Under the pieces are notes generated by a model, which was given only the letters and a program-made list of their open reading frames with translations, was not told the origin of the DNA and did not search any database. Positions 1 to 64,000 of a DNA stretch of 64,000 nucleotides are shown piece by piece. This DNA is from Streptomyces thermolilacinus SPC6 (GTDB lineage Bacteria > Actinomycetota > Actinomycetes > Streptomycetales > Streptomycetaceae), in NCBI RefSeq assembly GCF_000478605.2, contig NZ_ASHX02000001.1, positions 5,037,001 to 5,101,000 on the forward strand. Direction: 5' to 3'. Numbering within the stretch: the first letter of the stretch is position 1; each line of letters begins with the position of its first letter. A program made the translations under genes and the position numbers.

Positions 1-88
1 GAGTGTGTCCGCGATGGTGGTTCTGATTCTGGTGCTGATGTTCCGTCCGATGGGCATCCTCGGTAAGCAAGTGGGGAGGGCGGCATGA
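1..88 (+). CDS. livH: Branched-chain amino acid ABC transporter permease LivH (3' end only)
   Basis: Only the last 28 codons are inside the window, in the frame starting at base 2. The visible tail is a hydrophobic stretch followed by FRPMGILGKQVGRAA, the usual end of LivH-type permeases, which pair with LivM to form the inner-membrane channel for leucine, isoleucine and valine uptake. The TGA stop (86-88) overlaps the ATG of livM (85-87), indicating translational coupling in a livHMGF operon. Identity rests on the tail motif and on the three liv genes that follow. The N-terminus lies upstream of the window. Confidence 0.85.
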   Translation, partial: SVSAMVVLILVLMFRPMGILGKQVGRAA

Positions 89-1455
89 GCGCGGTGGAGT
101 CTTCCATGAAGGATGTGGCGTCCGCGGCGAGCAGGCTGCGTCGTACGGCCTGGTATCAGCAGCCTCGGTTCACGCGGTTGTGGGCGATGCTGGCGCTGGG
201 TGTGCTGCTGGCGTTGGTGACGGGTGAGCAGGGCACGACGCGGGACATCTTCTTCTCGATCAAGGGGTCGTTGACGGGGGCGAACCTGTGGGTGTGCCTG
301 GCGTTGACCGTGGGTGTGTGGGCGTTGCGCGAGTTCGCGGCGTCGCCGATCAAGGGCGCGGTGGAGCTGGCGAAGTCGGCTGTGGCGGGTCCTGGTGGTG
401 CGGTCCGTGACCGGGTGCAGGCGGATGCGCGGTTGCGCTGGGGGCTGATCGGGCTGGCGTTGGTGCTGGCTCTGGTGGTGCCTTCGACGTTGCCGCGGAT
501 GTGGCAGACGGTGCTGGTGGACCAGATCGCGATCTTCGCGTTGCTGGCGATCGGTCTGAATGTGGTGATCGGCTGGGCCGGTCTGCTGGATTTGGGGTTC
601 TTCGCGTTCTTCGCGGTGGGTGCCTATTCGACGGCCTTCTGGACGGGGCGTCTGCCGATCGCGCCGCCGGTGGAGCTGAATCCTTTCTGGGTGATCCCGA
701 TCGCGGTGGTGACGTGTCTGATCACGGGTGTGCTGCTGGGTGCGCCGACGCTGCGGTTGCGGGGTGACTATCTGGCGATCGTGACGCTGGGCTTCCACGA
801 GATCATCTATCTGGTGGCGAAGAACGCGGACGGGCTGACGGGTGGTCCGCAGGGTGCGCGGCTGATTCCGGACTTCTCGTTCGATTTCGCCGGTATCGAG
901 TACAAGTGGTCGATCGATCCGCTGCCGTACTGGTATCTGCTGGTGTTCTTCATCGTGCTGGTGATCGTGCTGTTCTCGCGGCTGGAGCACTCGCGGGTGG
1001 GCCGGGCGTGGACGGCGATCCGTGAGGACGAGATCGCGGCGGCCGCGAATGGTGTGGACACGGTGCGGTTCAAGCTGATGGCGTTCGCGATCGGCGCTTC
1101 GACGTCGGGTGTGGCCGGGGTGATCTTCACCAGTAAGTACGGCTACATCAATCCCGAGGTGTTCCCGCTGCTCCAGTCGATTCTGATCCTGGCGTATGTG
1201 ATCTTCGGTGGGATGGGTTCGATCCCGGGTGTGCTGCTGGGTGCTGCCGCGCTGGTGTGGCTGCCGGAGGCGCTGAAGGACTATGTGGACCCGTCGGACC
1301 GGTATCTGTACCTGGGTGCGCTGCTTGTGATCATGATGATTTACCGGCCTCAGGGCATCTGGCCTTCGCGTCGTCGTCAGCGTGAGCTGAAGATGGCGGA
1401 GGAGGGCCTCGGTGACGCGGACGCGATGTCCGAGCCGGCGGGAGGCAAGGCCTGA
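85..1455 (+). CDS. livM: Branched-chain amino acid ABC transporter permease LivM
   Basis: 456-residue polytopic membrane protein, the second permease of the liv transporter. The loop around residues 314-335 (EDEIAAAANGVDTVRFKL) is the cytoplasmic coupling loop that contacts the ATPases. About ten hydrophobic segments are visible. Compared with enteric LivM there is an N-terminal extension of about 100 residues with two extra hydrophobic segments and a basic linker, as in other actinobacterial LivM proteins. It starts inside the livH stop and its own TGA (1453-1455) overlaps the livG ATG by one base. Substrate is inferred from family and operon; the periplasmic-binding-protein gene is not in the window. 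Confidence 0.93.
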   Translation: MSAVESSMKDVASAASRLRRTAWYQQPRFTRLWAMLALGVLLALVTGEQGTTRDIFFSIKGSLTGANLWVCLALTVGVWALREFAASPIKGAVELAKSAVAGPGGAVRDRVQADARLRWGLIGLALVLALVVPSTLPRMWQTVLVDQIAIFALLAIGLNVVIGWAGLLDLGFFAFFAVGAYSTAFWTGRLPIAPPVELNPFWVIPIAVVTCLITGVLLGAPTLRLRGDYLAIVTLGFHEIIYLVAKNADGLTGGPQGARLIPDFSFDFAGIEYKWSIDPLPYWYLLVFFIVLVIVLFSRLEHSRVGRAWTAIREDEIAAAANGVDTVRFKLMAFAIGASTSGVAGVIFTSKYGYINPEVFPLLQSILILAYVIFGGMGSIPGVLLGAAALVWLPEALKDYVDPSDRYLYLGALLVIMMIYRPQGIWPSRRRQRELKMAEEGLGDADAMSEPAGGKA

Positions 1456-2645
1456 TGAGCACTGATGTGACGAGTGCGGCCACCGAGGAGCTGGTGCTCC
1501 GGGTGACTGATGTGACGCTGCGGTTCGGCGGGTTGACGGTTCTCGACAAGGTGAACATGTCGATGCGCCGGGGCGAGGTGCTCGCGGTGATCGGCCCGAA
1601 CGGTGCGGGGAAGACGTCGTTCTTCAACTCGCTGACGGGTGCGTACACGCCGCAGGAGGGGAAGATCGCGTTCCTGCCGAAGGGCGGGGGTGAGAAGTCC
1701 CTGCTGGGGAGCAAGCCGCATCTGGTGAACCGGGCCGGGGTGGCGCGTACGTTCCAGAACATCCGGTTGTTCTCGGCGCTGACGGCGCTGGAGAACGTGA
1801 AGATCGCGGCGGAGACGCGGCTGAAGGCCGGTCCGGTGTCGATCATGCTGGGTCTGCCGAGTGCGCGGCGTGCGGAGCGGGAGAGCGACGAGCGGGCGCA
1901 TCGGCTGCTGAGGTTCGTGGGCCTGGAGGACAAGCTCAACGAGATCGCCGGCAGCCTGAGCTATGGCGATCAGCGGAGCCTGGAGATCGCGCGGGCGCTG
2001 GCGACGGACCCGCAGGTGCTGTTGCTGGACGAACCGGCGGCGGGGACGAACCCGACGGAGAAGCTGGAGCTGGAGCAGCTGATCCGGCGGATCAACTCGG
2101 AGCTGGGTGTGAGCGTGCTGCTGATCGAGCACGACATGCGTCTGGTGATGTCGGTCGCGGACCGGGTGATGGTGCTGAACTTCGGCAAGAAGATCGCCGA
2201 GGGTACGCCGAGTGAGGTGCAGCAGCATCCGGCGGTCATCGAGGCGTACCTGGGTACGTCGGCGGAGGACGCGGAGGCGGTCCGGCACGCGGTCGAGGAC
2301 GCGGCGGAGGCGGGTGCCGAAGCGGGGTCGGGTGAGACCGAGGGGCCGTCCGGCGAGGGCGACACCGAGGCGTCCGCCGCTACGGAGGCCGAGGAGCCGT
2401 CCCGTACGGGCGAATCCGAAGCGGACGGCACCGGCGCGGACGCGGACGAGCCGTCCCGTACGGACGAGACCGACGGGGACGGAACCGGCGCGGAGGAATC
2501 CGAGGCGGAGGAATCCGAGGCGGAGGAATCCCGCGCGGGCGAGTCCGGCGCGGGCGCCGACGGTGAGGCGGACGTGCCCAAAGGTGCCAAGGGGTCGGGC
2601 GGCGCCGGCCGTGCGGCGCGGAACGACGAGGAGAGCGGCCAGTGA
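1455..2645 (+). CDS. livG: Branched-chain amino acid ABC transporter ATP-binding protein LivG with acidic C-terminal tail
   Basis: Residues 1 to about 265 form a complete ABC ATPase: Walker A GPNGAGKTS near residue 47, an ABC signature written SYGDQRSLEIARAL near 168, Walker B VLLLDEP near 188, and the switch histidine in LIEHDM. Partner of LivF in energising LivHM. Unusual feature: an extra 130 or so residues, rich in E, S, G, T and A with repeated EESEA and DEPSRT units, extend beyond the usual LivG end (about 260-300 residues). The tail is encoded by short DNA repeats at 2492-2536 and looks disordered. Its role is unknown. Start and stop overlap both neighbours, so expression is coupled. 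Confidence 0.93.
   Translation: MSTDVTSAATEELVLRVTDVTLRFGGLTVLDKVNMSMRRGEVLAVIGPNGAGKTSFFNSLTGAYTPQEGKIAFLPKGGGEKSLLGSKPHLVNRAGVARTFQNIRLFSALTALENVKIAAETRLKAGPVSIMLGLPSARRAERESDERAHRLLRFVGLEDKLNEIAGSLSYGDQRSLEIARALATDPQVLLLDEPAAGTNPTEKLELEQLIRRINSELGVSVLLIEHDMRLVMSVADRVMVLNFGKKIAEGTPSEVQQHPAVIEAYLGTSAEDAEAVRHAVEDAAEAGAEAGSGETEGPSGEGDTEASAATEAEEPSRTGESEADGTGADADEPSRTDETDGDGTGAEESEAEESEAEESRAGESGAGADGEADVPKGAKGSGGAGRAARNDEESGQ
2492..2536 (+). repeat. 15-bp tandem repeats in the livG tail
   Basis: About three copies of GAGGAATCCGAGGCG in tandem encode the EESEA repeats of the LivG C-terminal tail. The third copy has diverged. The period is a multiple of three, so copy-number change would keep the frame. 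Confidence 0.8.
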
Positions 2646-3409
2646 GCACGACGGCACAGCTGCGGAAGGGCTCCGGCGACGCCGGGACCCCGGACGTCCC
2701 GCTGCTCGAACTGAAGGGCATGCGGGTGTTCTACGGCGCCATCGAGGCGCTGAAGGGCATCGACCTGACGGTCGGCAAGGGGGAGATCGTCGCGCTGCTC
2801 GGCGGTAACGGCGCGGGGAAGACGACGACGCTGCGTACGGTGTCCGGGATGCTCCAGCCGCGCTACGGCGAGGTGCTGTTGCGGGGCGAGCGGATCGACG
2901 GCATCAAGTCGCACGAGCTGGTCCGGTTCGGCATCGGGCATGTGCCCGAGGGCCGGCGGGTCTTCGCGACGATGACGGTGCTGGAGAACCTGGAGATGGG
3001 CGCCTACAAGTTCGCGTCGGTGGATTCCGGTGACCTTGACCGGGTGTTCACCCTGTTCCCGCGTCTCGCGGAGCGGCGTTCGCAGCAGGCGGGCACGCTG
3101 TCGGGCGGTGAGCAGCAGATGCTGGCGATCGGTCGTGCGCTGATGGGCCGGCCGGAGCTGCTGTTGCTGGACGAGCCGTCGATGGGGCTGGCGCCGCTGA
3201 TCGTGGAGCAGATCTTCGAGATCATCAAGGAGATCAACGAGCAGGGCACGACGGTGCTGCTGGTGGAGCAGAACGCCACGCAGGCGCTGGGCCTGGCGAA
3301 CCGGGGCTATGTCCTGGAGACGGGCTCGGTGGCGATGTCCGGTCCTGCCCAGGAGCTGCTGGCGGACGGGCGGATCCGGGCGGCGTACCTCGGTGAGGGC
3401 GCGGCCTGA
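2642..3409 (+). CDS. livF: Branched-chain amino acid ABC transporter ATP-binding protein LivF
   Basis: 255 residues, normal LivF size plus a short N-terminal leader. Walker A GGNGAGKTT near residue 54, signature LSGGEQQM near 153, Walker B LLLLDEP, and the LivF-typical VPEGRRVFATMTVLENL segment are all present. It starts at GTG 2642, overlapping the livG TGA, and closes the operon. It hydrolyses ATP with LivG to drive uptake of branched-chain amino acids. A strong stem-loop follows at 3431-3469. Confidence 0.95.
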   Translation: MSTTAQLRKGSGDAGTPDVPLLELKGMRVFYGAIEALKGIDLTVGKGEIVALLGGNGAGKTTTLRTVSGMLQPRYGEVLLRGERIDGIKSHELVRFGIGHVPEGRRVFATMTVLENLEMGAYKFASVDSGDLDRVFTLFPRLAERRSQQAGTLSGGEQQMLAIGRALMGRPELLLLDEPSMGLAPLIVEQIFEIIKEINEQGTTVLLVEQNATQALGLANRGYVLETGSVAMSGPAQELLADGRIRAAYLGEGAA

Positions 3410-3430
3410 TCGTCGGCCTGTGCACGGCTG

Positions 3431-3469
3431 GAGGGCGCCGGGTTCCCGTGGTGGGGGCCCGGCGCTCTC
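3431..3469. terminator. Bidirectional stem-loop between livF and the thioesterase gene
   Basis: GAGGGCGCCGGG (3431-3442) pairs with CCCGGCGCTCTC (3458-3469): 12 pairs with one G-T wobble and a 15-base loop. It lies in the 67-base gap between two convergent genes and can act for both. No T-tract, as is common in Streptomyces. Confidence 0.7.
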
Positions 3470-3476
3470 TCGTGTG

Positions 3477-3965
3477 TCAGGAGGTGGCGGGGATGTTCGC
3501 GGCGTCGGTGGGGGTGGCGTCGCGGAGCATGCAGGTGAGGCGTGCGGTGCAGACGCGCTTGTCCTGCTCGTCGGTGATGACGATTTCGTAGGTGGCGGTG
3601 GAGCGGCCGCGGTGGACGGGGGTGGCGGTGCCGGTGATGAGGCCGGAGCGTACGCCGCGGTGGTGGGTGCAGTTGAGGTCGACGCCGACCGCGATCTTCT
3701 TGGAGCCGCCGTGGAGCATGGCGCCGACGGAGCCGAGGGTTTCGGCGAGTACGGCGGAGGCGCCGCCGTGGAGGAGGCCGTAGGGCTGGGTGTTGCCTTC
3801 GACGGGGAGCGTGCCGACGACGCGGTCGGCGGCGGCTTCGAGGATCTGCAGGCCCATGCGGTTGCCGAGGTGGCCGGCGGAGAAGAGGGCGGGCAGGTCC
3901 ACGCCGAGTGCGGCGTACTCGTCGATGACCTCTTGCGGGAACTTGGTTGCGGTCTGCTCGCCCAT
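3477..3965 (-). CDS. PaaI-family hotdog-fold thioesterase
   Basis: 162 residues, the normal length of PaaI-type acyl-CoA thioesterases. The family core QPYGLLHGGASAVLAETLGS (residues 60-79) contains the HGG motif of the hotdog active site, and the second half has the VGVDLNCTHHR strand. It probably hydrolyses an aromatic or short-chain acyl-CoA in the cytoplasm; no phenylacetate genes are nearby, so the substrate is open. The ATG at 3963-3965 fits the family N-terminus. The same frame stays open far upstream but that extension is antisense to the oxidoreductase gene and reads as low-complexity R/P sequence. Confidence 0.9.
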   Translation of the reverse strand: MGEQTATKFPQEVIDEYAALGVDLPALFSAGHLGNRMGLQILEAAADRVVGTLPVEGNTQPYGLLHGGASAVLAETLGSVGAMLHGGSKKIAVGVDLNCTHHRGVRSGLITGTATPVHRGRSTATYEIVITDEQDKRVCTARLTCMLRDATPTDAANIPATS

Positions 3966-4036
3966 GGGGCCGGAACTCCGTTCGTCGTCGTACGGCTGTC
4001 CTGCTGCTGCCGGTGGTGCTGCTGCTGAGCGAACGC

Positions 4037-6319
4037 TCAGTCGGCCGGTGATTGTTCCAGACGGACGATGACGGACTTGCTGGCGGGGGTGTTGCTGACG
4101 TCGGCGGTGGCGTCGAGGGGGACCAGGACGTTCGTCTCGGGGTAGTAGGCGGCGGCGCAGCCCCGGGCGGTGGGGTAGTGGACGACGCGGAAGCGGGGGG
4201 CGCGGCGTTCGACGCCGTCGGTCCATTCGCTGACGAGGTCGGCGTACGAGCCGTCGGCGAGGCCGTGTGCACGGGCGTCGTCGGGGTGGACGAGGACGAC
4301 GCGGCGGCCGCCCTTGATGCCGCGGTAGCGGTCGTCGAGGCCGTAGACGGTGGTGTTGTACTGGTCGTGGGAGCGCAGGGTCTGCAGGAGCAGGCGGCCT
4401 TCGGGGACCCGGGGGTATTCGACGGGGGCGGCGGTGAAGTTGGCCTTGCCGGTGGCGGTGGGGAAGCGTCGTTCGTCGCGGGGGGCGTGGGGGAGGGCGA
4501 ATCCGCCGGGGTTGGCGGCGAGGCGGGCGTTGAAGTCCTCGAAGCCGGGCACTACGCGCGCGATGCGGTCGCGGATGGTGGCGTAGTCGTTCTCGAACCG
4601 CTCCCAGGGGGTGGTGGAGGCGGGGCCGAGGACGGCGCGGGCCATGCGGGCGACGATGGCGGGTTCGGACAGCAGGTGGGGGCTTGCGGGGGGCAGGTTG
4701 CCGCGGGAGGCGTGGACGAGGCCCATGGAGTCCTCGACGGTGACGAACTGGCGGCCGGACGCCTGGATGTCGCGGTCGGTGCGGCCGAGGGTGGGGAGGA
4801 TCAGCGCGCGGGTGCCGGTGACGGCGTGGGAGCGGTTGAGCTTGGTGGAGACGTGGACGGTGAGGCGTGCGCGGCGCATGGCGGCTTCGGTGACGTGGGT
4901 GTCGGGGGTGGCGGCGACGAAGTTGCCGCCCATGGCGAAGAAGACCTTCGCCTTGCCGTCGCGCAGTGCCTGGATGGAGCGGACCACGTCGTAGCCGTGG
5001 TGGCGGGGCGAGGTGATGCCGAATTCCTTGTCGAGGGCGTCGAGGAACGCGTCGGAGGGGCGTTCGAAGATGCCCATGGTGCGGTCGCCCTGGACGTTGG
5101 AGTGGCCGCGGACGGGGCAGACGCCGGCGCCGGGGCGGCCGATGGCGCCGCGCAGCAGGAGGAGGTTGACGACCTCGCGGATGGTGGGGACGGAGTGCTT
5201 GTGCTGGGTGAGGCCCATGGCCCAGCAGACGATGGTGCGGCGCGAGGCGAGGATCATGCGCAGGGCGCGTTCGATCTCGTCGCGGGTGAGGCCGGTCGCG
5301 GTGAGCGTCTCGTCCCAGTCGGCGGCGCGGGCGGTGGCGGCGAACTCCTCGAAGCCGTGGGTGTGGGTGCGCACGAACTCCTCGTCGACGGCGCCGTCGG
5401 TGTCGAGGATCAGCTTGTTGAGGAGGCGGAAGAGGGCCTGGTCGCCGCCGATGCGGATCTGGAGGAACAGGTCGGTGAGGGCGGCGCCCTTCAGCAGGCC
5501 CTTGGGGGTCTGCGGATTCTTGAACCGTTCCAGTCCGGCTTCGGGCAGCGGGTTGACGGAGATGATGCGGGCGCCGGCCGCCTTGGCCTTCTCCAGCGCG
5601 CTGAGCATGCGGGGGTGGTTGGTGCCCGGGTTCTGTCCGGCGACGATGATCAGGTCGGCCTGGTGGAGGTCGTCGAGGGAGACGCTGCCCTTGCCGACGC
5701 CGAGGGTTTCGGTGAGGGCGGAGCCGGACGACTCGTGGCACATGTTGGAGCAGTCGGGCAGGTTGTTCGTGCCGTATTCGCGCGCGAAGAGCTGGAGGAG
5801 GAACGCCGCCTCGTTGCTGGTGCGGCCGGAGGTGTAGAACAGCGCCTCGTCGGGGGAGTCGAGCGCGGTGAGTTCCTCGGCGATGATCGCGAAGGCCCGT
5901 TCCCAGGTGATCGGCTCGTACCGGTCGCCGCCTTCGGGGAGGTACACGGGGTGGGTGATGCGGCCCTGCTGGCCGAGCCAGTATCCGCTGCGGGTGGCGA
6001 GGTCGGACAGCGGGTGGGCGGCGAAGAACTCGGGGGTGACGCGGCGCAGCGTGGCCTCTTCGGCGACGGCTTTGGCGCCGTTCTCGCAGAATTCGGCGAG
6101 GTGCCGTTTGTCGCCTTCGGGCCAGGCGCAGCCGGGGCAGTCGAAGCCGTCCTTCTGGTTGACCTTGAGGAGGGTGCGGGCGGTGCGGGCCACGCCCATC
6201 TGGGCGTGGGAGGCGCGCAGGCCGTGGACGACGCCGGGCAGGCCGGCGGCGGAGTGCTGTGCGGCCGACACCTCGGGGGCGTCCTGGACGGGGTCCCCCG
6301 CGGGCGGTTTGATGGCCAT
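4037..6319 (-). CDS. FdhF/YdeP-family molybdopterin oxidoreductase
   Basis: 760 residues, the normal length for the YdeP-like branch of the formate dehydrogenase alpha-subunit superfamily. Visible features: an N-terminal CPGCAWPEG cysteine pair near residue 61, the ITWERAFAIIAEEL entry to the molybdopterin domain, DCSNMCHESSG near residue 189, and a C-terminal MGD-binding domain with HPDDARAHGL. It should carry a bis-MGD cofactor. Physiological substrate is unknown for this family (YdeP affects acid resistance in E. coli), so the name formate dehydrogenase would overstate the case. It is divergent from polA, 121 bases apart, and 71 bases upstream of the thioesterase gene on the same strand. 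Confidence 0.9.
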   Translation of the reverse strand: MAIKPPAGDPVQDAPEVSAAQHSAAGLPGVVHGLRASHAQMGVARTARTLLKVNQKDGFDCPGCAWPEGDKRHLAEFCENGAKAVAEEATLRRVTPEFFAAHPLSDLATRSGYWLGQQGRITHPVYLPEGGDRYEPITWERAFAIIAEELTALDSPDEALFYTSGRTSNEAAFLLQLFAREYGTNNLPDCSNMCHESSGSALTETLGVGKGSVSLDDLHQADLIIVAGQNPGTNHPRMLSALEKAKAAGARIISVNPLPEAGLERFKNPQTPKGLLKGAALTDLFLQIRIGGDQALFRLLNKLILDTDGAVDEEFVRTHTHGFEEFAATARAADWDETLTATGLTRDEIERALRMILASRRTIVCWAMGLTQHKHSVPTIREVVNLLLLRGAIGRPGAGVCPVRGHSNVQGDRTMGIFERPSDAFLDALDKEFGITSPRHHGYDVVRSIQALRDGKAKVFFAMGGNFVAATPDTHVTEAAMRRARLTVHVSTKLNRSHAVTGTRALILPTLGRTDRDIQASGRQFVTVEDSMGLVHASRGNLPPASPHLLSEPAIVARMARAVLGPASTTPWERFENDYATIRDRIARVVPGFEDFNARLAANPGGFALPHAPRDERRFPTATGKANFTAAPVEYPRVPEGRLLLQTLRSHDQYNTTVYGLDDRYRGIKGGRRVVLVHPDDARAHGLADGSYADLVSEWTDGVERRAPRFRVVHYPTARGCAAAYYPETNVLVPLDATADVSNTPASKSVIVRLEQSPAD

Positions 6320-6410
6320 GGCGCACTCCCTCGTCTCGCCGTACGTGTGTCCACGTGTTCCCTTCCGATCCTGTCATGAGGGGGCGGCGGGATGTGAGGG
6401 CCGTCCGTGG

Positions 6411-6433
6411 TTGTCAGTGGGGCGTGGCAGGAT
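6411..6433 (+). promoter_or_regulatory. Putative RecA-independent DNA-damage (PafBC-type) promoter of polA
   Basis: TTGTCAGTG (6411-6419), 8 bases, CAGGAT (6428-6433). The first half is a perfect match to the tTGTCRgtg-N8-TAnnnT element of mycobacterial damage genes; the -10 has C instead of T at its first position. The -10 ends 7 bases before the GTG at 6441, so transcription would start at or next to the start codon. See also uvrB, uvrC, ogt and the SNF2 gene. Confidence 0.65.
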
Positions 6434-6440
6434 CGTGTGC

Positions 6441-9152
6441 GTGGCTGAGACAGCATCGAAGAAGACCGCACAAGACCGTCCGCGCCTGCTCCTCATGGAC
6501 GGGCACTCTCTGGCGTACCGGGCGTTCTTCGCGCTGCCCGCGGAGAATTTCACGACATCGAGCGGGCAGACGACCAATGCCGTGTACGGCTTCGCGTCGA
6601 TGTTGGCGAACACGCTGCGTGACGAGGCGCCGACGCATTTCGCGGTGGCGTTCGACGTGTCCCGCAAGACGTGGCGCTCCCAGGACTTCCCGGAGTACAA
6701 GGCGAACCGTTCGGCGACGCCCGACGAGTTCAAGGGGCAGGTGGAGCTGATCGGCGAGCTGCTGGACACGATGAACGCGGTCCGGTTCGCCGTGGAGGGC
6801 TTCGAGGCGGACGACATCATCGCGACGCTGGCCACGCAGGCGGAGGCGGCCGGGTTCGAGGTGCTGATCGTCACGGGCGACCGGGACTCGTTCCAGCTGG
6901 TGTCGGACCATGTGACGGTGCTGTACCCGACGAAGGGCGTCTCGGAGCTGACGCGGTTCACGCCGGAGAAGGTGCGGGAGAAGTACGGGCTGTCGCCGAG
7001 CCAGTACCCGGACTTCGCGGCGCTGCGCGGCGACCCGTCGGACAACCTGCCGGGCATTCCCGGGGTCGGTGAGAAGACGGCCACGAAGTGGATCAACCAG
7101 TTCGGTTCGTTCCAGGAGCTGGTGGAGCGGGCCGACGAGGTGAAGGGCAAGGTCGGGCAGGCGCTGCGCGACCACCTGGAGTCGGTGAAGCTGAACCGGC
7201 ACCTGACGGAGCTGGTGCGGGACGTGGAGCTGCCGAAGGCGGTCGCGGAGCTGGAGCGCGCCCCGTACGACCGGGCGGCGCTGAAGGGCTTCCTGGAGGT
7301 CCTGGAGATCCGTAACCCGAGCCTGCGCGAGCGGCTGCTGGCCGTGGACCCGGGCGCGGTCGAGGAGGAGGCGCCCGCCCCGGCTGCCGGGGTGGAGCTG
7401 GACGGCGCGGTGCTGGGCGCGGGTGAGCTGGCGCCTTGGCTCGAGCGGCACGGGGCGGGGCCGCTGGGCATGGCGACGGTGGACAGCTGGGCGCTGGGTG
7501 TCGGCAGCGTCGCCGAGGTGGCTCTGGCGGCGGCGGACGGCGCGGCGTGCTGGTTCGACCCGTCGCAGCTGGACGAGGCCGACGAGCGGGCGTTCGCCGC
7601 GTGGATCGCGGACCCGGCCCGGCCGAAGGTCCTGCACAACGCGAAGGCCGCCATGCGGGTCCTCCCCGAGCACGGCTGGAGTGTCGCCGGGGTCACCATG
7701 GACACGGCGCTCGCCGCGTACCTGGTGAAGCCGGGCCGCCGCTCCTTCGCGCTGGACGCCCTGGCCGTCGAGTACCTGGGCCGGGAGCTGGCCCCGCCGT
7801 CCGCCGCCGACGGGCAGCTGGCGTTCGGCGCGGACGACACGGCGGAGGCCGACGCGCTGATGACGCAGGCCCGCGCGGTCCTCGACCTGGGCGAGGCGTT
7901 CACGGCGCGCCTGGAGGAGGTCGGCGCGACACGGCTGCTGCACGAGGTGGAGCTGCCGACGTCCGAGCTGCTCGCCCGGATGGAGCGGCACGGCATCGCC
8001 GCGGACCGGCCGCACCTGGAGGCGATGGAGCAGCAGTTCGCCGGGGCGGTGCAGCAGGCCGTGAAGGAGGCGCACGCCTCGGTCGGCCACGAGTTCAACC
8101 TCGGGTCGCCCAAGCAGCTCCAGGAGGTGCTGTTCGGTGAGCTGAACCTGCCGAAGACGAAGAAGACGAAGACCGGGTACACGACGGACGCGGACGCGCT
8201 GGCGTGGCTGGCCGCGCAGACCGAGCACGAGCTGCCCGTGATCATGCTGCGCCACCGGGAGCAGGCCAAGCTCCGTGTCACGGTGGAGGGCCTGATCAAG
8301 ACGGTCGCCGGAGACGGCCGGATCCACACGACGTTCAACCAGACGGTCGCCGCGACGGGCCGCCTGTCGTCCACGGACCCGAACCTCCAGAACATCCCGG
8401 TCCGCACGGACGAGGGCCGCGCCATCCGCCGGGGCTTCGTCGTCGGTGAGGGCTTCGACGCCCTGATGACCGCCGACTACAGCCAGATCGAGCTGCGCGT
8501 CATGGCGCACCTGTCGGAGGACGAGGGTCTCATCGAGGCGTTCACCTCCGGCGAGGACCTGCACACGACGGTCGCGTCCCAGGTGTTCGGCGTGGACAAG
8601 TCTGCGGTGGACGCCGAGATGCGCCGCAAGATCAAGGCGATGTCGTACGGGCTGGCGTACGGGCTGTCCGCGTTCGGCCTGTCGCAGCAGCTGAACATCG
8701 AGGCGGCCGAGGCGCGCGCCCTGATGGACACGTACTTCGAGCGGTTCGGCGGTGTGCGGGACTATCTGCGCCGGGTCGTGGACGAGGCCCGCGCCACCGG
8801 GTACACGGAGACGATGCTCGGCCGCCGTCGCTACCTGCCCGACCTGAACAGCGACAACCGGCAGCGCCGCGAGATGGCCGAGCGGATGGCGCTCAACGCC
8901 CCGATCCAGGGCACGGCCGCCGACATCGTGAAGGTCGCCATGCTCAACGTGGACCGGGCGCTGACCGAGGCCGGGCTGTCGTCGCGGATGCTGCTCCAGG
9001 TGCACGACGAGATCGTGCTGGAGCTCGCGCCGGGGGAGCGGGAGCGGGTCGAGGAGATCGTGCGCCGCGAGATGGCGTCGGCGGTCGAGCTGCGGGCGCC
9101 GCTGGACGTGTCCGTGGGCGTCGGCCCCGACTGGGAGTCCGCCGCGCACTGA
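6441..9152 (+). CDS. polA: DNA polymerase I
   Basis: 903 residues. Order: 5' nuclease domain (about 1-300, with LLLMDGHSLAYRAFFALP and the DADD-rich nuclease motifs), a degenerate 3'-5' exonuclease fold (about 310-500), and a complete family A polymerase domain with motif A DYSQIELR near 679, motif B RRKIKAMSYGLAYG near 728 and motif C VHDE near 854. The exonuclease region lacks the usual acidic residues (MATVDSWALG and HNAKAAMRVL occupy those places), so proofreading is unlikely; this is usual in actinobacteria. GTG 6441 was chosen over in-frame GTG 6435 because it sits 7 bases after the -10. The frame stays open upstream to 5868 but that part is antisense to the oxidoreductase. Confidence 0.96.
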   Translation: MAETASKKTAQDRPRLLLMDGHSLAYRAFFALPAENFTTSSGQTTNAVYGFASMLANTLRDEAPTHFAVAFDVSRKTWRSQDFPEYKANRSATPDEFKGQVELIGELLDTMNAVRFAVEGFEADDIIATLATQAEAAGFEVLIVTGDRDSFQLVSDHVTVLYPTKGVSELTRFTPEKVREKYGLSPSQYPDFAALRGDPSDNLPGIPGVGEKTATKWINQFGSFQELVERADEVKGKVGQALRDHLESVKLNRHLTELVRDVELPKAVAELERAPYDRAALKGFLEVLEIRNPSLRERLLAVDPGAVEEEAPAPAAGVELDGAVLGAGELAPWLERHGAGPLGMATVDSWALGVGSVAEVALAAADGAACWFDPSQLDEADERAFAAWIADPARPKVLHNAKAAMRVLPEHGWSVAGVTMDTALAAYLVKPGRRSFALDALAVEYLGRELAPPSAADGQLAFGADDTAEADALMTQARAVLDLGEAFTARLEEVGATRLLHEVELPTSELLARMERHGIAADRPHLEAMEQQFAGAVQQAVKEAHASVGHEFNLGSPKQLQEVLFGELNLPKTKKTKTGYTTDADALAWLAAQTEHELPVIMLRHREQAKLRVTVEGLIKTVAGDGRIHTTFNQTVAATGRLSSTDPNLQNIPVRTDEGRAIRRGFVVGEGFDALMTADYSQIELRVMAHLSEDEGLIEAFTSGEDLHTTVASQVFGVDKSAVDAEMRRKIKAMSYGLAYGLSAFGLSQQLNIEAAEARALMDTYFERFGGVRDYLRRVVDEARATGYTETMLGRRRYLPDLNSDNRQRREMAERMALNAPIQGTAADIVKVAMLNVDRALTEAGLSSRMLLQVHDEIVLELAPGERERVEEIVRREMASAVELRAPLDVSVGVGPDWESAAH

Positions 9153-9166
9153 CGGCCGGAGGGCAC

Positions 9167-9211
9167 GGGGGAGGGCGGTGGGGCCGTACGGAGGTCGTGC
9201 CGCCCTCGCCC
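9167..9211. terminator. Stem-loop between polA and the DUF4184 gene
   Basis: GGGGGAGGGCGG (9167-9178) pairs with CCGCCCTCGCCC (9200-9211) with one mismatch. It lies between convergent genes and probably serves both. Confidence 0.6.
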
Positions 9212-9224
9212 GTACCGCCCCGGG

Positions 9225-10055
9225 TCAGCGGCGGGTGGCCGCGCCGGACCGCAGCCGCATCCCCGCCCCGTACAGGACGATCCCAACGGCCAGCCCCGCC
9301 CCGGCGCCGAAGCACGCGGTCGGGATGATGTCCAGGGGCGTCTCGATCCGGCCCCAGTACGCGTACCAGCGGGCGCACCGGTGCACGATCCCGGCCGCCA
9401 CGCACCCCGCGAGCAGCCCGCCCGCCAGCCACCGGCCCCGCCGCGTCAGCCCCGGCCGCACCGCGCCCGCCTCGCCCGCCTCCTCGGCCCGGCCGGCGGG
9501 CACCCGGCGCAGCGCCCCGTACCCGAACCAGGCCAGGACGCCCAGCGCCGCCGCCGAGCTGCCGTACTGGACGTACGTGTACACCGGGAAGCCCGCGAGG
9601 GGCTCACCGAGCACGGGCAGCACCCGCGTGCCCCACCGGCCCGGGTGCGTGAACAGGTCCCACACGACATGCGTGGCGGCCCCGATGACCGCCGACACGT
9701 AGAACCACACCGCCAGTGCCACCGGACGGCGCTCCCGCCACGGCCTGCCGCGCAGCACCACGTACACCCGGCCCCGCCACCGCCCCGGAAGCAGCGCCAT
9801 CAGCGGCTCACGGACCATCAGCCACAACGCCGTCAGCACAGCGGCAACCCAAGGGTCCACGGCCAGCACCCCGAGCGCGCTGTGCGTCACATCGCCGAAC
9901 GTCATGGCGCCCGGCACGAAACTGTCCGCGAAGTACGTCATATCGGGCGACAACGACCCCATGACGAGCGCCGAGGCGGCCAGAGGGCCGCGCGCGGCGC
10001 CGGACCGGCGTATCCCCGGCAGCACTGCGGCGGCATGGCTGAGCGTGAACGGCAT
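9225..10055 (-). CDS. DUF4184 family membrane protein
   Basis: 276 residues with about six hydrophobic segments. The N-terminus MPFTLSHAAAVLPGIRRSG followed by GSLSPDMTYF is the DUF4184 hallmark, resembling membrane-bound metal-dependent hydrolases of the YdjM type (conserved H, SPD and THVVWDLFTHPGRW motifs). Biochemical role unknown. Start placed at ATG 10053-10055 because family members begin MPFTLSH; an in-frame upstream ATG (10104-10106) would add 17 residues. Convergent with polA and divergent from the transglycosylase gene. Confidence 0.85.
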   Translation of the reverse strand: MPFTLSHAAAVLPGIRRSGAARGPLAASALVMGSLSPDMTYFADSFVPGAMTFGDVTHSALGVLAVDPWVAAVLTALWLMVREPLMALLPGRWRGRVYVVLRGRPWRERRPVALAVWFYVSAVIGAATHVVWDLFTHPGRWGTRVLPVLGEPLAGFPVYTYVQYGSSAAALGVLAWFGYGALRRVPAGRAEEAGEAGAVRPGLTRRGRWLAGGLLAGCVAAGIVHRCARWYAYWGRIETPLDIIPTACFGAGAGLAVGIVLYGAGMRLRSGAATRR

Positions 10056-10299
10056 GAGTGACGGCCCCCGTAATCGGTACTCCCCCAGCAATTCGGTCAG
10101 TATCAATCATCACGTGATCGATATGCGGCATCGTCAGATCAGAGAGGGCCGCAAGGACGACCGGTGACGAAAGCGTGAAAAGCGGTCACTCCTCGGTGTC
10201 CTGAGGCCCCGAGTTGACGTAGGGTCGCCTGAGCCGCGCACCGGGGCGCGCGGCAGAGGTCATCGGCGCCGACGGGCGCCACCGGGGAGGGACATACGC

Positions 10300-12075
10300 A
10301 TGGCAGCGCATATCCGCCATCGACTGCGCAAGGGCGCCACCACCACCGCGGTCGCCGCGGCGGCCGTGGCAGCGCTCTCGGCATCACAGGCACCGGGCGC
10401 CACCCCCGCCACCATCGGCGGTCAGCCGACCGGTGACGCGACACCGCCCACCTCGTCGGGGTCCACCGCCACCGGCGACTCGCCCTACTACACCGACCTG
10501 CCGCCGCTGAACACCCCCAACCCCGTGGGGCCCGGCGAAGGACCCGTCGTGACCGGCCCCGCCGAAGCGGGCATCCCGGCGACCGTGCTCGCCGCCTACA
10601 AGAAGGCCGAACAGCACGTCAAGAACACCAGGCCCGGCTGCAACCTGCCCTGGCAACTCCTCGCGGGCATCGGCAAAGTGGAGTCCGGCCAGGCCCGCGG
10701 CGGCCGTGTGGACGCCAATGGCACCACCTTGTCGCCCATCCTGGGCCCCGTCCTCAACGGCAACGGCTTCGCCAACATCAGCGACACCGACGACGGCGCC
10801 CACGACGGCGACAGCCGCTACGACCGCGCCGTCGGCCCCATGCAGTTCATCCCGTCCACCTGGGCCGACTGGGGCCAGGACGCCAACGGCGACGGCCGCA
10901 AGGACCCCAACAACATCTACGACGCCGCCCAGGCCGCCGGGATGTACCTGTGCGCCAACAACCGCGACCTCGCGGTCAAGGCCGACCTCGACCGGGCCAT
11001 CCTCAGCTACAACCAGTCCCGCGAGTACCTGCGCACGGTCCTGTCCTGGTTCGAGTTCTACAAGCGCGGCACCCACCAGGTCCCCGACGGCTCCGGCGTG
11101 CAGCCCGTCGACCGCAGCGACTCCCGCACCCCGGGCCGTCCCGGGTACACCCCGCTCCCGACGACCGTGCCGTCGCCCTCGGGCACCACGCCGTCCACCG
11201 GCGGCAAGCCGGGCACGGGCACCACGCCCTCCCCGGCACCCGGCACGACCACCCCGCCGCCCAAGCCGGCTCCCGTGGAGACGATCCCGTCGAGGCCCAG
11301 CCCCACCCCGCCGCCGACCACCCCGACCCCCAAGCCGACGCCGACCCCGACGCCGACCCCCACGCCCGCGACACCCGCCGAGCGCGTCAACCGCCTCGCG
11401 GACGCCGGCACCGGCACCCTCACCGCCCCCGCGGGCACCGAGTTCGCCGAGCGTCCGTCCGTCGTCGCCCGCGACGCCTGGGGCAACGCGGTCGCCGACG
11501 CACCGGTCCGGTTCGAGATCACCGGTGACACCGACGCCCGCTTCGCCGACGGCACCACCGCCGTCACCGTCACCACCGGCAGCGACGGCACGGCCACCGC
11601 CCCCGCCCTGCGGGCCGGTGAGAAGACCGGTCAGTTCACCGTCCGCGCCGCCGTGGCCGAGCGCCCGGCCCTCGCCCCCGTCGCCTTCACGGCGACCGTC
11701 ACCATCGGCGCGGCCGACACGCTCACCCGGACCGGCGAGACCGGCCTGACGGCCGCCGCCGAAGGCGAGTTCGCCCAGCGCCTCACGGTCAAGGCCACCC
11801 GCAAGGGCGCCGCCGTCCCCGGCACCACCCTGACCGCCACCATGGTCACCACGGCCGCCGACGGCACCCAGGCGCCCAGCGACAAGGGCCCCTACTTCAA
11901 GGACGCCCAGGGCAACCCGCTCCGCACGCTCACCGGGCTGACCACCGACGCGAGCGGCGTCCTCCAGCTCCCGGCGATGTACGCGGACGGCCAGACCGGC
12001 ACGTTCCTGCTGCGCCTCACCGCCAAGGGCGGCGCGAGCCTGACCGTCGAACTGAAGGTCACCGCCGCCGCCTGA
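10300..12075 (+). CDS. Secreted lytic transglycosylase with Pro/Thr linker and Ig-like repeats
   Basis: 591 residues. Residues 1-33 form a signal peptide (basic start, alanine-rich core). Residues 95 to about 260 are an MltB-type lytic transglycosylase domain: catalytic Glu128 in GKVESGQARGG, then VGPMQFIPSTW and SYNQSREYLRTVLSW. A P/T/K-rich linker (about 280-365) resembles cell-wall-spanning spacers. Two related repeats follow (about 370-470 and 475-590, each with an FAER/FAQR segment and DAWGN or DAQGN-like turns), looking like Ig-like invasin/intimin-type domains. It should cleave peptidoglycan outside the membrane. Strong RBS GGGGAGGG at 10284-10291. Cell-wall remodelling during growth or spore germination is an inference. 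Confidence 0.88.
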   Translation: MAAHIRHRLRKGATTTAVAAAAVAALSASQAPGATPATIGGQPTGDATPPTSSGSTATGDSPYYTDLPPLNTPNPVGPGEGPVVTGPAEAGIPATVLAAYKKAEQHVKNTRPGCNLPWQLLAGIGKVESGQARGGRVDANGTTLSPILGPVLNGNGFANISDTDDGAHDGDSRYDRAVGPMQFIPSTWADWGQDANGDGRKDPNNIYDAAQAAGMYLCANNRDLAVKADLDRAILSYNQSREYLRTVLSWFEFYKRGTHQVPDGSGVQPVDRSDSRTPGRPGYTPLPTTVPSPSGTTPSTGGKPGTGTTPSPAPGTTTPPPKPAPVETIPSRPSPTPPPTTPTPKPTPTPTPTPTPATPAERVNRLADAGTGTLTAPAGTEFAERPSVVARDAWGNAVADAPVRFEITGDTDARFADGTTAVTVTTGSDGTATAPALRAGEKTGQFTVRAAVAERPALAPVAFTATVTIGAADTLTRTGETGLTAAAEGEFAQRLTVKATRKGAAVPGTTLTATMVTTAADGTQAPSDKGPYFKDAQGNPLRTLTGLTTDASGVLQLPAMYADGQTGTFLLRLTAKGGASLTVELKVTAAA

Positions 12076-12086
12076 CCCGCCCACGC

Positions 12087-12130
12087 CGACGGCCCGCCCC
12101 CTCGCACAGGACGAGGAAGGCGGGCCGTCG
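12087..12130. terminator. Bidirectional terminator between transglycosylase gene and hrpB
   Basis: CGACGGCCCGCC (12087-12098) and GGCGGGCCGTCG (12119-12130) form a perfect 12-bp stem, extended inside by CCTCG/CGAGG. It lies between convergent genes. Confidence 0.8.
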
Positions 12131-12170
12131 CCGTACGAGCACCGCGGCCCGCCCCGCACGGGCGCGTCCT

Positions 12171-14885
12171 TCAGCGCCGCGGATTCGTCCGCCGCGTCGC
12201 CGGGGCCGCCGCGGGGTCCTCCGGCCACGGGTGCTTCGGGTACCGGCCGCGCAACTCCGCCCGCACCGCCCGGTAGCCGTCCCGCCAGAACGACTCCAGG
12301 TCCGCCGTCACCGCCGCGGGCCGCCCCGCGGGCGACAGCAGGTGCACCAGCACGGGCACTCCCGCGACCCGCGGCGTCCGCGCCAGCCCGAACATCTCCT
12401 GGAGCTTCACCGCGAGGACCGGCTGCTCGCCCCCGTACTCCACGCGTATCCGCGAACCGCTCGGCACCTCGATCCGCTCCGGCGCCAGCTCGTCCAGCCG
12501 CGCCGCGTCACCGCTCGCCCACGGCAGGAGCCGCCGCAGGGACTCCCCGGCGTCGATCCGCGCCAGCCCGGCCCGCCGCCGCGCCGCCGACAGCTCGGGC
12601 TCCAGCCACTCCCCGGCCCGCTCAACCAGCGCCCCGTCCGACACGTCCGGCCACGGCGCCCCCACCACCCGGTGCAGGAACGCCAGCCGCTCCCGCAGCC
12701 GCACCGCGTCCGGCGACCAGCGCAGCAGCCCAAGGCCCTCCCGCCGCAGCCCCTCCAGCAGAGCCTCCCGTACGAGCCCGGGCGCGGCGTCCCCGAGCGG
12801 CCGTACGGCCAGATCGACGGCGCCCAGCCGCTCCACCGACCGCGCCACGACGTCACCGTCCTGCCACCGCACCTCGTCACCCGCCACCAGCAGGTGCCCC
12901 GCGGCGAGCCGCGCGGTGTCCTCGTCGCACACGGCGGCGAGCCGCACCCGGGCCGACGCGGAGTGCGCGGGCCGGTCGGCCACGGCCACCGCCAGCCACC
13001 CGGCCGACCGCAGCCCGGACTCCCGCCCCACCTCGGCCCCGGTCCCGGCCACCATCAGAAAGGACCCGCCGCCCCGCGCCCGAGCCACCCGCTCCGGAAA
13101 CGCCAACGCGACCACGACCCCGGCGGCCATGTCGTCCGACAGGCCCCCACCGAACCCGGCACCCGAGGACCGGACCCCACCCCGAGCACCAGCGTGCCCG
13201 GCACCACCGGCACCACCAGCCGCAGCCCCGGCCCCACCGGAAACCCCCGCCAGCTGCCGCTCCAGCCGCCCCGCCTCCCGGCGCCACCGCGCCCCGTACG
13301 CGTCACCGCCCCGCCGCGCGGCCCGCCACGCCACGGCCACGTCGTCGCCGTACTCGCGCGGCGGCTCCTCGCCCAGCAGCGCCACCAGCTCCGCCGCCCG
13401 CCGCGCACCCACCAGCGGCGCACCGTCCAGGAGCGCCCGCGCCAGCCGGGGGTGCAGCCCCAGCCGCGCCATCCGGACGCCCCGCTCCGTCACCCGGCCA
13501 CCAGCCACCGGGGCACCACCAGCGTCACCGGCCACCTCCGCACCACCAGCCACCCCAGCACCAACAGCACCACCAACCACCTCAGCGCCACCGGCACCAC
13601 CAACCGCCCCAGCGCCACCGGCACCGCCCACACCACCGGCGCCCCCCGCACCCCGCGCCTCCACCGCGCCGACCGCCTCCAGCACCGACCGCGCCGCCGC
13701 CATCGCGCCCGCCGGGGGAGCGTCCAGCAGCGCCAGGCCGGACGCGTCCGGGTCGCCCCACGCCGCCACCTGCAACGCGAACCCCGTCAGGTCCGCCACC
13801 TGGATCTCCGGCGCGGGGAACGCCGGAAGCCGCCCGTCCTCCGCCTCCGGCCAGCAGCGGTACACCGCACCGGGAGCCTCACGCCCCGCACGCCCGGCCC
13901 GCTGCCGCGCCGAGGCCCGCGACGCCCGTACCGTCGCCAGCGCGCTCAGCCCCCGGGCGTGGTCCACGCGCGGCTCCCGCGCCAGCCCGGAGTCCACGAC
14001 GACCCGCACGCCCGGCACCGTCAGCGACGACTCCGCCACCGCCGTCGCCAGCACCACCCGCCGCCCGCGCCCCGGCGACAGCACCGCCTCCTGCACCGGG
14101 GCGGGCGCCCGGCCGTGCACCTGGAGCACCTCCACCCCGCGCAGGTCCGACAGCAGCCCGGCCACCCGGGCGATCTCGCCCACACCCGGCAGGAAACACA
14201 GCACGTCACCGTCGCGCTCGGCCAGCGCCCGCCGCACCACCCCCGCCACGTGCGCCAGCAGCGCCGGGTCCACGAACATCCCGTGCGCCGGCCGCACCGG
14301 CTTGCCCGGCGGGGCCCACACGACCTCCACCGGGTACGCCGTACCCGCCGCCTCCACGACGGGCGCGCCGCCCAGCAGCCGCGCCCACCCCTCGGCGTCC
14401 GTCGTCGCCGACGCCGCCAGCAGCCGCAGCTCCGGCCGCAGCGCCTCCCGTACGTCCAGCAGGAACGCCGCGACCGTGTCCGCGTCCAGATGCCGCTCGT
14501 GGCACTCGTCCAGCATCACCACGTCCACCCCGGGCAGCTCCTGGTCCCGCTGGAGCCGCTGGAGCAGCACCCCGGTCGTCACCACCTCGACGACCGTCTC
14601 CCGCGACACGACCCGCTCGCCGCGCACGGTGAACCCGACCCGGCCGCCGACCTCCTGGCCCAGCAGCCACGCCATCCGCCGCGCCGCGCCCCGCGCGGCG
14701 ATCCGCCGGGGCTCGGCCACGACGACCCGCGCGCCCCGCTCCGCCAGCGCCAGCGGCACCAGCGTCGTCTTGCCGGTCCCGGGCGGCGCGCACAGCACCG
14801 CCGCCCCGTGCCCGTCCAGCGCCCGCTCCAGCGCGGGCAGGGCGTGCCGTACGGGAAGCCGCTCCCGCTCCTCCTCGCGGATCAC
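12171..14885 (-). CDS. hrpB: ATP-dependent helicase HrpB
   Basis: 904 residues, DEAH/RHA superfamily 2. Walker A APPGTGKTT (about 33-41), DECH box in VVMLDECHER, SAT motif LAASATTD, and the helicase C domain with QRAGRAGREAPG are present, followed by the HrpB-specific C-terminal region. In E. coli HrpB is an orphan helicase of unclear function. Oddity: two Gly/Ala/Val-rich low-complexity inserts (encoded near 13495-13665 and 13145-13255), with a base composition visibly different from flanking helicase sequence. GTG start at 14885, four bases after the methyltransferase stop, so the two genes form an operon. Confidence 0.93.
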   Translation of the reverse strand: MIREEERERLPVRHALPALERALDGHGAAVLCAPPGTGKTTLVPLALAERGARVVVAEPRRIAARGAARRMAWLLGQEVGGRVGFTVRGERVVSRETVVEVVTTGVLLQRLQRDQELPGVDVVMLDECHERHLDADTVAAFLLDVREALRPELRLLAASATTDAEGWARLLGGAPVVEAAGTAYPVEVVWAPPGKPVRPAHGMFVDPALLAHVAGVVRRALAERDGDVLCFLPGVGEIARVAGLLSDLRGVEVLQVHGRAPAPVQEAVLSPGRGRRVVLATAVAESSLTVPGVRVVVDSGLAREPRVDHARGLSALATVRASRASARQRAGRAGREAPGAVYRCWPEAEDGRLPAFPAPEIQVADLTGFALQVAAWGDPDASGLALLDAPPAGAMAAARSVLEAVGAVEARGAGGAGGVGGAGGAGAVGGAGGAEVVGGAVGAGVAGGAEVAGDAGGAPVAGGRVTERGVRMARLGLHPRLARALLDGAPLVGARRAAELVALLGEEPPREYGDDVAVAWRAARRGGDAYGARWRREAGRLERQLAGVSGGAGAAAGGAGGAGHAGARGGVRSSGAGFGGGLSDDMAAGVVVALAFPERVARARGGGSFLMVAGTGAEVGRESGLRSAGWLAVAVADRPAHSASARVRLAAVCDEDTARLAAGHLLVAGDEVRWQDGDVVARSVERLGAVDLAVRPLGDAAPGLVREALLEGLRREGLGLLRWSPDAVRLRERLAFLHRVVGAPWPDVSDGALVERAGEWLEPELSAARRRAGLARIDAGESLRRLLPWASGDAARLDELAPERIEVPSGSRIRVEYGGEQPVLAVKLQEMFGLARTPRVAGVPVLVHLLSPAGRPAAVTADLESFWRDGYRAVRAELRGRYPKHPWPEDPAAAPATRRTNPRR

Positions 14886-14889
14886 CGGC

Positions 14890-15750
14890 TCACGCGCCCC
14901 GTCCGGAGCCCTCGCCCCGCCCGCCCCGGCCGACGTCCTCGCGCTCGTCCCGCTCGCACACGAAGACCGCCGTACCGGGGACGAGGCTGCCGCGCAGCGG
15001 CGACCAGCCGCCCCACTCCTGGCTGTTCCAGGCAGGCCACTCCGGCTCCACCAGGTCCACCAGCCGGAACCCGCCGGCCACCACGTCCCGCACCCGGTCG
15101 CCGATCGTCCGGTGGTGCTCCACGTAGACCGCCCGGCCCCGCTCGTCCTGCTCCACGTACGGCGTGCGGTCGAAGTAGGAGGCGGCCACCGTCAGCCCCT
15201 CGGGCCCCGGCTCGTCGGGGAACGCCCAGCGGATCGGGTGCGTCACCGAGAACACCCACCGGCCGCCCGGCCGCAGCACCCGCCGCACCTCCCGGAACAC
15301 CCGCACCGGATCGGCGACGAACGGCACCGCCCCGTACGCCGAGCACGCCACGTCGAAGGAGCCGTCCCGGAACGGCAGCGTCCCCGCGTCCGCCTGCACC
15401 AGCGCCAGCCCGTCCGCGCCGATGCGCAGCGCGTGCTGGAGCTGCCGGTGCGACAGGTCCAGCGCCACCGGGCGGGCGCCCTCGGCCGCCAGCCAGCGCG
15501 AGCACTGCGCCGCGCCCGCGCCGATCTCCAGCACGTCCAGGCCGCTCAGCGACCCGGCAGGACCCAGCAGCCGCGCCTCCGCCTCGTCCAGCCCCTCGGG
15601 GCCCCACACGAACCGGTCGTCACCGAGGAAGCCGCCGTGCTCGCTCTGGTACTCGTCGGCGTTCCGGTCCCACCAGCCGCGGCTGGCCCGGCTGCTCTCC
15701 GCGTCCCCGGCGTCACGGCGGGTGGCCTCGGGTTCGTATTCTTGGATCAT
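14890..15750 (-). CDS. Class I SAM-dependent methyltransferase
   Basis: 286 residues. SAM-binding motif I is VLEIGAGAAQ (about residue 84), followed by a methyltransf_11-type core: VALDLSHRQL, LPFRDGSFDVACSAYGAVPFV and VLRPGGRWVFSVTHP. The substrate cannot be told from sequence. Start set at ATG 15748-15750 (MIQEYEPEATRRD); the frame is open 26 codons further but with no family-like sequence. It is upstream of and nearly touching hrpB. No typical repair promoter was seen in front of it. Confidence 0.85.
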   Translation of the reverse strand: MIQEYEPEATRRDAGDAESSRASRGWWDRNADEYQSEHGGFLGDDRFVWGPEGLDEAEARLLGPAGSLSGLDVLEIGAGAAQCSRWLAAEGARPVALDLSHRQLQHALRIGADGLALVQADAGTLPFRDGSFDVACSAYGAVPFVADPVRVFREVRRVLRPGGRWVFSVTHPIRWAFPDEPGPEGLTVAASYFDRTPYVEQDERGRAVYVEHHRTIGDRVRDVVAGGFRLVDLVEPEWPAWNSQEWGGWSPLRGSLVPGTAVFVCERDEREDVGRGGRGEGSGRGA

Positions 15751-15935
15751 CTCGTCCGTCGTTGTAGTTTGCGCACTGCGCGCGTTCCGGGCGCCGCGGG
15801 GCGACTGCCCGGGGACCGCGCCGCGCACGGCGTGCGCCCCGGCGTGTCACCGGCGCTTTACGGCCAGGACGGCCTCGGCCAAGCTTAGTTGTGCCGGGTA
15901 TGCGGAATTCCGCCCCGGGTGGGCGCCTTCGCGCA

Positions 15936-15964
15936 TTGACCATGCCCCGCGGCGCCCGTATGCT
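15936..15964 (+). promoter_or_regulatory. Housekeeping promoter of rpsA
   Basis: TTGACC (15936-15941), 17-base spacer, TATGCT (15959-15964): a near-consensus sigma-70/HrdB promoter. Start of transcription would be near 15971, giving an rpsA leader of about 190 bases, GC-rich and probably structured. The 15751-16163 region holds nothing else recognisable apart from the start of the divergent methyltransferase gene. Confidence 0.7.
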
Positions 15965-16163
15965 AAAGGTTGCGCTGCGGGCCTGCGCGCCTCAGACGGA
16001 GCAGGCCGCGCTCGCATCTGTTGTATGTCCCCTCGGTTGTCGAGGCGCCACCGGTTCTCCCGGTTCGGCGCTTCCTTGGCTGTCCGGCTTCTGCAGCTGC
16101 GATACGGGCTCTCGGCGTAGCAGTACCTACGACTTCAATGTCCGTACCGGAGCCCTTTCCCAC

Positions 16164-17663
16164 ATGACGAGCAGCACCGAGACCACCGCCACCACCCCGC
16201 AGGTTGCGGTCAACGACATCGGTAACGAGGAAGCTTTCCTCGCCGCGATCGACGAGACGATCAAGTACTTCAACGACGGCGACATCGTCGACGGCGTCAT
16301 CGTGAAGGTCGACCGGGACGAGGTCCTGCTCGACATCGGTTACAAGACCGAAGGTGTCATTCCGAGCCGCGAGCTCTCGATCAAGCACGACGTCGACCCG
16401 AACGAGGTCGTCAAGGTCGGCGACGAGATCGAGGCCCTTGTCCTTCAGAAGGAGGACAAGGAAGGCCGCCTGATCCTCTCGAAGAAGCGCGCCCAGTACG
16501 AGCGTGCCTGGGGCACCATCGAGAAGATCAAGGAAGAGGACGGCATCGTCACCGGCACCGTCATCGAGGTCGTCAAGGGTGGTCTCATCCTCGACATCGG
16601 CCTCCGTGGCTTCCTGCCGGCCTCCCTCGTCGAGATGCGCCGTGTCCGCGACCTCCAGCCCTACGTGGGCAAGGAGCTCGAGGCCAAGATCATCGAGCTG
16701 GACAAGAACCGCAACAACGTGGTCCTGTCCCGCCGCGCCTGGCTGGAGCAGACCCAGTCCGAGGTCCGCCAGACGTTCCTCACGACCCTCCAGAAGGGTC
16801 AGGTCCGCTCCGGCGTCGTGTCCTCGATCGTCAACTTCGGTGCCTTCGTGGACCTGGGTGGCGTCGACGGTCTGGTCCACGTCTCCGAGCTGTCCTGGAA
16901 GCACATCGACCACCCGTCCGAGGTCGTCGAGGTCGGCCAGGAGGTCACGGTCGAGGTCCTGGACGTCGACATGGACCGCGAGCGCGTCTCCCTGTCGCTG
17001 AAGGCGACGCAGGAGGACCCGTGGCAGCAGTTCGCCCGTACGCACCAGATCGGCCAGGTCGTCCCGGGTAAGGTCACGAAGCTGGTTCCGTTCGGCGCGT
17101 TCGTCCGCGTGGACGAGGGCATCGAGGGTCTGGTCCACATCTCCGAGCTGGCCGAGCGCCACGTGGAGATCCCGGAGCAGGTCGTCCAGGTCAACGACGA
17201 GATCTTCGTCAAGGTCATCGACATCGACCTCGAGCGCCGCCGCATCAGCCTCTCGCTGAAGCAGGCCAACGAGTCCTTCGGTGCCGACCCGGCGTCGGTC
17301 GAGTTCGACCCGACCCTGTACGGCATGGCCGCGTCCTACGACGACCAGGGCAACTACATCTACCCCGAGGGCTTCGACCCGGAGACCAACGACTGGCTGC
17401 CGGGCTACGAGGCCCAGCGCGAGGCGTGGGAGACCCAGTACGCCGAGGCGCAGCAGCGCTTCGAGCAGCACCAGGCCCAGGTCATCAAGTCCCGCGAGGC
17501 CGACGAGGCCGCCGCTGCCGAGGGTGGCTCCGCCGCCCCCGCCGGTGCCGGCGCCCCGACCGGTGGCTCCTACTCCTCGGAGTCGGACGACAACTCCGGC
17601 GCCCTGGCGTCGGACGAGGCGCTCGCCGCCCTCCGCGAGAAGCTGGCCGGCGGCCAGAGCTGA
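16164..17663 (+). CDS. rpsA: 30S ribosomal protein S1
   Basis: 499 residues, the usual actinobacterial size (four S1 domains rather than the six of enterics). S1 repeats start near residues 38 (DGDIVDGVIVKVD), 122 (EEDGIVTGTVIEVV), 212 (KGQVRSGVVSSIVNFGAF) and 296 (IGQVVPGKVTKLVPFGAF), then an acidic/Q-rich and G/A/S-rich tail of about 120 residues. It binds mRNA on the small subunit and assists initiation on structured leaders. Codon use is strongly biased, as expected for a highly expressed gene. ATG 16164 fits the family start MTSSTETTATTP; the open frame upstream to 15891 is leader. Confidence 0.97.
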   Translation: MTSSTETTATTPQVAVNDIGNEEAFLAAIDETIKYFNDGDIVDGVIVKVDRDEVLLDIGYKTEGVIPSRELSIKHDVDPNEVVKVGDEIEALVLQKEDKEGRLILSKKRAQYERAWGTIEKIKEEDGIVTGTVIEVVKGGLILDIGLRGFLPASLVEMRRVRDLQPYVGKELEAKIIELDKNRNNVVLSRRAWLEQTQSEVRQTFLTTLQKGQVRSGVVSSIVNFGAFVDLGGVDGLVHVSELSWKHIDHPSEVVEVGQEVTVEVLDVDMDRERVSLSLKATQEDPWQQFARTHQIGQVVPGKVTKLVPFGAFVRVDEGIEGLVHISELAERHVEIPEQVVQVNDEIFVKVIDIDLERRRISLSLKQANESFGADPASVEFDPTLYGMAASYDDQGNYIYPEGFDPETNDWLPGYEAQREAWETQYAEAQQRFEQHQAQVIKSREADEAAAAEGGSAAPAGAGAPTGGSYSSESDDNSGALASDEALAALREKLAGGQS

Positions 17664-17700
17664 ACGGCTCTGCACCGAACTGCTAGTTCCTAGCCGGTAA

Positions 17701-17738
17701 CACCGAGGCCCGCCCCCACTGTGGGGCGGGCCTCGGTG
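17701..17738 (+). terminator. rpsA terminator
   Basis: Perfect 16-bp stem: CACCGAGGCCCGCCCC (17701-17716), loop CACTGT, GGGGCGGGCCTCGGTG (17723-17738), 37 bases after the rpsA stop. Confidence 0.88.
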
Positions 17739-17791
17739 CGTTTCCGCGCCCGGTCGCCGGCCCCCGCCCGGCGCGTCGGCACAGGCCGCGC

Positions 17792-17880
17792 GCGAGATGG
17801 ACATCGCACCGTGCGAGATGGGCACCGGCGCACCGTGCGAGATGGGCACCGGCGCACTGTGCGGGATGGGCACCGGCCTC
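17792..17880. repeat. 24-bp intergenic tandem repeat (about 3.7 copies)
   Basis: Unit GCGAGATGGGCACCGGCGCA plus CCGT. Two full 24-base copies (17813-17836, 17837-17860; one difference), flanked by a 21-base shortened copy (17792-17812) and a partial one (17861-17880). It lies between the rpsA terminator and the PAC2 promoter. A weak open frame runs through it (MGTGAPCE-type repeats) but there is no ribosome-binding site, so it is treated as non-coding. Confidence 0.85.
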
Positions 17881-17939
17881 GGCGGGCCCGCGAGAGGGCG
17901 TCGGCGCGTGGCTCGTACCAGGCCCTCGGCGCGTCGGCG

Positions 17940-17965
17940 GGAATGTCAGTGGCCCGTGGGACGTT
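17940..17965 (+). promoter_or_regulatory. SigR-type (thiol-stress) promoter of the PAC2 gene
   Basis: GGAAT (17940-17944), exactly 18 bases, GTT (17963-17965): a full match to the Streptomyces sigma-R consensus GGAAT-N18-GTT. It is 33 bases upstream of the GTG at 17998, which has a strong GAGGAGGAG ribosome site. A TGTCAGTG sequence lies inside the spacer (17944-17951). Confidence 0.65.
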
Positions 17966-17997
17966 GTTCCGTGGGAACACGAGGAGGAGCGGTAATC

Positions 17998-18939
17998 GTG
18001 CTTGATCCGCAGGATTTGTACGCATGGGAGCCGAAGGGCCTGGCAGTCGCCGACATGGCGCTCGCCCAGGAATCGGCCGGCCTGATCATGCTCTATCACT
18101 TCGACGGATACATCGACGCGGGAGAGACCGGCGAGCAGATCGTCGACAGCCTGCTGGACTCCCTTCCGCACCAGGTCGTGGCCCGCTTCGACCACGACCG
18201 CCTGGTCGACTACCGGGCCCGCCGCCCGCTGCTCACCTTCCGCCGCGACCGCTGGACCGCCTACGACACCCCGGCCATCGAGCTGCGGATCGTCCAGGAC
18301 GCCACCGGCGCGCCGTTCCTGCTGCTGTCCGGGCCCGAGCCCGACGTGGAGTGGGAGCGCTTCGCCGCCGCCGTGCGGCAGATCGTGGAGCGGCTCGGCG
18401 TGCGCCTCTCGGTCAACTTCCACGGCATTCCGATGGGCGTCCCGCACACCCGCCCCGTCGGCCTCACCCCGCACGGCAGCCGCACCGACCTCGTCCCGGG
18501 GCACCGCCCCTCGTTCGACGAGGCGCAGGTCCCCGGCAGCGCCGTCGCGCTCATCGAGTACAGGCTGATCGAGGCGGGGCACGACGTGCTGGGCGTCGCC
18601 GCGCACGTCCCGCACTACGTGGCCCGCTCCACCTACCCCGACGCGGCGCTCACCGCCGTCGAGGCGATCACGGCCGCGACGGGCCTGGTCCTGCCGGCCG
18701 TCGCGCACAACCTGCGCACGGCGGCGCAGCGTACGCAGACCGAGATCGAGCGTCAGATCGGCGAGGGCGACGAGGAGCTGGTCGCCCTGGTCAAGGGGCT
18801 TGAGCACCAGTACGACGCGATGGCGGGCGCCGAGACCCGGGGCAGCCTCGTCGCGGAGCCCGTGGACCTGCCGTCCGCCGACGAGATCGGCCGCGAGTTC
18901 GAGCGGTTCCTCGCCGAGCGCGAGGGCGACACGCCGTAA
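17998..18939 (+). CDS. PAC2 family protein (proteasome-assembly-chaperone-like)
   Basis: 313 residues of the PAC2 superfamily found in archaea, eukaryotes and actinobacteria. Conserved stretches: [20 protein letters not shown] near the N-terminus, [23 protein letters not shown] and [15 protein letters not shown]. In eukaryotes PAC2 helps assemble the 20S proteasome; the bacterial role is unproven, but Streptomyces does have a proteasome. The C-terminal helical region (QTEIERQI to EFERFLAE) is coiled-coil-like. GTG 17998 follows GAGGAGGAG by about 8 bases; the frame is open to 17797 but runs through the tandem repeat. A SigR-type promoter suggests induction by thiol oxidation. Confidence 0.88.
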
Positions 18940-19094
18940 CGCACGGGCGGCGGCCGTCACGGAGGGAGCGTCCACCGGGACGGCTGTCGGCCCCGTCGCG
19001 TCCGCCGCCCTGACCAGCCGTCCCTGTCAACGGCCGGGCGGCCGTGTCCGGGGCGGCCGACGGGCGCCTCGGGGGAGCCCCTAAGCTTCCGCTC

Positions 19095-19706
19095 ATGCTG
19101 ACCGTAGGTCTCACCGGCGGAATCGGCGCCGGCAAAAGCGAGGTCTCCCGCCTCCTCGTCTCGTACGGCGCCGTCCTCATCGACGCCGACAGGATCGCCC
19201 GCGAGGTGGTCGAGCCCGGCACGCCGGGCCTCGCCGCCGTCGTGGAGGCGTTCGGCCCGGACATCCTGACCGACGAGGGCACCCTGGACCGGCCCAGGCT
19301 CGGGTCCATCGTCTTCGGCGACGCCGAACGCCTCGCCACCCTCAACGGCATCGTCCACCCCCTCGTCGGCGCCCGCTCCGCCGAGCTCCAGGCCGCCGCC
19401 GCGCCGGACGCCGTCGTCGTCCACGACGTGCCGCTGCTCACCGAGAACGGCCTCGCCCCGCTCTACGACGTCGTCGTGGTCGTGGAGGCGTCCACCGGGA
19501 CCCGGCTCGAACGGCTCGTACGGCTCCGGGGCATGACCGAGTCCGAGGCCCGCGCCCGCATGGCCGCCCAGGCCACCCCCGAGCAGCGCCGCGCCGTCGC
19601 CGACTACGTCATCGACAACGACGGCCCGCTCGAAGCGCTGGAACCGCGGGTCCGGAAGGTGTGGGAGGAGCTGACGGCACGCGCCGCCCGCACCGCGCCG
19701 GAATAG
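19095..19706 (+). CDS. coaE: Dephospho-CoA kinase
   Basis: 203 residues, the single-domain CoaE length. P-loop [11 protein letters not shown] (residues 5-15), [13 protein letters not shown] and [12 protein letters not shown] are CoaE hallmarks. It phosphorylates the 3'-OH of dephospho-CoA, the last step of CoA synthesis. No Shine-Dalgarno lies at normal distance; instead TAAGCT (19082-19087) ends 7 bases before the ATG, suggesting a leaderless transcript. It is followed by the TPR gene 50 bases downstream. Confidence 0.96.
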
Positions 19707-19756
19707 GCGGCCCGCCGGGGATGTTGAACGGCCCCAGCGAGGGGAAGGATCCGACC

Positions 19757-20146
19757 GTGCCCGACAGCAACCCGGAAACCCATGTCATCGACTACCGGGC
19801 GGCCGAGCAGCTGCTGGCCGCACGGGACCCGCGCGGCGCCGTCAAGCTGCTGGACTCGGTGATCGCCGCCCATCCGGAGAACACCGCCGCACGCCTCCTG
19901 CGCGCCCGCGCGTTCTTCGCGGCGGCCCAGCTGCGCCCCGCCGAGCTCGAGTTCGAGCTCGTCCTCGAGCGCGAGCCGGACAACGCCTACGCCCACTTCG
20001 GGCTGGCCCGCACCCTGCAACGGGCCGGCCGCCCCCAGCACGCCCGGCGCCACTTCCGCCTGGCCGCCGCCCTCGACCCGAAGCCCGAGTACCTGGAAGC
20101 GGCCCGCTTCGACACCCCGACGGACGGCGACGGCCCGACGCCGTGA
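19757..20146 (+). CDS. Small tetratricopeptide-repeat protein
   Basis: 129 residues. Two to three TPR units are visible (PRGAVKLLDSVIAAHPENTAA, RPAELEFELVLEREPDNAYAH, PQHARRHFRLAAALDP). Probably a soluble scaffold; partner unknown. GTG 19757 is preceded by AGGGGAAGGA with 7-8 bases spacing. It lies just downstream of coaE, as in other streptomycetes. The stop codon sits inside the first copy of a 23-bp direct repeat (20131-20176). Confidence 0.87.
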   Translation: MPDSNPETHVIDYRAAEQLLAARDPRGAVKLLDSVIAAHPENTAARLLRARAFFAAAQLRPAELEFELVLEREPDNAYAHFGLARTLQRAGRPQHARRHFRLAAALDPKPEYLEAARFDTPTDGDGPTP

Positions 20147-20176
20147 ACCCTGACGGCCCGACGCCGTTAACCCTGA
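20131..20176. repeat. 23-bp tandem duplication across the TPR gene stop codon
   Basis: CGGCCCGACGCCGT, then G or T, then AACCCTGA, twice in direct tandem (20131-20153 and 20154-20176) with one difference. Copy one contains the TGA of the TPR gene (20144-20146); in copy two the matching triplet is TTA. Confidence 0.9.
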
Positions 20177-20290
20177 CCGCCCGGCGCGGGGAACCTCCGA
20201 CCGGCACCGGCACGCATGGGCGCGCCGGGCAGGCGGTGCAGGCGGGGCGGGCTTCCCGCGGGGCGCCTGTGACCCCTGCGGGACACCCCT

Positions 20291-20590
20291 CTAGGGTCCC
20301 GTGGGCGGCCCGCCGCGCCGTCGGCCCGTGCGGCCGGGCCGGTACGGCTCGTACGGGGGAACGTCCGGGCCCGGCTGGTAACGGGCGCCCTGCCTCATGT
20401 GGCGCACGATCATCACCACGTCGGTGGCCACCACCAGCAGCAGCACCCCGCAGGCGATCGCCCAGCCCGTCCGGCCCGTCCACGCGAACGCGACGGTGCC
20501 GGCGAGGGCCCACAGCAGGCCCCACATCCCGAGCCCGAGGCGCAGCCGCAGCGGACTGCGCGCGGTGACCGGTTCGTTTCCACTGCGCAT
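20291..20590 (-). CDS. DUF6343-like two-TM membrane protein
   Basis: 99 residues. MRSGNEPVTARSPLRLRLGL, then two hydrophobic segments (about residues 20-40 and 43-62) separated by TGRTGW, then a basic P/Y/R/G-rich cytoplasmic tail. The N-terminal pattern is shared with a streptomycete family I know as DUF6343; function unknown. Start at 20590, with an alternative ATG two codons upstream (20594-20596) nearer the GGGAG ribosome site. It is divergent from the SNF2 helicase gene. Confidence 0.75.
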   Translation of the reverse strand: MRSGNEPVTARSPLRLRLGLGMWGLLWALAGTVAFAWTGRTGWAIACGVLLLVVATDVVMIVRHMRQGARYQPGPDVPPYEPYRPGRTGRRRGGPPTGP

Positions 20591-20678
20591 GATCATCGAT
20601 CTCCCGCCCCGGCGGGTACCCACGAACCGCGCCTTGACCCCGCCCTCCGGTCCCGCTCCCGACCGACGGCGGGGCCCG

Positions 20679-20701
20679 TTGTCAGACCCCCGCCGTAAGG
20701 T
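20679..20701 (+). promoter_or_regulatory. Putative RecA-independent DNA-damage promoter of the SNF2 helicase gene
   Basis: TTGTCAGAC (20679-20687), 8 bases, TAAGGT (20696-20701): the tTGTCRgtg-N8-TAnnnT layout with two differences in the last three bases of the first half. Transcription would start near 20708, 50 bases before ATG 20757, leaving room for the GGGGAGG ribosome site. Confidence 0.55.
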
Positions 20702-20756
20702 CGGTGATGGACAGGACCCGACCGCCGGGGGACACGTCAGGGGAGGTGACCGGCTC

Positions 20757-23702
20757 ATGAGCGACGACACGCCACGTGCGCGCGCCCCGCACGGCTGCGC
20801 CGCCGTGTTCCTGCCCGCCGCCCTGCCCCGCGACGGCCGCGTCGCCTTCTGGTCCCCCGACGGCGCCCCCCTCCCCTCCGCCCCGCCGTACGGCACCACC
20901 CCGCCGTACGCCACCGACCTGCCGTACGGCACCGCCCCGCCGCACGCCACCGGCCCGGCGGGCGTGACCGGCCCACCGGGGACACCCCGACCGGCAGAGA
21001 CCATCGCCCCGCCGTGGCAGACCGGCACGCTCACGGTCGTACGGCGCCACGGCGACGGGGCCCGCAGCCGCCGCGTGCCCGCCCTGCTGCTGCCCGTCGC
21101 CGACGCCCTGCCCCTGCTCGCCGCCGCCCGCCACGACCCGCGCGCCCACCCCGCCACCGCCTGCTGGGGCGCCGCCACCCTGCACGGGCTGCACCTCGCC
21201 GCCCGGGGCCGCCTCCTGCCCGGCCTCACCGCCGACGACCTGGACGCCTGGCGGGCCGGCCCGCTGGACGCCGACGACATCGCCCACCTGCGCGCCGTCG
21301 CCGCCGCCATGCCGTACGAGGCGCACGCCGTGCCCGTACCGGGCCGCAAACCGCTGCAGCTGCCCGAGCCCGAGGCGCTCGTCCGGGCGTTCCTCGACGC
21401 CGTGGCCGACAGCCTGCCGCGCACGCCCGCCGCCGCGTACGCCGCGGGGGCGCCGTTCGCCGCGCGGGAGCCGCAGCGGCTGCCCCACGCGCGCGCGTGG
21501 GCCGCCGAGGCGGCCGCCGGGATGGACGCGGGCGTCCGCGTCTCGCTGCGCCTCGACCTCTCCTCGTACGAGCTGTTCGACACGGCCCCGGACGGCGGCG
21601 ACGAGCGGCGGGCCGCGGCGGCGGTCGTCCAGGTGCACAGCCTCGCCGACCCCGCCCTCGTCCTCGACGCCGACGCCCTGTGGGCCGGTGAGGACGACCA
21701 CCTGGGGCCCCGCGCGCGCGTGGACGCCCTGCTCGCCCTGCGCCGCGCCGCCCGCGTCTGGGCCCCGCTCGGCCGGCTCCTGGAGCGCCCCGTCCCCGAC
21801 GTCCTCGCTCTCACCGAGGACGAGCTGTACGAGCTGCTGGGCCCCGCCGCCGCCCGCCTCGACGCGGCGGGCGTCACCGTGCACTGGCCCCGCGAGCTGG
21901 CCCGGACGCTCACCGCCGCCGCCGTGGTCCGGCCCGCGCCCGGTTCCGCCACGGACGGCACGGCGTTCTTCGACAGCGCCTCCCTGCTCCGTTTCGACTG
22001 GCAGCTCGCCCTGGACGGCGACCCCCTGACCGAGCGGGAGATGGACGCCCTCGCTGAGGCCCACCGGCCCGTCGTACGGCTCCGCGACCGCTGGGTCGTC
22101 GTCGATCCCGCCCTCGTCCGCAAGGCACGCAAGCGGCAGCTCGGCCTGCTGGAGCCGGTGGACGCGCTCGCCGCCGCCCTCACCGGCACCGCCGAGGTCG
22201 ACGGCGAGACCGTGCCCGCCGTCCCCGTCGGCGCGCTCGCCGACCTGCGCGACCGGCTCACCGCGGGACCCGTCCCCGCTGCCCCGCCGCCCGGCCTCGA
22301 CGCGACCCTGCGCGACTACCAGCTGCGCGGCCTGGCCTGGCTCGACCTGATGGCCTCCCTCGGCCTCGGCGGCTGCCTCGCCGACGACATGGGCCTCGGC
22401 AAGACCGTCACGCTCATCGCCCTCCACCTGCGCCGCGCCCGCCCGGAACCGACCCTCGTCGTCTGCCCCGCCTCACTCCTCGGCAACTGGCAGCGCGAGA
22501 TCCGCCGCTTCGCGCCCGGCGTGCCCGTCCGCCGCTTCCACGGCGCCGCCCGCACCCTCGACGGCACCGACGGCGGGTTCGTCCTCACCACGTACGGCAC
22601 GATGCGCACCAGCGCCGCGCAGCTCGCCGCACAGCCGTGGGGCCTGGTCGTCGCGGACGAGGCGCAGCACGTGAAGAACCCGTTCTCCGCCACGGCCAAG
22701 GCGCTGCGCACGATTCCCGCCCCCGCCCGCGTCGCCCTCACCGGCACGCCCGTCGAGAACAACCTCTCCGAGCTGTGGGCCCTGCTCGACTGGACCACCC
22801 CCGGCCTCCTCGGCCCGCTGAAGGCGTTCCGCGCCCGGCACGCCCGCGCCGTCGAGAACAGCGAGGAGATCGAGAACGAGGAGGCCGTCGAGCGGCTAGC
22901 CCGGCTCGTCCGCCCCTTCCTGCTGCGCCGCCGCAAGTCCGACCCGGGCATCGTCCCCGAGCTGCCGCCCAAGACCGAGTCCGACCACCCCGTGGCCCTC
23001 ACCCGCGAGCAGGCGTCCCTCTACGAGGCGGTCGTCCGCGAGACGATGACCGCCATCGAGGAGTCCCGGGGCATGGCCCGCCGGGGCCTGATCATGAAGC
23101 TGCTCACCTCGCTCAAGCAGATCTGCAACCACCCGGCGCAGTACCTGAAGGAGGACACGCACCGGCTCGCGGGCCGCTCCGGGAAGCTGGCCCTCCTCGA
23201 CGAGCTGCTCGACACGATCCTCAGCGAGGACGGCTCGGTCCTCGTCTTCACCCAGTACGTGTCCATGGCCCGGCTCCTCACCTCCCACCTGACGGCCCGC
23301 GCCATCCCCTCCCAGCTGCTGCACGGCGGCACCCCGATCGCGGAGCGGGAGCGGATGGTCGACCGCTTCCAGGCCGGCGACGTCCCCGTCTTCGTCCTGT
23401 CGCTGAAGGCAGCGGGCACCGGCCTCAACCTCACCCGCGCCGGGCACGTCGTCCACTACGACCGCTGGTGGAACCCGGCCGTCGAGGAACAGGCCACCGA
23501 CCGCGCCTACCGCATCGGGCAGACCCAGCCCGTCCAGGTCCACCGGCTGATCGCGGAGGGCACCGTCGAGGACCGCATCGCCGAACTCCTCGCCTCCAAG
23601 CGGGCGCTGGCCGACGCCGTCCTCGGCTCCGGCGAGGCCGCCCTCACCGAGCTGACCGACCGCGAGCTGGCGGACCTCGTGTCGCTGAGGAGGCCGTCGT
23701 GA
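20757..23702 (+). CDS. SNF2-family DEAD/DEAH-box helicase
   Basis: 981 residues. N-terminal 480 residues are the bacterial SNF2-associated region (RFDWQLALDGDPLTEREMDAL, then VRLRDRWVVVDPAL). ATPase core: DDMGLGKTVTL near 543, DEAQ box 634-637, LTGTPVENNLSELW, then the helicase C domain with VFTQYVSMARLL, SLKAAGTGLNL and YRIGQTQPVQVHRLI. It probably remodels DNA-protein complexes as an ATP-driven translocase. An unusual PYGT/PYAT repeat (about 43-63) sits near the N-terminus. ATG 20757 follows GGGGAGG; the frame is open upstream but without family features. It resembles mycobacterial HelZ, itself a damage-inducible gene. The next gene encodes a SWIM-finger protein. Confidence 0.93.
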   Translation: MSDDTPRARAPHGCAAVFLPAALPRDGRVAFWSPDGAPLPSAPPYGTTPPYATDLPYGTAPPHATGPAGVTGPPGTPRPAETIAPPWQTGTLTVVRRHGDGARSRRVPALLLPVADALPLLAAARHDPRAHPATACWGAATLHGLHLAARGRLLPGLTADDLDAWRAGPLDADDIAHLRAVAAAMPYEAHAVPVPGRKPLQLPEPEALVRAFLDAVADSLPRTPAAAYAAGAPFAAREPQRLPHARAWAAEAAAGMDAGVRVSLRLDLSSYELFDTAPDGGDERRAAAAVVQVHSLADPALVLDADALWAGEDDHLGPRARVDALLALRRAARVWAPLGRLLERPVPDVLALTEDELYELLGPAAARLDAAGVTVHWPRELARTLTAAAVVRPAPGSATDGTAFFDSASLLRFDWQLALDGDPLTEREMDALAEAHRPVVRLRDRWVVVDPALVRKARKRQLGLLEPVDALAAALTGTAEVDGETVPAVPVGALADLRDRLTAGPVPAAPPPGLDATLRDYQLRGLAWLDLMASLGLGGCLADDMGLGKTVTLIALHLRRARPEPTLVVCPASLLGNWQREIRRFAPGVPVRRFHGAARTLDGTDGGFVLTTYGTMRTSAAQLAAQPWGLVVADEAQHVKNPFSATAKALRTIPAPARVALTGTPVENNLSELWALLDWTTPGLLGPLKAFRARHARAVENSEEIENEEAVERLARLVRPFLLRRRKSDPGIVPELPPKTESDHPVALTREQASLYEAVVRETMTAIEESRGMARRGLIMKLLTSLKQICNHPAQYLKEDTHRLAGRSGKLALLDELLDTILSEDGSVLVFTQYVSMARLLTSHLTARAIPSQLLHGGTPIAERERMVDRFQAGDVPVFVLSLKAAGTGLNLTRAGHVVHYDRWWNPAVEEQATDRAYRIGQTQPVQVHRLIAEGTVEDRIAELLASKRALADAVLGSGEAALTELTDRELADLVSLRRPS

Positions 23703-23724
23703 CCCTGAGGAGGCCGTCATGACC
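23685..23724. repeat. 20-bp tandem duplication at the SNF2/SWIM junction
   Basis: CTGAGGAGGCCGTC(G/A)TGACC occurs twice back to back (23685-23704 and 23705-23724). Copy one holds the SNF2 stop; copy two supplies the AGGAGG ribosome site and ATG of the SWIM gene. From GTG 23699 a 7-codon frame runs to a TGA overlapping the SWIM ATG. Confidence 0.92.
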
Positions 23725-25026
23725 CCCCGACCCGCCGCCGCGAACCGGCCCGCCCCGCGCCGCCCCGGAAGCGGCGGCCTCCGCGCCGCGCTGCCCGCCC
23801 ACGACGACCGGCGCCGCACCTTCCCGGCACTGCCGTCCGTCCCCGGCGGGAACGGCGGGTTCGCCACCACCTGGTGGGGCAACGCCTGGGTCGCCGCCCT
23901 GGAGGAGACCGCCCTCGACCCGGCCCGCCTCGCCCGCGGCCGCGCCTACGCGGGCCGGGGCCTCGTGGACGCCGTCACCGTCACACCCGGCCGCGTCACG
24001 GCGTACGTCCACGGCAGCCGCGCCCGCCCGTACCGCACGCAGATCCGGCTCCAGGTCCTCGGCGACGACGACTGGGAGACGTTCCTCGACGCCGCGGCGG
24101 CCCGCCCCGACCACATGGCGGCCCTGCTCGACAAGGACGTCCCCCAGGCGCTGGCCGACCTCACCGACCTCCTCCCGCACGCCGGGGACCTGATCCCCGA
24201 CTGCTCCTGCCCCGACGACGGATACCCCTGCAAGCACGCCGCCGCCCTCTGCTACCAGGCGGCCCGCCTCCTGGACGAGGACCCGTTCACGCTGTTCCTC
24301 ATGCGCGGGCGCGGCGAGCAGGAGATCCTCGCCGCGCTCGGCCACCGCAGCGCCGCCGCCTCCGCCGCCGAGGCCGGGGCCGCGCCGCCCCCGCCCGTGG
24401 CCACCGTGCCCGCCCGCGAAGCCGTCACGGCGGTACGGACGGCCGCACTGCCTCCGCCGCTGCCGCCCCCGGCCCACCCCGGCCGCCCGCCCGTCTACCC
24501 GGAGGCGCCCGGCGCGCCCGACCCGCTCGCCCTGGAGCTCCTCGCCACCGAGGCGGCCGCCCGCGCGCACACCCACCTGACCACAGGGCACGACCCGGTC
24601 GCGGGCCTCACCCCGTGGCAGGACGCTGTCCGGCTCGCCGCCGCCCACCCCGGCTCCGGCCTCACCGCCGGCACCCGCGCCCTGTACCGGGACATCGCCG
24701 CCGCCGTGGACCGCACACCGGCCGACCTGGCGCGCGCCGTCGCCGCCTGGCGCCAGGGCGGACCAGCCGGACTCGCCGTGCTGGAAGAGGCCTGGGACCC
24801 GCCCGCCGGGCCCTTCGACCGGGCCAGACCCGCCCTCACCGCCGCCGACTTCCCGCACTTCCGGCCGTGGCGCAACAGGCTTTCCACCGCCACGCTCCAG
24901 CTCCGCTACGGCCGCGACGGGCTCTGGTACGGCTACGAGTCGGACGCGGGCCGCGAGGACTGGTGGCCGCGCGGCACCCCGGACCCCGACCCGGTCGGAG
25001 CGCTCGCCGGACTGCTCGGCACCTGA
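23719..25026 (+). CDS. SWIM zinc-finger protein
   Basis: 435 residues. The zinc motif C162-x-C164-x6-C171-x-H173 (CSCPDDGYPCKHAAAL) is a full SWIM finger. The preceding region (TTWWGNAWVAALEE, LARGRAYAGRGLV, RPYRTQIRL) is typical of bacterial SWIM proteins encoded next to SNF2 helicases. The C-terminal half is A/P-rich with a WRNRLSTATLQLRYGRDGLWYGY-type end. SWIM domains bind DNA or protein; a SNF2 partner role is inferred from constant neighbourhood. AGGAGG at 23708-23713 precedes ATG 23719. Probably in one operon with the helicase. Confidence 0.9.
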   Translation: MTPRPAAANRPAPRRPGSGGLRAALPAHDDRRRTFPALPSVPGGNGGFATTWWGNAWVAALEETALDPARLARGRAYAGRGLVDAVTVTPGRVTAYVHGSRARPYRTQIRLQVLGDDDWETFLDAAAARPDHMAALLDKDVPQALADLTDLLPHAGDLIPDCSCPDDGYPCKHAAALCYQAARLLDEDPFTLFLMRGRGEQEILAALGHRSAAASAAEAGAAPPPPVATVPAREAVTAVRTAALPPPLPPPAHPGRPPVYPEAPGAPDPLALELLATEAAARAHTHLTTGHDPVAGLTPWQDAVRLAAAHPGSGLTAGTRALYRDIAAAVDRTPADLARAVAAWRQGGPAGLAVLEEAWDPPAGPFDRARPALTAADFPHFRPWRNRLSTATLQLRYGRDGLWYGYESDAGREDWWPRGTPDPDPVGALAGLLGT

Positions 25027-25081
25027 GCGTTACGCTGCAAGCCTGTTCGTGCTGACGATCGGTCGACCCCAAGGGGGAGCG

Positions 25082-25522
25082 GTGGAAGCGGAGTTGGTGG
25101 CGCTGGCGTCGACGGGGGCGGCTGCCCTCGTGCAGCAGATGGTCGGCGAGGCGTGGGAACAGACCCGGGGGCGGGTCGCCGCGTTCTTCGCCCGCCGCTC
25201 GGGCCAGGACGTGGCGGTGATCGACGGGGAGCTGGAGGAGGCCAGGGCCGAGCTGGTGGACGCCGAGCGGTCCGGTGACGAGCAGGCCAGGGACGAGGCG
25301 CTCACCGAGTGGCGCAGCCGCATGCGCCGCGCCCTGCGCAACGACCCGGAGGCGGCCGGGGAACTGCGCGCCCTGCTGGACGAGTTGAAGGGAACGGAGG
25401 CCGCGCCCCGGCAGGTCGTGGAGACCCACAACACGATGACCCACAGCACCGTGCACGGCGGCACGGTGATCCAGGCCGGCACGGTCGGCAGCATCAACTC
25501 CGGCGGTGAACGGGCCGGGTGA
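25082..25522 (+). CDS. Small helical protein with C-terminal amyloid-signalling-like motif
   Basis: 146 residues; no enzymatic family recognised. Residues 1-105 are predicted helical and charged (ELVALASTGAAALVQQMVGE, then LEEARAELVDAE, then RRALRNDPEAAGELRALLDEL). Residues 117-139 contain STVHGGTVIQAGTVGSIN, which resembles RHIM/PP-like amyloid signalling motifs found at the ends of bacterial NLR-associated proteins (core hydrophobic-Q-small-G). Such proteins usually have a partner with the same motif; none was seen in the window. GTG 25082 follows GGGGGAG closely; GTG 25049 is an alternative. It is 55 bases downstream of the SWIM gene, same strand. Function inferred only from the motif. Confidence 0.75.
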   Translation: MEAELVALASTGAAALVQQMVGEAWEQTRGRVAAFFARRSGQDVAVIDGELEEARAELVDAERSGDEQARDEALTEWRSRMRRALRNDPEAAGELRALLDELKGTEAAPRQVVETHNTMTHSTVHGGTVIQAGTVGSINSGGERAG

Positions 25523-25606
25523 CCTTCACCCCCAAGGGCGGGGACCGTGGAGGTGGCGTGACAGTCCGCTTCAAACGTCCCTCGATAGGGTGAATGCGGG
25601 GTGCGC

Positions 25607-25636
25607 CGTAACCCGTCCGGACGCCGGGCGCGTTAA
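25607..25636 (+). promoter_or_regulatory. BldN-like promoter of the long chaplin gene
   Basis: CGTAAC (25607-25612) and CGTTAA (25631-25636) separated by 18 bases. These hexamers resemble the sigma-BldN -35/-10 pair as I remember it; chaplin genes are BldN targets in S. coelicolor and S. venezuelae. Start near 25643 would leave a leader of about 42 bases containing the AGGAAG ribosome site. The spacing is one or two bases longer than I recall for the consensus. Confidence 0.45.
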
Positions 25637-25684
25637 CCGGAGTGCGGGCGAGTGCCCGTGACGAACTCCGGAAGGCAGGAAGCC

Positions 25685-26452
25685 ATGAGGCACAGTCGCC
25701 GAAATGGTCTGGTCATTCTGATGGCCACGAGCGGCGCGCTCGCGCTGGCCGCCGGCTCGGCGCAGGCCGACGCCGGCGCGTCGGGCGCGGCGGTCGGCTC
25801 GCCCGGACTGATCTCGGGCAATGGGGTGCAGCTGCCGGTGCACGTCCCGGTCAACGTCTGCGGGAACACCGTGAACGTGGTGGGCGTGCTGAACCCCGCG
25901 TTCGGCAACGGCTGCGCGAACAAGGGTGGCGGCGCGCACGGCTCCCACCAGGACAAGCCCGGCACGTCCCACGGCTCCGGCCACGGCGGCAAGGGCCAGG
26001 GCGGGCGCGGCAGCGGCAACGGGGGCGGAGCGACCGCCGACGGCGCCGCCGTGGGCTCACCCGGCGTGATCTCCGGCAACGGAGTGCAGCTCCCCGTGGA
26101 CCTGCCGGTCAACGTCTCGGGGAACTCGGTCAACGTCGTCGGCATCGGCAACCCGGTCTTCGGCAACACCTCCGACAACGGCGGCGCCGAGCCGCCCACG
26201 CAGGTCACCCCGCCGAAGCCCGCCGAGCCCGCAGAGCCCGCGAAGCCCGCCGAGCCGACCACGCCGCCGAAGAGCGACGAGCCCGCGAAGCCCGCCGCGC
26301 CCAAGCCCGCCGCGGAGGCACCCGCACACGCCCCGACCCTCGCGGTCACGGGCACCGGCGACCTCGTCGGCATCGGCCTGCCCGCCGCGGGGCTGCTCAT
26401 TGCCGGGGCGATGATCTACGGCCGCTCCCGCCGGTCGTCCGCCCGCGCCTGA
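25685..26452 (+). CDS. Long chaplin, sortase-anchored
   Basis: 255 residues. Signal peptide 1-29 (MRHSRRNGLVILMATSGALA). Two chaplin domains, about 33-76 and 119-160, each with GSPGxISGNGVQLPV and NVVGxxNPxFGN. A G/H/S/K-rich hydrophilic spacer separates them, then a P/A/E/K wall-spanning region with PAEPAEPAKP repeats, a sorting signal LAVTG at 219-223, a hydrophobic helix and a basic tail RSRRSSARA. So it is secreted, linked to peptidoglycan by a class E sortase, and should help coat aerial hyphae by amyloid assembly. Oddity: domain one has the two cysteines (VNVCGN, NGCANK) but domain two has Ser/Thr there. Confidence 0.94.
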   Translation: MRHSRRNGLVILMATSGALALAAGSAQADAGASGAAVGSPGLISGNGVQLPVHVPVNVCGNTVNVVGVLNPAFGNGCANKGGGAHGSHQDKPGTSHGSGHGGKGQGGRGSGNGGGATADGAAVGSPGVISGNGVQLPVDLPVNVSGNSVNVVGIGNPVFGNTSDNGGAEPPTQVTPPKPAEPAEPAKPAEPTTPPKSDEPAKPAAPKPAAEAPAHAPTLAVTGTGDLVGIGLPAAGLLIAGAMIYGRSRRSSARA

Positions 26453-27150
26453 CCGGCCCCGGGCGGCCCCTCGGGGAGTCCGTCACCGGGGCCGGGACGC
26501 CAGGACACCAGTACGGCCTCGATGGCCGGGGCCACCCGGACCCGGGCCTGGTACCGCGGCACCCCGCTCAGGAGCAGCGCGTCGTACGGGGTGTCCCGGT
26601 GCCGCACCGACGCCCGTACGGCCGCCGTGACCGCGCCCTCGTCCAGGGCGCGCCCGGCAGCCGTACGGCCCACCCGTCCGCTGCCGCGCACCGAGGCGTG
26701 CGCGGCGATCTCGGCGGCCCGGTCGGCCGGGCACCCGGGGAACAGGCGCCGTATCTCCGCCTCCAGCGCCGCCGTGAACGCCGCGTCCTGGGCCGCGCGC
26801 CGCTCCGCGTCCCTGGCCCTGCGCCGCGCCCGCGCCCCGGCGTCGGCCCGGCACGCCGCCTCAGCCCGGGCCAGGGCCGCCTCCTCCACGAGGATGCCCT
26901 GCCGCTCGTACCGGGTGCGGCGCCGGTCGTGCCGTACGACCACCGCCCAGCGGCCGCTCGCCTCCCGGGCGCGCCGGGTGAGCGCCGCGTCGCCGCGCGG
27001 CAGGTAGACCAGGTGCGCCAGCTCGGCGCAGTACAGGCAGAGCGGCGCGGACTCCTCCACCACCATCCGCCGCAGCGGGCCCCGGCGGCACCGCGAGCAG
27101 CGGGCGCGCGGGCGGCGTGGCTCGACCACCACGACCGGGTCTCGCGGCAC
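26416..27150 (-). CDS. DUF2293 domain-containing protein
   Basis: 244 residues. N-terminal treble-clef-like cysteine cluster (RCSRCRRGP, then LCLYCAELAH), a charged coiled-coil-like stretch (about 95-130), then DUF2293: IRRLFPGCPADRAAEIAAHAS, GRVGRTAAGR, DTPYDALLLSGVPRYQARVRV. Function unknown; conserved in actinobacteria and some fungi. GTG 27148-27150 has GGGGGAGG six bases upstream. Its last 37 bases overlap the 3' end of the convergent chaplin gene. The frame is open far upstream but antisense to nothing family-like. Confidence 0.85.
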   Translation of the reverse strand: MPRDPVVVVEPRRPRARCSRCRRGPLRRMVVEESAPLCLYCAELAHLVYLPRGDAALTRRAREASGRWAVVVRHDRRRTRYERQGILVEEAALARAEAACRADAGARARRRARDAERRAAQDAAFTAALEAEIRRLFPGCPADRAAEIAAHASVRGSGRVGRTAAGRALDEGAVTAAVRASVRHRDTPYDALLLSGVPRYQARVRVAPAIEAVLVSWRPGPGDGLPEGPPGAGQARADDRRERP

Positions 27151-27482
27151 GGCACACCTCCCCCGGGGAAGCCGTACGACGCTGAGGTCATCCCCGCGCC
27201 GCCCCCACCCCGAAACCGCCCCGGCGCCCGCCGCGTTCACCCGGAACGCGGCCACCGCACCACGCGGCCGCCGCGCGGCCACCGCACCACGCGGAACCGT
27301 CCCACCGCGACGGGCCGTCCTCCCGAGTCTCGGCGCCCGGACCCGGTGGACGGCCGCCTGTGGCGGGAGCGCCGCACCGCCCCCGCCCGCCCCTGCCCTT
27401 GCCCCGACCCCGGCCCTGCCCTGGCCTGCCCCGGCCCCGGCCGGAGCCTGCGCGCACCGGGCCGGAGGGAGGGCCGGGCGGC
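27151..27482. other. 332-bp intergenic region: direct repeat and G-quadruplex-prone tract
   Basis: No gene recognised. Two exact 20-bp copies of GCGGCCACCGCACCACGCGG at 27248-27267 and 27275-27294 (27-bp period). At 27380-27421 there are eight or nine C-runs of three or more with loops of one to three bases, so the minus strand (the coding strand of both flanking genes) carries a dense series of G-runs able to form G-quadruplexes, upstream of the DUF2293 gene and downstream of the aminotransferase. Confidence 0.75.
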
Positions 27483-28694
27483 CTACTGCCGGTAGCCGCT
27501 GAGGAAGCGCCCGATCCGGCTGATCGCCGCGTCGAGGTCGTCGGCGTACGGCAGCGTGAGGATGCGGAAGTGGTCGGGGCGCGGCCAGTTGAAGCCCGTG
27601 CCCTGCACGACCTGGATCTTCTCCCGCAGCAGCAGGTCCAGGACGAACTTCTCGTCGTCGTGGATCGGGTGCACCTTCGGGTCGAGGCGGGGGAACGCGT
27701 ACAGCGCGCCGCGCGGCTTCACACAGGACACGCCCGGGATCTCGTTCAGTTTCTCCCACGCCCGGTCGCGCTGCTCGTACAGCCTGCCGCCCGGCGCGGT
27801 CAGCTCCTTGATGGACTGCCGTCCGCCGAGCGCCGCCTGGATCGCGTACTGCGCCGGGGCGTTGGGGCACAGCCGCATGGAGGCGAGCATCGTCAGGCCC
27901 TCCAGGTAGTCGCGGGCGTGCTGCCTGGGGCCGCTGACGACGAGCCAGCCGGAGCGGAAACCGGCCACGCGGTACGTCTTCGACAGACCGCCGAAGGTGA
28001 GGACGACCAGGTCGGGCGCGAGGGCACCGGCCGGGTGGTGGACGGCGTCGTCGTAGACGATCTGGTCGTAGATCTCGTCGGCGAGGACCATCAGCTGGTG
28101 GCGGCGGGCCAGGTCGAGGATGCCCTCGACCACCTCGCGCGGATAGACCGCACCCGTGGGGTTGTTGGGGTTGATGATGACCACGGCGCGCGTACGGTCG
28201 GTGATCTTCGCGGCCATGTCGTCCAGGTCCGGGTACCAGTCCGACGACTCGTCGCACAGGTAGTGCACCGGCCGCCCGCCGGCGAGCGTGGTGACCGCCG
28301 TCCACAGCGGGAAGTCCGGCGCGGGGATGAGCACCTCGTCGCCGTCCTCGACCAGCGCCTGGACCGCCATGGTGACCAGCTCGGAGACGCCGTTGCCGAG
28401 GTACACGTCGTCCACGCCGACATCGGTCAGCCCCATCGCCTGGTAGCGCTGGGCGACGGCGCGGCGGGCGGAGAGAATGCCGCGCGAGTCGGTGTAGCCG
28501 TGCGCCTGCGGCAGCATCCGGATCATGTCCTGGACGATCTCCTCCGGCGCCTCGAACCCGAACAGGGCCGGGTTGCCGGTGTTGAGGCGCAGGACGCTGT
28601 GGCCCGCCTCCTCCAGCGCGTTGGCGTGCTCGATCACCGGGCCGCGGATCTCGTAGCAGACCTCGCTCAGCTTGCTCGACTGCCGGAATTCCAT
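27483..28694 (-). CDS. AlaA-like PLP-dependent aminotransferase
   Basis: 403 residues, class I/II fold-type I aminotransferase closest by motif to glutamate-pyruvate aminotransferase AlaA. Lys239 in LSKTYRVAGFRSGW should bind PLP; Asp206 in LADEIYD and Asn177 in INPNNPTG are the cofactor and fold markers; the C-terminal arginine region reads FRILTLPYADDL. It would make alanine from pyruvate and glutamate. ATG 28692-28694 has GGAGG about 8 bases upstream. Divergent from the HxlR regulator gene, whose paired operators lie in the shared 84-bp gap, so regulation by that protein is likely. Confidence 0.9.
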   Translation of the reverse strand: MEFRQSSKLSEVCYEIRGPVIEHANALEEAGHSVLRLNTGNPALFGFEAPEEIVQDMIRMLPQAHGYTDSRGILSARRAVAQRYQAMGLTDVGVDDVYLGNGVSELVTMAVQALVEDGDEVLIPAPDFPLWTAVTTLAGGRPVHYLCDESSDWYPDLDDMAAKITDRTRAVVIINPNNPTGAVYPREVVEGILDLARRHQLMVLADEIYDQIVYDDAVHHPAGALAPDLVVLTFGGLSKTYRVAGFRSGWLVVSGPRQHARDYLEGLTMLASMRLCPNAPAQYAIQAALGGRQSIKELTAPGGRLYEQRDRAWEKLNEIPGVSCVKPRGALYAFPRLDPKVHPIHDDEKFVLDLLLREKIQVVQGTGFNWPRPDHFRILTLPYADDLDAAISRIGRFLSGYRQ

Positions 28695-28721
28695 ACGGCG
28701 ACCTCCACGGAATGGGTGTTG

Positions 28722-28756
28722 CTTGGTTTTACCAAGTGTGAGCTTGGAAAGTCCAA
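28722..28756. promoter_or_regulatory. Twin inverted-repeat operator between aminotransferase and HxlR regulator
   Basis: CTTGGT-TTT-ACCAAG (28722-28736) and TTGGA-AAG-TCCAA (28744-28756) are two perfect inverted repeats sharing the TTGG-N-CCAA core. Their centres are 21 bp apart, about two helical turns, so two dimers could bind the same DNA face. They cover the regulator's own -35 region. Confidence 0.7.
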
Positions 28757-28771
28757 CAAGACGTCTAGACT
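28743..28771 (+). promoter_or_regulatory. Leaderless promoter of the HxlR gene
   Basis: CTTGGA (28743-28748), 17 bases, TAGACT (28766-28771). The -10 ends 7 bases before ATG 28779, and no Shine-Dalgarno is present, so transcription probably starts at the ATG. The -35 lies within the second inverted repeat, which predicts autorepression. Confidence 0.6.
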
Positions 28772-28778
28772 GCGTCGT

Positions 28779-29447
28779 ATGCCACGTCCGAGCACGCGTT
28801 CCACCGACCGCCGCCGCAGCTACGACCAGTACTGTGCCGCCGCCCGCGCCCTCGACGCCGTCGGCGACCGCTGGACCCTGCTGATCGTCCGCGAACTCCT
28901 CGCCGGACCCCGCCGCTACACCGACCTCCACGCCGACCTGCCGGGCGTGAGCACCGACATGCTCGCCACCCGGCTGAGGGACATGGAGCGCGACGGCCTC
29001 GCCACCCGCCGCCGTCTGCCGCCGCCGTCGCCCGCGTACGTGTACGAGCTCACCGACCGGGGCCGCGCACTGCTGCCCGTACTGCGCGCCCTCGCGCGCT
29101 GGGGCGCCCCCGCCCTGGACGCGCCGCGCCCCACGGACGCCGTGCGGGCCCACTGGTTCGCCGTGCCGCTGCTCGACGCGCTGGAGGCGGCGGGCGAGCC
29201 GGGGACGGTGGAGGTCCGCCTGGACGAGGGCGTGTTCCACGTCCGCCTCAGCGGCGAGGACGGCGTCGCATACGGGGACGGGCCCGCCGAGGCGCCCGAC
29301 GCCCGGCTCCGCATGGACGCCGCGACCTGCGCGGAGGTGGGCGGCGGCGAACTGACGCTGGCGGCCGGGGTGAAGGCGGGGCGCGTGGAGGTGGCGGGGG
29401 AGAGCGCACTGGCCGCCGCGCTCCGTGGCGAGTCGGGACGCGGCTGA
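28779..29447 (+). CDS. HxlR-family transcriptional regulator with SCP2-like C-terminal domain
   Basis: 222 residues. Residues 15-105 are a winged-helix HxlR domain (YCAAARALDAVGDRWTLLIV, GPRRYTDLHADLPGVSTDML, RLRDMERDGLATRR, YELTDRGRAL). Residues 130-222 resemble a SCP2/sterol-carrier-type pocket (DARLRMDAATCAEVGGGEL, AGRVEVAGE), suggesting a hydrophobic ligand. The two-domain layout is common in actinobacteria. It probably binds the paired inverted repeats in front of it and controls both itself and the divergent aminotransferase gene. Start at ATG 28779 follows from the -10 position. Confidence 0.9.
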   Translation: MPRPSTRSTDRRRSYDQYCAAARALDAVGDRWTLLIVRELLAGPRRYTDLHADLPGVSTDMLATRLRDMERDGLATRRRLPPPSPAYVYELTDRGRALLPVLRALARWGAPALDAPRPTDAVRAHWFAVPLLDALEAAGEPGTVEVRLDEGVFHVRLSGEDGVAYGDGPAEAPDARLRMDAATCAEVGGGELTLAAGVKAGRVEVAGESALAAALRGESGRG

Positions 29448-29524
29448 GACGCGCCCGGGGACGGGCGGGGCGTCGAGCCGCGGCCCTGGGCCGGCAGGGC
29501 TGGGCGTCTTGGCAGGATGAGGGC

Positions 29525-30160
29525 GTGCGACTGGAACCGATCACCTGGGAACGGCTCACCGACGCGCTCGCCGCGCACCTGGACGGGCTGCGCCCTTCCG
29601 ACGGAGGCCCCTGGCTGAAGGCCGGCATCGACGGCGCCCCCGCGGCGCGCCCGGGTGACCTGGCCGACGCCGTGGCGCGGGAGCTGCGGCTGCGCGGGCG
29701 GGACGTCATCTCGGTCGGCACGTCCGGGTTCCTGCGCCCGGCGTCGCTGCGGTTCGAGTACGGCAAGGAGGAGCCGGACGCGTACTACGGCGGCTGGTTC
29801 GACATGGGCGCGCTGTGGCGGGAGGTGTTCGGGCCGCTGGAGCCGGACGGCACCGGACGCGTCCTTCCCGACCTGTGGGACCCGGTCACCGACCGCGCGA
29901 CGCGCAGCCCGTACCGGCCGCTCGCGCCCGGCGGGGTCCTGCTGCTGCACGGACCGTTCCTGCTCGGGCACTGGTTCCCTTTCGACCTGACCGTGCACCT
30001 GAGGCTGTCCCCGGCCGCGCTGGCCCGCCGCACGCCCGAACGCTGGACGCTCCCGGCCTTCGAGCGGTACGCGGCGGAGGTCGCCCCGGCGGACACGGCG
30101 GACGTGGTGGTACGCGCCGACGACCCCCGCCATCCGGCCTGGACCCCGCTCCCGAGCTGA
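29525..30160 (+). CDS. Uridine-kinase-like protein lacking a P-loop
   Basis: 211 residues, a streptomycete family usually annotated as uridine kinase. The overall pattern fits an NMP/uridine-kinase fold: KAGIDGAPAARPGDLADAVA at the normal P-loop place, RGRDVISVGTSGFLRPAS, DLWDPVTDRATRSPY, GVLLLHGPFLLG, then a lid-like R-rich helix. But the segment that should read GxxGxGKS/T has no GK(S/T): it is GIDGAPAARPGD. So either it is not an ATP-using kinase or it binds nucleotide differently. GTG 29525 with AGGATGAGGG just upstream. It stands alone, 77 bases after the HxlR gene. Confidence 0.75.
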   Translation: MRLEPITWERLTDALAAHLDGLRPSDGGPWLKAGIDGAPAARPGDLADAVARELRLRGRDVISVGTSGFLRPASLRFEYGKEEPDAYYGGWFDMGALWREVFGPLEPDGTGRVLPDLWDPVTDRATRSPYRPLAPGGVLLLHGPFLLGHWFPFDLTVHLRLSPAALARRTPERWTLPAFERYAAEVAPADTADVVVRADDPRHPAWTPLPS

Positions 30161-30405
30161 CCGCCCGCCACAAGGACCGGCCCCCGGTGGCGGACTGCCC
30201 CCGGCGGCCGACCGATCCCGGCGCGCTGCCCGCCTGGCGCGGCTTGGCCCCGGCGGCCGACCGCCACCGCGCGGTCCGGACGCCCGCCCACGCCCCCCGG
30301 CCCTACTCCGGACGTCCGGCCACCATGGCTCCCGGCCCTGCTCCGGGCACCCGCCCCGGCCACGCCCCCGCCCTGCTCCGGACGCCCGCCCGCCGCGCAC
30401 TCGCC
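30161..30405. other. Intergenic region with degenerate repeats, between convergent genes
   Basis: 245 bases without a recognised gene or clear terminator. CCCCGGCGGCCGACCG occurs twice (near 30201 and 30251), and imperfect copies of a CTCCGGACGCCCGCC-like unit recur from about 30300 into the 3' end of psuK. Possibly decayed tandem duplications. Confidence 0.5.
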
Positions 30406-31296
30406 CTACCCCGGACGCCCGCCCGCCACCGTCACCGCCTCGGCGCCCGCGTGGCAGCCCGCCTCCGCGGCCTCCGCCACCGTCGCCCCGGCCAGCCGCG
30501 CCGCGAGGAAGCCGCCCGCGAAGGCGTCGCCCGCCCCCGTGGTGTCGAGCGGCCGCACCCGCCGCGCCGCCACTCGCGCCACCACCTCACCGGCCTCCGC
30601 GACCAGCGCCCCCGCCGCGCCCAAGGTCACGGCGACCAGCCGGTGGCGGCGGCTCAGCGCGGCGGCCGCGGCCTCGGGCGCGGAAAGCCCCGTCAACAGC
30701 GCCGCCTCGTCGGCGTTGGGGAACAGCAGGTTCGCACCCGCCACGGCGGCCAGGAACCGGTCCACGCCCAACTCCCCGGCGAACCCCGTGGACGCCGGGT
30801 CCACGCTCACCGGAACGCCCCGCTCCCGCGCGTCCGCCATCGCGAGCGCCGCCGTGTCCCGGCTCGTCGCGGCGAAGAACAAGTAGCCCGACAGGTGCAG
30901 ATGGCCCACCCCGTCCAGCAACCGCGCCGACCAGTCGGCGGGCGCGAGCCGCAGTACCGCCCCGCTGTCCGTGAGGAACGTCCGCTCCCCACCGGCCCGC
31001 CCGTCCACCAGCGCCACCACCGTCCCGGTCGGCGCCTCCGGGTCCCGGACGAGCAGCGGACGTACCCCGGCCCGGCGCAGCGCCGCCTCGTGCCAGGCCG
31101 CCTCGCCCGCGCCGACCCGCCCCAGCAGCCGTACGTCGGCGCAGCCTGAACGCGCCGCCCAACAGGCCGCGTTCGCCGCCGCCCCGCCCGGCAGGACCCG
31201 GATCCGGGCGGCGGTGTCCGTGCCGGGCGCCAGCGGCTTGGCGTGCCTGGCCACCACGTCGGTGACCACGTCCCCCACCAGCAACAGCCCGCTCAC
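30406..31296 (-). CDS. psuK: PfkB-family kinase, probable pseudouridine kinase
   Basis: 296 residues, ribokinase/PfkB family. Substrate-side motif GGAAANAACWAARSG (36-50), and the anion-hole/catalytic motif DTTGAGDAFAGG (251-262) with base Asp257. The GTG start (31294-31296) overlaps the TGA of the upstream psuG gene. PsuK phosphorylates pseudouridine to 5'-phosphate, which PsuG then cleaves to uracil and ribose-5-phosphate. The kinase assignment as PsuK rests on this coupling; by sequence alone only sugar/nucleoside kinase can be said. Confidence 0.86.
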   Translation of the reverse strand: MSGLLLVGDVVTDVVARHAKPLAPGTDTAARIRVLPGGAAANAACWAARSGCADVRLLGRVGAGEAAWHEAALRRAGVRPLLVRDPEAPTGTVVALVDGRAGGERTFLTDSGAVLRLAPADWSARLLDGVGHLHLSGYLFFAATSRDTAALAMADARERGVPVSVDPASTGFAGELGVDRFLAAVAGANLLFPNADEAALLTGLSAPEAAAAALSRRHRLVAVTLGAAGALVAEAGEVVARVAARRVRPLDTTGAGDAFAGGFLAARLAGATVAEAAEAGCHAGAEAVTVAGGRPG

Positions 31297-32300
31297 AGCG
31301 CCTCAGCCGCCCCACCAGCCCCCATCACTCCGCTCGCCCCACCATCCTCACCGACCCCGGCATCCTCGCCCGGCCCTTCCGTCGCTTCCGCCGCCCACGC
31401 CGCCGCGACCCGCGCGGCCAGCCGGACGTTGCCGCGTACCGCCGCCAGGTTCGCCTCCAGGGACGCCCCGTCCGTGTGCCGTACCAGGTACTCCAACAGG
31501 AACGGTGTCACCGCCTGTCCCGTGATGCCCCGCTCCCGGCACTCCGCCAGGCCCTCCGCGAGGACCCGGTCGTGCAGCGCCGGGTCCAGCTGCTCGTTCT
31601 CCGGCACCGGGTTGGCGACGACCAGCGCCGCCTCGGGCCCGCCCAGCGCGTCCGCCGCGCGCATGACCGCCGCCACCTCCTGCGGCGACCCCAGCGTCCA
31701 GTCCACCGGCTCGCCCGACGACGCGATGTAGAAGCCGGGGAAGCGGTCCGTCCCGTACCCGGCCACGCCGACGCCCAGGGTCTCCAGCCGCTGGAGCGTC
31801 GCCGGCACGTCGAGGATCGACTTCACGCCCGCGCAGACCACCGTGATCCGCGTCCGCGCCAGCAGTCGAAGGTCCGCCGACTCGTCCTGCGTCCGCGTCC
31901 ACTCCCGGTGCACCCCGCCGAGCCCGCCGGTCGCGAACACGCGCAGGCCCGCCCGCGCCGCCAGGAACGCCGTGGCCGACACGGTCGTCGCCCCGCTGGC
32001 GCCCGCCGCGACCGCGAGCGCCAGGTCGCGGTGGCCCAGCTTCCGTATCGCATCGTCCGCCGCGACCCGCTCCAACTGGCCCTTGTCCAGCCCGATGCGG
32101 GGCACCCCGTCCAGTACGGCGATCGTGGCCGGGACGGCGCCCCCGGACCGTACGAGCGCCTCCAGCTCCTCGGCGACGGCCAGGTTGCGCGGGCGCGGCA
32201 GCCCGTGCGCGATGATCGTCGACTCCAGGGCGACCACCGGGCGGCGCGCGGCCAGCGCCTCCCGTACCTCTTCCGACAACACGACTGCGGTCTGGGACAT
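31293..32300 (-). CDS. psuG: Pseudouridine-5'-phosphate glycosidase
   Basis: 335 residues. The family opening VVALESTIIAHGLPRPRN (Glu26 is the proposed ligand/catalytic residue), KLGHRDLALAVAAGASGATTVSAT, FATGGLGGVHR, CAGVKSILDVPATLQRLETLGV with the Schiff-base lysine, and NPVPENEQLD are all present. It cleaves the C-C bond of pseudouridine 5'-phosphate. The tail after about residue 300 is G/A/E-rich. ATG 32298-32300 preceded by AGGGATG; an ATG 11 codons upstream gives a less family-like start. First gene of a psuG-psuK operon. Confidence 0.94.
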   Translation of the reverse strand: MSQTAVVLSEEVREALAARRPVVALESTIIAHGLPRPRNLAVAEELEALVRSGGAVPATIAVLDGVPRIGLDKGQLERVAADDAIRKLGHRDLALAVAAGASGATTVSATAFLAARAGLRVFATGGLGGVHREWTRTQDESADLRLLARTRITVVCAGVKSILDVPATLQRLETLGVGVAGYGTDRFPGFYIASSGEPVDWTLGSPQEVAAVMRAADALGGPEAALVVANPVPENEQLDPALHDRVLAEGLAECRERGITGQAVTPFLLEYLVRHTDGASLEANLAAVRGNVRLAARVAAAWAAEATEGPGEDAGVGEDGGASGVMGAGGAAEAL

Positions 32301-32374
32301 GACCCATCCCTGGCGCGCCGGGCACACGCCCAAACCTCACGGCTCCCGCAGCCTCCTCCTCGTACGCTGCCCCC

Positions 32375-33160
32375 ATGCGCACCCCCACGGCCCGGTACTT
32401 CTACGACGACCTGGCAGCCGACTACGACCTGCTCTACGCGGACTGGGACGCGAGCGTCGCCCGGCAGGGCACGGCCCTGGACGACCGCGTCACGCGCGCG
32501 CTGGGCCCCGGCACGTACGACGTGCTGGACTGCGCGTGCGGCATCGGCACCCAGGCGCTCGGCCTCGCCGCCCGGGGCCACCGGGTCACCGGTACGGACC
32601 TGAGCCCCGTCGCCGTCGCCCGCGCCGCCCACGAGGCCGCCGCCCGAGGGCTCCCGCTCACCGTCGCCGCCGCCGACATGCGCGCCCTTCCGCTGAGCGA
32701 CGGCGCCTTCGACGTGGTCGTGTGCGCCGACAACTCGCTGCCGCACCTGCTGACCGCCGACGACGTGCGCACCGCCCTCGCCGGGATGCGCCGCGTGCTG
32801 CGGCCGGGCGGACTGCTGATCCTCACCACCCGCCCGTACGACGAACTCCGAGGCGAACGCCCCCTCTCCACCCCGCCCTCCGTCCGCAGCGGCCCCGAGG
32901 GGCGCACCGTCAGCTTCCAGCTGTGGCACTGGCACGACGACGGCGAGCGCTACGACCTGGAGCTGTTCCAGCTGCGCCCGGACACGGACGAGGGCGCGGA
33001 CCCGGACCGCTGGACCACCACCGTGCGCCGCGCCACGTACTGGGCGCTCACCCGGAGACAGCTGGCCGAGCTGGCCGCAGAGGCCGGGTTCCACACCACC
33101 GACTGGCACGACCCCGACAGCACCGGCTTCTTCCAGCCCCTGCTGACGGCCCGCACCTGA
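32375..33160 (+). CDS. Class I SAM-dependent methyltransferase
   Basis: 261 residues. SAM motif I VLDCACGIGTQALGLA (about 50-65), motif II VTGTDLSPVAVARA, PLSDGAFDVVVCADNSLPHL and MRRVLRPGGLLILTTRPYD give a complete methyltransf_25-type domain similar to glycine/sarcosine methyltransferases. Substrate unknown. TACGCT (32363-32368) ends 6 bases before the ATG and no ribosome site is present, so the mRNA may be leaderless. Divergent from psuG (74 bp) and convergent with ogt. Confidence 0.88.
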   Translation: MRTPTARYFYDDLAADYDLLYADWDASVARQGTALDDRVTRALGPGTYDVLDCACGIGTQALGLAARGHRVTGTDLSPVAVARAAHEAAARGLPLTVAAADMRALPLSDGAFDVVVCADNSLPHLLTADDVRTALAGMRRVLRPGGLLILTTRPYDELRGERPLSTPPSVRSGPEGRTVSFQLWHWHDDGERYDLELFQLRPDTDEGADPDRWTTTVRRATYWALTRRQLAELAAEAGFHTTDWHDPDSTGFFQPLLTART

Positions 33161-33207
33161 CCGGCTGTCCCACCGAACAGCGAGCCGGGGAACCGCGCAG
33201 AACAAGC

Positions 33208-33762
33208 TCAGAACAGCGGCTCCGGAAGCACCCCCTCCAGCACCAGCAGCCGGCGCTTCGTCTCCAGCCCGCCGCCGAACCCGCCCAGCCCGCCGTCCGC
33301 CTCCACCACGCGGTGGCACGGCACCACCACGGGCAGCGGGTTGGCGCCCATCGCCGCGCCGACCGCCTGCGCCGCGCCCGGCTGCCCGACCCGCGCGGCC
33401 AGCTCCCCGTATCCCACGAGCGTCCCGTACGGCACCCCGGAAGCCAGCTCGCGCAGCACCTGCCGGTTGAACCCGCTGGTCAGCGACCAGTCCAGGGGTA
33501 GATGGAACTCCCGGAGGCGCCCCGCGAAGTACGCCTCCAGCATCCGTATCGGCTCGGCGAGACGCCCCGAGGCCGTTTCCACCGGCTCCGCCCCGAGCCG
33601 CGCCGCGAGCCGTCCGGGCGCCTCGCGCCGGACTTCCTCGCCCGCGTGGAAGACGACACCGACCAGCCCGTCGGCGGTGGCCGCCAGCAACAGCGGCCCG
33701 ATGCCGCTGCCGACGACCGCCCACTCCACGGTCCGTCCCCCGCCCCGCACACTGCTGTCCAT
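33208..33762 (-). CDS. ogt: Methylated-DNA--protein-cysteine methyltransferase
   Basis: 184 residues, Ogt/MGMT type. Active-site PCHRVV with acceptor Cys149, helix-turn-helix region FNRQVLRELASGVPYGTLVGYGELA with the Tyr/Arg finger elements, and the N-terminal ribonuclease-like domain are present. It removes O6-methylguanine lesions by suicidal alkyl transfer. Preceded by a RecA-independent damage-type promoter (33769-33791) whose -10 ends 6 bases before the ATG, so leaderless and probably damage-inducible. Confidence 0.94.
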   Translation of the reverse strand: MDSSVRGGGRTVEWAVVGSGIGPLLLAATADGLVGVVFHAGEEVRREAPGRLAARLGAEPVETASGRLAEPIRMLEAYFAGRLREFHLPLDWSLTSGFNRQVLRELASGVPYGTLVGYGELAARVGQPGAAQAVGAAMGANPLPVVVPCHRVVEADGGLGGFGGGLETKRRLLVLEGVLPEPLF

Positions 33763-33768
33763 ACCGTC

Positions 33769-33791
33769 ACGCTACGCGCCGCCACTGACAC
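33769..33791 (-). promoter_or_regulatory. Putative RecA-independent DNA-damage promoter of ogt
   Basis: Read on the minus strand: GTGTCAGTG (33791-33783), 8 bases, TAGCGT (33774-33769), 6 bases, ATG. It matches the tTGTCRgtg-N8-TAnnnT element with only the first T replaced by G. Confidence 0.7.
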
Positions 33792-33945
33792 CGCCCCCGG
33801 CCCGCTCACCCGCCACCGGCGCACCGGTTCCGCGGCCACTCCCGCACCCCGCGGCCGCCGCCCGCCCGAACGGGCGCGCGGCGCGTGCACTACCCTCCAC
33901 GGTCAGGTTCGCGGCGGAACACCGAGGGGTGAGGGGCACACGGGT

Positions 33946-34869
33946 ATGCGGGGCACAGTCGAAGGATTCAGCCACGGGCTGGTCACGCCCGTGGTGGCCT
34001 ACCTCATGGCCTGCCTGGGCGGCGCGCTGGGCCTGCGCTGCACCACCAGATCCCTGCGCACCCCCGCCACCCCCCGCCCCGGGTGGCTCGCCCTGGGCGC
34101 CACGTCCATCGGCGCCGGCATCTGGACCATGCACTTCATCGCCATGACGGGCTTCCGCGTCGAGGGCGTGACGATCGACTACGACCGGCCGGTCACCTTC
34201 GCCAGCCTCGCCGTCGCGATCTTCATGGTCGGCATCGGGATCTTCATCGTGGGACTGCGCGGCCGCACCACGATGGCCCTCGTCACCGGCGGCACGATCA
34301 CCGGCCTCGGCATCGCCACCATGCACTACCTGGGCATGGCGGGCATGCGCTTCCCGGGCCGCATGGAGTACGACACGCTCACCGTCGCCCTCTCCGTGGT
34401 GATCGCCGTCGTCGCGGCGACCACGGCACTGTGGGCCGCCGTCAGCGTGCGCGGATTCGCCGCGAGCGTCGGCGCGAGCCTCGTCCTCGGCCTGGCGGTG
34501 ACGGGGATGCACTACACGGGCATGGCCGCCGCCAGCGTCCACCTCCACGGCGCCGCCGCCACCGCCGAGCCCGTCGGCGCGGTGGACGCCCAGGCCGCCG
34601 TCGAGGCCGTGGACGCGGTGGGCGCGGAGGCCGCCCACGCCGTGGGCGGCGCGCTCGACGCGGCCGTCACAGCGGGCGGCGGTACGGCTCCGGAACTGAT
34701 CCCGCTGCTCGTGGGACCGGCCGCGTTCCTGCTGCTCGCCGGGTTCGTCGTGCTGTTCGACCCGGCACTCGTCACGGGCGACCGGCACGGCCGGCACCCC
34801 GCCGACCCGCGCGCGCAGCTCCCCGGCATCCCGGCCCCGCGCCACCGCGACCGGCACGCCGACCGCTGA
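33946..34869 (+). CDS. MHYT-domain integral membrane sensor
   Basis: 307 residues with seven or eight hydrophobic segments. Three MHYT-type motifs at the ends of TM helices: [18 protein letters not shown] and GMHYTGMAA, the metal (probably copper)-binding signature of the MHYT domain, proposed to sense O2, CO or NO. Unlike many MHYT proteins there is no attached GGDEF, EAL or kinase domain; the C-terminus is an A/V/G-rich loop, one TM and a short H/R/D-rich tail. ATG 33946 follows GAGGGG. Stands alone upstream of uvrB. Confidence 0.88.
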
Positions 34870-34925
34870 CCCGGCCCATCGCCCGCCCTGCCCCACCGTC
34901 CGCCCCGTGGGCGATCGGCACCCGA

Positions 34926-34948
34926 CTGTCAGTGGCGGGTCGTACGGT
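34926..34948 (+). promoter_or_regulatory. Putative RecA-independent DNA-damage promoter of uvrB
   Basis: CTGTCAGTG (34926-34934), 8 bases, TACGGT (34943-34948), then 6 bases to ATG 34955. Matches tTGTCRgtg-N8-TAnnnT except the first base. Confidence 0.72.
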
Positions 34949-34954
34949 GGACTC

Positions 34955-37117
34955 ATGCGGCCCGTAACCCAGATCGAACGCTCGGTGGCGCCCTTCGAGG
35001 TCGTCAGCCCGTACCAGCCCAGCGGTGACCAGCCCACGGCCATCGCCGACCTCGAACGGCGCGTCCGCGCAGGTGAGAAGGATGTCGTCCTGCTCGGCGC
35101 GACCGGCACGGGCAAGTCGGCCACCACGGCCTGGATGATCGAGCGGCTCCAGCGGCCCACGCTCGTCATGGCGCCGAACAAGACGCTGGCCGCGCAGCTG
35201 GCGAACGAGTTCCGCGAGCTCCTGCCGAACAACGCCGTCGAGTACTTCGTCTCGTACTACGACTACTACCAGCCCGAGGCGTACGTCCCGCAGTCGGACA
35301 CCTACATCGAGAAGGACTCCTCGATCAACGAGGAGGTGGAGCGCCTGCGCCACTCCGCGACGAACTCCCTGCTCACCCGGCGTGACGTGGTCGTCGTCGC
35401 GTCCGTCTCGTGCATCTACGGCCTGGGCACCCCCCAGGAGTACGTGGACCGGATGGTCTCGCTGAAGGTCGGCGACGAGATCGACCGGGACGAGCTGCTT
35501 CGCCGCTTCGTGGACATCCAGTACACGCGCAACGACCTCGCCTTCGCGCGCGGCACGTTCCGGGTGCGCGGCGACACGATCGAGATCTTCCCCGTGTACG
35601 AGGAGCTCGCCGTCCGCATCGAGATGTTCGGCGACGAGATCGAGGCCCTCTCCACGCTCCACCCGCTCACGGGCGAGGTCATCAGCGACGACCAGCAGCT
35701 GTACGTGTTCCCCGCCAGCCACTACGTGGCGGGTCCCGAGCGCATGGAGCGCGCCGTCACCGGCATCGAGCGCGAGCTGGAGCAGCGCCTCGCCGAGCTG
35801 GAGAAACAGGGCAAGCTGCTGGAGGCGCAGCGGCTGCGCATGCGCACCACGTACGACATCGAGATGATGCGGCAGATCGGCTCCTGCTCCGGCATCGAGA
35901 ACTACTCGCTCCACTTCGACCAGCGCGAGCCCGGCTCCCCGCCCAACACCCTCCTCGACTACTTCCCCGAGGACTTCCTGCTGGTCATCGACGAGTCGCA
36001 TGTCACCGTCCCGCAGATCGGCGCCATGTACGAGGGCGACGCCTCCCGCAAGCGGACCCTGGTGGACCACGGCTTCCGGCTGCCGTCCGCGCTGGACAAC
36101 CGGCCGCTGAAGTGGGAGGAGTTCCAGGAGCGCATCGGCCAGACCGTCTACCTGTCGGCCACGCCCGGCGCGTACGAGCTGTCCCGCTCCGACGGTTTCG
36201 TGGAGCAGATCATCCGCCCCACCGGCCTGGTCGACCCCGAGGTCGTCGTCAAGCCCACCGAGGGGCAGATCGACGACCTGGTCCACGAGATCCGCGTCCG
36301 CACCGAGCGCGACGAGCGCGTCCTCGTCACCACGCTCACCAAGAAGATGGCCGAGGACCTCACGGACTACTTCCTGGAGCTCGGCATCCAGGTCCGCTAC
36401 CTGCACAGCGACGTGGACACGCTGCGCCGCATCGAGCTGCTGCGCGAGCTGCGCGCCGGCGAGTACGACGTGCTGGTCGGCATCAACCTGCTCCGCGAGG
36501 GCCTCGACCTGCCCGAGGTGTCCCTCGTCGCCATCCTCGACGCCGACAAGCAGGGCTTCCTGCGGTCCGGCACGTCGCTGATCCAGACCATCGGCCGCGC
36601 CGCGCGCAATGTGTCGGGCCAGGTGCACATGTACGCCGACACGGTCACCCCCGCGATGGCGCAGGCCATCGACGAGACCAACCGCCGCCGCGAGAAGCAG
36701 GTCGCGTACAACAAGGCCCACGGCATCGACCCGCAGCCGCTCCGCAAGAAGATCAACGACATCGTCGCCACCATCGCGCGCGAAGAGGTGGACACGGAGC
36801 AGCTGCTCGGCACGGGCTACCGGCAGTCGAAGGACGGCAAGGGCGCCAAGACCCCCGTCCCGTCCCTGGGGACGACGGCGAAGGCCGCCAAGGACGGCGG
36901 GAAGGCCGCGAAGGCCGCCAAGGGCAAGGCGGCCCGTACGGGCGCCGTGACCAGCGACCGGCCCACCGCCGAGCTGGCCGGGATCATCGAGGAGATGACC
37001 GAGCGCATGCGGGCCGCTGCCGCGGACCTCCAGTTCGAGGTCGCCGCCCGGCTGCGCGACGAGGTGAGCGAGCTGAAGAAGGAGCTGCGCCAGATGAAGG
37101 AGGCGGGCATCTCCTGA
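34955..37117 (+). CDS. uvrB: Excinuclease ABC subunit UvrB
   Basis: 720 residues. Walker [12 protein letters not shown], the beta-hairpin [21 protein letters not shown] that clamps damaged [13 protein letters not shown], the motif [12 protein letters not shown], and a C-terminal UVR helix pair ([22 protein letters not shown]) that contacts UvrC. A K/A/G-rich linker (about 625-665, [16 protein letters not shown]) separates core and UVR motif, as in other actinobacteria. UvrB verifies damage handed over by UvrA and loads UvrC. Start at ATG 34955 by family and by the -10 position; upstream open frame to 34907 is not family-like. All three uvr genes lie within 16 kb. Confidence 0.97.
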
Positions 37118-37189
37118 CCGCCGCGCCCCCGGCCCGCCGGGACGCCGCACCGCAGCGGCCCCGGCCGGCAACGGGGGCGCCGCGTCGCT

Positions 37190-37201
37190 GTGTTGCAACA
37201 C
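37190..37201. promoter_or_regulatory. Perfect 12-bp palindrome upstream of the TerD gene
   Basis: GTGTTGCAACAC, about 60 bases upstream of the candidate terD promoter. A possible dimeric-regulator site; the protein is unknown. Confidence 0.4.
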
Positions 37202-37224
37202 CGATACAAAGTGGGACCGCCCTC

Positions 37225-37252
37225 CTGACGGCCCCACGACCCCGCATAGGGT
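37225..37252 (+). promoter_or_regulatory. Candidate terD promoter
   Basis: CTGACG (37225-37230), 16 bases, TAGGGT (37247-37252). Transcription near 37259 gives a leader of about 57 bases before GTG 37316, which has AGAGAGGGGAC upstream. Confidence 0.45.
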
Positions 37253-37315
37253 GCTGGGAACCGCACCCCACACCACAGGGCGGCCGCGGGGAACGCTACA
37301 GAGAGGGGACAGGGC

Positions 37316-37894
37316 GTGTCGGTCAACTTGACCAAGGGTCAGGCCATCAGCCTGCAGAAGAGCGACGGGGGGACCCTGACCGCGGTGCGGATGGGGCTCG
37401 GCTGGCAGGCGGCGCCGCGCCGTGGTCTGTTCGGCTCGCGCACCCGGGAGATCGACCTCGACGCGTCGGCGGTGCTGTTCGCCGGCAAGCAGCCCGTCGA
37501 CGTCGTGTTCTTCCGTCACCTGGTGAGCGACGACGGCTCCGTCCGCCACACCGGTGACAACCTGGTCGGCGGCGCGGGCCAGGGCGGCGACGACGAGGCG
37601 GTCCTCGTGGACCTCCAGCGCGTCCCGGTCCACATCGACCAGATCGTCTTCACGGTCAACTCCTTCACCGGCCAGACGTTCCAGGAGGTGCAGAACGCGT
37701 TCTGCCGCCTCGTCGACGAGACGAACGGCCAGGAGCTCGCCCGCTACACCCTGAACGGCGGCGGCCAGTACACCGCCCAGATCATGGCCAAGGTGCACCG
37801 CACCGGCGACGGCTGGACCATGACGGCCATCGGCACGCCGTCCAACGGCCGCACGTTCCAGGACCTGATGCCGGCGATCCTGCCGCACCTGTAG
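37316..37894 (+). CDS. TerD-family (tellurium/stress resistance) protein
   Basis: 192 residues, the normal TerD length. MSVNLTKGQAISLQKSDGG, EIDLDASAVLF, then VFFRHLVSDDGSVRHTGDNLVG(G) with the acidic calcium-binding loop GGDDEAVLVDL, then HIDQIVFTVNSFTGQTFQEVQNAFCR are all family markers. TerD proteins are calcium-binding and implicated in tellurite, phage and stress resistance, and in Streptomyces development. It precedes a second gene with a TerD domain. The terC gene further on is of the TerC family, though a single operon is unlikely because hairpins and a riboswitch intervene. Confidence 0.94.
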   Translation: MSVNLTKGQAISLQKSDGGTLTAVRMGLGWQAAPRRGLFGSRTREIDLDASAVLFAGKQPVDVVFFRHLVSDDGSVRHTGDNLVGGAGQGGDDEAVLVDLQRVPVHIDQIVFTVNSFTGQTFQEVQNAFCRLVDETNGQELARYTLNGGGQYTAQIMAKVHRTGDGWTMTAIGTPSNGRTFQDLMPAILPHL

Positions 37895-37938
37895 CCGTAC
37901 GGACGCGGGCACCCGCAGCCGTACGAGAGGTACGCACC

Positions 37939-37971
37939 GCAGCTCCCGGAGCTCCTTTCGCCGGGAGCTGC
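37939..37971 (+). terminator. Stem-loop between terD and the TerD/FtsK-like gene
   Basis: GCAGCTCCCGG (37939-37949) and CCGGGAGCTGC (37961-37971): perfect 11-bp stem, 11-base loop. Confidence 0.65.
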
Positions 37972-38050
37972 ACGCGTGCGCGGCCCCGAGCGCCGCGTCG
38001 CACCCGTCTGTACGCACACCACCAGCCGCACCACCGAGGGGACGACAGGC

Positions 38051-40054
38051 ATGACGGCCGAGCTGGTCCGGGGGCAGAACCACCCGCTGCCCGGCACCCG
38101 ACTGGAGGTCCGGGTGTCGTCCGGGGTGCCGGTGGCCGTCGGGGCCACGCTCTCCGGCGCCGACGGGACCGTCACCGGAGCCGACCGGGTCGTCCACCCC
38201 GGCGCGCCGTCCCTGCCCGGCGTCGAGGTGTCCCGGCAGGCGGCCGCCGAGCACCGGCTCGCCCTGGACCTGGGGGCCGTCGCCGCCGACGTGCACCGCG
38301 TCGCCGTCCTGCTGGCGCTGCCCGAGGGCACGGGAGGGCCCGGCCGCTTCGGCGCCGTCGCCGCGCCGTTCGTCGCGGTCACCGCCCTCGACGGCACCGA
38401 GATCGCCACGTACACCCTCACCGGCCTGGACACCGAGTCCGCCGTCGTCGCCGTGGAGCTGTACCGGCGGCAGGACGCCTGGAAGGTCCGCGCCGTCGGC
38501 CAGGGGTACGCGGGCGGGCTCACCGCGCTCCTCCAGGACCAGGGCGTACCCGGCGCGGCCGCGCTCGCCGCCGCCGTGCGGGACGCCGTGACGCGCGGCC
38601 TGGACCGTTCGGTCGCCACGCCCCCGCCCCGTACCGAGGACGGCGACCGCCTCCGCCGTACCGCCCCGCCGCTCGCCCCGGCAGCCGCCTCCGGGACACC
38701 GCAGCCCTCCTCCGGCCCCCAGCCGCCGCACACGCCCGCGCCCGTCGCCCCCGACACCGCGCCGCCCCCGCCCGTCGCCCCGGCGGTCCCGCCCGCGCCG
38801 GACGGCACGCCCCCGCAGGCCGCCGCGCCCGCCCCGCCCGGCGGTCCCATCGACTACACGCACCCCCGCCGCCGTACCAGCGCGCCCCCGCCCCCGTCGG
38901 CGCCGCCCGCGCAGCCCGGCGCCCCGGTCGCCGGTGACGCCAGCGGCTGGACCATGGAGGAGCGCCTCTACAACCAGGTGTGGGGCATGTTCGAGGACCT
39001 GGCCCGTACGACCGCCGCCTACCGCAGCGCCGTCGACTTCGCCGAGTCCCGGATGGAGAGGGAACTGGACAGCGTCCTGTCCGACCCGCGCAGCCGCATC
39101 GGCACCGCGGGCGACGCCGCCCGCGCCGAGGCCCGTGCCCGCTGCGAGGAGCTCACCGGGAAGGCCAGGGAGGCGCTCGACCGCGACCTCGCCCAGCTGA
39201 CCGCCGAGTCGGAGGTGGTCGAGCCCGCCCTCCCGGTCGCCTTCGCCCGCTGGGACCACCCCGTGTGGCACGCCTACCGCGTCCCGATGGAGATCCCGAT
39301 GGCCCTGCGCCTCGGAGACCTCCACCTCCCGGAGCGGCCCGAGCTGCGCATCCCCATGCTGATCAGGCTGCCGCTGGAGCGCGGCCTGTGGGTGGACAGC
39401 GGCCGCCGGGGCTCCGAGCGGGCCCTGATGACGGACGAGGGCCGGCTGCGCCGCCTCGCCCTCGACACGGCCGTCGCCCACGCGGCGCGGCTCCTCGCCG
39501 TCTACCCGCCCGGCGACTTCACCGTCCATGTGATCGACCCGGCGGGCTCCGGCGCCGCCGCGTTCGCCCCGCTCACCGCTTCCGGCGTGCTGGCGGAACC
39601 CCCGGCGACCGGCGCCGGGGGAGTGGCCACGGTGCTGGCGCGGCTCACCCGGCGCGTGGACCTGGTGCAGATGGCCCTGCGCGGCGGCGCGGGCACGGAC
39701 GCGCTCCCGCCCGACCTGGACACGGCCGAGCAGCTGCTGATCGTCAACGACTTCCCGCACGGCTTCGACGACCGGGCCGTCACCCAGCTGCGGTACCTCG
39801 CCGACGAGGGCCCGGCCGTGGGCGTGCACCTGATGATGGTCGCCGGCCGCGAGGACGCGAGCGCGTACGGACCGGTGCTCGACCCGCTGTGGCGTTCCCT
39901 GCTGCGCGTCACGCCCGTGCCGGACGACCATCTGGCCGACCCGTGGGTGGGGCACGCCTGGACGTACGAGCCGCCGCGGATACCGGAGGGCAGCGAGGTG
40001 CTGCACCGGGTCCTCGCGAACGTCGCGGAGGCCCGCCGCGACTGGCGCCGCTGA
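38051..40054 (+). CDS. TerD domain fused to an FtsK/SpoIIIE-like region without Walker A
   Basis: 667 residues. Residues 1-185: TerD domain (MTAELVRGQNHPLPGTRLEV, ALDLGAVAADVHRVAVLLAL, AVVAVELYRRQDAWKVRAVGQ). Residues about 190-300: Pro/Ala linker. Residues about 305-410: coiled-coil-like region (MEERLYNQVWGMFEDLARTT, ARAEARARCEELTGKAREAL). Residues 415-667: resembles the FtsK/EccC motor domain (IPMEIPMALRLGDLHLPERP, FTVHVIDPAGSG, QLLIVNDFPHGFDDRAVTQL, VGVHLMMVAGRED). The place of the P-loop reads WVDSGRRGSERALM, without GKS/T, so ATP hydrolysis is doubtful. ATG 38051 follows GAGGGG. Function unknown; perhaps a scaffold for a TerD-linked membrane complex. Confidence 0.85.
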   Translation: MTAELVRGQNHPLPGTRLEVRVSSGVPVAVGATLSGADGTVTGADRVVHPGAPSLPGVEVSRQAAAEHRLALDLGAVAADVHRVAVLLALPEGTGGPGRFGAVAAPFVAVTALDGTEIATYTLTGLDTESAVVAVELYRRQDAWKVRAVGQGYAGGLTALLQDQGVPGAAALAAAVRDAVTRGLDRSVATPPPRTEDGDRLRRTAPPLAPAAASGTPQPSSGPQPPHTPAPVAPDTAPPPPVAPAVPPAPDGTPPQAAAPAPPGGPIDYTHPRRRTSAPPPPSAPPAQPGAPVAGDASGWTMEERLYNQVWGMFEDLARTTAAYRSAVDFAESRMERELDSVLSDPRSRIGTAGDAARAEARARCEELTGKAREALDRDLAQLTAESEVVEPALPVAFARWDHPVWHAYRVPMEIPMALRLGDLHLPERPELRIPMLIRLPLERGLWVDSGRRGSERALMTDEGRLRRLALDTAVAHAARLLAVYPPGDFTVHVIDPAGSGAAAFAPLTASGVLAEPPATGAGGVATVLARLTRRVDLVQMALRGGAGTDALPPDLDTAEQLLIVNDFPHGFDDRAVTQLRYLADEGPAVGVHLMMVAGREDASAYGPVLDPLWRSLLRVTPVPDDHLADPWVGHAWTYEPPRIPEGSEVLHRVLANVAEARRDWRR

Positions 40055-40160
40055 TCCCCCCGGGCCCTTGCCCACGGTCCGTAGAGTCCGTCCGGTCTCC
40101 GCCCCTGCCTCCGTAATGCGGCCCTGACCTGCATTTTTGGGTCTTTCTTTGCAAAGCCCT

Positions 40161-40189
40161 TTACCCGGCCTTGGCGCTCCGTGTACGGT
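40161..40189 (+). promoter_or_regulatory. Candidate terC promoter
   Basis: TTACCC (40161-40166), 17 bases, TACGGT (40184-40189). Transcription would start near 40196, right where the riboswitch begins. A CTTTGCAAAG palindrome lies just upstream (40147-40156). Confidence 0.5.
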
Positions 40190-40195
40190 TCCTTT

Positions 40196-40340
40196 ACGCG
40201 GAGGGGAGTACTCCCACTCATGCGGCGTGCCCGTCAGTACGGACCGGTCGGACGGAGACCGGTCCCAGGGCGCCGGCCCGCACGCACCGTCCGGACCACA
40301 GGGGGCGGCGCGCGGGTGGAAGAGACCTCCGGCAGCGACG
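40196..40340 (+). ncRNA. yybP-ykoY manganese riboswitch upstream of terC
   Basis: The two conserved segments of this class are present: GGGGAGTA at 40203-40210 and GAAGAGACC at 40319-40327. They are flanked by CGGA (40200-40202 region) and TCCG (40328-40331), which close the P1 helix. Between them lie two GC-rich hairpin arms (one around GGACCGGTCG...GACCGGTCC, 40241-40267). The class senses Mn2+ and often controls TerC-type and MntP-type metal exporters. The 3' part up to GTG 40376 (with GGAGG at 40367-40371) is the likely expression platform, possibly acting on translation. Confidence 0.82.
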
Positions 40341-40375
40341 ACGCTGATCAGTAGCCGTACGACGCCGGAGGCGCA

Positions 40376-41368
40376 GTGGACGTTTCTATGAACCTGTGGG
40401 TGGTGACCGTTCTCGGTCTCATCGCCCTGATCGCGGTTGACTTCCTCATCGGGCGCAAGCCCCATGATGTGTCGATCAAGGAAGCCGGAACCTGGACGGT
40501 CGTCTGGATCGTCCTCGCCGTGCTGTTCGGCCTGGGCCTGTGGGTCTTCGGCGACAGCAAGTCGGCCGGGGAGTTCTTCGCCGGCTACATCACCGAGAAG
40601 TCGCTGAGCGTGGACAACCTCTTCGTCTTCGTCCTGATCATGGCGAAGTTCTCGGTGCCGTCCCACCTCCAGCAGCGGGTGCTGCTGGTCGGTGTGCTCA
40701 TCGCGCTCGTGCTCCGGGCGATCTTCATCGCCGCAGGTGCCGCGATCATCGCCAGCTTCTCGTGGGTCTTCTACATCTTCGGCGCGTTCCTGATCTACAC
40801 CGCATGGAAGCTGATCAAGGAGGCGTCCTCCGACGAGCCCGACGAGGAGTACGAGGAGAACCGCCTCCTGAAGTCGATCGAGCAGCGCTTCGGCGTCGCC
40901 GACCGCTACCACGGCACGAAGCTGTTTATCCAGGTCGCGGGCAAGCGGGTGCTGACCCCGCTGATGGTGGTCATGCTCGCCATCGGCACCACGGACATCC
41001 TGTTCGCGCTGGACTCGATCCCCGCGATCTTCGGCCTGACCCAGGACCCGTACATCGTCTTCACGGCGAACGCCTTCGCCCTGATGGGTCTGCGGCAGCT
41101 GTACTTCCTGATCGGCGGCCTGCTCAAGAAGCTGGTCCACCTCAGCTACGGCCTGTCGGTCATCCTCGGCTTCATCGGCGTGAAGCTCGTCCTGCACGCC
41201 CTGCACGAGTCCGGGGTGCACGTCCCGGAGATCTCCATCCCGTTCTCTCTGGCCGTCATCTGCGGTGTCCTGGTCATCACCACGATCACCAGCCTCATCG
41301 CCTCCCGCCGACAGGCCGCCGCCGAGGGCGAGGGGAACGAGAAGGACAGCAAGCCCGCGAAGGTCTGA
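40376..41368 (+). CDS. TerC-family integral membrane protein, probable manganese exporter
   Basis: 330 residues, about nine hydrophobic segments. TerC signatures: KSLSVDNLFVFVLIMAKF (acidic metal site in the second block) and IGTTDILFALDSIPAIFGLT with the matching FALDSIP acidic residues, the two pseudo-symmetric motifs of the TerC fold. Some relatives (Alx, MeeF/MeeY) export Mn2+, possibly to metallate secreted enzymes. The yybP-ykoY riboswitch in its leader supports Mn2+ as ligand. GTG 40376 (VDVSMNLW) was chosen for GGAGG just upstream; ATG 40388 is an alternative. No neighbouring ter operon of the TerZABCDEF type is complete here. Confidence 0.93.
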   Translation: MDVSMNLWVVTVLGLIALIAVDFLIGRKPHDVSIKEAGTWTVVWIVLAVLFGLGLWVFGDSKSAGEFFAGYITEKSLSVDNLFVFVLIMAKFSVPSHLQQRVLLVGVLIALVLRAIFIAAGAAIIASFSWVFYIFGAFLIYTAWKLIKEASSDEPDEEYEENRLLKSIEQRFGVADRYHGTKLFIQVAGKRVLTPLMVVMLAIGTTDILFALDSIPAIFGLTQDPYIVFTANAFALMGLRQLYFLIGGLLKKLVHLSYGLSVILGFIGVKLVLHALHESGVHVPEISIPFSLAVICGVLVITTITSLIASRRQAAAEGEGNEKDSKPAKV

Positions 41369-41392
41369 CGCCCACGGGCGACGACAACGCAC

Positions 41393-41429
41393 AGCACCGG
41401 CCGGGTCGCCCCACGACCCGGCCGGTGCT
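41393..41429. terminator. Terminator between terC and the MFS gene
   Basis: Perfect 16-bp stem AGCACCGGCCGGGTCG (41393-41408), loop CCCCA, CGACCCGGCCGGTGCT (41414-41429), between convergent genes. Nothing else was seen up to 41577. Confidence 0.88.
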
Positions 41430-41577
41430 CCGTGCGGCCGGGACACCGCGGCAACTCCCGCCCTCACGCGGCGGCCCGGGGAAGCCCCTGGGCGGCGACC
41501 CCGGGACATCTCCGCCTCACGTCGGAGGCCCAGCGGTGCACGCCCTCACACGGGCGATCGGGAGCGCTCCCCGGCCC

Positions 41578-43062
41578 TCACGCGGCCGCGGGTTCCCCCG
41601 CCGGGGCCCGCCGTGGCGCGGCCGTGCCCGGCAGGGTCTCCGGCAGCAGCGCGAAGCAGCCCAGGCTCACCACCGCGATCCCCGCCAGATACGCCGCGAC
41701 GCCCCACGGCGGTCCGGAACCACCCGCCGCGGCCGTCGCCACCACCGGCGTCAGCGCCCCGCCCAGCACCCCCGCCAGGTTGTACCCCACCGCCGCCCCC
41801 GTGCACCGCACCCGCGGCTCGTACAGCTCCGGCAGATACGCGCCGACGACCGCGAACATCGCGATGAACCCCACCAGCGCAACCAGGATCGCCAGGAACA
41901 TCAGCACCGGCCGCCCTGTGTGCAGCAACCCCACCATCGGGAACATCCACAGCGCGCACACCGCACACCCCGCCAGGCACATCGGCCGCCGTCCGTACCG
42001 GTCGCCCAGCACCGCCGCGAACGGCGTCAGAACGCCCTTCACCGCCACCGCCGCCATCACACACCCGAGCATCACCGTACGGCTCACCCCGAGCCGCTCC
42101 GTGCCGTACGCCAGCGCCCAGGTGGACACCGCGTAGAACACCGCGTACCCCACGGCCAGCGCCCCCGCCGTCAGCAGCAGCAACCGCCAGTGGTCCCGCA
42201 CCACCTCCACCAGCGGCGCCCCCGCCCGCCGCCCCGACTCCGCCAGCTCCCGGAACTGCGGCGTCTCCGTCAGGGACGACCGCAGCAGCAGCCCGGCCAG
42301 CGCCAGCAGCCCCGCCGCCCAGAACGGCACCCGCCAGCCCCACGACCGGAACGCCGCGTCGCTGAGCCCCGCCGAGAGGGCGAGCATCACCCCGTTCGCC
42401 AACAGGAATCCCACCGAAGGCCCCACCTGCGGGAAGCTCGCCCACAGCGCCCGCCGCCGCTCCGGCGCGTGCTCCCCGGCCAGCAGTACCGCCCCGCCCC
42501 ACTCGCCGCCGAGCCCCAGCCCCTGGAGGAACCGCAGAACCAGCAGCAGCACCGGCGCCGCCGGGCCGATCACCGCGTACGACGGGACGCACCCCACCGC
42601 GACCGTCGCCGCGCCCGTCAGCGCCAGCGACACGAACAGGACGGGCCGCCGCCCCCGGCGGTCACCCAGATGGCCGAAGACCACCGCCCCCAGCGGACGC
42701 GAGACGAAGCCCACGGCGAAGGTCCCGAACGCGGCGAGGGTGCCCGCCAGCGGCGAGAACGTGGGGAAGAACAGCGGTCCCAGGACCAGCGCGGCGGCGG
42801 TCCCGTAGACGTAGAAGTCGTAGAACTCGATGGCCGTCCCGGCGAGGGACGCCGCCGCGAGCCGCCCCGTCGGCGGCCCGCCCGAAGACCGCGCCGAAGG
42901 ACCGCCCGAAGCCCGGACCTGCCGTCCGCCGCCCGGGCATGTCCCGCCGGTGTCGGCGGACTGTCGCGCGCCGCCATCCGGCGCGTGCGCGCCGCACTCG
43001 GGAAGGCGCGTGCCGCTCTCGGGCGGGGGGCTCTCGCTCGCGGAGGTGTGACTGTGACGCAT
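41578..43062 (-). CDS. MFS transporter of the metabolite:H+ symporter type
   Basis: 494 residues with 12 hydrophobic segments starting near residue 70. TM1 FEYDFY-like GTAIEFYDFYVYGTAAALVL, the loop 2-3 motif GHLGDRRGRRPVL, RFLQGLGLGGEWGGAVLL, and the second-half GDRYGRRP motif put it in the MHS family (citrate, proline/betaine, shikimate, alpha-ketoglutarate carriers). Substrate not assignable. The N-terminal 65 residues are G/P/S/R-rich and disordered, longer than usual; a start further in (for example near the LAAASLAGTAIEFYDF segment) cannot be excluded as no good ribosome site precedes ATG 43060-43062. Confidence 0.88.
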   Translation of the reverse strand: MRHSHTSASESPPPESGTRLPECGAHAPDGGARQSADTGGTCPGGGRQVRASGGPSARSSGGPPTGRLAAASLAGTAIEFYDFYVYGTAAALVLGPLFFPTFSPLAGTLAAFGTFAVGFVSRPLGAVVFGHLGDRRGRRPVLFVSLALTGAATVAVGCVPSYAVIGPAAPVLLLVLRFLQGLGLGGEWGGAVLLAGEHAPERRRALWASFPQVGPSVGFLLANGVMLALSAGLSDAAFRSWGWRVPFWAAGLLALAGLLLRSSLTETPQFRELAESGRRAGAPLVEVVRDHWRLLLLTAGALAVGYAVFYAVSTWALAYGTERLGVSRTVMLGCVMAAVAVKGVLTPFAAVLGDRYGRRPMCLAGCAVCALWMFPMVGLLHTGRPVLMFLAILVALVGFIAMFAVVGAYLPELYEPRVRCTGAAVGYNLAGVLGGALTPVVATAAAGGSGPPWGVAAYLAGIAVVSLGCFALLPETLPGTAAPRRAPAGEPAAA

Positions 43063-43133
43063 GCCGCGCCAACCGTCCGCGGCCCGCCCCGGTCACGGGG
43101 CGCACGGACGCACACGGGGTGTTCCCCGGCGCG

Positions 43134-43790
43134 TCACCAGCCCCGGGCGCGCCACTCCGGGAGGTGCGGGCGCTCGTCGCCCAGCGTCGTGTCCCGGCCG
43201 TGGCCCGGGTACACCCACGTCTCGTCCGGCAGCGCGTCGAACAGCTTGGTCTCCACGTCGTGGAGGAGGCTCGCGAACGCCTTCGGGTCCTTGTGGGTGT
43301 TGCCCACGCCGCCGGGGAACAGGCAGTCGCCGGTGAAGACGTGCGGGTGTCCGTGCGGGTCGTCGTAGACGAGCACGATGGACCCCGGTGTGTGGCCGGT
43401 CATGTGGCGCGCCGTCAGCTCGACCCGGCCCACGCGGACCGTGTCGCCGTCCTCCATGAGGACGTCCGTCGGCACGTCGATGCCCTCGGCGTCGTACCGG
43501 CCGGCGTAGGTGCGGGCCCCGGTGGCCGCGACCACGTCGCTCAGCGCGTACCAGTGGTCGTGGTGGCGGTGGGTGGTGACGACGGCCGTGATGCCGTCGT
43601 CACCGATCAGCCGGAGCAGTGTCCGCGGCTCGTTCGCCGCGTCGATCAGCAGCTGCTCACCGGTGGCCCGGCAGCGCAGCAGATACGCGTTGTTGTCCAT
43701 CGGCCCGACGGCGACCTTCGAGACGATCAGGTCCGTCAGCTCGTGCACGTCCGCGGGTCCGCCGACCTTCACCGCTCCGCTGTACGTCAT
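43134..43790 (-). CDS. MBL-fold metal hydrolase (glyoxalase II-like)
   Basis: 218 residues. Zn-binding HxHxDH as H74-R-H76-H-D78-H79, then HMTGHTPGSIVLVYDD, FTGDCLFPGG and VYPGHGRDTTLG supply the remaining ligands. The DNNAYLLRC opening and overall order match hydroxyacylglutathione-hydrolase-like enzymes; in a mycothiol-using actinomycete the thiol would differ. It sits next to a mycothiol-dependent maleylpyruvate-isomerase-like gene (9 bases downstream of it), same strand, so a joint thiol-ester detoxification role is plausible but inferred. Confidence 0.9.
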   Translation of the reverse strand: MTYSGAVKVGGPADVHELTDLIVSKVAVGPMDNNAYLLRCRATGEQLLIDAANEPRTLLRLIGDDGITAVVTTHRHHDHWYALSDVVAATGARTYAGRYDAEGIDVPTDVLMEDGDTVRVGRVELTARHMTGHTPGSIVLVYDDPHGHPHVFTGDCLFPGGVGNTHKDPKAFASLLHDVETKLFDALPDETWVYPGHGRDTTLGDERPHLPEWRARGW

Positions 43791-43799
43791 GAGGCCAGC

Positions 43800-44489
43800 C
43801 TATAGCGGGGGCAGCGCCGGGAGGGCGCCGTCGGAGACCTCCAGGGCGGAGCCGTCGCGGCGGCCCGCGAGCCAGCCCAGCAGGTCGGCGGCGGTGCCCC
43901 GGACCGTGACCGGGCCGCCTGCCGCGCCGCCGCCCGTCGTCCACGTCCGGCCGTCCTCGGCGACGACCGTGGTGGCGGGGACGTCCCTGTGGCCGGCGAA
44001 CCGCTCCGTCAGGAAGTCGATCTCCCGCTCGGTGAACTCCGCCGGCAGGTCCTCCAGCTCGTAGCCGACCCCGAGATCGACGTGGTGCAGCTCCACCTCC
44101 ACGAGGCGGCGGAAGGGGACGCGGGCGGCCAGGTCGGTCACGCCGTTGCGGAGCTCCACGGTGCGGCCCCAGTCGGCGGGCACCTCGCCCTCCGCCCGGA
44201 AGCGGTCGGCGCTGGCCCGCAGGTCGTCGAGCTGGGCCGCGAGCGGGCGGACGGCGTCGCGCTCGATGTCGGCCTCCCGGGCCTCGGCGCTCGGGTACAT
44301 GGGCAGCCCGCGCAGAACATTCACCAGGGCGTCCGCGTTACGGGAGAGGTGGGCCAGGACGTGGCCGCGGGTCCAGCCGGGGAGCCGGGAGGGCGCGGCG
44401 GCGGCCGCTTCGTCCAGGGCGGAGGCCGCGGAGAGCAGCCGGTCGGTCGCCTCGCGTACGGAGGCCAGGTCATGGGCGTGGTCGATCAT
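43800..44489 (-). CDS. Maleylpyruvate isomerase family mycothiol-dependent enzyme
   Basis: 229 residues, DinB/MDMPI fold. RLPGWTRGHVLAHLSRNADALVNVL holds the first metal/thiol histidine, and LVEVELHHVDLGVGY the second pair, both typical of the MDMPI N-terminal domain; the C-terminal part (VTVRGTAADLLGWLAGR) is the wHTH_SCP2-like MDMPI_C. It isomerises or conjugates small substrates with mycothiol. ATG 44487-44489. TTCACC-N17-TACTGT (44525-44497, minus strand) with the -10 ending 7 bases before the ATG and no ribosome site points to leaderless transcription. Followed by the MBL hydrolase gene. Confidence 0.88.
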   Translation of the reverse strand: MIDHAHDLASVREATDRLLSAASALDEAAAAAPSRLPGWTRGHVLAHLSRNADALVNVLRGLPMYPSAEAREADIERDAVRPLAAQLDDLRASADRFRAEGEVPADWGRTVELRNGVTDLAARVPFRRLVEVELHHVDLGVGYELEDLPAEFTEREIDFLTERFAGHRDVPATTVVAEDGRTWTTGGGAAGGPVTVRGTAADLLGWLAGRRDGSALEVSDGALPALPPL

Positions 44490-44619
44490 GCTGCTGACAG
44501 TAGCGCCGCCACTCGTTCGGGTGAAGCCGCCCGAGAACGGACGGAAATCGAATGCGCGTGCTATACGCTCGATGGAGGCATCCTTGAAAGTCAGGCAGTC
44601 ATCCATCTGGCGGCCCCCC

Positions 44620-44657
44620 TAGGCTGGGGCGGTCGGAGACGGGGGGCTGACCCCCCG
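44620..44657 (+). promoter_or_regulatory. uvrA leader: candidate -10 and strong hairpin
   Basis: TAGGCT at 44620-44625 is a candidate -10 without a clear -35. CGGGGGG (44640-44646), loop CTGA, CCCCCCG (44651-44657) makes a 7-bp all-GC stem, with flanking GAGA/TCTC able to extend it, about 12 bases before the AAAGG ribosome site and 28 before GTG 44686. The repair-promoter element found at uvrB and uvrC was looked for and is absent here. Confidence 0.5.
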
Positions 44658-44685
44658 CTTCTCTCAAGAAAGGTGCGGACCCGGC

Positions 44686-47598
44686 GTGGCCGACCGTCTC
44701 ATCGTCCGTGGCGCGCGCGAGCACAATCTGAAGAACGTCTCGCTCGACCTGCCACGCGACTCCCTCATCGTCTTCACCGGTCTCTCCGGGTCGGGCAAGT
44801 CGTCCCTCGCGTTCGACACGATCTTCGCGGAGGGGCAGCGCCGCTACGTCGAGTCGCTGTCGTCGTACGCCCGGCAGTTCCTCGGCCAGATGGACAAGCC
44901 GGACGTCGATTTCATCGAGGGGCTCTCCCCGGCGGTCTCCATCGACCAGAAGTCGACCTCGCGCAACCCGCGCTCCACGGTCGGCACGATCACGGAGGTC
45001 TACGACTACCTCCGCCTCCTCTTCGCGCGCATCGGCAAGCCCCACTGCCCCGAGTGCCGCCGCCCGATCACCCGCCAGTCCCCGCAGGCCATCGTGGACA
45101 AGGTGCTGGAGCTGCCCGAGGGCAGCCGTTTCCAGGTCCTGTCGCCGCTGGTCCGCGAGCGCAAGGGCGAGTTCGTGGACCTCTTCGCGGACCTCCAGAC
45201 CAAGGGCTACAGCCGGGCCCGGGTGGACGGGCAGACCGTCCAGCTGACCGAGCCGCCCACGCTGAAGAAGCAGGAGAAGCACACGATCGAGGTGGTCGTG
45301 GACCGCCTCACGGTCAAGGACAGCGCCAAGCGGCGGCTGACCGACTCCGTGGAGACCGCGCTCGGCCTCTCCGGCGGCATGGTCGTGCTCGACTTCGTGG
45401 ACCTCCCCGAGGACGACCCCGAGCGCGAGCGGATGTACTCGGAGCACCTGTACTGCCCGTACGACGACTTGTCCTTCGAGGAGCTGGAGCCCCGCTCCTT
45501 CTCGTTCAACTCGCCGTTCGGCGCCTGCCCCGACTGCACCGGCATCGGCACGCGCATGGAGGTGGACCCGGAGCTCGTCGTCCCCGACGAGGAGCGCTCC
45601 CTGGACGAGGGCGCCATCCACCCCTGGTCGCACGGCCACACCAAGGAGTACTTCGGCCGCCTGATCGGCGGGCTCGCCGACGCGCTCGGCTTCCGCACGG
45701 ACATCCCGTGGGCCGGGCTGCCGCAGCGCGCCAAGAAGGCCCTGCTGTACGGCCACAAGACCCAGGTCGAGGTGCGGTACCGCAACCGCTACGGCAGGGA
45801 GCGGGCGTACACGACCGCCTTCGAGGGCGCCGTCTCCTTCGTCAAGCGCCGCCACAGCGAGGCGGAGAGCGACTCCAGCCGCGAGCGCTTCGAGGGCTAC
45901 ATGCGCGAGGTGCCCTGCCCCACCTGTGAGGGCACGCGCCTCAAGCCGATCGTGCTCGCCGTGACGATCATGGAGAAGTCCATCGCGGAGGTCTCCGCGA
46001 TGTCGATCAGCGAGTGCGCCGAGTTCCTCGGGCGGCTCAAGCTCAGCGCCCGCGACAAGAAGATCGCCGAGCGGGTGCTCAAGGAGGTCAACGAGCGGCT
46101 GAGGTTCCTGGTCGACGTCGGCCTCGACTACCTCTCGCTCAACCGCGCGGCCGGCACCCTCTCCGGCGGCGAGGCCCAGCGCATCCGGCTGGCCACACAG
46201 ATCGGCTCAGGCCTGGTCGGCGTGCTGTACGTGCTGGACGAGCCGTCCATCGGTCTCCACCAGCGCGACAACCACCGGCTGATCGAGACCCTCGTCCGGC
46301 TGCGCGACATGGGCAACACGCTCATCGTCGTGGAGCACGACGAGGACACGATCAAGGTCGCCGACTGGGTGGTGGACATCGGCCCCGGCGCCGGCGAGCA
46401 CGGCGGCAAGGTCGTCCACTCCGGACCGCTGAAGCAGCTCCTCGAGAACAAGGAGTCGATGACCGGGCAGTACCTGTCCGGCCGGAAGTCCATCCCCGTG
46501 CCGGACGTCCGCCGCCCCGTCGACCCGGCCCGGCAGCTGACCGTCCACGGCGCCCGCGAGAACAACCTCCGCGACATCGACGTGTCGTTCCCGCTCGGCG
46601 TGCTCACGGCGGTCACCGGCGTCTCCGGCTCCGGAAAGTCCACGCTGGTCAACGACATCCTGTACACCCACCTGGCGCGCGAGCTGAACGGCGCCAGGTC
46701 CGTGCCCGGGCGGCACACGCGCGTGGACGGCGACGACCTGGTGGACAAGGTCGTCCACGTGGACCAGTCGCCCATCGGCCGCACCCCCCGCTCGAACCCG
46801 GCCACGTACACGGGTGTCTTCGACCACATCCGCAAGCTGTTCGCCGAGACGATGGAGGCGAAGGTCCGCGGCTACATGCCGGGCCGCTTCTCCTTCAACG
46901 TCAAGGGCGGCCGCTGCGAGAACTGCTCCGGCGACGGCACCATCAAGATCGAGATGAACTTCCTCCCGGACGTGTACGTGCCGTGCGAGGTCTGCCACGG
47001 CGCCCGCTACAACCGGGAGACCCTGGAGGTGCACTACAAGGGCAAGTCCATCGCCGAGGTGCTGGACATGCCCATCGAGGAGGCCCTGGACTTCTTCGAG
47101 GCGGTCCCCACCATCTCCCGCCACCTGAAGACGCTCCACGAGGTCGGCCTGGGGTACGTACGGCTGGGCCAGTCCGCGCCGACCCTTTCCGGCGGTGAGG
47201 CGCAGCGCGTCAAGCTCGCCAGCGAGCTCCAGAAGCGCTCCACGGGCCGCACGGTCTACGTCCTGGACGAGCCGACGACCGGTCTGCACTTCGAGGACAT
47301 CGCGAAGCTGATCAAGGTGCTGTCCGACCTGGTGGACAAGGGCAACACCGTGATCGTCATCGAGCACAACCTCGACGTGATCAAGACGGCCGACTGGCTG
47401 GTGGACATGGGCCCCGAGGGCGGCAGCGGCGGCGGCCTGGTCGTCGCCGAGGGAACCCCGGAGGCGGTCGCGGGGGTGCCCGCGAGCCACACGGGCAAGT
47501 TCCTCCGCGACATCCTCGACCCCAGCCGCATCAGCGACGCGGCCCCCGCCGCGCCCAAGGCCAAGCGCGCCCGCAAGTCCGCCGCCCGCGCCCGCTGA
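44686..47598 (+). CDS. uvrA: Excinuclease ABC subunit UvrA
   Basis: 970 residues. Two ABC ATPase modules: Walker [10 protein letters not shown] at 32-40 and GVSGSGKST near 645; signatures [15 protein letters not shown] and [15 protein letters not shown]; Walker B segments VLYVLDEPS and VYVLDEPTT. The DNA-binding zinc module is CENCSGDG...CEVCHG (CxxC-x19-CxxC); the first zinc site is atypical (CPYDD in place of one CxxC), as in other actinobacteria. UvrA dimer finds helix-distorting lesions and recruits UvrB. GTG 44686 with AAAGG about 12 bases upstream. K/A/R-rich C-terminal tail. Confidence 0.97.
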
Positions 47599-47604
47599 CC
47601 CCTC

Positions 47605-47638
47605 CAGGGGGTGACCCGCCCCGCGTGGTCACCCCCTG
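47605..47638 (+). terminator. uvrA terminator
   Basis: CAGGGGGTGACC (47605-47616) and GGTCACCCCCTG (47627-47638): perfect 12-bp stem directly after the uvrA stop. Confidence 0.85.
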
Positions 47639-47772
47639 CGGGGCCGCCCGTCCGAGGCGGGGTCCCGGTGGGTGGGACCCAACGGAAGGGGAGGGGGCTT
47701 GCGTCGGTATCGTCGGGTCCGTACCGGTCGTACCGACGCCGGCCTCACGACCTCGCACGCCCAGGAGCGCCC

Positions 47773-48201
47773 ATGCCCGGCCAGCCCGCCACCCGCCGCA
47801 CCGTGCTGAAAGGCGCCGCCCTCGTCGGCACCGCGGGGCTCGGGGCCGCCGCGTGCTCCACCGAATCCAAGCTCGGCCACGCGCGCACGCCCACCCCGAC
47901 CGCCCCCGTGGACCTCGGCGCGGCCGACGCCGTGCCGGTCGGCGGGGCCCGGCTCTACCGCGAGCAGCGCCTCCTCGTCCACCGCCCCGCCGAGGGCGAG
48001 TACAAGGCGTTCAGCGCGCAGTGCACCCACGCCGGGTGCGTCCTGGACAAGATCGAGGAGAACGAGGGCAACTGCCCCTGCCACGGCAGCCGCTTCGACG
48101 TCACCACCGGCAAGTCCCTCAAGGGCCCCGCGACGGTCCCGCTGCCCGAGGTCCCCGTCACCGTCAGGAACGGCAAGCTGATCGCCGGCCCCCAGGCCTG
48201 A
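47773..48201 (+). CDS. Secreted Rieske [2Fe-2S] protein
   Basis: 142 residues. Tat-type leader with TRRTVLKGAALVGTAGLGAAAC (twin Arg at 8-9) ending in a cysteine that may be lipid-modified, though the lipobox is poor. Mature domain holds both Rieske cluster motifs: CTHAGC and CPCHGSRFD. It is small and stand-alone, so probably an extracytoplasmic electron carrier rather than a bc1 subunit. ATG 47773 follows AGGAG by 5 bases. It stands between uvrA and uvrC but has no known repair link. Confidence 0.9.
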   Translation: MPGQPATRRTVLKGAALVGTAGLGAAACSTESKLGHARTPTPTAPVDLGAADAVPVGGARLYREQRLLVHRPAEGEYKAFSAQCTHAGCVLDKIEENEGNCPCHGSRFDVTTGKSLKGPATVPLPEVPVTVRNGKLIAGPQA

Positions 48202-48304
48202 CGGGACCGCTCCGCACACCCGCACCGCCCCACGCCCGCCCTGTCGGACCCGCCGCCCGCGCCAGCCCTTCCGCCCGCGCCGGGCCTGCGGCGCTTCTTC
48301 CGGA

Positions 48305-48405
48305 TCAGCTCGCGGACCGGATGAAGCTGCCCGCGATGTGCAAGCGGCGAGGTGGACGGTGGCGGTCTCGTCGTACCGAGTGGCCGTACCGCGCCACCGC
48401 GCGAG
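48305..48405 (-). pseudogene. Frameshifted remnant of an IS5-type transposase C-terminus
   Basis: On the minus strand, LARWRGTATRYDETATVHLA matches the WRG-x-ATRYDK-TA signature near the end of IS5-family transposases. A one-base deletion in the codon after HLA shifts the frame; reading on in the next frame gives GLHIAGSFIRSAS and a TGA (48305-48307), the usual end of this transposase type. Nothing upstream in any frame is recognisable, so only about 35 codons survive. The rest of the 468-base gap 48202-48669 holds no gene, apart from the uvrC promoter at its end. Confidence 0.6.
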
Positions 48406-48639
48406 CCCGGGAGCACCCGGGGCCGACCCGCGCCGTGACACCCGCCACCACGGCCACGTTCCTGACCGCCGCCGCTCCGGGCACCGTCCACCCCGCGTCG
48501 AAGCAGAATGCCGCCAGGCCCCACGCAGCCCCGGCGCCTTGCCGGGGACCGTGGCCTCAGCGGCCCGGCGGCGCCCGCGACACCCCCACAGCGCGCGCCG
48601 ACAGCGCGCCGCAGGGGGCGGCTTCGCGGCCGGGCCGGG

Positions 48640-48662
48640 GTGTCGGTGGGCGCCAGTAGGGT
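48640..48662 (+). promoter_or_regulatory. Putative RecA-independent DNA-damage promoter of uvrC
   Basis: GTGTCGGTG (48640-48648), 8 bases, TAGGGT (48657-48662), 7 bases, ATG 48670. Matches tTGTCRgtg-N8-TAnnnT except the first base. Confidence 0.72.
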
Positions 48663-48669
48663 GTGGGGT

Positions 48670-50721
48670 ATGGCAGACCCCTCCAGCTACCGCCCCAAGC
48701 CGGGACAGATCCCCGACTCGCCGGGGGTCTACAAGTTCCGTGACGAGCACGGCCGTGTGATCTACGTCGGCAAGGCCAAGTCCCTGCGCCAGCGCCTCGC
48801 CAACTACTTCCAGGACCTCGCGGGCCTCCACCCGCGCACGCGCACCATGGTCACCACGGCCGCCTCCGTGGAGTGGACGGTGGTCTCCACGGAGGTGGAG
48901 GCGCTCCAGCTGGAGTACTCCTGGATCAAGGAGTTCGACCCCCGGTTCAACGTCAAGTACCGCGACGACAAGAGCTACCCGTACCTCGCCGTCACCCTCG
49001 GCGACGAGTTTCCCCGCGTCCAGGTCATGCGCGGCCACAAGCAGAAGGGCGTGCGCTACTTCGGGCCGTACGCGCACGCCTGGGCCATTCGCGAGACCGT
49101 CGACCTGCTCCTGCGCGTCTTCCCGGTCCGCACCTGCACCTCGGGCGTGTTCCGGAACGCCAGCCGCACCGGCCGCCCCTGCCTCCTCGGCTACATCGGC
49201 AAGTGCTCGGCGCCCTGCGTCGGCCGGGTCACGCCCGAGGAACACCGCGAACTGGCCGAGGACTTCTGCGCCTTCATGGCCGGCCGGACCGGCACGTACA
49301 TCCGCCGTCTGGAGAAGGACATGATGGCGGCCGCCGACGAGATGGAGTACGAGCGCGCCGCCCGCCTCCGCGACGACATGGAGGCGCTGCGCCGGGCCAT
49401 GGAGAAGAACGCCGTGGTCCTCGCCGACGCCACCGACGCCGACCTGATCGCCGTCGCGGAGGACGAGCTGGAGGCCGCCGTCCAGATCTTCCACGTCCGC
49501 GGCGGCCGGGTGCGCGGCCAGCGCGGCTGGGTCACCGACAAGGTGGAGGCCGTCGACACGGCAGGCCTGGTCGAGCACGCCCTCCAGCAGCTGTACGGCG
49601 AGGAGAGCGGCGACGCCGTGCCCAAGGAGGTCCTCGTCCCCGCACTGCCCGAGGACCTCGACGCGGTCACGCAGTGGCTCAGCGGCCGCCGGGGCTCCCA
49701 GGTGTCCCTGCGCATACCGCAGCGCGGCGACAAGAAGGACCTGATGGAGACCGTCGGGCGCAACGCCCAGCAGGCCCTGGTACTCCACAAGACCAAGCGC
49801 GCCAGCGACCTCACCACCCGCTCCCGCGCCCTGGAGGAGATCGCCGACGCCCTCGGCCTGGACACGGCCCCGCTGCGCATCGAGTGCTTCGACATCTCCC
49901 ACCTCCACGGCGAGGACGTCGTCGCGTCCATGGTCGTCTTCGAGGACGGGCTGCCGCGCAAGAGCGAGTACCGCCGCTTCCAGATCAGGGGCCGCGTCGG
50001 GGACACGCAGGTGTGGCACGGCCAGGGCCAGGACGACGTCCGCTCCATGCACGAGGTGATCAGCCGCCGATTCCGGCGCTACCTCGCGGAGAAGGAGCGG
50101 ACGGGGGAGTGGCTCGCCGAGAGCGGCGAGGTGCCCCTCGACGCCGCCGAGTCCGCCCCGGCCGAGGAGAACGGGCGGCCGAAGAAGTTCGCGTACCCGC
50201 CCCAGCTCGTCGTGGTCGACGGCGGCAAGCCGCAGGTCGCCGCCGCCCGCCGGGCCCTGGACGAGCTGGGCATCGACGACGTCGCCGTGTGCGGCCTCGC
50301 CAAGCGGCTGGAGGAGGTGTGGCTGCCCGACGAGGACGACCCGGTGGTCCTGCCCCGCACGAGCGAGGGCCTGTACCTCCTCCAGCGCGTCCGTGACACG
50401 GCTCACGACTTCGCCATCCGCTACCAGCGGGGCAAGCGGGGCAAGCGGCTGCGGACCAGCCCCCTGGACGACGTGCCCGGTCTCGGCGACGCGCGCAAAC
50501 GGGCCTTGATCAAGCATTTCGGTTCGGTGAAACGCCTCCGGCAGGCGACAATCGAGCAGATCTGCGAGGTCCCCGGCTTCGGCCGCAAGACCGCCGAGAC
50601 GGTCGCCGTCGCCCTCGCCCAGGCGGCCCCGGCCGCTCCCGCCGTGAACACGGCGACAGGAGAGATCATTGAAGACGACGACGGGGGAACGGCCCATGGA
50701 CGGGAATCCGGACATGAATGA
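48670..50721 (+). CDS. uvrC: Excinuclease ABC subunit UvrC
   Basis: 683 residues. GIY-YIG nuclease domain ([21 protein letters not shown]) for the 3' incision; a Cys-rich segment ([26 protein letters not shown]); UVR helix pair [14 protein letters not shown] that binds UvrB; RNase H-like domain with [20 protein letters not shown] and VVVDGGKPQ for the 5' incision; and a C-terminal double helix-hairpin-helix ([35 protein letters not shown]). ATG 48670 fits both family and promoter. Its 3' end overlaps rapZ, heading the uvrC-rapZ-yvcK-whiA cluster conserved in Gram-positives. Confidence 0.97.
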
Positions 50722-51670
50722 GCACACCGCGCACGACGACGACCGAGAAGACGGAGCAGCAGACGTGAGTACGGGCACGACGATCGAGGCCGGAGAGGCC
50801 GCGGAGGCGGCCATCCCCGAGCTTGTGATCATCTCCGGCATGTCCGGGGCCGGGCGCAGCACCGCCGCGAAGTGCCTGGAGGACCTCGGGTGGTTCGTCG
50901 TGGACAACCTGCCGCCCGCCCTGATCCCCACCATGGTCGAGCTCGGCGCCCGCTCGCAGGGGAACGTCGCCCGGATCGCCGTGGTCGTGGACGTCCGCGG
51001 CCGGCAGTTCTTCGACAACCTCCGCGAGTCCCTCGCCGACCTCGACGCCAAGGGGGTCACCCGCCGCATCGTCTTCCTGGAGTCGTCCGACGAGGCCCTC
51101 GTCCGCCGCTTCGAGTCCGTACGCCGCCCCCACCCCCTCCAGGGGGACGGCCGCATCGTGGACGGCATCGCCGCCGAGCGGGACCTGCTGCGCGAGCTGC
51201 GCGGCGACTCCGACCTGGTCATCGACACCTCCAGCCTCAACGTCCACGAGCTGCGCGCCAAGATGGACGCCCAGTTCGCCGGGGACGAGGAGCCCGAGCT
51301 GCGGGCCACGGTCATGTCGTTCGGCTACAAGTACGGCCTGCCGGTGGACTCCGACCTGGTGGTGGACTGCCGCTTCCTGCCCAACCCGCACTGGGTGCCC
51401 GAGCTGCGCCCCTTCACCGGGCTCAACGAGGAGGTGTCCGGGTACGTCTTCAACCAGCCGGGCGCCAAGGAGTTCCTCGACCGGTACACCGAGCTGCTCC
51501 AGCTGATCGCCGCCGGTTACCGCCGTGAGGGCAAGCGCTACGTCACCATCGCCGTCGGCTGCACGGGCGGCAAGCACCGCTCCGTCGCCATGTCCGAGAA
51601 GCTCGCCGCCCGGCTCGCCTCGGGAGGGGTCGAGACCGTCGTCGTGCACCGGGACATGGGGCGCGAGTGA
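50696..51670 (+). CDS. rapZ: RapZ/YvcJ-family nucleotide-binding protein
   Basis: 324 residues from ATG 50696. P-loop [27 protein letters not shown] (Arg replaces the usual Lys, the common actinobacterial form) followed by the family core [49 protein letters not shown] and the C-terminal [14 protein letters not shown] small-molecule-binding end. In E. coli RapZ senses GlcN6P and controls glmS mRNA decay; in Gram-positives the role is unclear. Start is uncertain: TTG 50669 has the strongest ribosome site (AGGAGAG) and ATG 50714 is also possible. Overlaps uvrC and yvcK. Confidence 0.93.
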
Positions 51671-52692
51671 GGCGCCCGTACCGGCGGCGCGCGAGCACCC
51701 TCACCGCTCGTACGCTGCGCAGACGCGGCGCGCAGCCCAAGGTCGTCGCCCTCGGCGGGGGCATGGGACTGTCCGCGTCCCTCGCCGCCCTGCGCCGGAT
51801 CACCGGCGACCTGACCGCCGTGGTCACCGTCGCCGACGACGGCGGGTCCAGCGGCCGGCTCCGCGAGGAGCTGGGCGTCCTGCCCCCCGGCGACCTGCGC
51901 AAGGCCCTCGCCGCGCTGTGCGGGGACGACGACTGGGGCCAGACGTGGGCGCGGGTCATCCAGCACCGCTTCCAGTCCAAGGGCGACCTGCACGAGCACG
52001 CCGTCGGCAATCTGCTGATCGTCGCCCTGTGGGAGCAGCTCGGCGACCATGTGCAGGCGCTCGACCTGGTCGGGCGGTTGCTCGGCGCGCAGGGCAGGGT
52101 GCTTCCCATGTCCGCCGTGCCGCTGGAGCTCCAGGCGCTGGTCAGGGGCCACGACCCGGACCGCCCGAACGACGTGGACACGGTGCGGGGCCAGGCGACC
52201 GTGGCGCTGACGCCGGGCGAGGTCCAGTCGGTGCACCTGGTGCCGAACGACCCGCCGGCCGTGCCGGAGGCCGTCGCCGCGGTGCTGGACGCCGACTGGG
52301 TGGTCCTCGGCCCGGGCTCGTGGTTCTCCTCGGTGATCCCGCACCTTCTGGTGCCGGAACTGCTGGACGCGCTCGTCGAGACGAAGGCCCGCAGGGTGCT
52401 GTCGCTGAACCTCGCGCCGCAGCCCGGGGAAACCGCCGGGTTCTCTCCGCAGCGTCATTTGGAGGTTTTGGCCCGACACGCCCCTAAACTCGCCCTGGAC
52501 GTGGTGCTGGCCGACGAGGCCGCCGTGCCCGACCGCGAGTCGCTGGCGGACGCCGCGAAGCGGCTCGGAGCGGCGGTCGAGCTGGCCCCGGTGGCCCGGA
52601 AGGCCGGCCTGCCCAAGCACGACCCGGAGCTGCTGGCCGCCGCGTACGACCGTATTTTTCGGATGCATGGAAGGATCGGCCCATGGCGATGA
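51667..52692 (+). CDS. yvcK: YvcK/CofD-like UDP-sugar-binding protein (gluconeogenesis factor)
   Basis: 341 residues. [19 protein letters not shown] and [29 protein letters not shown] are the family's UDP-GlcNAc-binding motifs; [20 protein letters not shown] and [21 protein letters not shown] follow. Homologues are needed for growth on gluconeogenic carbon and for cell-wall synthesis. GTG 51667 overlaps the rapZ TGA; its own end overlaps whiA by 10 bases. N-terminal 22 residues are very Arg-rich. Confidence 0.95.
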
Positions 52693-53672
52693 CGGCAGCG
52701 GTGAAGGACGAGATCTCCCGGCTCCCCGTCACCCGCACCTGCTGCAGAAAGGCCGAGGTCTCGTCGATCCTGCGATTCGCCGGCGGCCTGCACCTGGTGA
52801 GCGGGCGGATCGTGATCGAGGCGGAGCTGGACACGGCGATGGCGGCGCGCCGCCTGAAGCGGGACATCGCGGAGATCTTCGGGCACGGCTCGGAGCTGAT
52901 CGTCATGGCCCCGGGCGGGCTGCGGCGCGGCTCCCGCTTCGTGGTGCGCGTGGTGGCGGGCGGCGACCAGCTGGCCCGCCAGACCGGCCTGGTGGACGGC
53001 CGCGGCCGGCCGATCCGGGGCCTGCCCCCGCAGGTCGTCTCGGGTGCCACCTGTGACGCGGAGGCCGCCTGGCGCGGCGCGTTCCTGGCGCACGGCTCGC
53101 TGACCGAGCCCGGCCGGTCCTCGTCCCTGGAGGTCACCTGCCCGGGCCCTGAGGCCGCGCTCGCGCTGGTCGGCGCCGCCCGGCGGCTGTCCATCGCCGC
53201 GAAGGCCCGCGAGGTACGGGGCGTGGACCGGGTCGTCGTCCGCGACGGCGACGCGATCGGCGCCCTGCTGACCCGGCTCGGCGCCCACGAGTCCGTACTG
53301 GCCTGGGAGGAGCGGCGGATGCGCCGCGAGGTCCGCGCCACGGCCAACCGGCTGGCCAACTTCGACGACGCGAACCTGCGCCGCTCGGCCCGGGCCGCCG
53401 TCGCCGCGGGCGCCCGGGTGCAGCGGGCCCTGGAGATCCTCGGCGAGGACGTGCCGGAGCACCTCGCGGCCGCCGGGCGGCTGCGGATGGAGCACAAGCA
53501 GGCGTCGCTGGAGGAGCTGGGCGCGCTCGCCGAGCCGCCGCTCACCAAGGACGCCGTCGCGGGCCGAATCCGGCGCCTTCTCGCAATGGCCGACAAGCGT
53601 GCACAGGACCTGGGTATTCCGGGCACCGAATCGAATCTGACGGAGGAGATGGCGGACGGCCTCGTCGGCTGA
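52683..53672 (+). CDS. whiA: Sporulation transcription factor WhiA
   Basis: 329 residues. N-terminal LAGLIDADG-type homing-endonuclease-like domain ([20 protein letters not shown] at the start, [24 protein letters not shown]) joined to a C-terminal helix-turn-helix ([28 protein letters not shown]). With WhiB it activates ftsZ and other genes for sporulation septation and represses filament growth genes. ATG 52683 lies inside yvcK; in-frame ATG 52689 is an alternative. Last gene of the uvrC-rapZ-yvcK-whiA cluster. Confidence 0.97.
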
Positions 53673-53716
53673 TTTCCACCCTCCGCCGCCACCCTTGGCA
53701 CCACCCCGCACGCGAC

Positions 53717-53755
53717 CCCGCCGAGCCGCTTTTTCCGCAGGCCCGGCGGGTTTGT
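53717..53755 (+). terminator. whiA terminator
   Basis: CCCGCCG (53717-53723) and CGGCGGG (53744-53750) followed by TTTGT, close to a classical terminator. Downstream (53783-53830) is an AT-rich island unusual for this genome, ATGATTAACCC and TAGATTTAAAAG, then TAGGGT at 53865-53870; one of these probably belongs to the gap promoter. Confidence 0.6.
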
Positions 53756-53931
53756 CGGCTGCACATATGGGCTGGTGGGACGACAAATGATTAACCCGAC
53801 GGTAGATTTAAAAGCTTCGGGTCTTAACGGTGCGCTGGATGTCACCCCAGCGCCTTGGGAGAGGTAGGGTCGGAGGCGGTCGGGGACATCCCAAATAAAG
53901 CTCGCCGGGCGTCGAACCCCGGCGTACCTAA

Positions 53932-54951
<1,020 letters not shown>

Positions 54952-54981
54952 TAAACAGCAGGGCGGGCACCTCGATGTGAG

Positions 54982-55025
54982 CACGGGGCCCGGGCAGCGC
55001 AACGCCGCGCTGTACGGGCCCCGTG
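54982..55025 (+). terminator. Stem-loop between gap and pgk
   Basis: CACGGGGCCC (54982-54991) and GGGCCCCGTG (55016-55025), with inner CAGCGC/GCGCTG pairing. It could reduce read-through from gap or stabilise the gap mRNA end; no T-tract. Confidence 0.55.
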
Positions 55026-55065
55026 GCTTGCCCCGGCCACGAGTTCTCCAAGGAGCACCACACCG

Positions 55066-56277
55066 ATGCAGACGATCGACACACTTCTCGAGCAGGGGGT
55101 CGAAGGCAAGCGGGTCTTCGTCCGTGCCGACCTCAACGTGCCGCTCGACGGCACCACCATCACCGACGACGGCCGCATCCGTGCCGTCCTGCCCACCATC
55201 AAGGCACTCGTCGAGGCGGGCGCCAAGGTCGTCGTGGCGTCCCACCTGGGCCGCCCCAAGGGCGCCCCGGACCCGGCGTTCTCGCTGCGCCCCGCCGCCG
55301 AGCGCCTCGGCGAGCTGCTCGGCGCGCCCGTCGCGTTCGCGGGCGACACGATCGGCAGCGAGGCCCACGACGCGGTGGGCGGCCTCCAGACCGGTCAGGT
55401 CGCGGTCATCGAGAACCTCCGCTTCAACGCGGGCGAGACGTCCAAGGACGACGCCGAGCGCGCCGAGTTCGCCGCCCGCCTCGCCGCCCTCGCCGACGTC
55501 TACGTCGGTGACGGCTTCGGCGCCGTGCACCGCAAGCACGCCTCGGTGTTCGACCTGCCGAAGCTGCTGCCCTGCTACGCCGGTCACCTCATCGCCACCG
55601 AGGTCGGCGTCCTGAAGAAGCTGACCGACGACGTCAAGCGGCCGTACGTGGTCGTCCTGGGCGGCGCCAAGGTCTCCGACAAGCTCGGCGTCATCGACCA
55701 CCTGCTGGAGAAGGCCGACCGCATCCTGATCGGCGGCGGCATGGCGTACACCTTCCTCAAGGCCAAGGGCCACGAGGTCGGCATCTCGCTGCTCCAGGAG
55801 GACCAGATCCCGGCCGTCCTGGACTACCTGGACCGCGCGGAGAAGCGCGGCGTGGAGTTCGTCCTCCCCGTGGACGTGCTGGTCTCCGCCGAGTTCCCGG
55901 ACCTGAGGACGAAGGCCCCGGCCAATCCCACCACCGTCGCCGCGGACGCGATCCCCGCCGACCAGGAGGGCCTCGACATCGGCCCGAAGACCCGCGAGCT
56001 GTACGCCTCGAAGCTCGCCGACGCCGCGACCGTCTTCTGGAACGGTCCGATGGGCGTCTTCGAGCACCCCGACTACGCCCAGGGCACCAAGGCCGTCGCC
56101 CAGGCGCTCGTCGACTCCCCGGCCTTCACGGTCGTCGGCGGTGGCGACTCCGCCGCGGCCGTCCGGATCCTGGGCTTCGACGAGAACGCATTCGGCCACA
56201 TCTCGACCGGCGGCGGCGCCAGCCTCGAATACCTCGAGGGCAAGACGCTTCCCGGCCTCGCCGCACTGGAGGACTGA
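55066..56277 (+). CDS. pgk: Phosphoglycerate kinase
   Basis: 403 residues, single-copy length. [31 protein letters not shown], the hinge/ADP site [19 protein letters not shown], and GGGDSAAAV near the end with [13 protein letters not shown] are complete. Makes ATP and 3-phosphoglycerate from 1,3-BPG. ATG 55066 with AAGGAG about 10 bases upstream. 5 bases from tpiA, so co-transcribed. Confidence 0.97.
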
Positions 56278-56282
56278 ACACC

Positions 56283-57059
56283 GTGACCACCCGCACCCCG
56301 CTGATGGCGGGCAACTGGAAGATGAACCTCAACCACCTCGAGGCCATCGCGCACGTCCAGAAGCTCGCCTTCGCCCTCACCGACAAGGACTACGAGGACG
56401 TCGAGGTCGCCGTCCTGCCGCCCTTCACCGACCTGCGCTCCGTGCAGACCCTGGTGGACAGCGACAAGCTGAAGATCAAGTACGGCGCGCAGGACCTGTC
56501 CGTGCACGACTCCGGGGCGTACACCGGTGAGATCTCCGGCGCCATGCTCGCCAAGCTGCGGTGCTCCTACGTCGCCGTGGGCCACTCCGAGCGCCGCCAG
56601 TACCACGGCGAGACCGACACGACCTGCAACGAGAAGGTGAAGGCCGCGTTCCGGCACGGCGTGACCCCGATCCTCTGCGTCGGCGAGGGCCTCGACGTCC
56701 GCAAGGCCGGCGACCAGGTCGCCTACACGCTCGCCCAGCTCGACGGCGGCCTCAAGAGCATTCCCGCCGAGCAGGCCGAGACGATCGTCATCGCGTACGA
56801 GCCGGTGTGGGCCATCGGCACCGGCGAGGTCGCCACCCCCGAGGACGCGCAGGAGGTGTGCGGCGCCATCCGCGGCCGCCTCGCCGAGCTGTACTCGCAG
56901 GAGCTGGCCGACAAGGTCCGCATCCAGTACGGCGGCTCCGTGAAGTCCGGCAACATCGCCGCGATCATGGCGCAGCCCGATGTGGACGGCGCCCTGGTCG
57001 GCGGGGCCGCGCTGGACCCGGAGGAGTTCGTCAAGATCGTCCGCTTCCGCGACCAGTGA
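56283..57059 (+). CDS. tpiA: Triosephosphate isomerase
   Basis: 258 residues. Active-site Lys13 in NWKMN, electrophile His101 in VGHSERR, base Glu173 in [11 protein letters not shown], and the phosphate-gripping loop [13 protein letters not shown] and GALVGGAAL. Interconverts DHAP and G3P. GTG 56283 directly after pgk. The last gene of the gap-pgk-tpiA group; a strong stem-loop follows. Confidence 0.97.
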
Positions 57060-57091
57060 GTATGCGGTAGAGCGGAATCGTCGTACCCTTG

Positions 57092-57126
57092 CGGGGGCCC
57101 GGGGCTCTGGGTGAGCCCGGGCCCCC
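57092..57126 (+). terminator. tpiA terminator
   Basis: CGGGGGCCCGGGGCT (57092-57106) pairs with AGCCCGGGCCCCCG (57113-57126): 14 pairs with one bulged G and a 6-base loop. Confidence 0.85.
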
Positions 57127-57172
57127 GTCGTCCATCCAGTCCGAGAGAATTGCCAGGAAGTAGGGTCCAGCC

Positions 57173-57409
57173 GTGATTATGGGGTTCTCGATCGCCCTGA
57201 TCGTGTTCAGCCTGCTGCTGATGCTGCTGGTGCTGATGCACAAGGGGAAGGGCGGCGGTCTCTCCGACATGTTCGGTGGCGGTATGCAGTCCTCCGTCGG
57301 TGGCTCCTCGGTCGCCGAGCGCAACCTCGACCGCATCACCGTCGTCGTCGGCCTGCTCTGGGTCGCCTGCATCGTCGTCGTGGGGCTGCTCGTCAAGCTG
57401 GACGGCTGA
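57173..57409 (+). CDS. secG: Preprotein translocase subunit SecG
   Basis: 78 residues, two TM helices (FSIALIVFSLLLMLLVLMHKG and RITVVVGLLWVACIVVVGLL) joined by the SecG-typical GGLSDMFGGGMQSSVGGSS loop. Accessory subunit of the SecYEG channel. GTG 57173 chosen; ATG 57179 two codons on is an alternative. TAGGGT at 57161-57166 ends 6 bases before the GTG, so transcription may start at the GTG, while AGGAAG at 57155-57160 is rather far for a ribosome site. Confidence 0.95.
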   Translation: MIMGFSIALIVFSLLLMLLVLMHKGKGGGLSDMFGGGMQSSVGGSSVAERNLDRITVVVGLLWVACIVVVGLLVKLDG

Positions 57410-57478
57410 CCGGCCGTTCCCCGGCCCGCCGTCCCGGCGTCCCGCGTCCGCGTCCCGGCGGCGGGGTAACTCCCGTCA

Positions 57479-57507
57479 CTGGACGCGCGTTGGGCCTTAC
57501 GTAGACT
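57479..57507 (+). promoter_or_regulatory. Promoter of the RbpA-family gene
   Basis: CTGGAC (57479-57484), 17 bases, TAGACT (57502-57507). Transcription near 57514; AGGGAG precedes GTG 57547. Confidence 0.55.
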
Positions 57508-57546
57508 GGGGCATCCTCGAGCACCATCACGCAGGGAGTGACGACC

Positions 57547-57882
57547 GTGGCAAGTGGCAACGCGATCCGGGGAAGCCGGGTCGGGGCGGGGCCGATGGGG
57601 GAGGCCGAGCGCGGCGAGTCCGCACCCCGGCTCCGCATTTCCTTCTGGTGCTCCAACGGGCACGAGACACAGCCGAGCTTCGCCAGCGACGCACAGGTCC
57701 CCGACACGTGGGACTGCCCCCGGTGCGGCTTCCCGGCAGGTCAGGACCGGGACAACCCGCCGGACCCGCCGCGCACCGAGCCGTACAAGACGCACCTGGC
57801 GTACGTCAGGGAGCGACGCAGCGACGCGGACGGCGAGGCGATCCTGGCCGAGGCGCTGGCCAAACTGCGCGGCGAGATCTGA
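57547..57882 (+). CDS. RbpA-family RNA polymerase-binding protein
   Basis: 111 residues. IRGSRVGAGPMGEAERGESAPR matches the N-terminal tail of RbpA; WCSNGH...VPDTWDCPRCGFPAG is the zinc/core domain (Cys35, His39, Cys57, Cys60); EPYKTHLAYVRERRSDADGEAILAEALAKLR is the sigma-interacting C-terminal helix (compare THWDMLLERR of mycobacterial RbpA). RbpA-type proteins stabilise open complexes with group 1/2 sigma factors. Streptomyces have two paralogues, and by its divergent middle this one may be the RbpB-type. GTG 57547 fits the family start ASGNAIRGS. Confidence 0.88.
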   Translation: MASGNAIRGSRVGAGPMGEAERGESAPRLRISFWCSNGHETQPSFASDAQVPDTWDCPRCGFPAGQDRDNPPDPPRTEPYKTHLAYVRERRSDADGEAILAEALAKLRGEI

Positions 57883-57907
57883 GTTCCGGCACCCCACGGC
57901 ACAGCAC

Positions 57908-57950
57908 GGGCCCTGCCCGCGAGACCACCACGGTCTCCGCGAGCGGGGCC
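57908..57950 (+). terminator. Terminator after the RbpA-family gene
   Basis: GGGCCC...CGCGAGACC pairs with GGTCTCCGCG...GGGGCCC around a short loop (ACCAC), with internal mismatches; followed by TCTTCGTTCT. Confidence 0.6.
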
Positions 57951-57963
57951 CTCTTCGTTCTCC

Positions 57964-58006
57964 TGTGGACAACACGCCCACCCCGCCAACTCCGACCTGT
58001 GGACAA
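57964..58006. promoter_or_regulatory. Two perfect DnaA boxes upstream of pgi
   Basis: TGTGGACAA at 57964-57972 and 57998-58006, i.e. TTGTCCACA on the minus strand, the preferred Streptomyces DnaA box. Same orientation, 34 bp apart (centre to centre), each within CCTGTGGACAA. No gene for replication is nearby. A TAGGTT -10-like sequence lies at 58032-58037, so they are placed to affect pgi transcription. Confidence 0.65.
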
Positions 58007-58083
58007 GTCGGTGGGAGGGGGGCAGATCAATTAGGTTGGAGGGGCAGCGGGGCAAGCAGGCAGGTACGAGAAGAAGTGGGCTG

Positions 58084-59748
58084 ATGTCCAACATGAACGC
58101 AGAAAGCAGCCGCCCGAGGCTGACCCGGATGCCGGAGTGGGCCGCCCTGGCGGAGCACCGCGAGCGGTTCGGCACGACCCATCTGCGCGAGCTGTTCGCC
58201 GCCCGGCCGACGCGCGGCACCGACTACACCCTGCGGGTCGGCGACCTGTATCTGGACTACTCCAAGCAGCTCGTCACGGACGAGACCCTGACGCTGCTGC
58301 GCCGGCTCGCCGAGGCCACCGGCGTCGCGGAGCTGAGGGACGCCATGTTCCGCGGCGAGAAGATCAACACGACGGAGCACCGGGCCGTCCTCCACACCGC
58401 GCTGCGCGCCCCGCGCGACGCCGTCGTCGAGGTGGACGGGGAGAACGTGGTCCCCGGTGTGCACGCAGTCCTCGACCGGATGGCCGACTTCTCGGAGCGC
58501 GTCCGCTCCGGCGCCTGGACGGGCCACACCGGAAAGCGCATCAGGAACGTCGTGAACATCGGCATCGGCGGCTCCGACCTCGGCCCCGCCATGGCGTACG
58601 AGGCGCTGCGCGCCTACACACACCGCGACCTGACGTTCCGTTTCGTCTCCAACGTCGACGGCGCCGACCTGCACGAGGCGATCCGCGACCTGGACGCGGA
58701 GGAGACGCTCTTCATCATCGCGTCCAAGACGTTCACCACCATCGAGACCATCACCAACGCGACGTCCGCCCGCGAGTGGCTGCTCGGGGAGCTGAAGGCA
58801 GGCCAGCAGGCCGTCGCCCGGCACTTCGTGGCCCTGTCCACCAACGCCGGGAAGGTCCAGGACTTCGGCATCGACACGGCGAACATGTTCGAGTTCTGGG
58901 ACTGGGTCGGCGGGCGCTACTCGTACGACTCCGCCATCGGCCTGTCCCTGATGATCGCCATCGGCCCGGACCGGTTCCGCGAGATGCTCGACGGCTTCCA
59001 TCTGATGGACGAGCACTTCCGCACCGCCCCGCCGGAGGAGAACGCCCCGCTGCTGCTGGGCCTCCTCGGCGTCTGGTACGGCGCGTTCTTCGACGCCCAG
59101 TCGCACGCGGTGCTGCCGTACTCGCACTACCTTTCCAAGTTCACCGCGTACCTCCAGCAGCTCGACATGGAGTCGAACGGCAAGTCCGTGGACCGCGACG
59201 GGCAGCCGGTCGAGTGGCAGACCGGCCCGGTCGTCTGGGGCACGCCGGGCACGAACGGGCAGCACGCCTACTTCCAGCTGATCCACCAGGGCACGAAGAC
59301 GATCCCGGCCGACTTCATCGGCTTCGCCAAGCCCGTCGGGGACCTGCTGCCGCACCTCGTCGCCCAGCACGACCTGCTGATGGCCAACTTCTTCGCCCAG
59401 ACGCAGGCCCTGGCCTTCGGCAAGACCGCCGACGAGGTGCGGGCGGAGGGCGTGCCCGAGGAGCTGGTGCCGCACAAGACGTTCCACGGCAACCACCCGA
59501 CGACCACGATCCTCGCCGACGAGCTGACCCCGTCCGTCCTGGGCCAGCTGGTCGCCCTGTACGAGCACAAGGTGTTCGTCCAGGGCGCGATCTGGAACAT
59601 CGACTCCTTCGACCAGTGGGGCGTCGAGCTGGGCAAGGTCCTCGCCAAGCGGATCGAGCCCGTCCTGACGCAGGGCGTCGGCGGCGAGGGCCTCGACAGC
59701 TCCACGGCGGCCCTGGCCGCCGCCTACCGGGCGCTGCGGGCGGGGTGA
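58084..59748 (+). CDS. pgi: Glucose-6-phosphate isomerase
   Basis: 554 residues, the long bacterial/eukaryotic PGI form. [52 protein letters not shown] (active-site region), [13 protein letters not shown] and [14 protein letters not shown] are present. Interconverts G6P and F6P. ATG 58084 ([12 protein letters not shown]) chosen; ATG 58093 is in frame. Just upstream are two DnaA boxes. Followed 4 bases later by a PH-domain gene. The pentose-phosphate genes pgl and opcA lie about 3 kb on, in opposite orientation. Confidence 0.96.
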
Positions 59749-59752
59749 CGTG

Positions 59753-60253
59753 ATGCGGGGGGAGAACGGGGTGCGGCTGCGGCCGCCGAGGAACACGCTC
59801 GACGAGCGGGCCGTCGCCTGGTGGCGCGCGCAGTGGCTGCTGACGACGGCCGTCCCGACGGTCGTCCTGGCCGTGCTGGGCGCCTTCCTGGAGCCCGCCC
59901 GGGCCTGGCTGCTCGCGGCCGCCGGAGCGGTCGCCGCGATGGGACTCGTGTGCACCGCGTTCTTCCCCCGCTGGTGGTTCCGGGTCCACCGGTGGGAGGT
60001 GACGGACGAGGCGGTCTACGTCCGCACCGGTTTCTTCTGGCAGGAGTGGCGGATCGCCCCCATGTCGCGCATCCAGACCGTGGACACGGTCCGCGGGCCC
60101 CTGGAGCAGGCGTTCCGGCTCGCCACGGTCACGGTCACCACGGCCTCCGCCAAGGGCGCGGTCACCATCGCCGGACTGGACCACCGTCTGGCCGCCGACC
60201 TCGCCGAGCGCCTGACGCTGATCACCCGCGGCACCCCGGGAGACGCGACATGA
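59753..60253 (+). CDS. PH-domain membrane protein (YdbS-like)
   Basis: 166 residues. Two TM helices (WLLTTAVPTVVLAVLGAFLEP and AWLLAAAGAVAAMGLVCTAFF) then a bacterial PH domain (YVRTGFFWQEWRIAPMSRIQTVDTVRGPLEQAFRLATVTVTTASA). With the next gene it forms the YdbS/YdbT pair common in Firmicutes and actinobacteria, membrane proteins of unknown function. Start uncertain: ATG 59753 is 4 bases after the pgi stop; GTG 59771 has the better ribosome site (GGGGGGAG). Its TGA overlaps the next ATG. Confidence 0.85.
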   Translation: MRGENGVRLRPPRNTLDERAVAWWRAQWLLTTAVPTVVLAVLGAFLEPARAWLLAAAGAVAAMGLVCTAFFPRWWFRVHRWEVTDEAVYVRTGFFWQEWRIAPMSRIQTVDTVRGPLEQAFRLATVTVTTASAKGAVTIAGLDHRLAADLAERLTLITRGTPGDAT

Positions 60254-61836
60254 CCACCCCGCACGGCGCGGCGGCCCCCGACGGCCGGGACGCCCCGCGC
60301 GCTGCCGCCGCCGACAGCCGGGACGCCTCGCCCCGTCCTGGTGAGTGGCGGGGGCTCGATCCTCGGACGGCGGTGGTCACCGGGGCCGCCGGGGCCGGAT
60401 TCGCGGCCGGTGGCGCCGTACCGGCGTTCCTCGGGCTGACCGGGCCGCTGGGGGTGCCGGGGGCGCTGCTCGTGGTGGTCGCCGGGTTCCTGCTGCTCGT
60501 CGCGGGCGGGGTCGCCCTCGAGTACGTTCGGTGCCGCCGCACCCGGTACCGCGTCGGGGACGAGCGGGTCGAGCTCCAGTCGCGGCTGTTCGTCCTCGAC
60601 CGGCGCCGCTCCCTGCCCCGCGAGCGCATCCGCAGCGTGGACCTGACGGCCCATCTGCTGCTGCGCCTCCTCGGCCTGGTGAAGGTTCGCATCGGCACGG
60701 GCGAGAGCACCGGCGGCGCCGAGTCCACCCTGGAGCTGCACGCCGTCGGCCGAGCCGAGGGGGAGCGGCTGCGGCGCGAACTGCTGCGCCGCGCCGCCGG
60801 ACCGGACACGACGGCCCGCCACGACGGCGAGCTCGCCGTGCTCGACCCGGCCTGGATCAGATACGCGCCGGTGTCGTTCGTCGCGCCGCTCCTCGGCGGT
60901 GCGGCGGTCGGCGGTGTGATGCAGGTCAGCGAGTGGTTCGGGGTGCAGGGCGAGGTCATCGACCGGGTCGGCGACCTGTTCCGGCAGACGCCGGTCGTGT
61001 GGATCGTCGTCACGCTCGCCGCCGCCGCGCTCCTCGCCGGGGTCGTCGGCGCGCTCGCCCTATGGGTCGAGATGTGGTGGAACTTCCGGCTGGAGCGCGA
61101 GCCCGGCGGCACGCTGCGGGTGCGGCGCGGGCTGCTCACCGCGAGGTCCCTGTCCATCGAGGAGCGGCGGCTGCGCGGCGTCGAACTGGTCGAGCCGCTC
61201 GGCATCAGGCTGTTCGGGGCCGCGCGGATTGACGCCGTCGCCACGGGCCTCGCCCAGGGCTCCGACGACAAGCACGACACGCACAAGTCGCTGCTGCCCG
61301 CCGTGCCCCGCCGGGTGGCCGACGAGGTCGCCGCCCGCGTGCTGCGCGAGCCCGCACCGCCCACCGGCGCCCCGCTCACCCGCCACCCACGGGCGGCCCG
61401 CGCGCGGCGGCTGCGCTGGGCGACAGGTGCCGCGCTGGTGCCCGCCTTCGTCCTCGCCGTGCTCGGCGCCGCGCTGGACGTCCGCGCCCTGCTGTACGCC
61501 GCCGGGGCGACGGCCCTGCTGCTCGTGCCGTGCGCCGTGCTCCTCGCCCTCGACGCGTACCGGAACCTGGGGCACGGCATATCCGGCGGCTACCTGGTGG
61601 CGCGGTCCGGGACGGTACGCCGCTCGACCGTGGCCCTCCAGCGCGGCGGCGTCATCGGGTGGACGCTCAAGCAGTCGTACGCCCAGCGGCGCGCCGGGCT
61701 GCTGACGCTCACCGCGACCACGGCGGCGGGCGACGGCGCCTACGACGTGTACGACACGGACGAGAGCGAGGGCCTGCGCTTCGCGGCCGCCGCCGTACCG
61801 GGGCTCCTGGAGCCGTTCCTCGAACCGGCGGAGTGA
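60250..61836 (+). CDS. PH-domain membrane protein (YdbT-like)
   Basis: 528 residues. After a disordered A/D/R-rich 30 residues come three bacterial PH domains (YRVGDERVELQSRLFVLDRR; FRLEREPGGTLRVRRGLLTAR; YLVARSGTVRRSTVALQRGG) between pairs of TM helices (about 55-95, 215-275, 395-440). Third domain ends with SYAQRRAGLLTLTATTAAG. Overlaps the preceding YdbS-like gene by ATGA, so the two products probably form a complex in the membrane. Function unknown. Confidence 0.88.
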   Translation: MTTPHGAAAPDGRDAPRAAAADSRDASPRPGEWRGLDPRTAVVTGAAGAGFAAGGAVPAFLGLTGPLGVPGALLVVVAGFLLLVAGGVALEYVRCRRTRYRVGDERVELQSRLFVLDRRRSLPRERIRSVDLTAHLLLRLLGLVKVRIGTGESTGGAESTLELHAVGRAEGERLRRELLRRAAGPDTTARHDGELAVLDPAWIRYAPVSFVAPLLGGAAVGGVMQVSEWFGVQGEVIDRVGDLFRQTPVVWIVVTLAAAALLAGVVGALALWVEMWWNFRLEREPGGTLRVRRGLLTARSLSIEERRLRGVELVEPLGIRLFGAARIDAVATGLAQGSDDKHDTHKSLLPAVPRRVADEVAARVLREPAPPTGAPLTRHPRAARARRLRWATGAALVPAFVLAVLGAALDVRALLYAAGATALLLVPCAVLLALDAYRNLGHGISGGYLVARSGTVRRSTVALQRGGVIGWTLKQSYAQRRAGLLTLTATTAAGDGAYDVYDTDESEGLRFAAAAVPGLLEPFLEPAE

Positions 61837-61893
61837 CGCGGCGGCACGGGGCCGGAATGGTCACCTCCGCCCGTCGTTGGCGACCATGGCCGG

Positions 61894-62742
61894 ATGACGC
61901 ACACAAGCCGACGTACCGTCCTCACCGCGCTCGCCACCGCCGCCGTCGCGGGGCCGCTGGTGGGCACCGTGGCCGCCGCACCGGCCCACGCCACCGACGA
62001 GTTCGACCTGTACACCTCCAACACCGACCTGTACACCAAGCTGGCCGGGCAGGAGGGCACCGAGTTCGCCCGCCGCTACAAGCGGCACGAGCTCCTCGAC
62101 CACAGCTACACCGACAGACACCCCTACAACCGCACCACCGTCCTCGCCATGCACGGCGGCGGCATCGAGATGGGCACGTCCGAACTGTGCTTCGGCATAG
62201 CCGGATACCACCCCGCCACCCTCCAGCCCCTCGACGACGGCCTCGGCGTCCACGACTACTGGATGTTCGAGGGCCTGCGCAGCTCCAACAACCGCGAGCT
62301 GCACGTCACCGCCAAGAACAACGACGACCACGTCTGTCAGTCGATGGTCCGCTCCAGCCTCAACGTCCTCAGCCTGCACGGCTGCACGGCCGCCCAGGCC
62401 CACACGGCCAACCCCCAGGCGGTGGTGGTCGGCGGGCTCAACGAGCGGTTCAAGTCCCTGCTGAAGGCGGAGTTCGACCGGGTGGGCATCGCCTGGAAGG
62501 ACGGCAACGACCCGGAGGTCCGCGACCTGGCGGGCATCAACCCCGACAACCCCTGCAACCGCACGATGCTCGGCAAGGGCGGTCAGCTGGAGCTCACCAC
62601 GGAGCTGCGCGCCGCGATGTTCTCCGTCAACACCCGCGCGGGACGCGCCGGCAGCACGACGCCGAAGTACTGGGACTTCGTCCGCGCCTGTCGCACCGCC
62701 GTCGCCAAGCTGCACCAGGGCCCCGACCAGGTCATCCTCTGA
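61894..62742 (+). CDS. Secreted poly-gamma-glutamate hydrolase family protein
   Basis: 282 residues. Tat signal TSRRTVLTALATAAVAG, cleavage near APAHA at about 33. PghP/DUF867 domain: VLAMHGGGIEMGTSEL with His87 and Glu92, LHVTAKNNDDHVC, LSLHGC and VVVGGLNERF, giving the zinc-peptidase-like site known from phage poly-gamma-glutamate hydrolases. It would degrade capsular gamma-PGA, perhaps of Bacillus competitors, or act on host phage barriers; both are inference. No clear ribosome site before ATG 61894. Confidence 0.88.
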   Translation: MTHTSRRTVLTALATAAVAGPLVGTVAAAPAHATDEFDLYTSNTDLYTKLAGQEGTEFARRYKRHELLDHSYTDRHPYNRTTVLAMHGGGIEMGTSELCFGIAGYHPATLQPLDDGLGVHDYWMFEGLRSSNNRELHVTAKNNDDHVCQSMVRSSLNVLSLHGCTAAQAHTANPQAVVVGGLNERFKSLLKAEFDRVGIAWKDGNDPEVRDLAGINPDNPCNRTMLGKGGQLELTTELRAAMFSVNTRAGRAGSTTPKYWDFVRACRTAVAKLHQGPDQVIL

Positions 62743-62794
62743 CCTGACCCGGAACGGCGAAACACGGGAGGTTCCCCGAAGGCCCGGAACGGCC

Positions 62795-62832
62795 GGAGGC
62801 CCGGTCCGCGAACCCTCGCGGACCGGGCCTCC
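62795..62832. terminator. Terminator between the hydrolase gene and pgl
   Basis: Perfect 16-bp stem GGAGGCCCGGTCCGCG (62795-62810), loop AACCCT, CGCGGACCGGGCCTCC (62817-62832), between convergent genes. Confidence 0.9.
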
Positions 62833-62863
62833 GCCCGTACTGTGCCGATCTGTTGACGTGCGG

Positions 62864-63646
62864 TCAGGCGGCTCCGACCGGGTACAGGTCGCGCGGCAGC
62901 CGGGCCGCCGCGGCCGTGTCCAGCAGCCACAGCGTCCGGGCCTGCCCGTAGGCGCCCGCCGCCGGGGCCTGCACCTCACCGGCGCCGGACAGGGCGACGG
63001 CCACGGCCTGCGCCTTGTCCTCACCGGCCGCCAGCAGCCACACCTCGCGCGCCGCCCGGACCGCCGGGAGCGTCAGGGAGATCCGGGTGGGCGGCGGCTT
63101 CGGCGCGCCGTGCACGCCCACCACCGTCCGCTCGGTCTCCCGCACGGCCGGGTGCTCCGGGAACAGCGACGCCACATGGGTGTCCGGGCCGACACCCAGC
63201 AGGAGCACGTCGAACCGGGGGACGGATCCCCGGTCCTCCGGGCGGGTCGCCTCGGCCAGCTCCTCCGCGTACGCGGCGGCGGCCGCGTCGGCGTCCGTCC
63301 CGTACGCGCCGTCCGCCGACGGCATCGGGTGCACCCGCGCCGGGTCGAGCGGCACATGGTCGAGCAGCGCCTCGCGGGCCTGGGTGACGTTCCGTTCGGG
63401 GTCGCCCTCGGGCAGGAACCGCTCGTCGCCCCACCACAGGTCGAGCCGCGACCAGTCGATCGCGTCCCGCGCGGGGGCCGTGCGGAGCGCGGCCAGCAGA
63501 CCGTTGCCGTTGCGGCCGCCGGTCAGGACCACCGACGCGGAACCGCGGGCGGCCTGCGCGTCCACGATCCGGGTGACGAGCCGGGCGGCGGCGGCCTGCG
63601 CCATCAGCTCCTTGTCGCGGTGGACGACCAGCTGCGGTGCGTTCAC
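62864..63646 (-). CDS. pgl: 6-phosphogluconolactonase
   Basis: 260 residues, DevB/SOL type. VVLTGGRNGNGLLAAL (sugar-phosphate loop), DWSRLDLWWGDERFLPEGDPERN with the catalytic region, LLLGVGPDTHVASLFP and RISLTLPAVRAAREVWLLAAGEDKA are family marks. Position LTGG-R-NG differs slightly from the usual SGGxTP. Second enzyme of the oxidative pentose phosphate pathway. GTG 63644-63646 overlaps the opcA TGA, so it is coupled to opcA, as in the zwf-opcA-pgl operon of actinobacteria. Confidence 0.95.
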   Translation of the reverse strand: MNAPQLVVHRDKELMAQAAAARLVTRIVDAQAARGSASVVLTGGRNGNGLLAALRTAPARDAIDWSRLDLWWGDERFLPEGDPERNVTQAREALLDHVPLDPARVHPMPSADGAYGTDADAAAAAYAEELAEATRPEDRGSVPRFDVLLLGVGPDTHVASLFPEHPAVRETERTVVGVHGAPKPPPTRISLTLPAVRAAREVWLLAAGEDKAQAVAVALSGAGEVQAPAAGAYGQARTLWLLDTAAAARLPRDLYPVGAA

Positions 63647-64000
63647 TTGACGGCCGCCTTCTTCGCCGGGGCCTTCTTCGTACCGGACTTCGCCGGAGGC
63701 GCGGCAGCGGCGTCCGATGCGCCGGACGCACCGCCGTCGGCTTCCTCACCCGCGCCGGACGAGCCGGAGCCCGTGTCACCGGAGCCGGACCCGGAGCCCG
63801 TGTCACCGGAGCCCGACCCGGAGCCCGCGTCGCCGGACCCGGAGCGCCCGGCACCGGGGCTGGCGACACCGGACGCGGAGCCCCTGGCCCCCGACCCGGA
63901 GCCCTTGGCCCCGGAGCGTGCCGCCGCGCCCTCGCCCAGGCGCTCGACGCCGTACCGCAGCGCCGACGCGTACGTGTCGTCCGGGTCCAGCCGCCGCAGC
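63643..64000 (-). CDS. opcA: Glucose-6-phosphate dehydrogenase assembly protein OpcA (C-terminal part)
   Basis: Partial: runs off the window end, so the N-terminus is missing. Visible: LRRLDPDDTYASALRYGVERLGEG, the usual end of the OpcA domain, followed by an unusual 90-residue tail: G/S/A repeats (SGSGSGDTG type), then a Lys/Ala end KSGTKKAPAKKAAVK. OpcA is needed for activity of glucose-6-phosphate dehydrogenase. Stop TGA at 63643-63645 overlaps the pgl GTG. The tail is of DNA-binding-histone-like composition but more likely a disordered anchor. Confidence 0.88.
   Translation of the reverse strand, partial: LRRLDPDDTYASALRYGVERLGEGAAARSGAKGSGSGARGSASGVASPGAGRSGSGDAGSGSGSGDTGSGSGSGDTGSGSSGAGEEADGGASGASDAAAAPPAKSGTKKAPAKKAAVK
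63767..63847. repeat. 27-bp tandem repeats in the opcA tail
   Basis: Two full copies (63767-63793, 63794-63820; one difference) starting GAGCCCGTGTCACCGGAGCC and a diverged third. Each encodes nine residues of the Gly/Ser/Asp repeat on the minus strand, so copy-number change keeps the frame. Confidence 0.88.

Follow-up and report, generated by a model that had tools for sequence, protein, structure and literature searches.

Known bacterial amyloid signalosomes are defined as receptor-effector gene pairs. Bell-type effectors accompany the BASS3/RHIM-like class of bacterial NLR amyloid signalosomes (Dyrka et al, 2020; for a review, see PMC7889193; see also PMC8086366), and a BASS3 peptide from Frankia was used as a bona fide control (PMC8086366). 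The mycobacterial PafBC damage regulon is recognized by a promoter box with the consensus tTGTCRgtg-N8-TAnnnT (PMC5656591); for Streptomyces, a 2022 study reported, from an initial search, that the M. smegmatis motif did not seem to be conserved in S. venezuelae (PMC9380542). The locus described here places elements of both kinds next to each other.

Results

The window (the whole 64-kb stretch of DNA that was analyzed) had been described in a first-pass annotation as carrying a damage-type promoter, a SNF2 helicase, a SWIM-finger protein with its ribosome site on a duplicated junction, and a small protein ending in a RHIM-like motif. All of these elements were confirmed on the plus strand (Table 1), except that the motif lies near the C-terminus and not at its end, with seven residues following.

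Table 1. Features of the SNF2-SWIM locus and the adjoining small gene (positions in the window).
Feature	Position	Strand	Basis or remark
Putative PafBC / RecA-independent damage-type promoter box TTGTCAGACCCCCGCCGTAAGGT	20679..20701	+	Upstream of SNF2; consensus match
SNF2-family helicase, SCO1167/SCO6262 family, 981 aa	20757..23702	+	NF058637; PF00176, PF12419, PF00271
20-bp tandem duplication, SNF2/SWIM junction	23685..23724 (23685-23704 + 23705-23724)	+	19/20 identical
7-codon mini-ORF MTLRRPS, by-product of the duplication	23699..23722	+	Stop overlaps SWIM start
SWIM zinc-finger protein, 435 aa, finger at residues 160-180	23719..25026	+	PF04434
-10-like TACGCT, 51 nt 5' of the small gene start	25031..25036	+	Probable own promoter
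Shine-Dalgarno-like AAGGGGGAG of the small gene	25071..25079	+	Sequence; AAGGGGG or similar in most homologs
Small amyloid-motif protein, 146 aa, GTG start	25082..25522	+	Family in 96/150 Streptomyces genomes
Helical-bundle domain, residues 1-105 of the small protein	25082..25396	+	AlphaFold2; NB-ARC fusions in relatives
RHIM-like motif THNTMTHSTVHGGTVIQAGTVGSIN, residues 115-139	25424..25498	+	Motif profile; shared with N-termini of adjacent NLRs in relatives

The box lies 55 nt before the SNF2 start codon (ATG), has no other exact match in the window, and fits the PafBC consensus except for the final two positions of its first block. Genome-wide, the box pattern was matched 31 times (reversed control, once), including sites before recA, ligA, radA, and xseA, and the exact box was present upstream of 23 of 31 SNF2 orthologs. 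The proposed damage-type promoter of the SNF2-SWIM pair is thereby substantiated as a conserved box of the PafBC type, which indicates a PafBC-type regulon in Streptomyces, a point left undecided by the published study.

The SNF2 protein matched NF058637 over its full length (1539 bits; cut-off 1200), which assigns it to the SCO1167/SCO6262 family. PADLOC matches to the defense helicases DpdE, ZorD, and DrmD reflect the common helicase core and were rejected as an identity: in NCBIfam, the protein reached 293 of 1500 bits for ZorD and 55 of 500 bits for DpdE, and no partner genes of DpdE, ZorD, or DrmD were recognized adjoining the SNF2 gene. The SWIM protein matched PF04434 with 30.9 bits (gathering cut-off 19.6) and contains the CxC...CxH pattern as CSCPDDGYPCKH. 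In relatives, the junction sequence is present in one copy and the SNF2 stop and SWIM start share a plain ATGA overlap, so the duplication in the window is considered derived; the mini-ORF that it generated would preserve translational coupling across the junction. As far as the sequence can tell, SNF2 and SWIM form a genus-wide, translationally coupled, and probably damage-inducible operon preceded by a putative PafBC-type promoter.

The small gene starts 55 nt past the SWIM stop codon and is followed, 162 nt downstream, by a chaplin gene as the next gene in the window. No family in Pfam, NCBIfam, or PADLOC was found for its product, which was modeled by AlphaFold2 as five helices (pLDDT of the block 89-94) with a disordered tail. 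PDB fold searches, assessed also for a fold in common with HeLo/MLKL four-helix or plant Rx coiled-coil domains, gave no clear match (best Foldseek E value 0.91; in VIA-align, best Z score 4.7 to unrelated bundles and 3.4 to Rx-CC). A Pfam match to Rx_N (E 0.013) was limited to 1 of 11 family members, is thus probably due to chance, and was rejected as an identity. Hydropathy (Kyte-Doolittle, 19-residue) revealed no clear membrane helix, neither in the window copy (1.28) nor in the family (maximum 1.57; all 80 members below 1.6), the most hydrophobic stretch of these members usually being the first helix.

With a profile of the motif made from the window copy and its relatives, the small protein was the top match in the genome (E 8e-8; best match of the reversed-motif control, 0.39). 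Because this profile contains the protein's own sequence, independent support comes from conservation in relatives: the N and Q positions of the motif are conserved in 11 of 11 aligned family members. At the start of the motif, the window copy has THST instead of SGG.

In three related genomes, the homolog is directly followed by a gene for an NB-ARC/TPR NLR with a RHIM-like motif at its N-terminus, and an NLR gene is located ≤3 kb downstream of the homolog in 17 of 80 loci. An HMM of the effector-tail motif matched the N-termini of many adjacent NLRs with 9-29 bits (best shuffled sequence, 8.2); the window copy scored 12.3, which is below most. Furthermore, two genomes encode the helical domain as an in-frame fusion to NB-ARC (821 aa in one of them), which argues independently that the receptor uses the effector domain as its output. 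A fused-looking frame at another locus was merely a long open frame past the tail and not a real fusion. A helical bundle combined with a RHIM-like motif that recurs in the adjacent NLRs of relatives is in keeping with the earlier assignment of the small protein to NLR-type amyloid signaling. In the window, no NLR gene adjoins the small gene, which was therefore filed as an orphan relative and not as a complete system.

Elsewhere in the same genome, three further RHIM-like proteins were found (E 0.002-0.04, versus 0.39 for the reversed motif), among them a HATPase-like and a STAND-like protein. One RHIM-bearing NLR looks broken (91 aa + 377 aa, no NB-ARC core), and its TPR part had no homolog in 60 other genomes. 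When read by eye, none of the eight plus-strand NB-ARC proteins reached by Pfam had a RHIM-like N-terminus; the three on the minus strand were checked by the motif profile only.

Discussion

On balance, we favor with moderate confidence the view that the small gene encodes an orphan RHIM-like (BASS3-like) signalosome effector beside the SNF2-SWIM operon, with which it is co-inherited but from which it is expressed autonomously. A sensor NTPase, probably acting in trans, would oligomerize on a cue and its RHIM-like motif would nucleate an amyloid, onto which the C-terminal motif of the effector would be templated; the helical domains clustered in this way might then serve as a death effector whose most likely target is the membrane, independently of SNF2-SWIM induction. 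Counting against this interpretation are the lack of an adjacent NLR, the fast motif tail, and the lack of a clear membrane helix, of a PDB fold match, and of a -35 element.

The first-pass annotation had proposed that the three genes may form one stress or phage-response unit; as a damage-induced unit, PafBC would drive transcription of SNF2, SWIM, and the small gene, and the amyloid response would be armed upon damage, for example by phage. The common strand and the 55-nt gap, in which a simple scan found no intrinsic terminator, are consistent with this proposal, as is the grouping of the 13 SWIM-adjacent copies, together with two near ones, in a single clade, which marks the position as inherited; adjacency to SWIM in one clade is not required of a purely autonomous gene. 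Moreover, of the 10 SWIM-adjacent loci with a readable region, 8 carry the box before SNF2, and in four genomes of a sister lineage with the near arrangement (S. rimosus group), the effector-NLR pair is preceded by a conserved damage-type box whose motif is 91-100% identical, compared with 25-82% for the flanks. However, only 5-6 of the 192 homologs (150 Streptomyces genomes searched) were seen next to SWIM, and the small gene is missing from nearly all SNF2-SWIM loci of Streptomyces. Membership in the transcript of the unit is further called into question by the TANNCT element just past the SWIM stop, which occurs in 13 of 13 loci with a SWIM-adjacent small gene but in 1 of 26 without it; because this promoter-like -10 element goes with the presence of the small gene, the latter probably has its own promoter, even though a simple scan around it found no -35 or sigma-70 consensus promoter. 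By the refuting conditions that the first-pass annotation had itself named, these results largely speak against a single three-gene unit, which is thus regarded as unlikely. Recent plasmid transfer of the small gene is not indicated, because the copies on plasmids were only distant (best 43%). Less probable still, at around one chance in ten, is that PafBC-driven read-through from SNF2-SWIM raises the level of the orphan effector for distant RHIM-bearing sensors (HATPase-like, STAND-like) to template; if true, such a damage-licensed module would place amyloid-triggered cell death under the DNA damage response, with no need for an NLR of its own.

Only slightly less doubtful than the latter is that the effector fell out of use after loss of its NLR and is drifting. 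Besides the absent NLR, the apparently broken RHIM-bearing NLR, and the altered motif start, the motif tail would fit such decay (dN 0.45 and dS 0.35 over 33 codons, dN/dS ∼1.3, window versus S. roseolilacinus), its fast change resembling that of a decaying gene. Yet frame, ribosome site, and promoter-like element are intact, the helical domain is 87% identical to that of S. roseolilacinus, which likewise lacks the NLR, with a dN/dS of ∼0.38, and other genomes hold many intact copies for which no NLR was detected. That such solo copies are common, and that the genome encodes other RHIM-like NTPases, would also suit a decoy or brake whose motif caps the RHIM amyloids of other cell proteins; this is very improbable, considering that solo and paired copies are alike in architecture and that the effector domain is kept. 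Finally, the motif is short and the window copy scores below most, as might be expected if it were fortuitous and the protein unrelated to amyloid signaling, but its conservation throughout the family and in the N-termini of adjacent NLRs, at scores above those of shuffled and reversed controls, renders this hardly credible.

If the small protein is indeed an orphan effector, this syntenic clade, which has retained the effector but only patchily the receptor, offers a way to test whether a solo RHIM effector can cooperate with a distant sensor. The damage boxes, conserved before SNF2 throughout the genus and, in one lineage, before the effector-NLR pair, raise the question of a link between genotoxic stress and cell death in a multicellular bacterium.

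Compared with the PafBC (RecA-NDp) regulon of mycobacteria, the locus has the same type of box, which in this genome also precedes recA and other repair genes, but has it in Streptomyces. Like SCO1167/SCO6262 helicases with a SWIM neighbor, its SNF2 protein matches the family over the full length; the overlapping start and stop codons of relatives are, in the window, replaced by a junction with a tandem duplication. With BASS3/RHIM-like signalosomes, the small protein shares the actinobacterial origin, the small helical N-terminal domain, and the C-terminal RHIM-like motif, although the hydrophobic transmembrane helix expected of Bell-type effectors is not clearly predicted by hydropathy. In relatives, the likeness extends to the NB-ARC/TPR receptor encoded directly after it, with the motif at the receptor N-terminus. 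In contrast to these signalosomes, the window gene has no adjacent receptor and is, in one clade, located 3' of a damage operon, whereas some genomes fuse the effector domain straight to NB-ARC.

A damage-type promoter before the SNF2-SWIM pair

The features named in the first-pass annotation (damage box, SNF2, SWIM, junction duplication and small RHIM-like ORF) all exist in the sequence (G000:C1:5037001-5101000; see the table), which belongs to a Streptomyces-type chromosome whose closest named relatives are Streptomyces. The box resembles a mycobacterial consensus, the RecA-independent motif as given in PMC5656591. A pattern search of the genome for TTGTCRGNS-N8-TANNNT returned 31 sites, versus 1 for the pattern read backwards. 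The ORFs behind these sites, identified by reading translations, include recA, ligA, xseA, radA, dnaX and rpsF, as well as a WGR-domain protein and a second SWIM protein (locus L155). The box lies upstream of SNF2 in 23 of 31 orthologues (window included), mostly 54-88 nt from the called start; in a few, that start is placed too far upstream, so that the called frame takes in the box. By sequence, the damage promoter before SNF2 is real. The excess of sites, the repair ORFs behind them and the box at SNF2 orthologues together indicate a PafBC-type regulon in this Streptomyces, whereas, for S. venezuelae, an initial motif search suggested no conservation of the M. smegmatis motif (PMC9380542, 2022).

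The tandem duplication (20 bp; copies 19/20 identical) spans the end of SNF2 and the start of SWIM. Since eight relatives carry a single copy with an ATGA stop/start overlap, the duplication in the window is derived. It produces a mini-ORF of 7 codons that ends in a stop overlapping the SWIM start and that may preserve translational coupling of the pair.

Coordinates of the features, with positions in the window unless a locus is named
Feature	Position	Strand	Remarks
Damage-type promoter box TTGTCAGACCCCCGCCGTAAGGT	20679-20701	+	fits tTGTCRgtg-N8-TAnnnT except two first-block letters
SNF2 helicase	20757-23702	+	
Tandem duplication	23685-23724		
SWIM-finger protein	23719-25026	+	
146-aa ORF (small gene)	25082-25522	+	GTG start at 25082
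Long chaplin	25685-26452	+	two ChpA-C domains
Near-consensus damage-type box	33769-33791	-	one mismatch
Near-consensus damage-type box	34926-34948	+	one mismatch
RHIM-like NLR start, 91 aa, then 377-aa TPR ORF	L248 5495-6900		no NB-ARC core between; domains read from sequence
RHIM-like protein, 1293 aa	L249 6026-9907		N-terminal motif, histidine-kinase/HSP90-type ATPase region; domain names read from sequence
RHIM-like STAND-like P-loop protein, 718 aa	L250 5961-8117		Sel1-like repeats, motif ~100 residues in; domains read from sequence

The small protein and the neighbouring NLRs in relatives

A structure model confidently predicted a five-helix bundle for residues 1-105 of the small protein and a disordered tail; hydropathy, a crude test for membrane helices, showed no clear one. 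The bundle is common to the homologues, many of which end in a tail of type VHNTISGGVQHGTVIQAGTIGSL. In one branch of the family (L014, L017, L020, L021, L024 and L025), the conserved tail is instead RVYQAGRDQHITER, which may be a further signalling motif.

In three relatives (G028, G036 and G019), an NB-ARC/TPR protein of 697-804 aa lies directly 3′ of the homologue and bears the homologue-type motif at its N-terminus (NSVSGGSQRNVIQAGTIGEVHF, NHISGTVHGAAVQAHSIGTLTI and NDLSGQVYGPSVQAQRIHGGITF). The first-pass guess at the kind of small protein, one with an amyloid motif as in NLR-type immunity, was right. An HMM of the effector tail motif alone matched many NLR N-termini (9-29 bits; best shuffled ORF, 8.2), and a RHIM-like BASS3 peptide has served as bona fide control in amyloid assays (PMC8086366). 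At 17 of the 80 loci fetched with their surroundings, such an NLR lay no more than 3 kb downstream in the same orientation, detection being by four query proteins, which other receptor types may escape. G033 and G002 encode the helical domain as an in-frame fusion to NB-ARC; in such fusions to NB-ARC/TPR (L251 4103-6568, minus strand; L252/L027), a covalent link stands in for the motif-to-motif link. Near solitary homologues, RHIM clusters without an NLR occur (L189, L190, L192, L193, L200 and L233), in which other small proteins bear a RHIM-like motif at the N-terminus; in several of them, hydrophobic, membrane-type stretches come next (for example L193 8362-8991, plus strand). A second RHIM-tailed protein is sometimes present.

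Relation of the small gene to the damage operon

That SNF2, SWIM and the small gene may form one stress- or phage-response unit, as first proposed, would place the small gene in the damage operon. The SWIM-adjacent copies indeed form one clade, and no terminator was found between SWIM and the small gene. Moreover, a conserved damage-type box, TGTCAGTGRGGTCAAGTAGCKT, precedes the effector-NLR pair by 160-260 nt in the S. rimosus group (L113, at 8197; L199, L201, L217), with a helicase-associated-like gene on its other side; the box is 91-100% identical versus 25-82% for its flanks. In the 500 nt preceding the effector, an exact box was found at 2 of 80 loci versus ~0.8 expected, so this case rests on conservation, not on the count. 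However, 192 homologues occur in 96 of 150 Streptomyces genomes and SWIM relatives in 144, yet among the matches listed, which omit the weakest, comparison of coordinates placed a homologue within 5 kb of SWIM in five genomes (G000, G023, G028, G036 and G068), with G072 probably a sixth. This survey is the fair count of linkage; the linked fraction is inflated among the 80 loci, which were the top matches to an alignment whose rows were half SWIM-linked. Furthermore, a -10-like TANNCT within ~12 nt of the SWIM stop is present at 13/13 gene-adjacent loci (G023 and the window included; overlapping the stop codon in two or three) versus 1/26 without the gene. Most unlinked homologues have a different, similarly placed -10-like element (CTCTACGGT, TACCGTGG; by eye). 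A promoter brought along by the small gene itself is therefore most likely, even though no -35 element was recognised upstream of it. The three genes are best read as a damage operon beside which an orphan NLR amyloid signalosome effector has been inherited.

A probable receptor-less effector

All 13 SWIM-adjacent copies and two near ones form a clade of 15 rows (SH-aLRT 87), four with an NLR and eleven without. Three arrangements occur at the site: SWIM-chaplin (G006), SWIM-small gene-chaplin (window, S. roseolilacinus L164, L167) and SWIM-small gene-NLR with the chaplin ~4 kb further (L169, L174). Placement in the clade fits retention of the effector after loss of the NLR; the counts alone do not separate gain from loss. 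The chaplin, of a family of secreted functional amyloids, is a conserved SWIM neighbour in several genomes, and its closeness to an amyloid-motif gene looks coincidental. Between the window and L164, dN/dS (Nei-Gojobori, short sequences) is ~0.38 for the helical domain (87% identity) and ~1.3 for the 33-codon tail, which indicates constraint on the helical domain and less of it on the motif.

Three further RHIM-like proteins in the genome of the window (L249, L250 and L248; E-values 0.002, 0.02 and 0.04; best reversed motif, 0.39) are candidate in-trans partners of the small protein; the two ORFs of L248 look, by their sequence, like a broken or shortened NLR. In the reviewed NLR amyloid signalosome, the amyloid motif is C-terminal on a small helical protein and N-terminal on the neighbouring NLR (PMC7889193), and homologue and NLR in the relatives share this architecture. 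In the window, in contrast, no NLR was found among the genes adjacent to the small gene.
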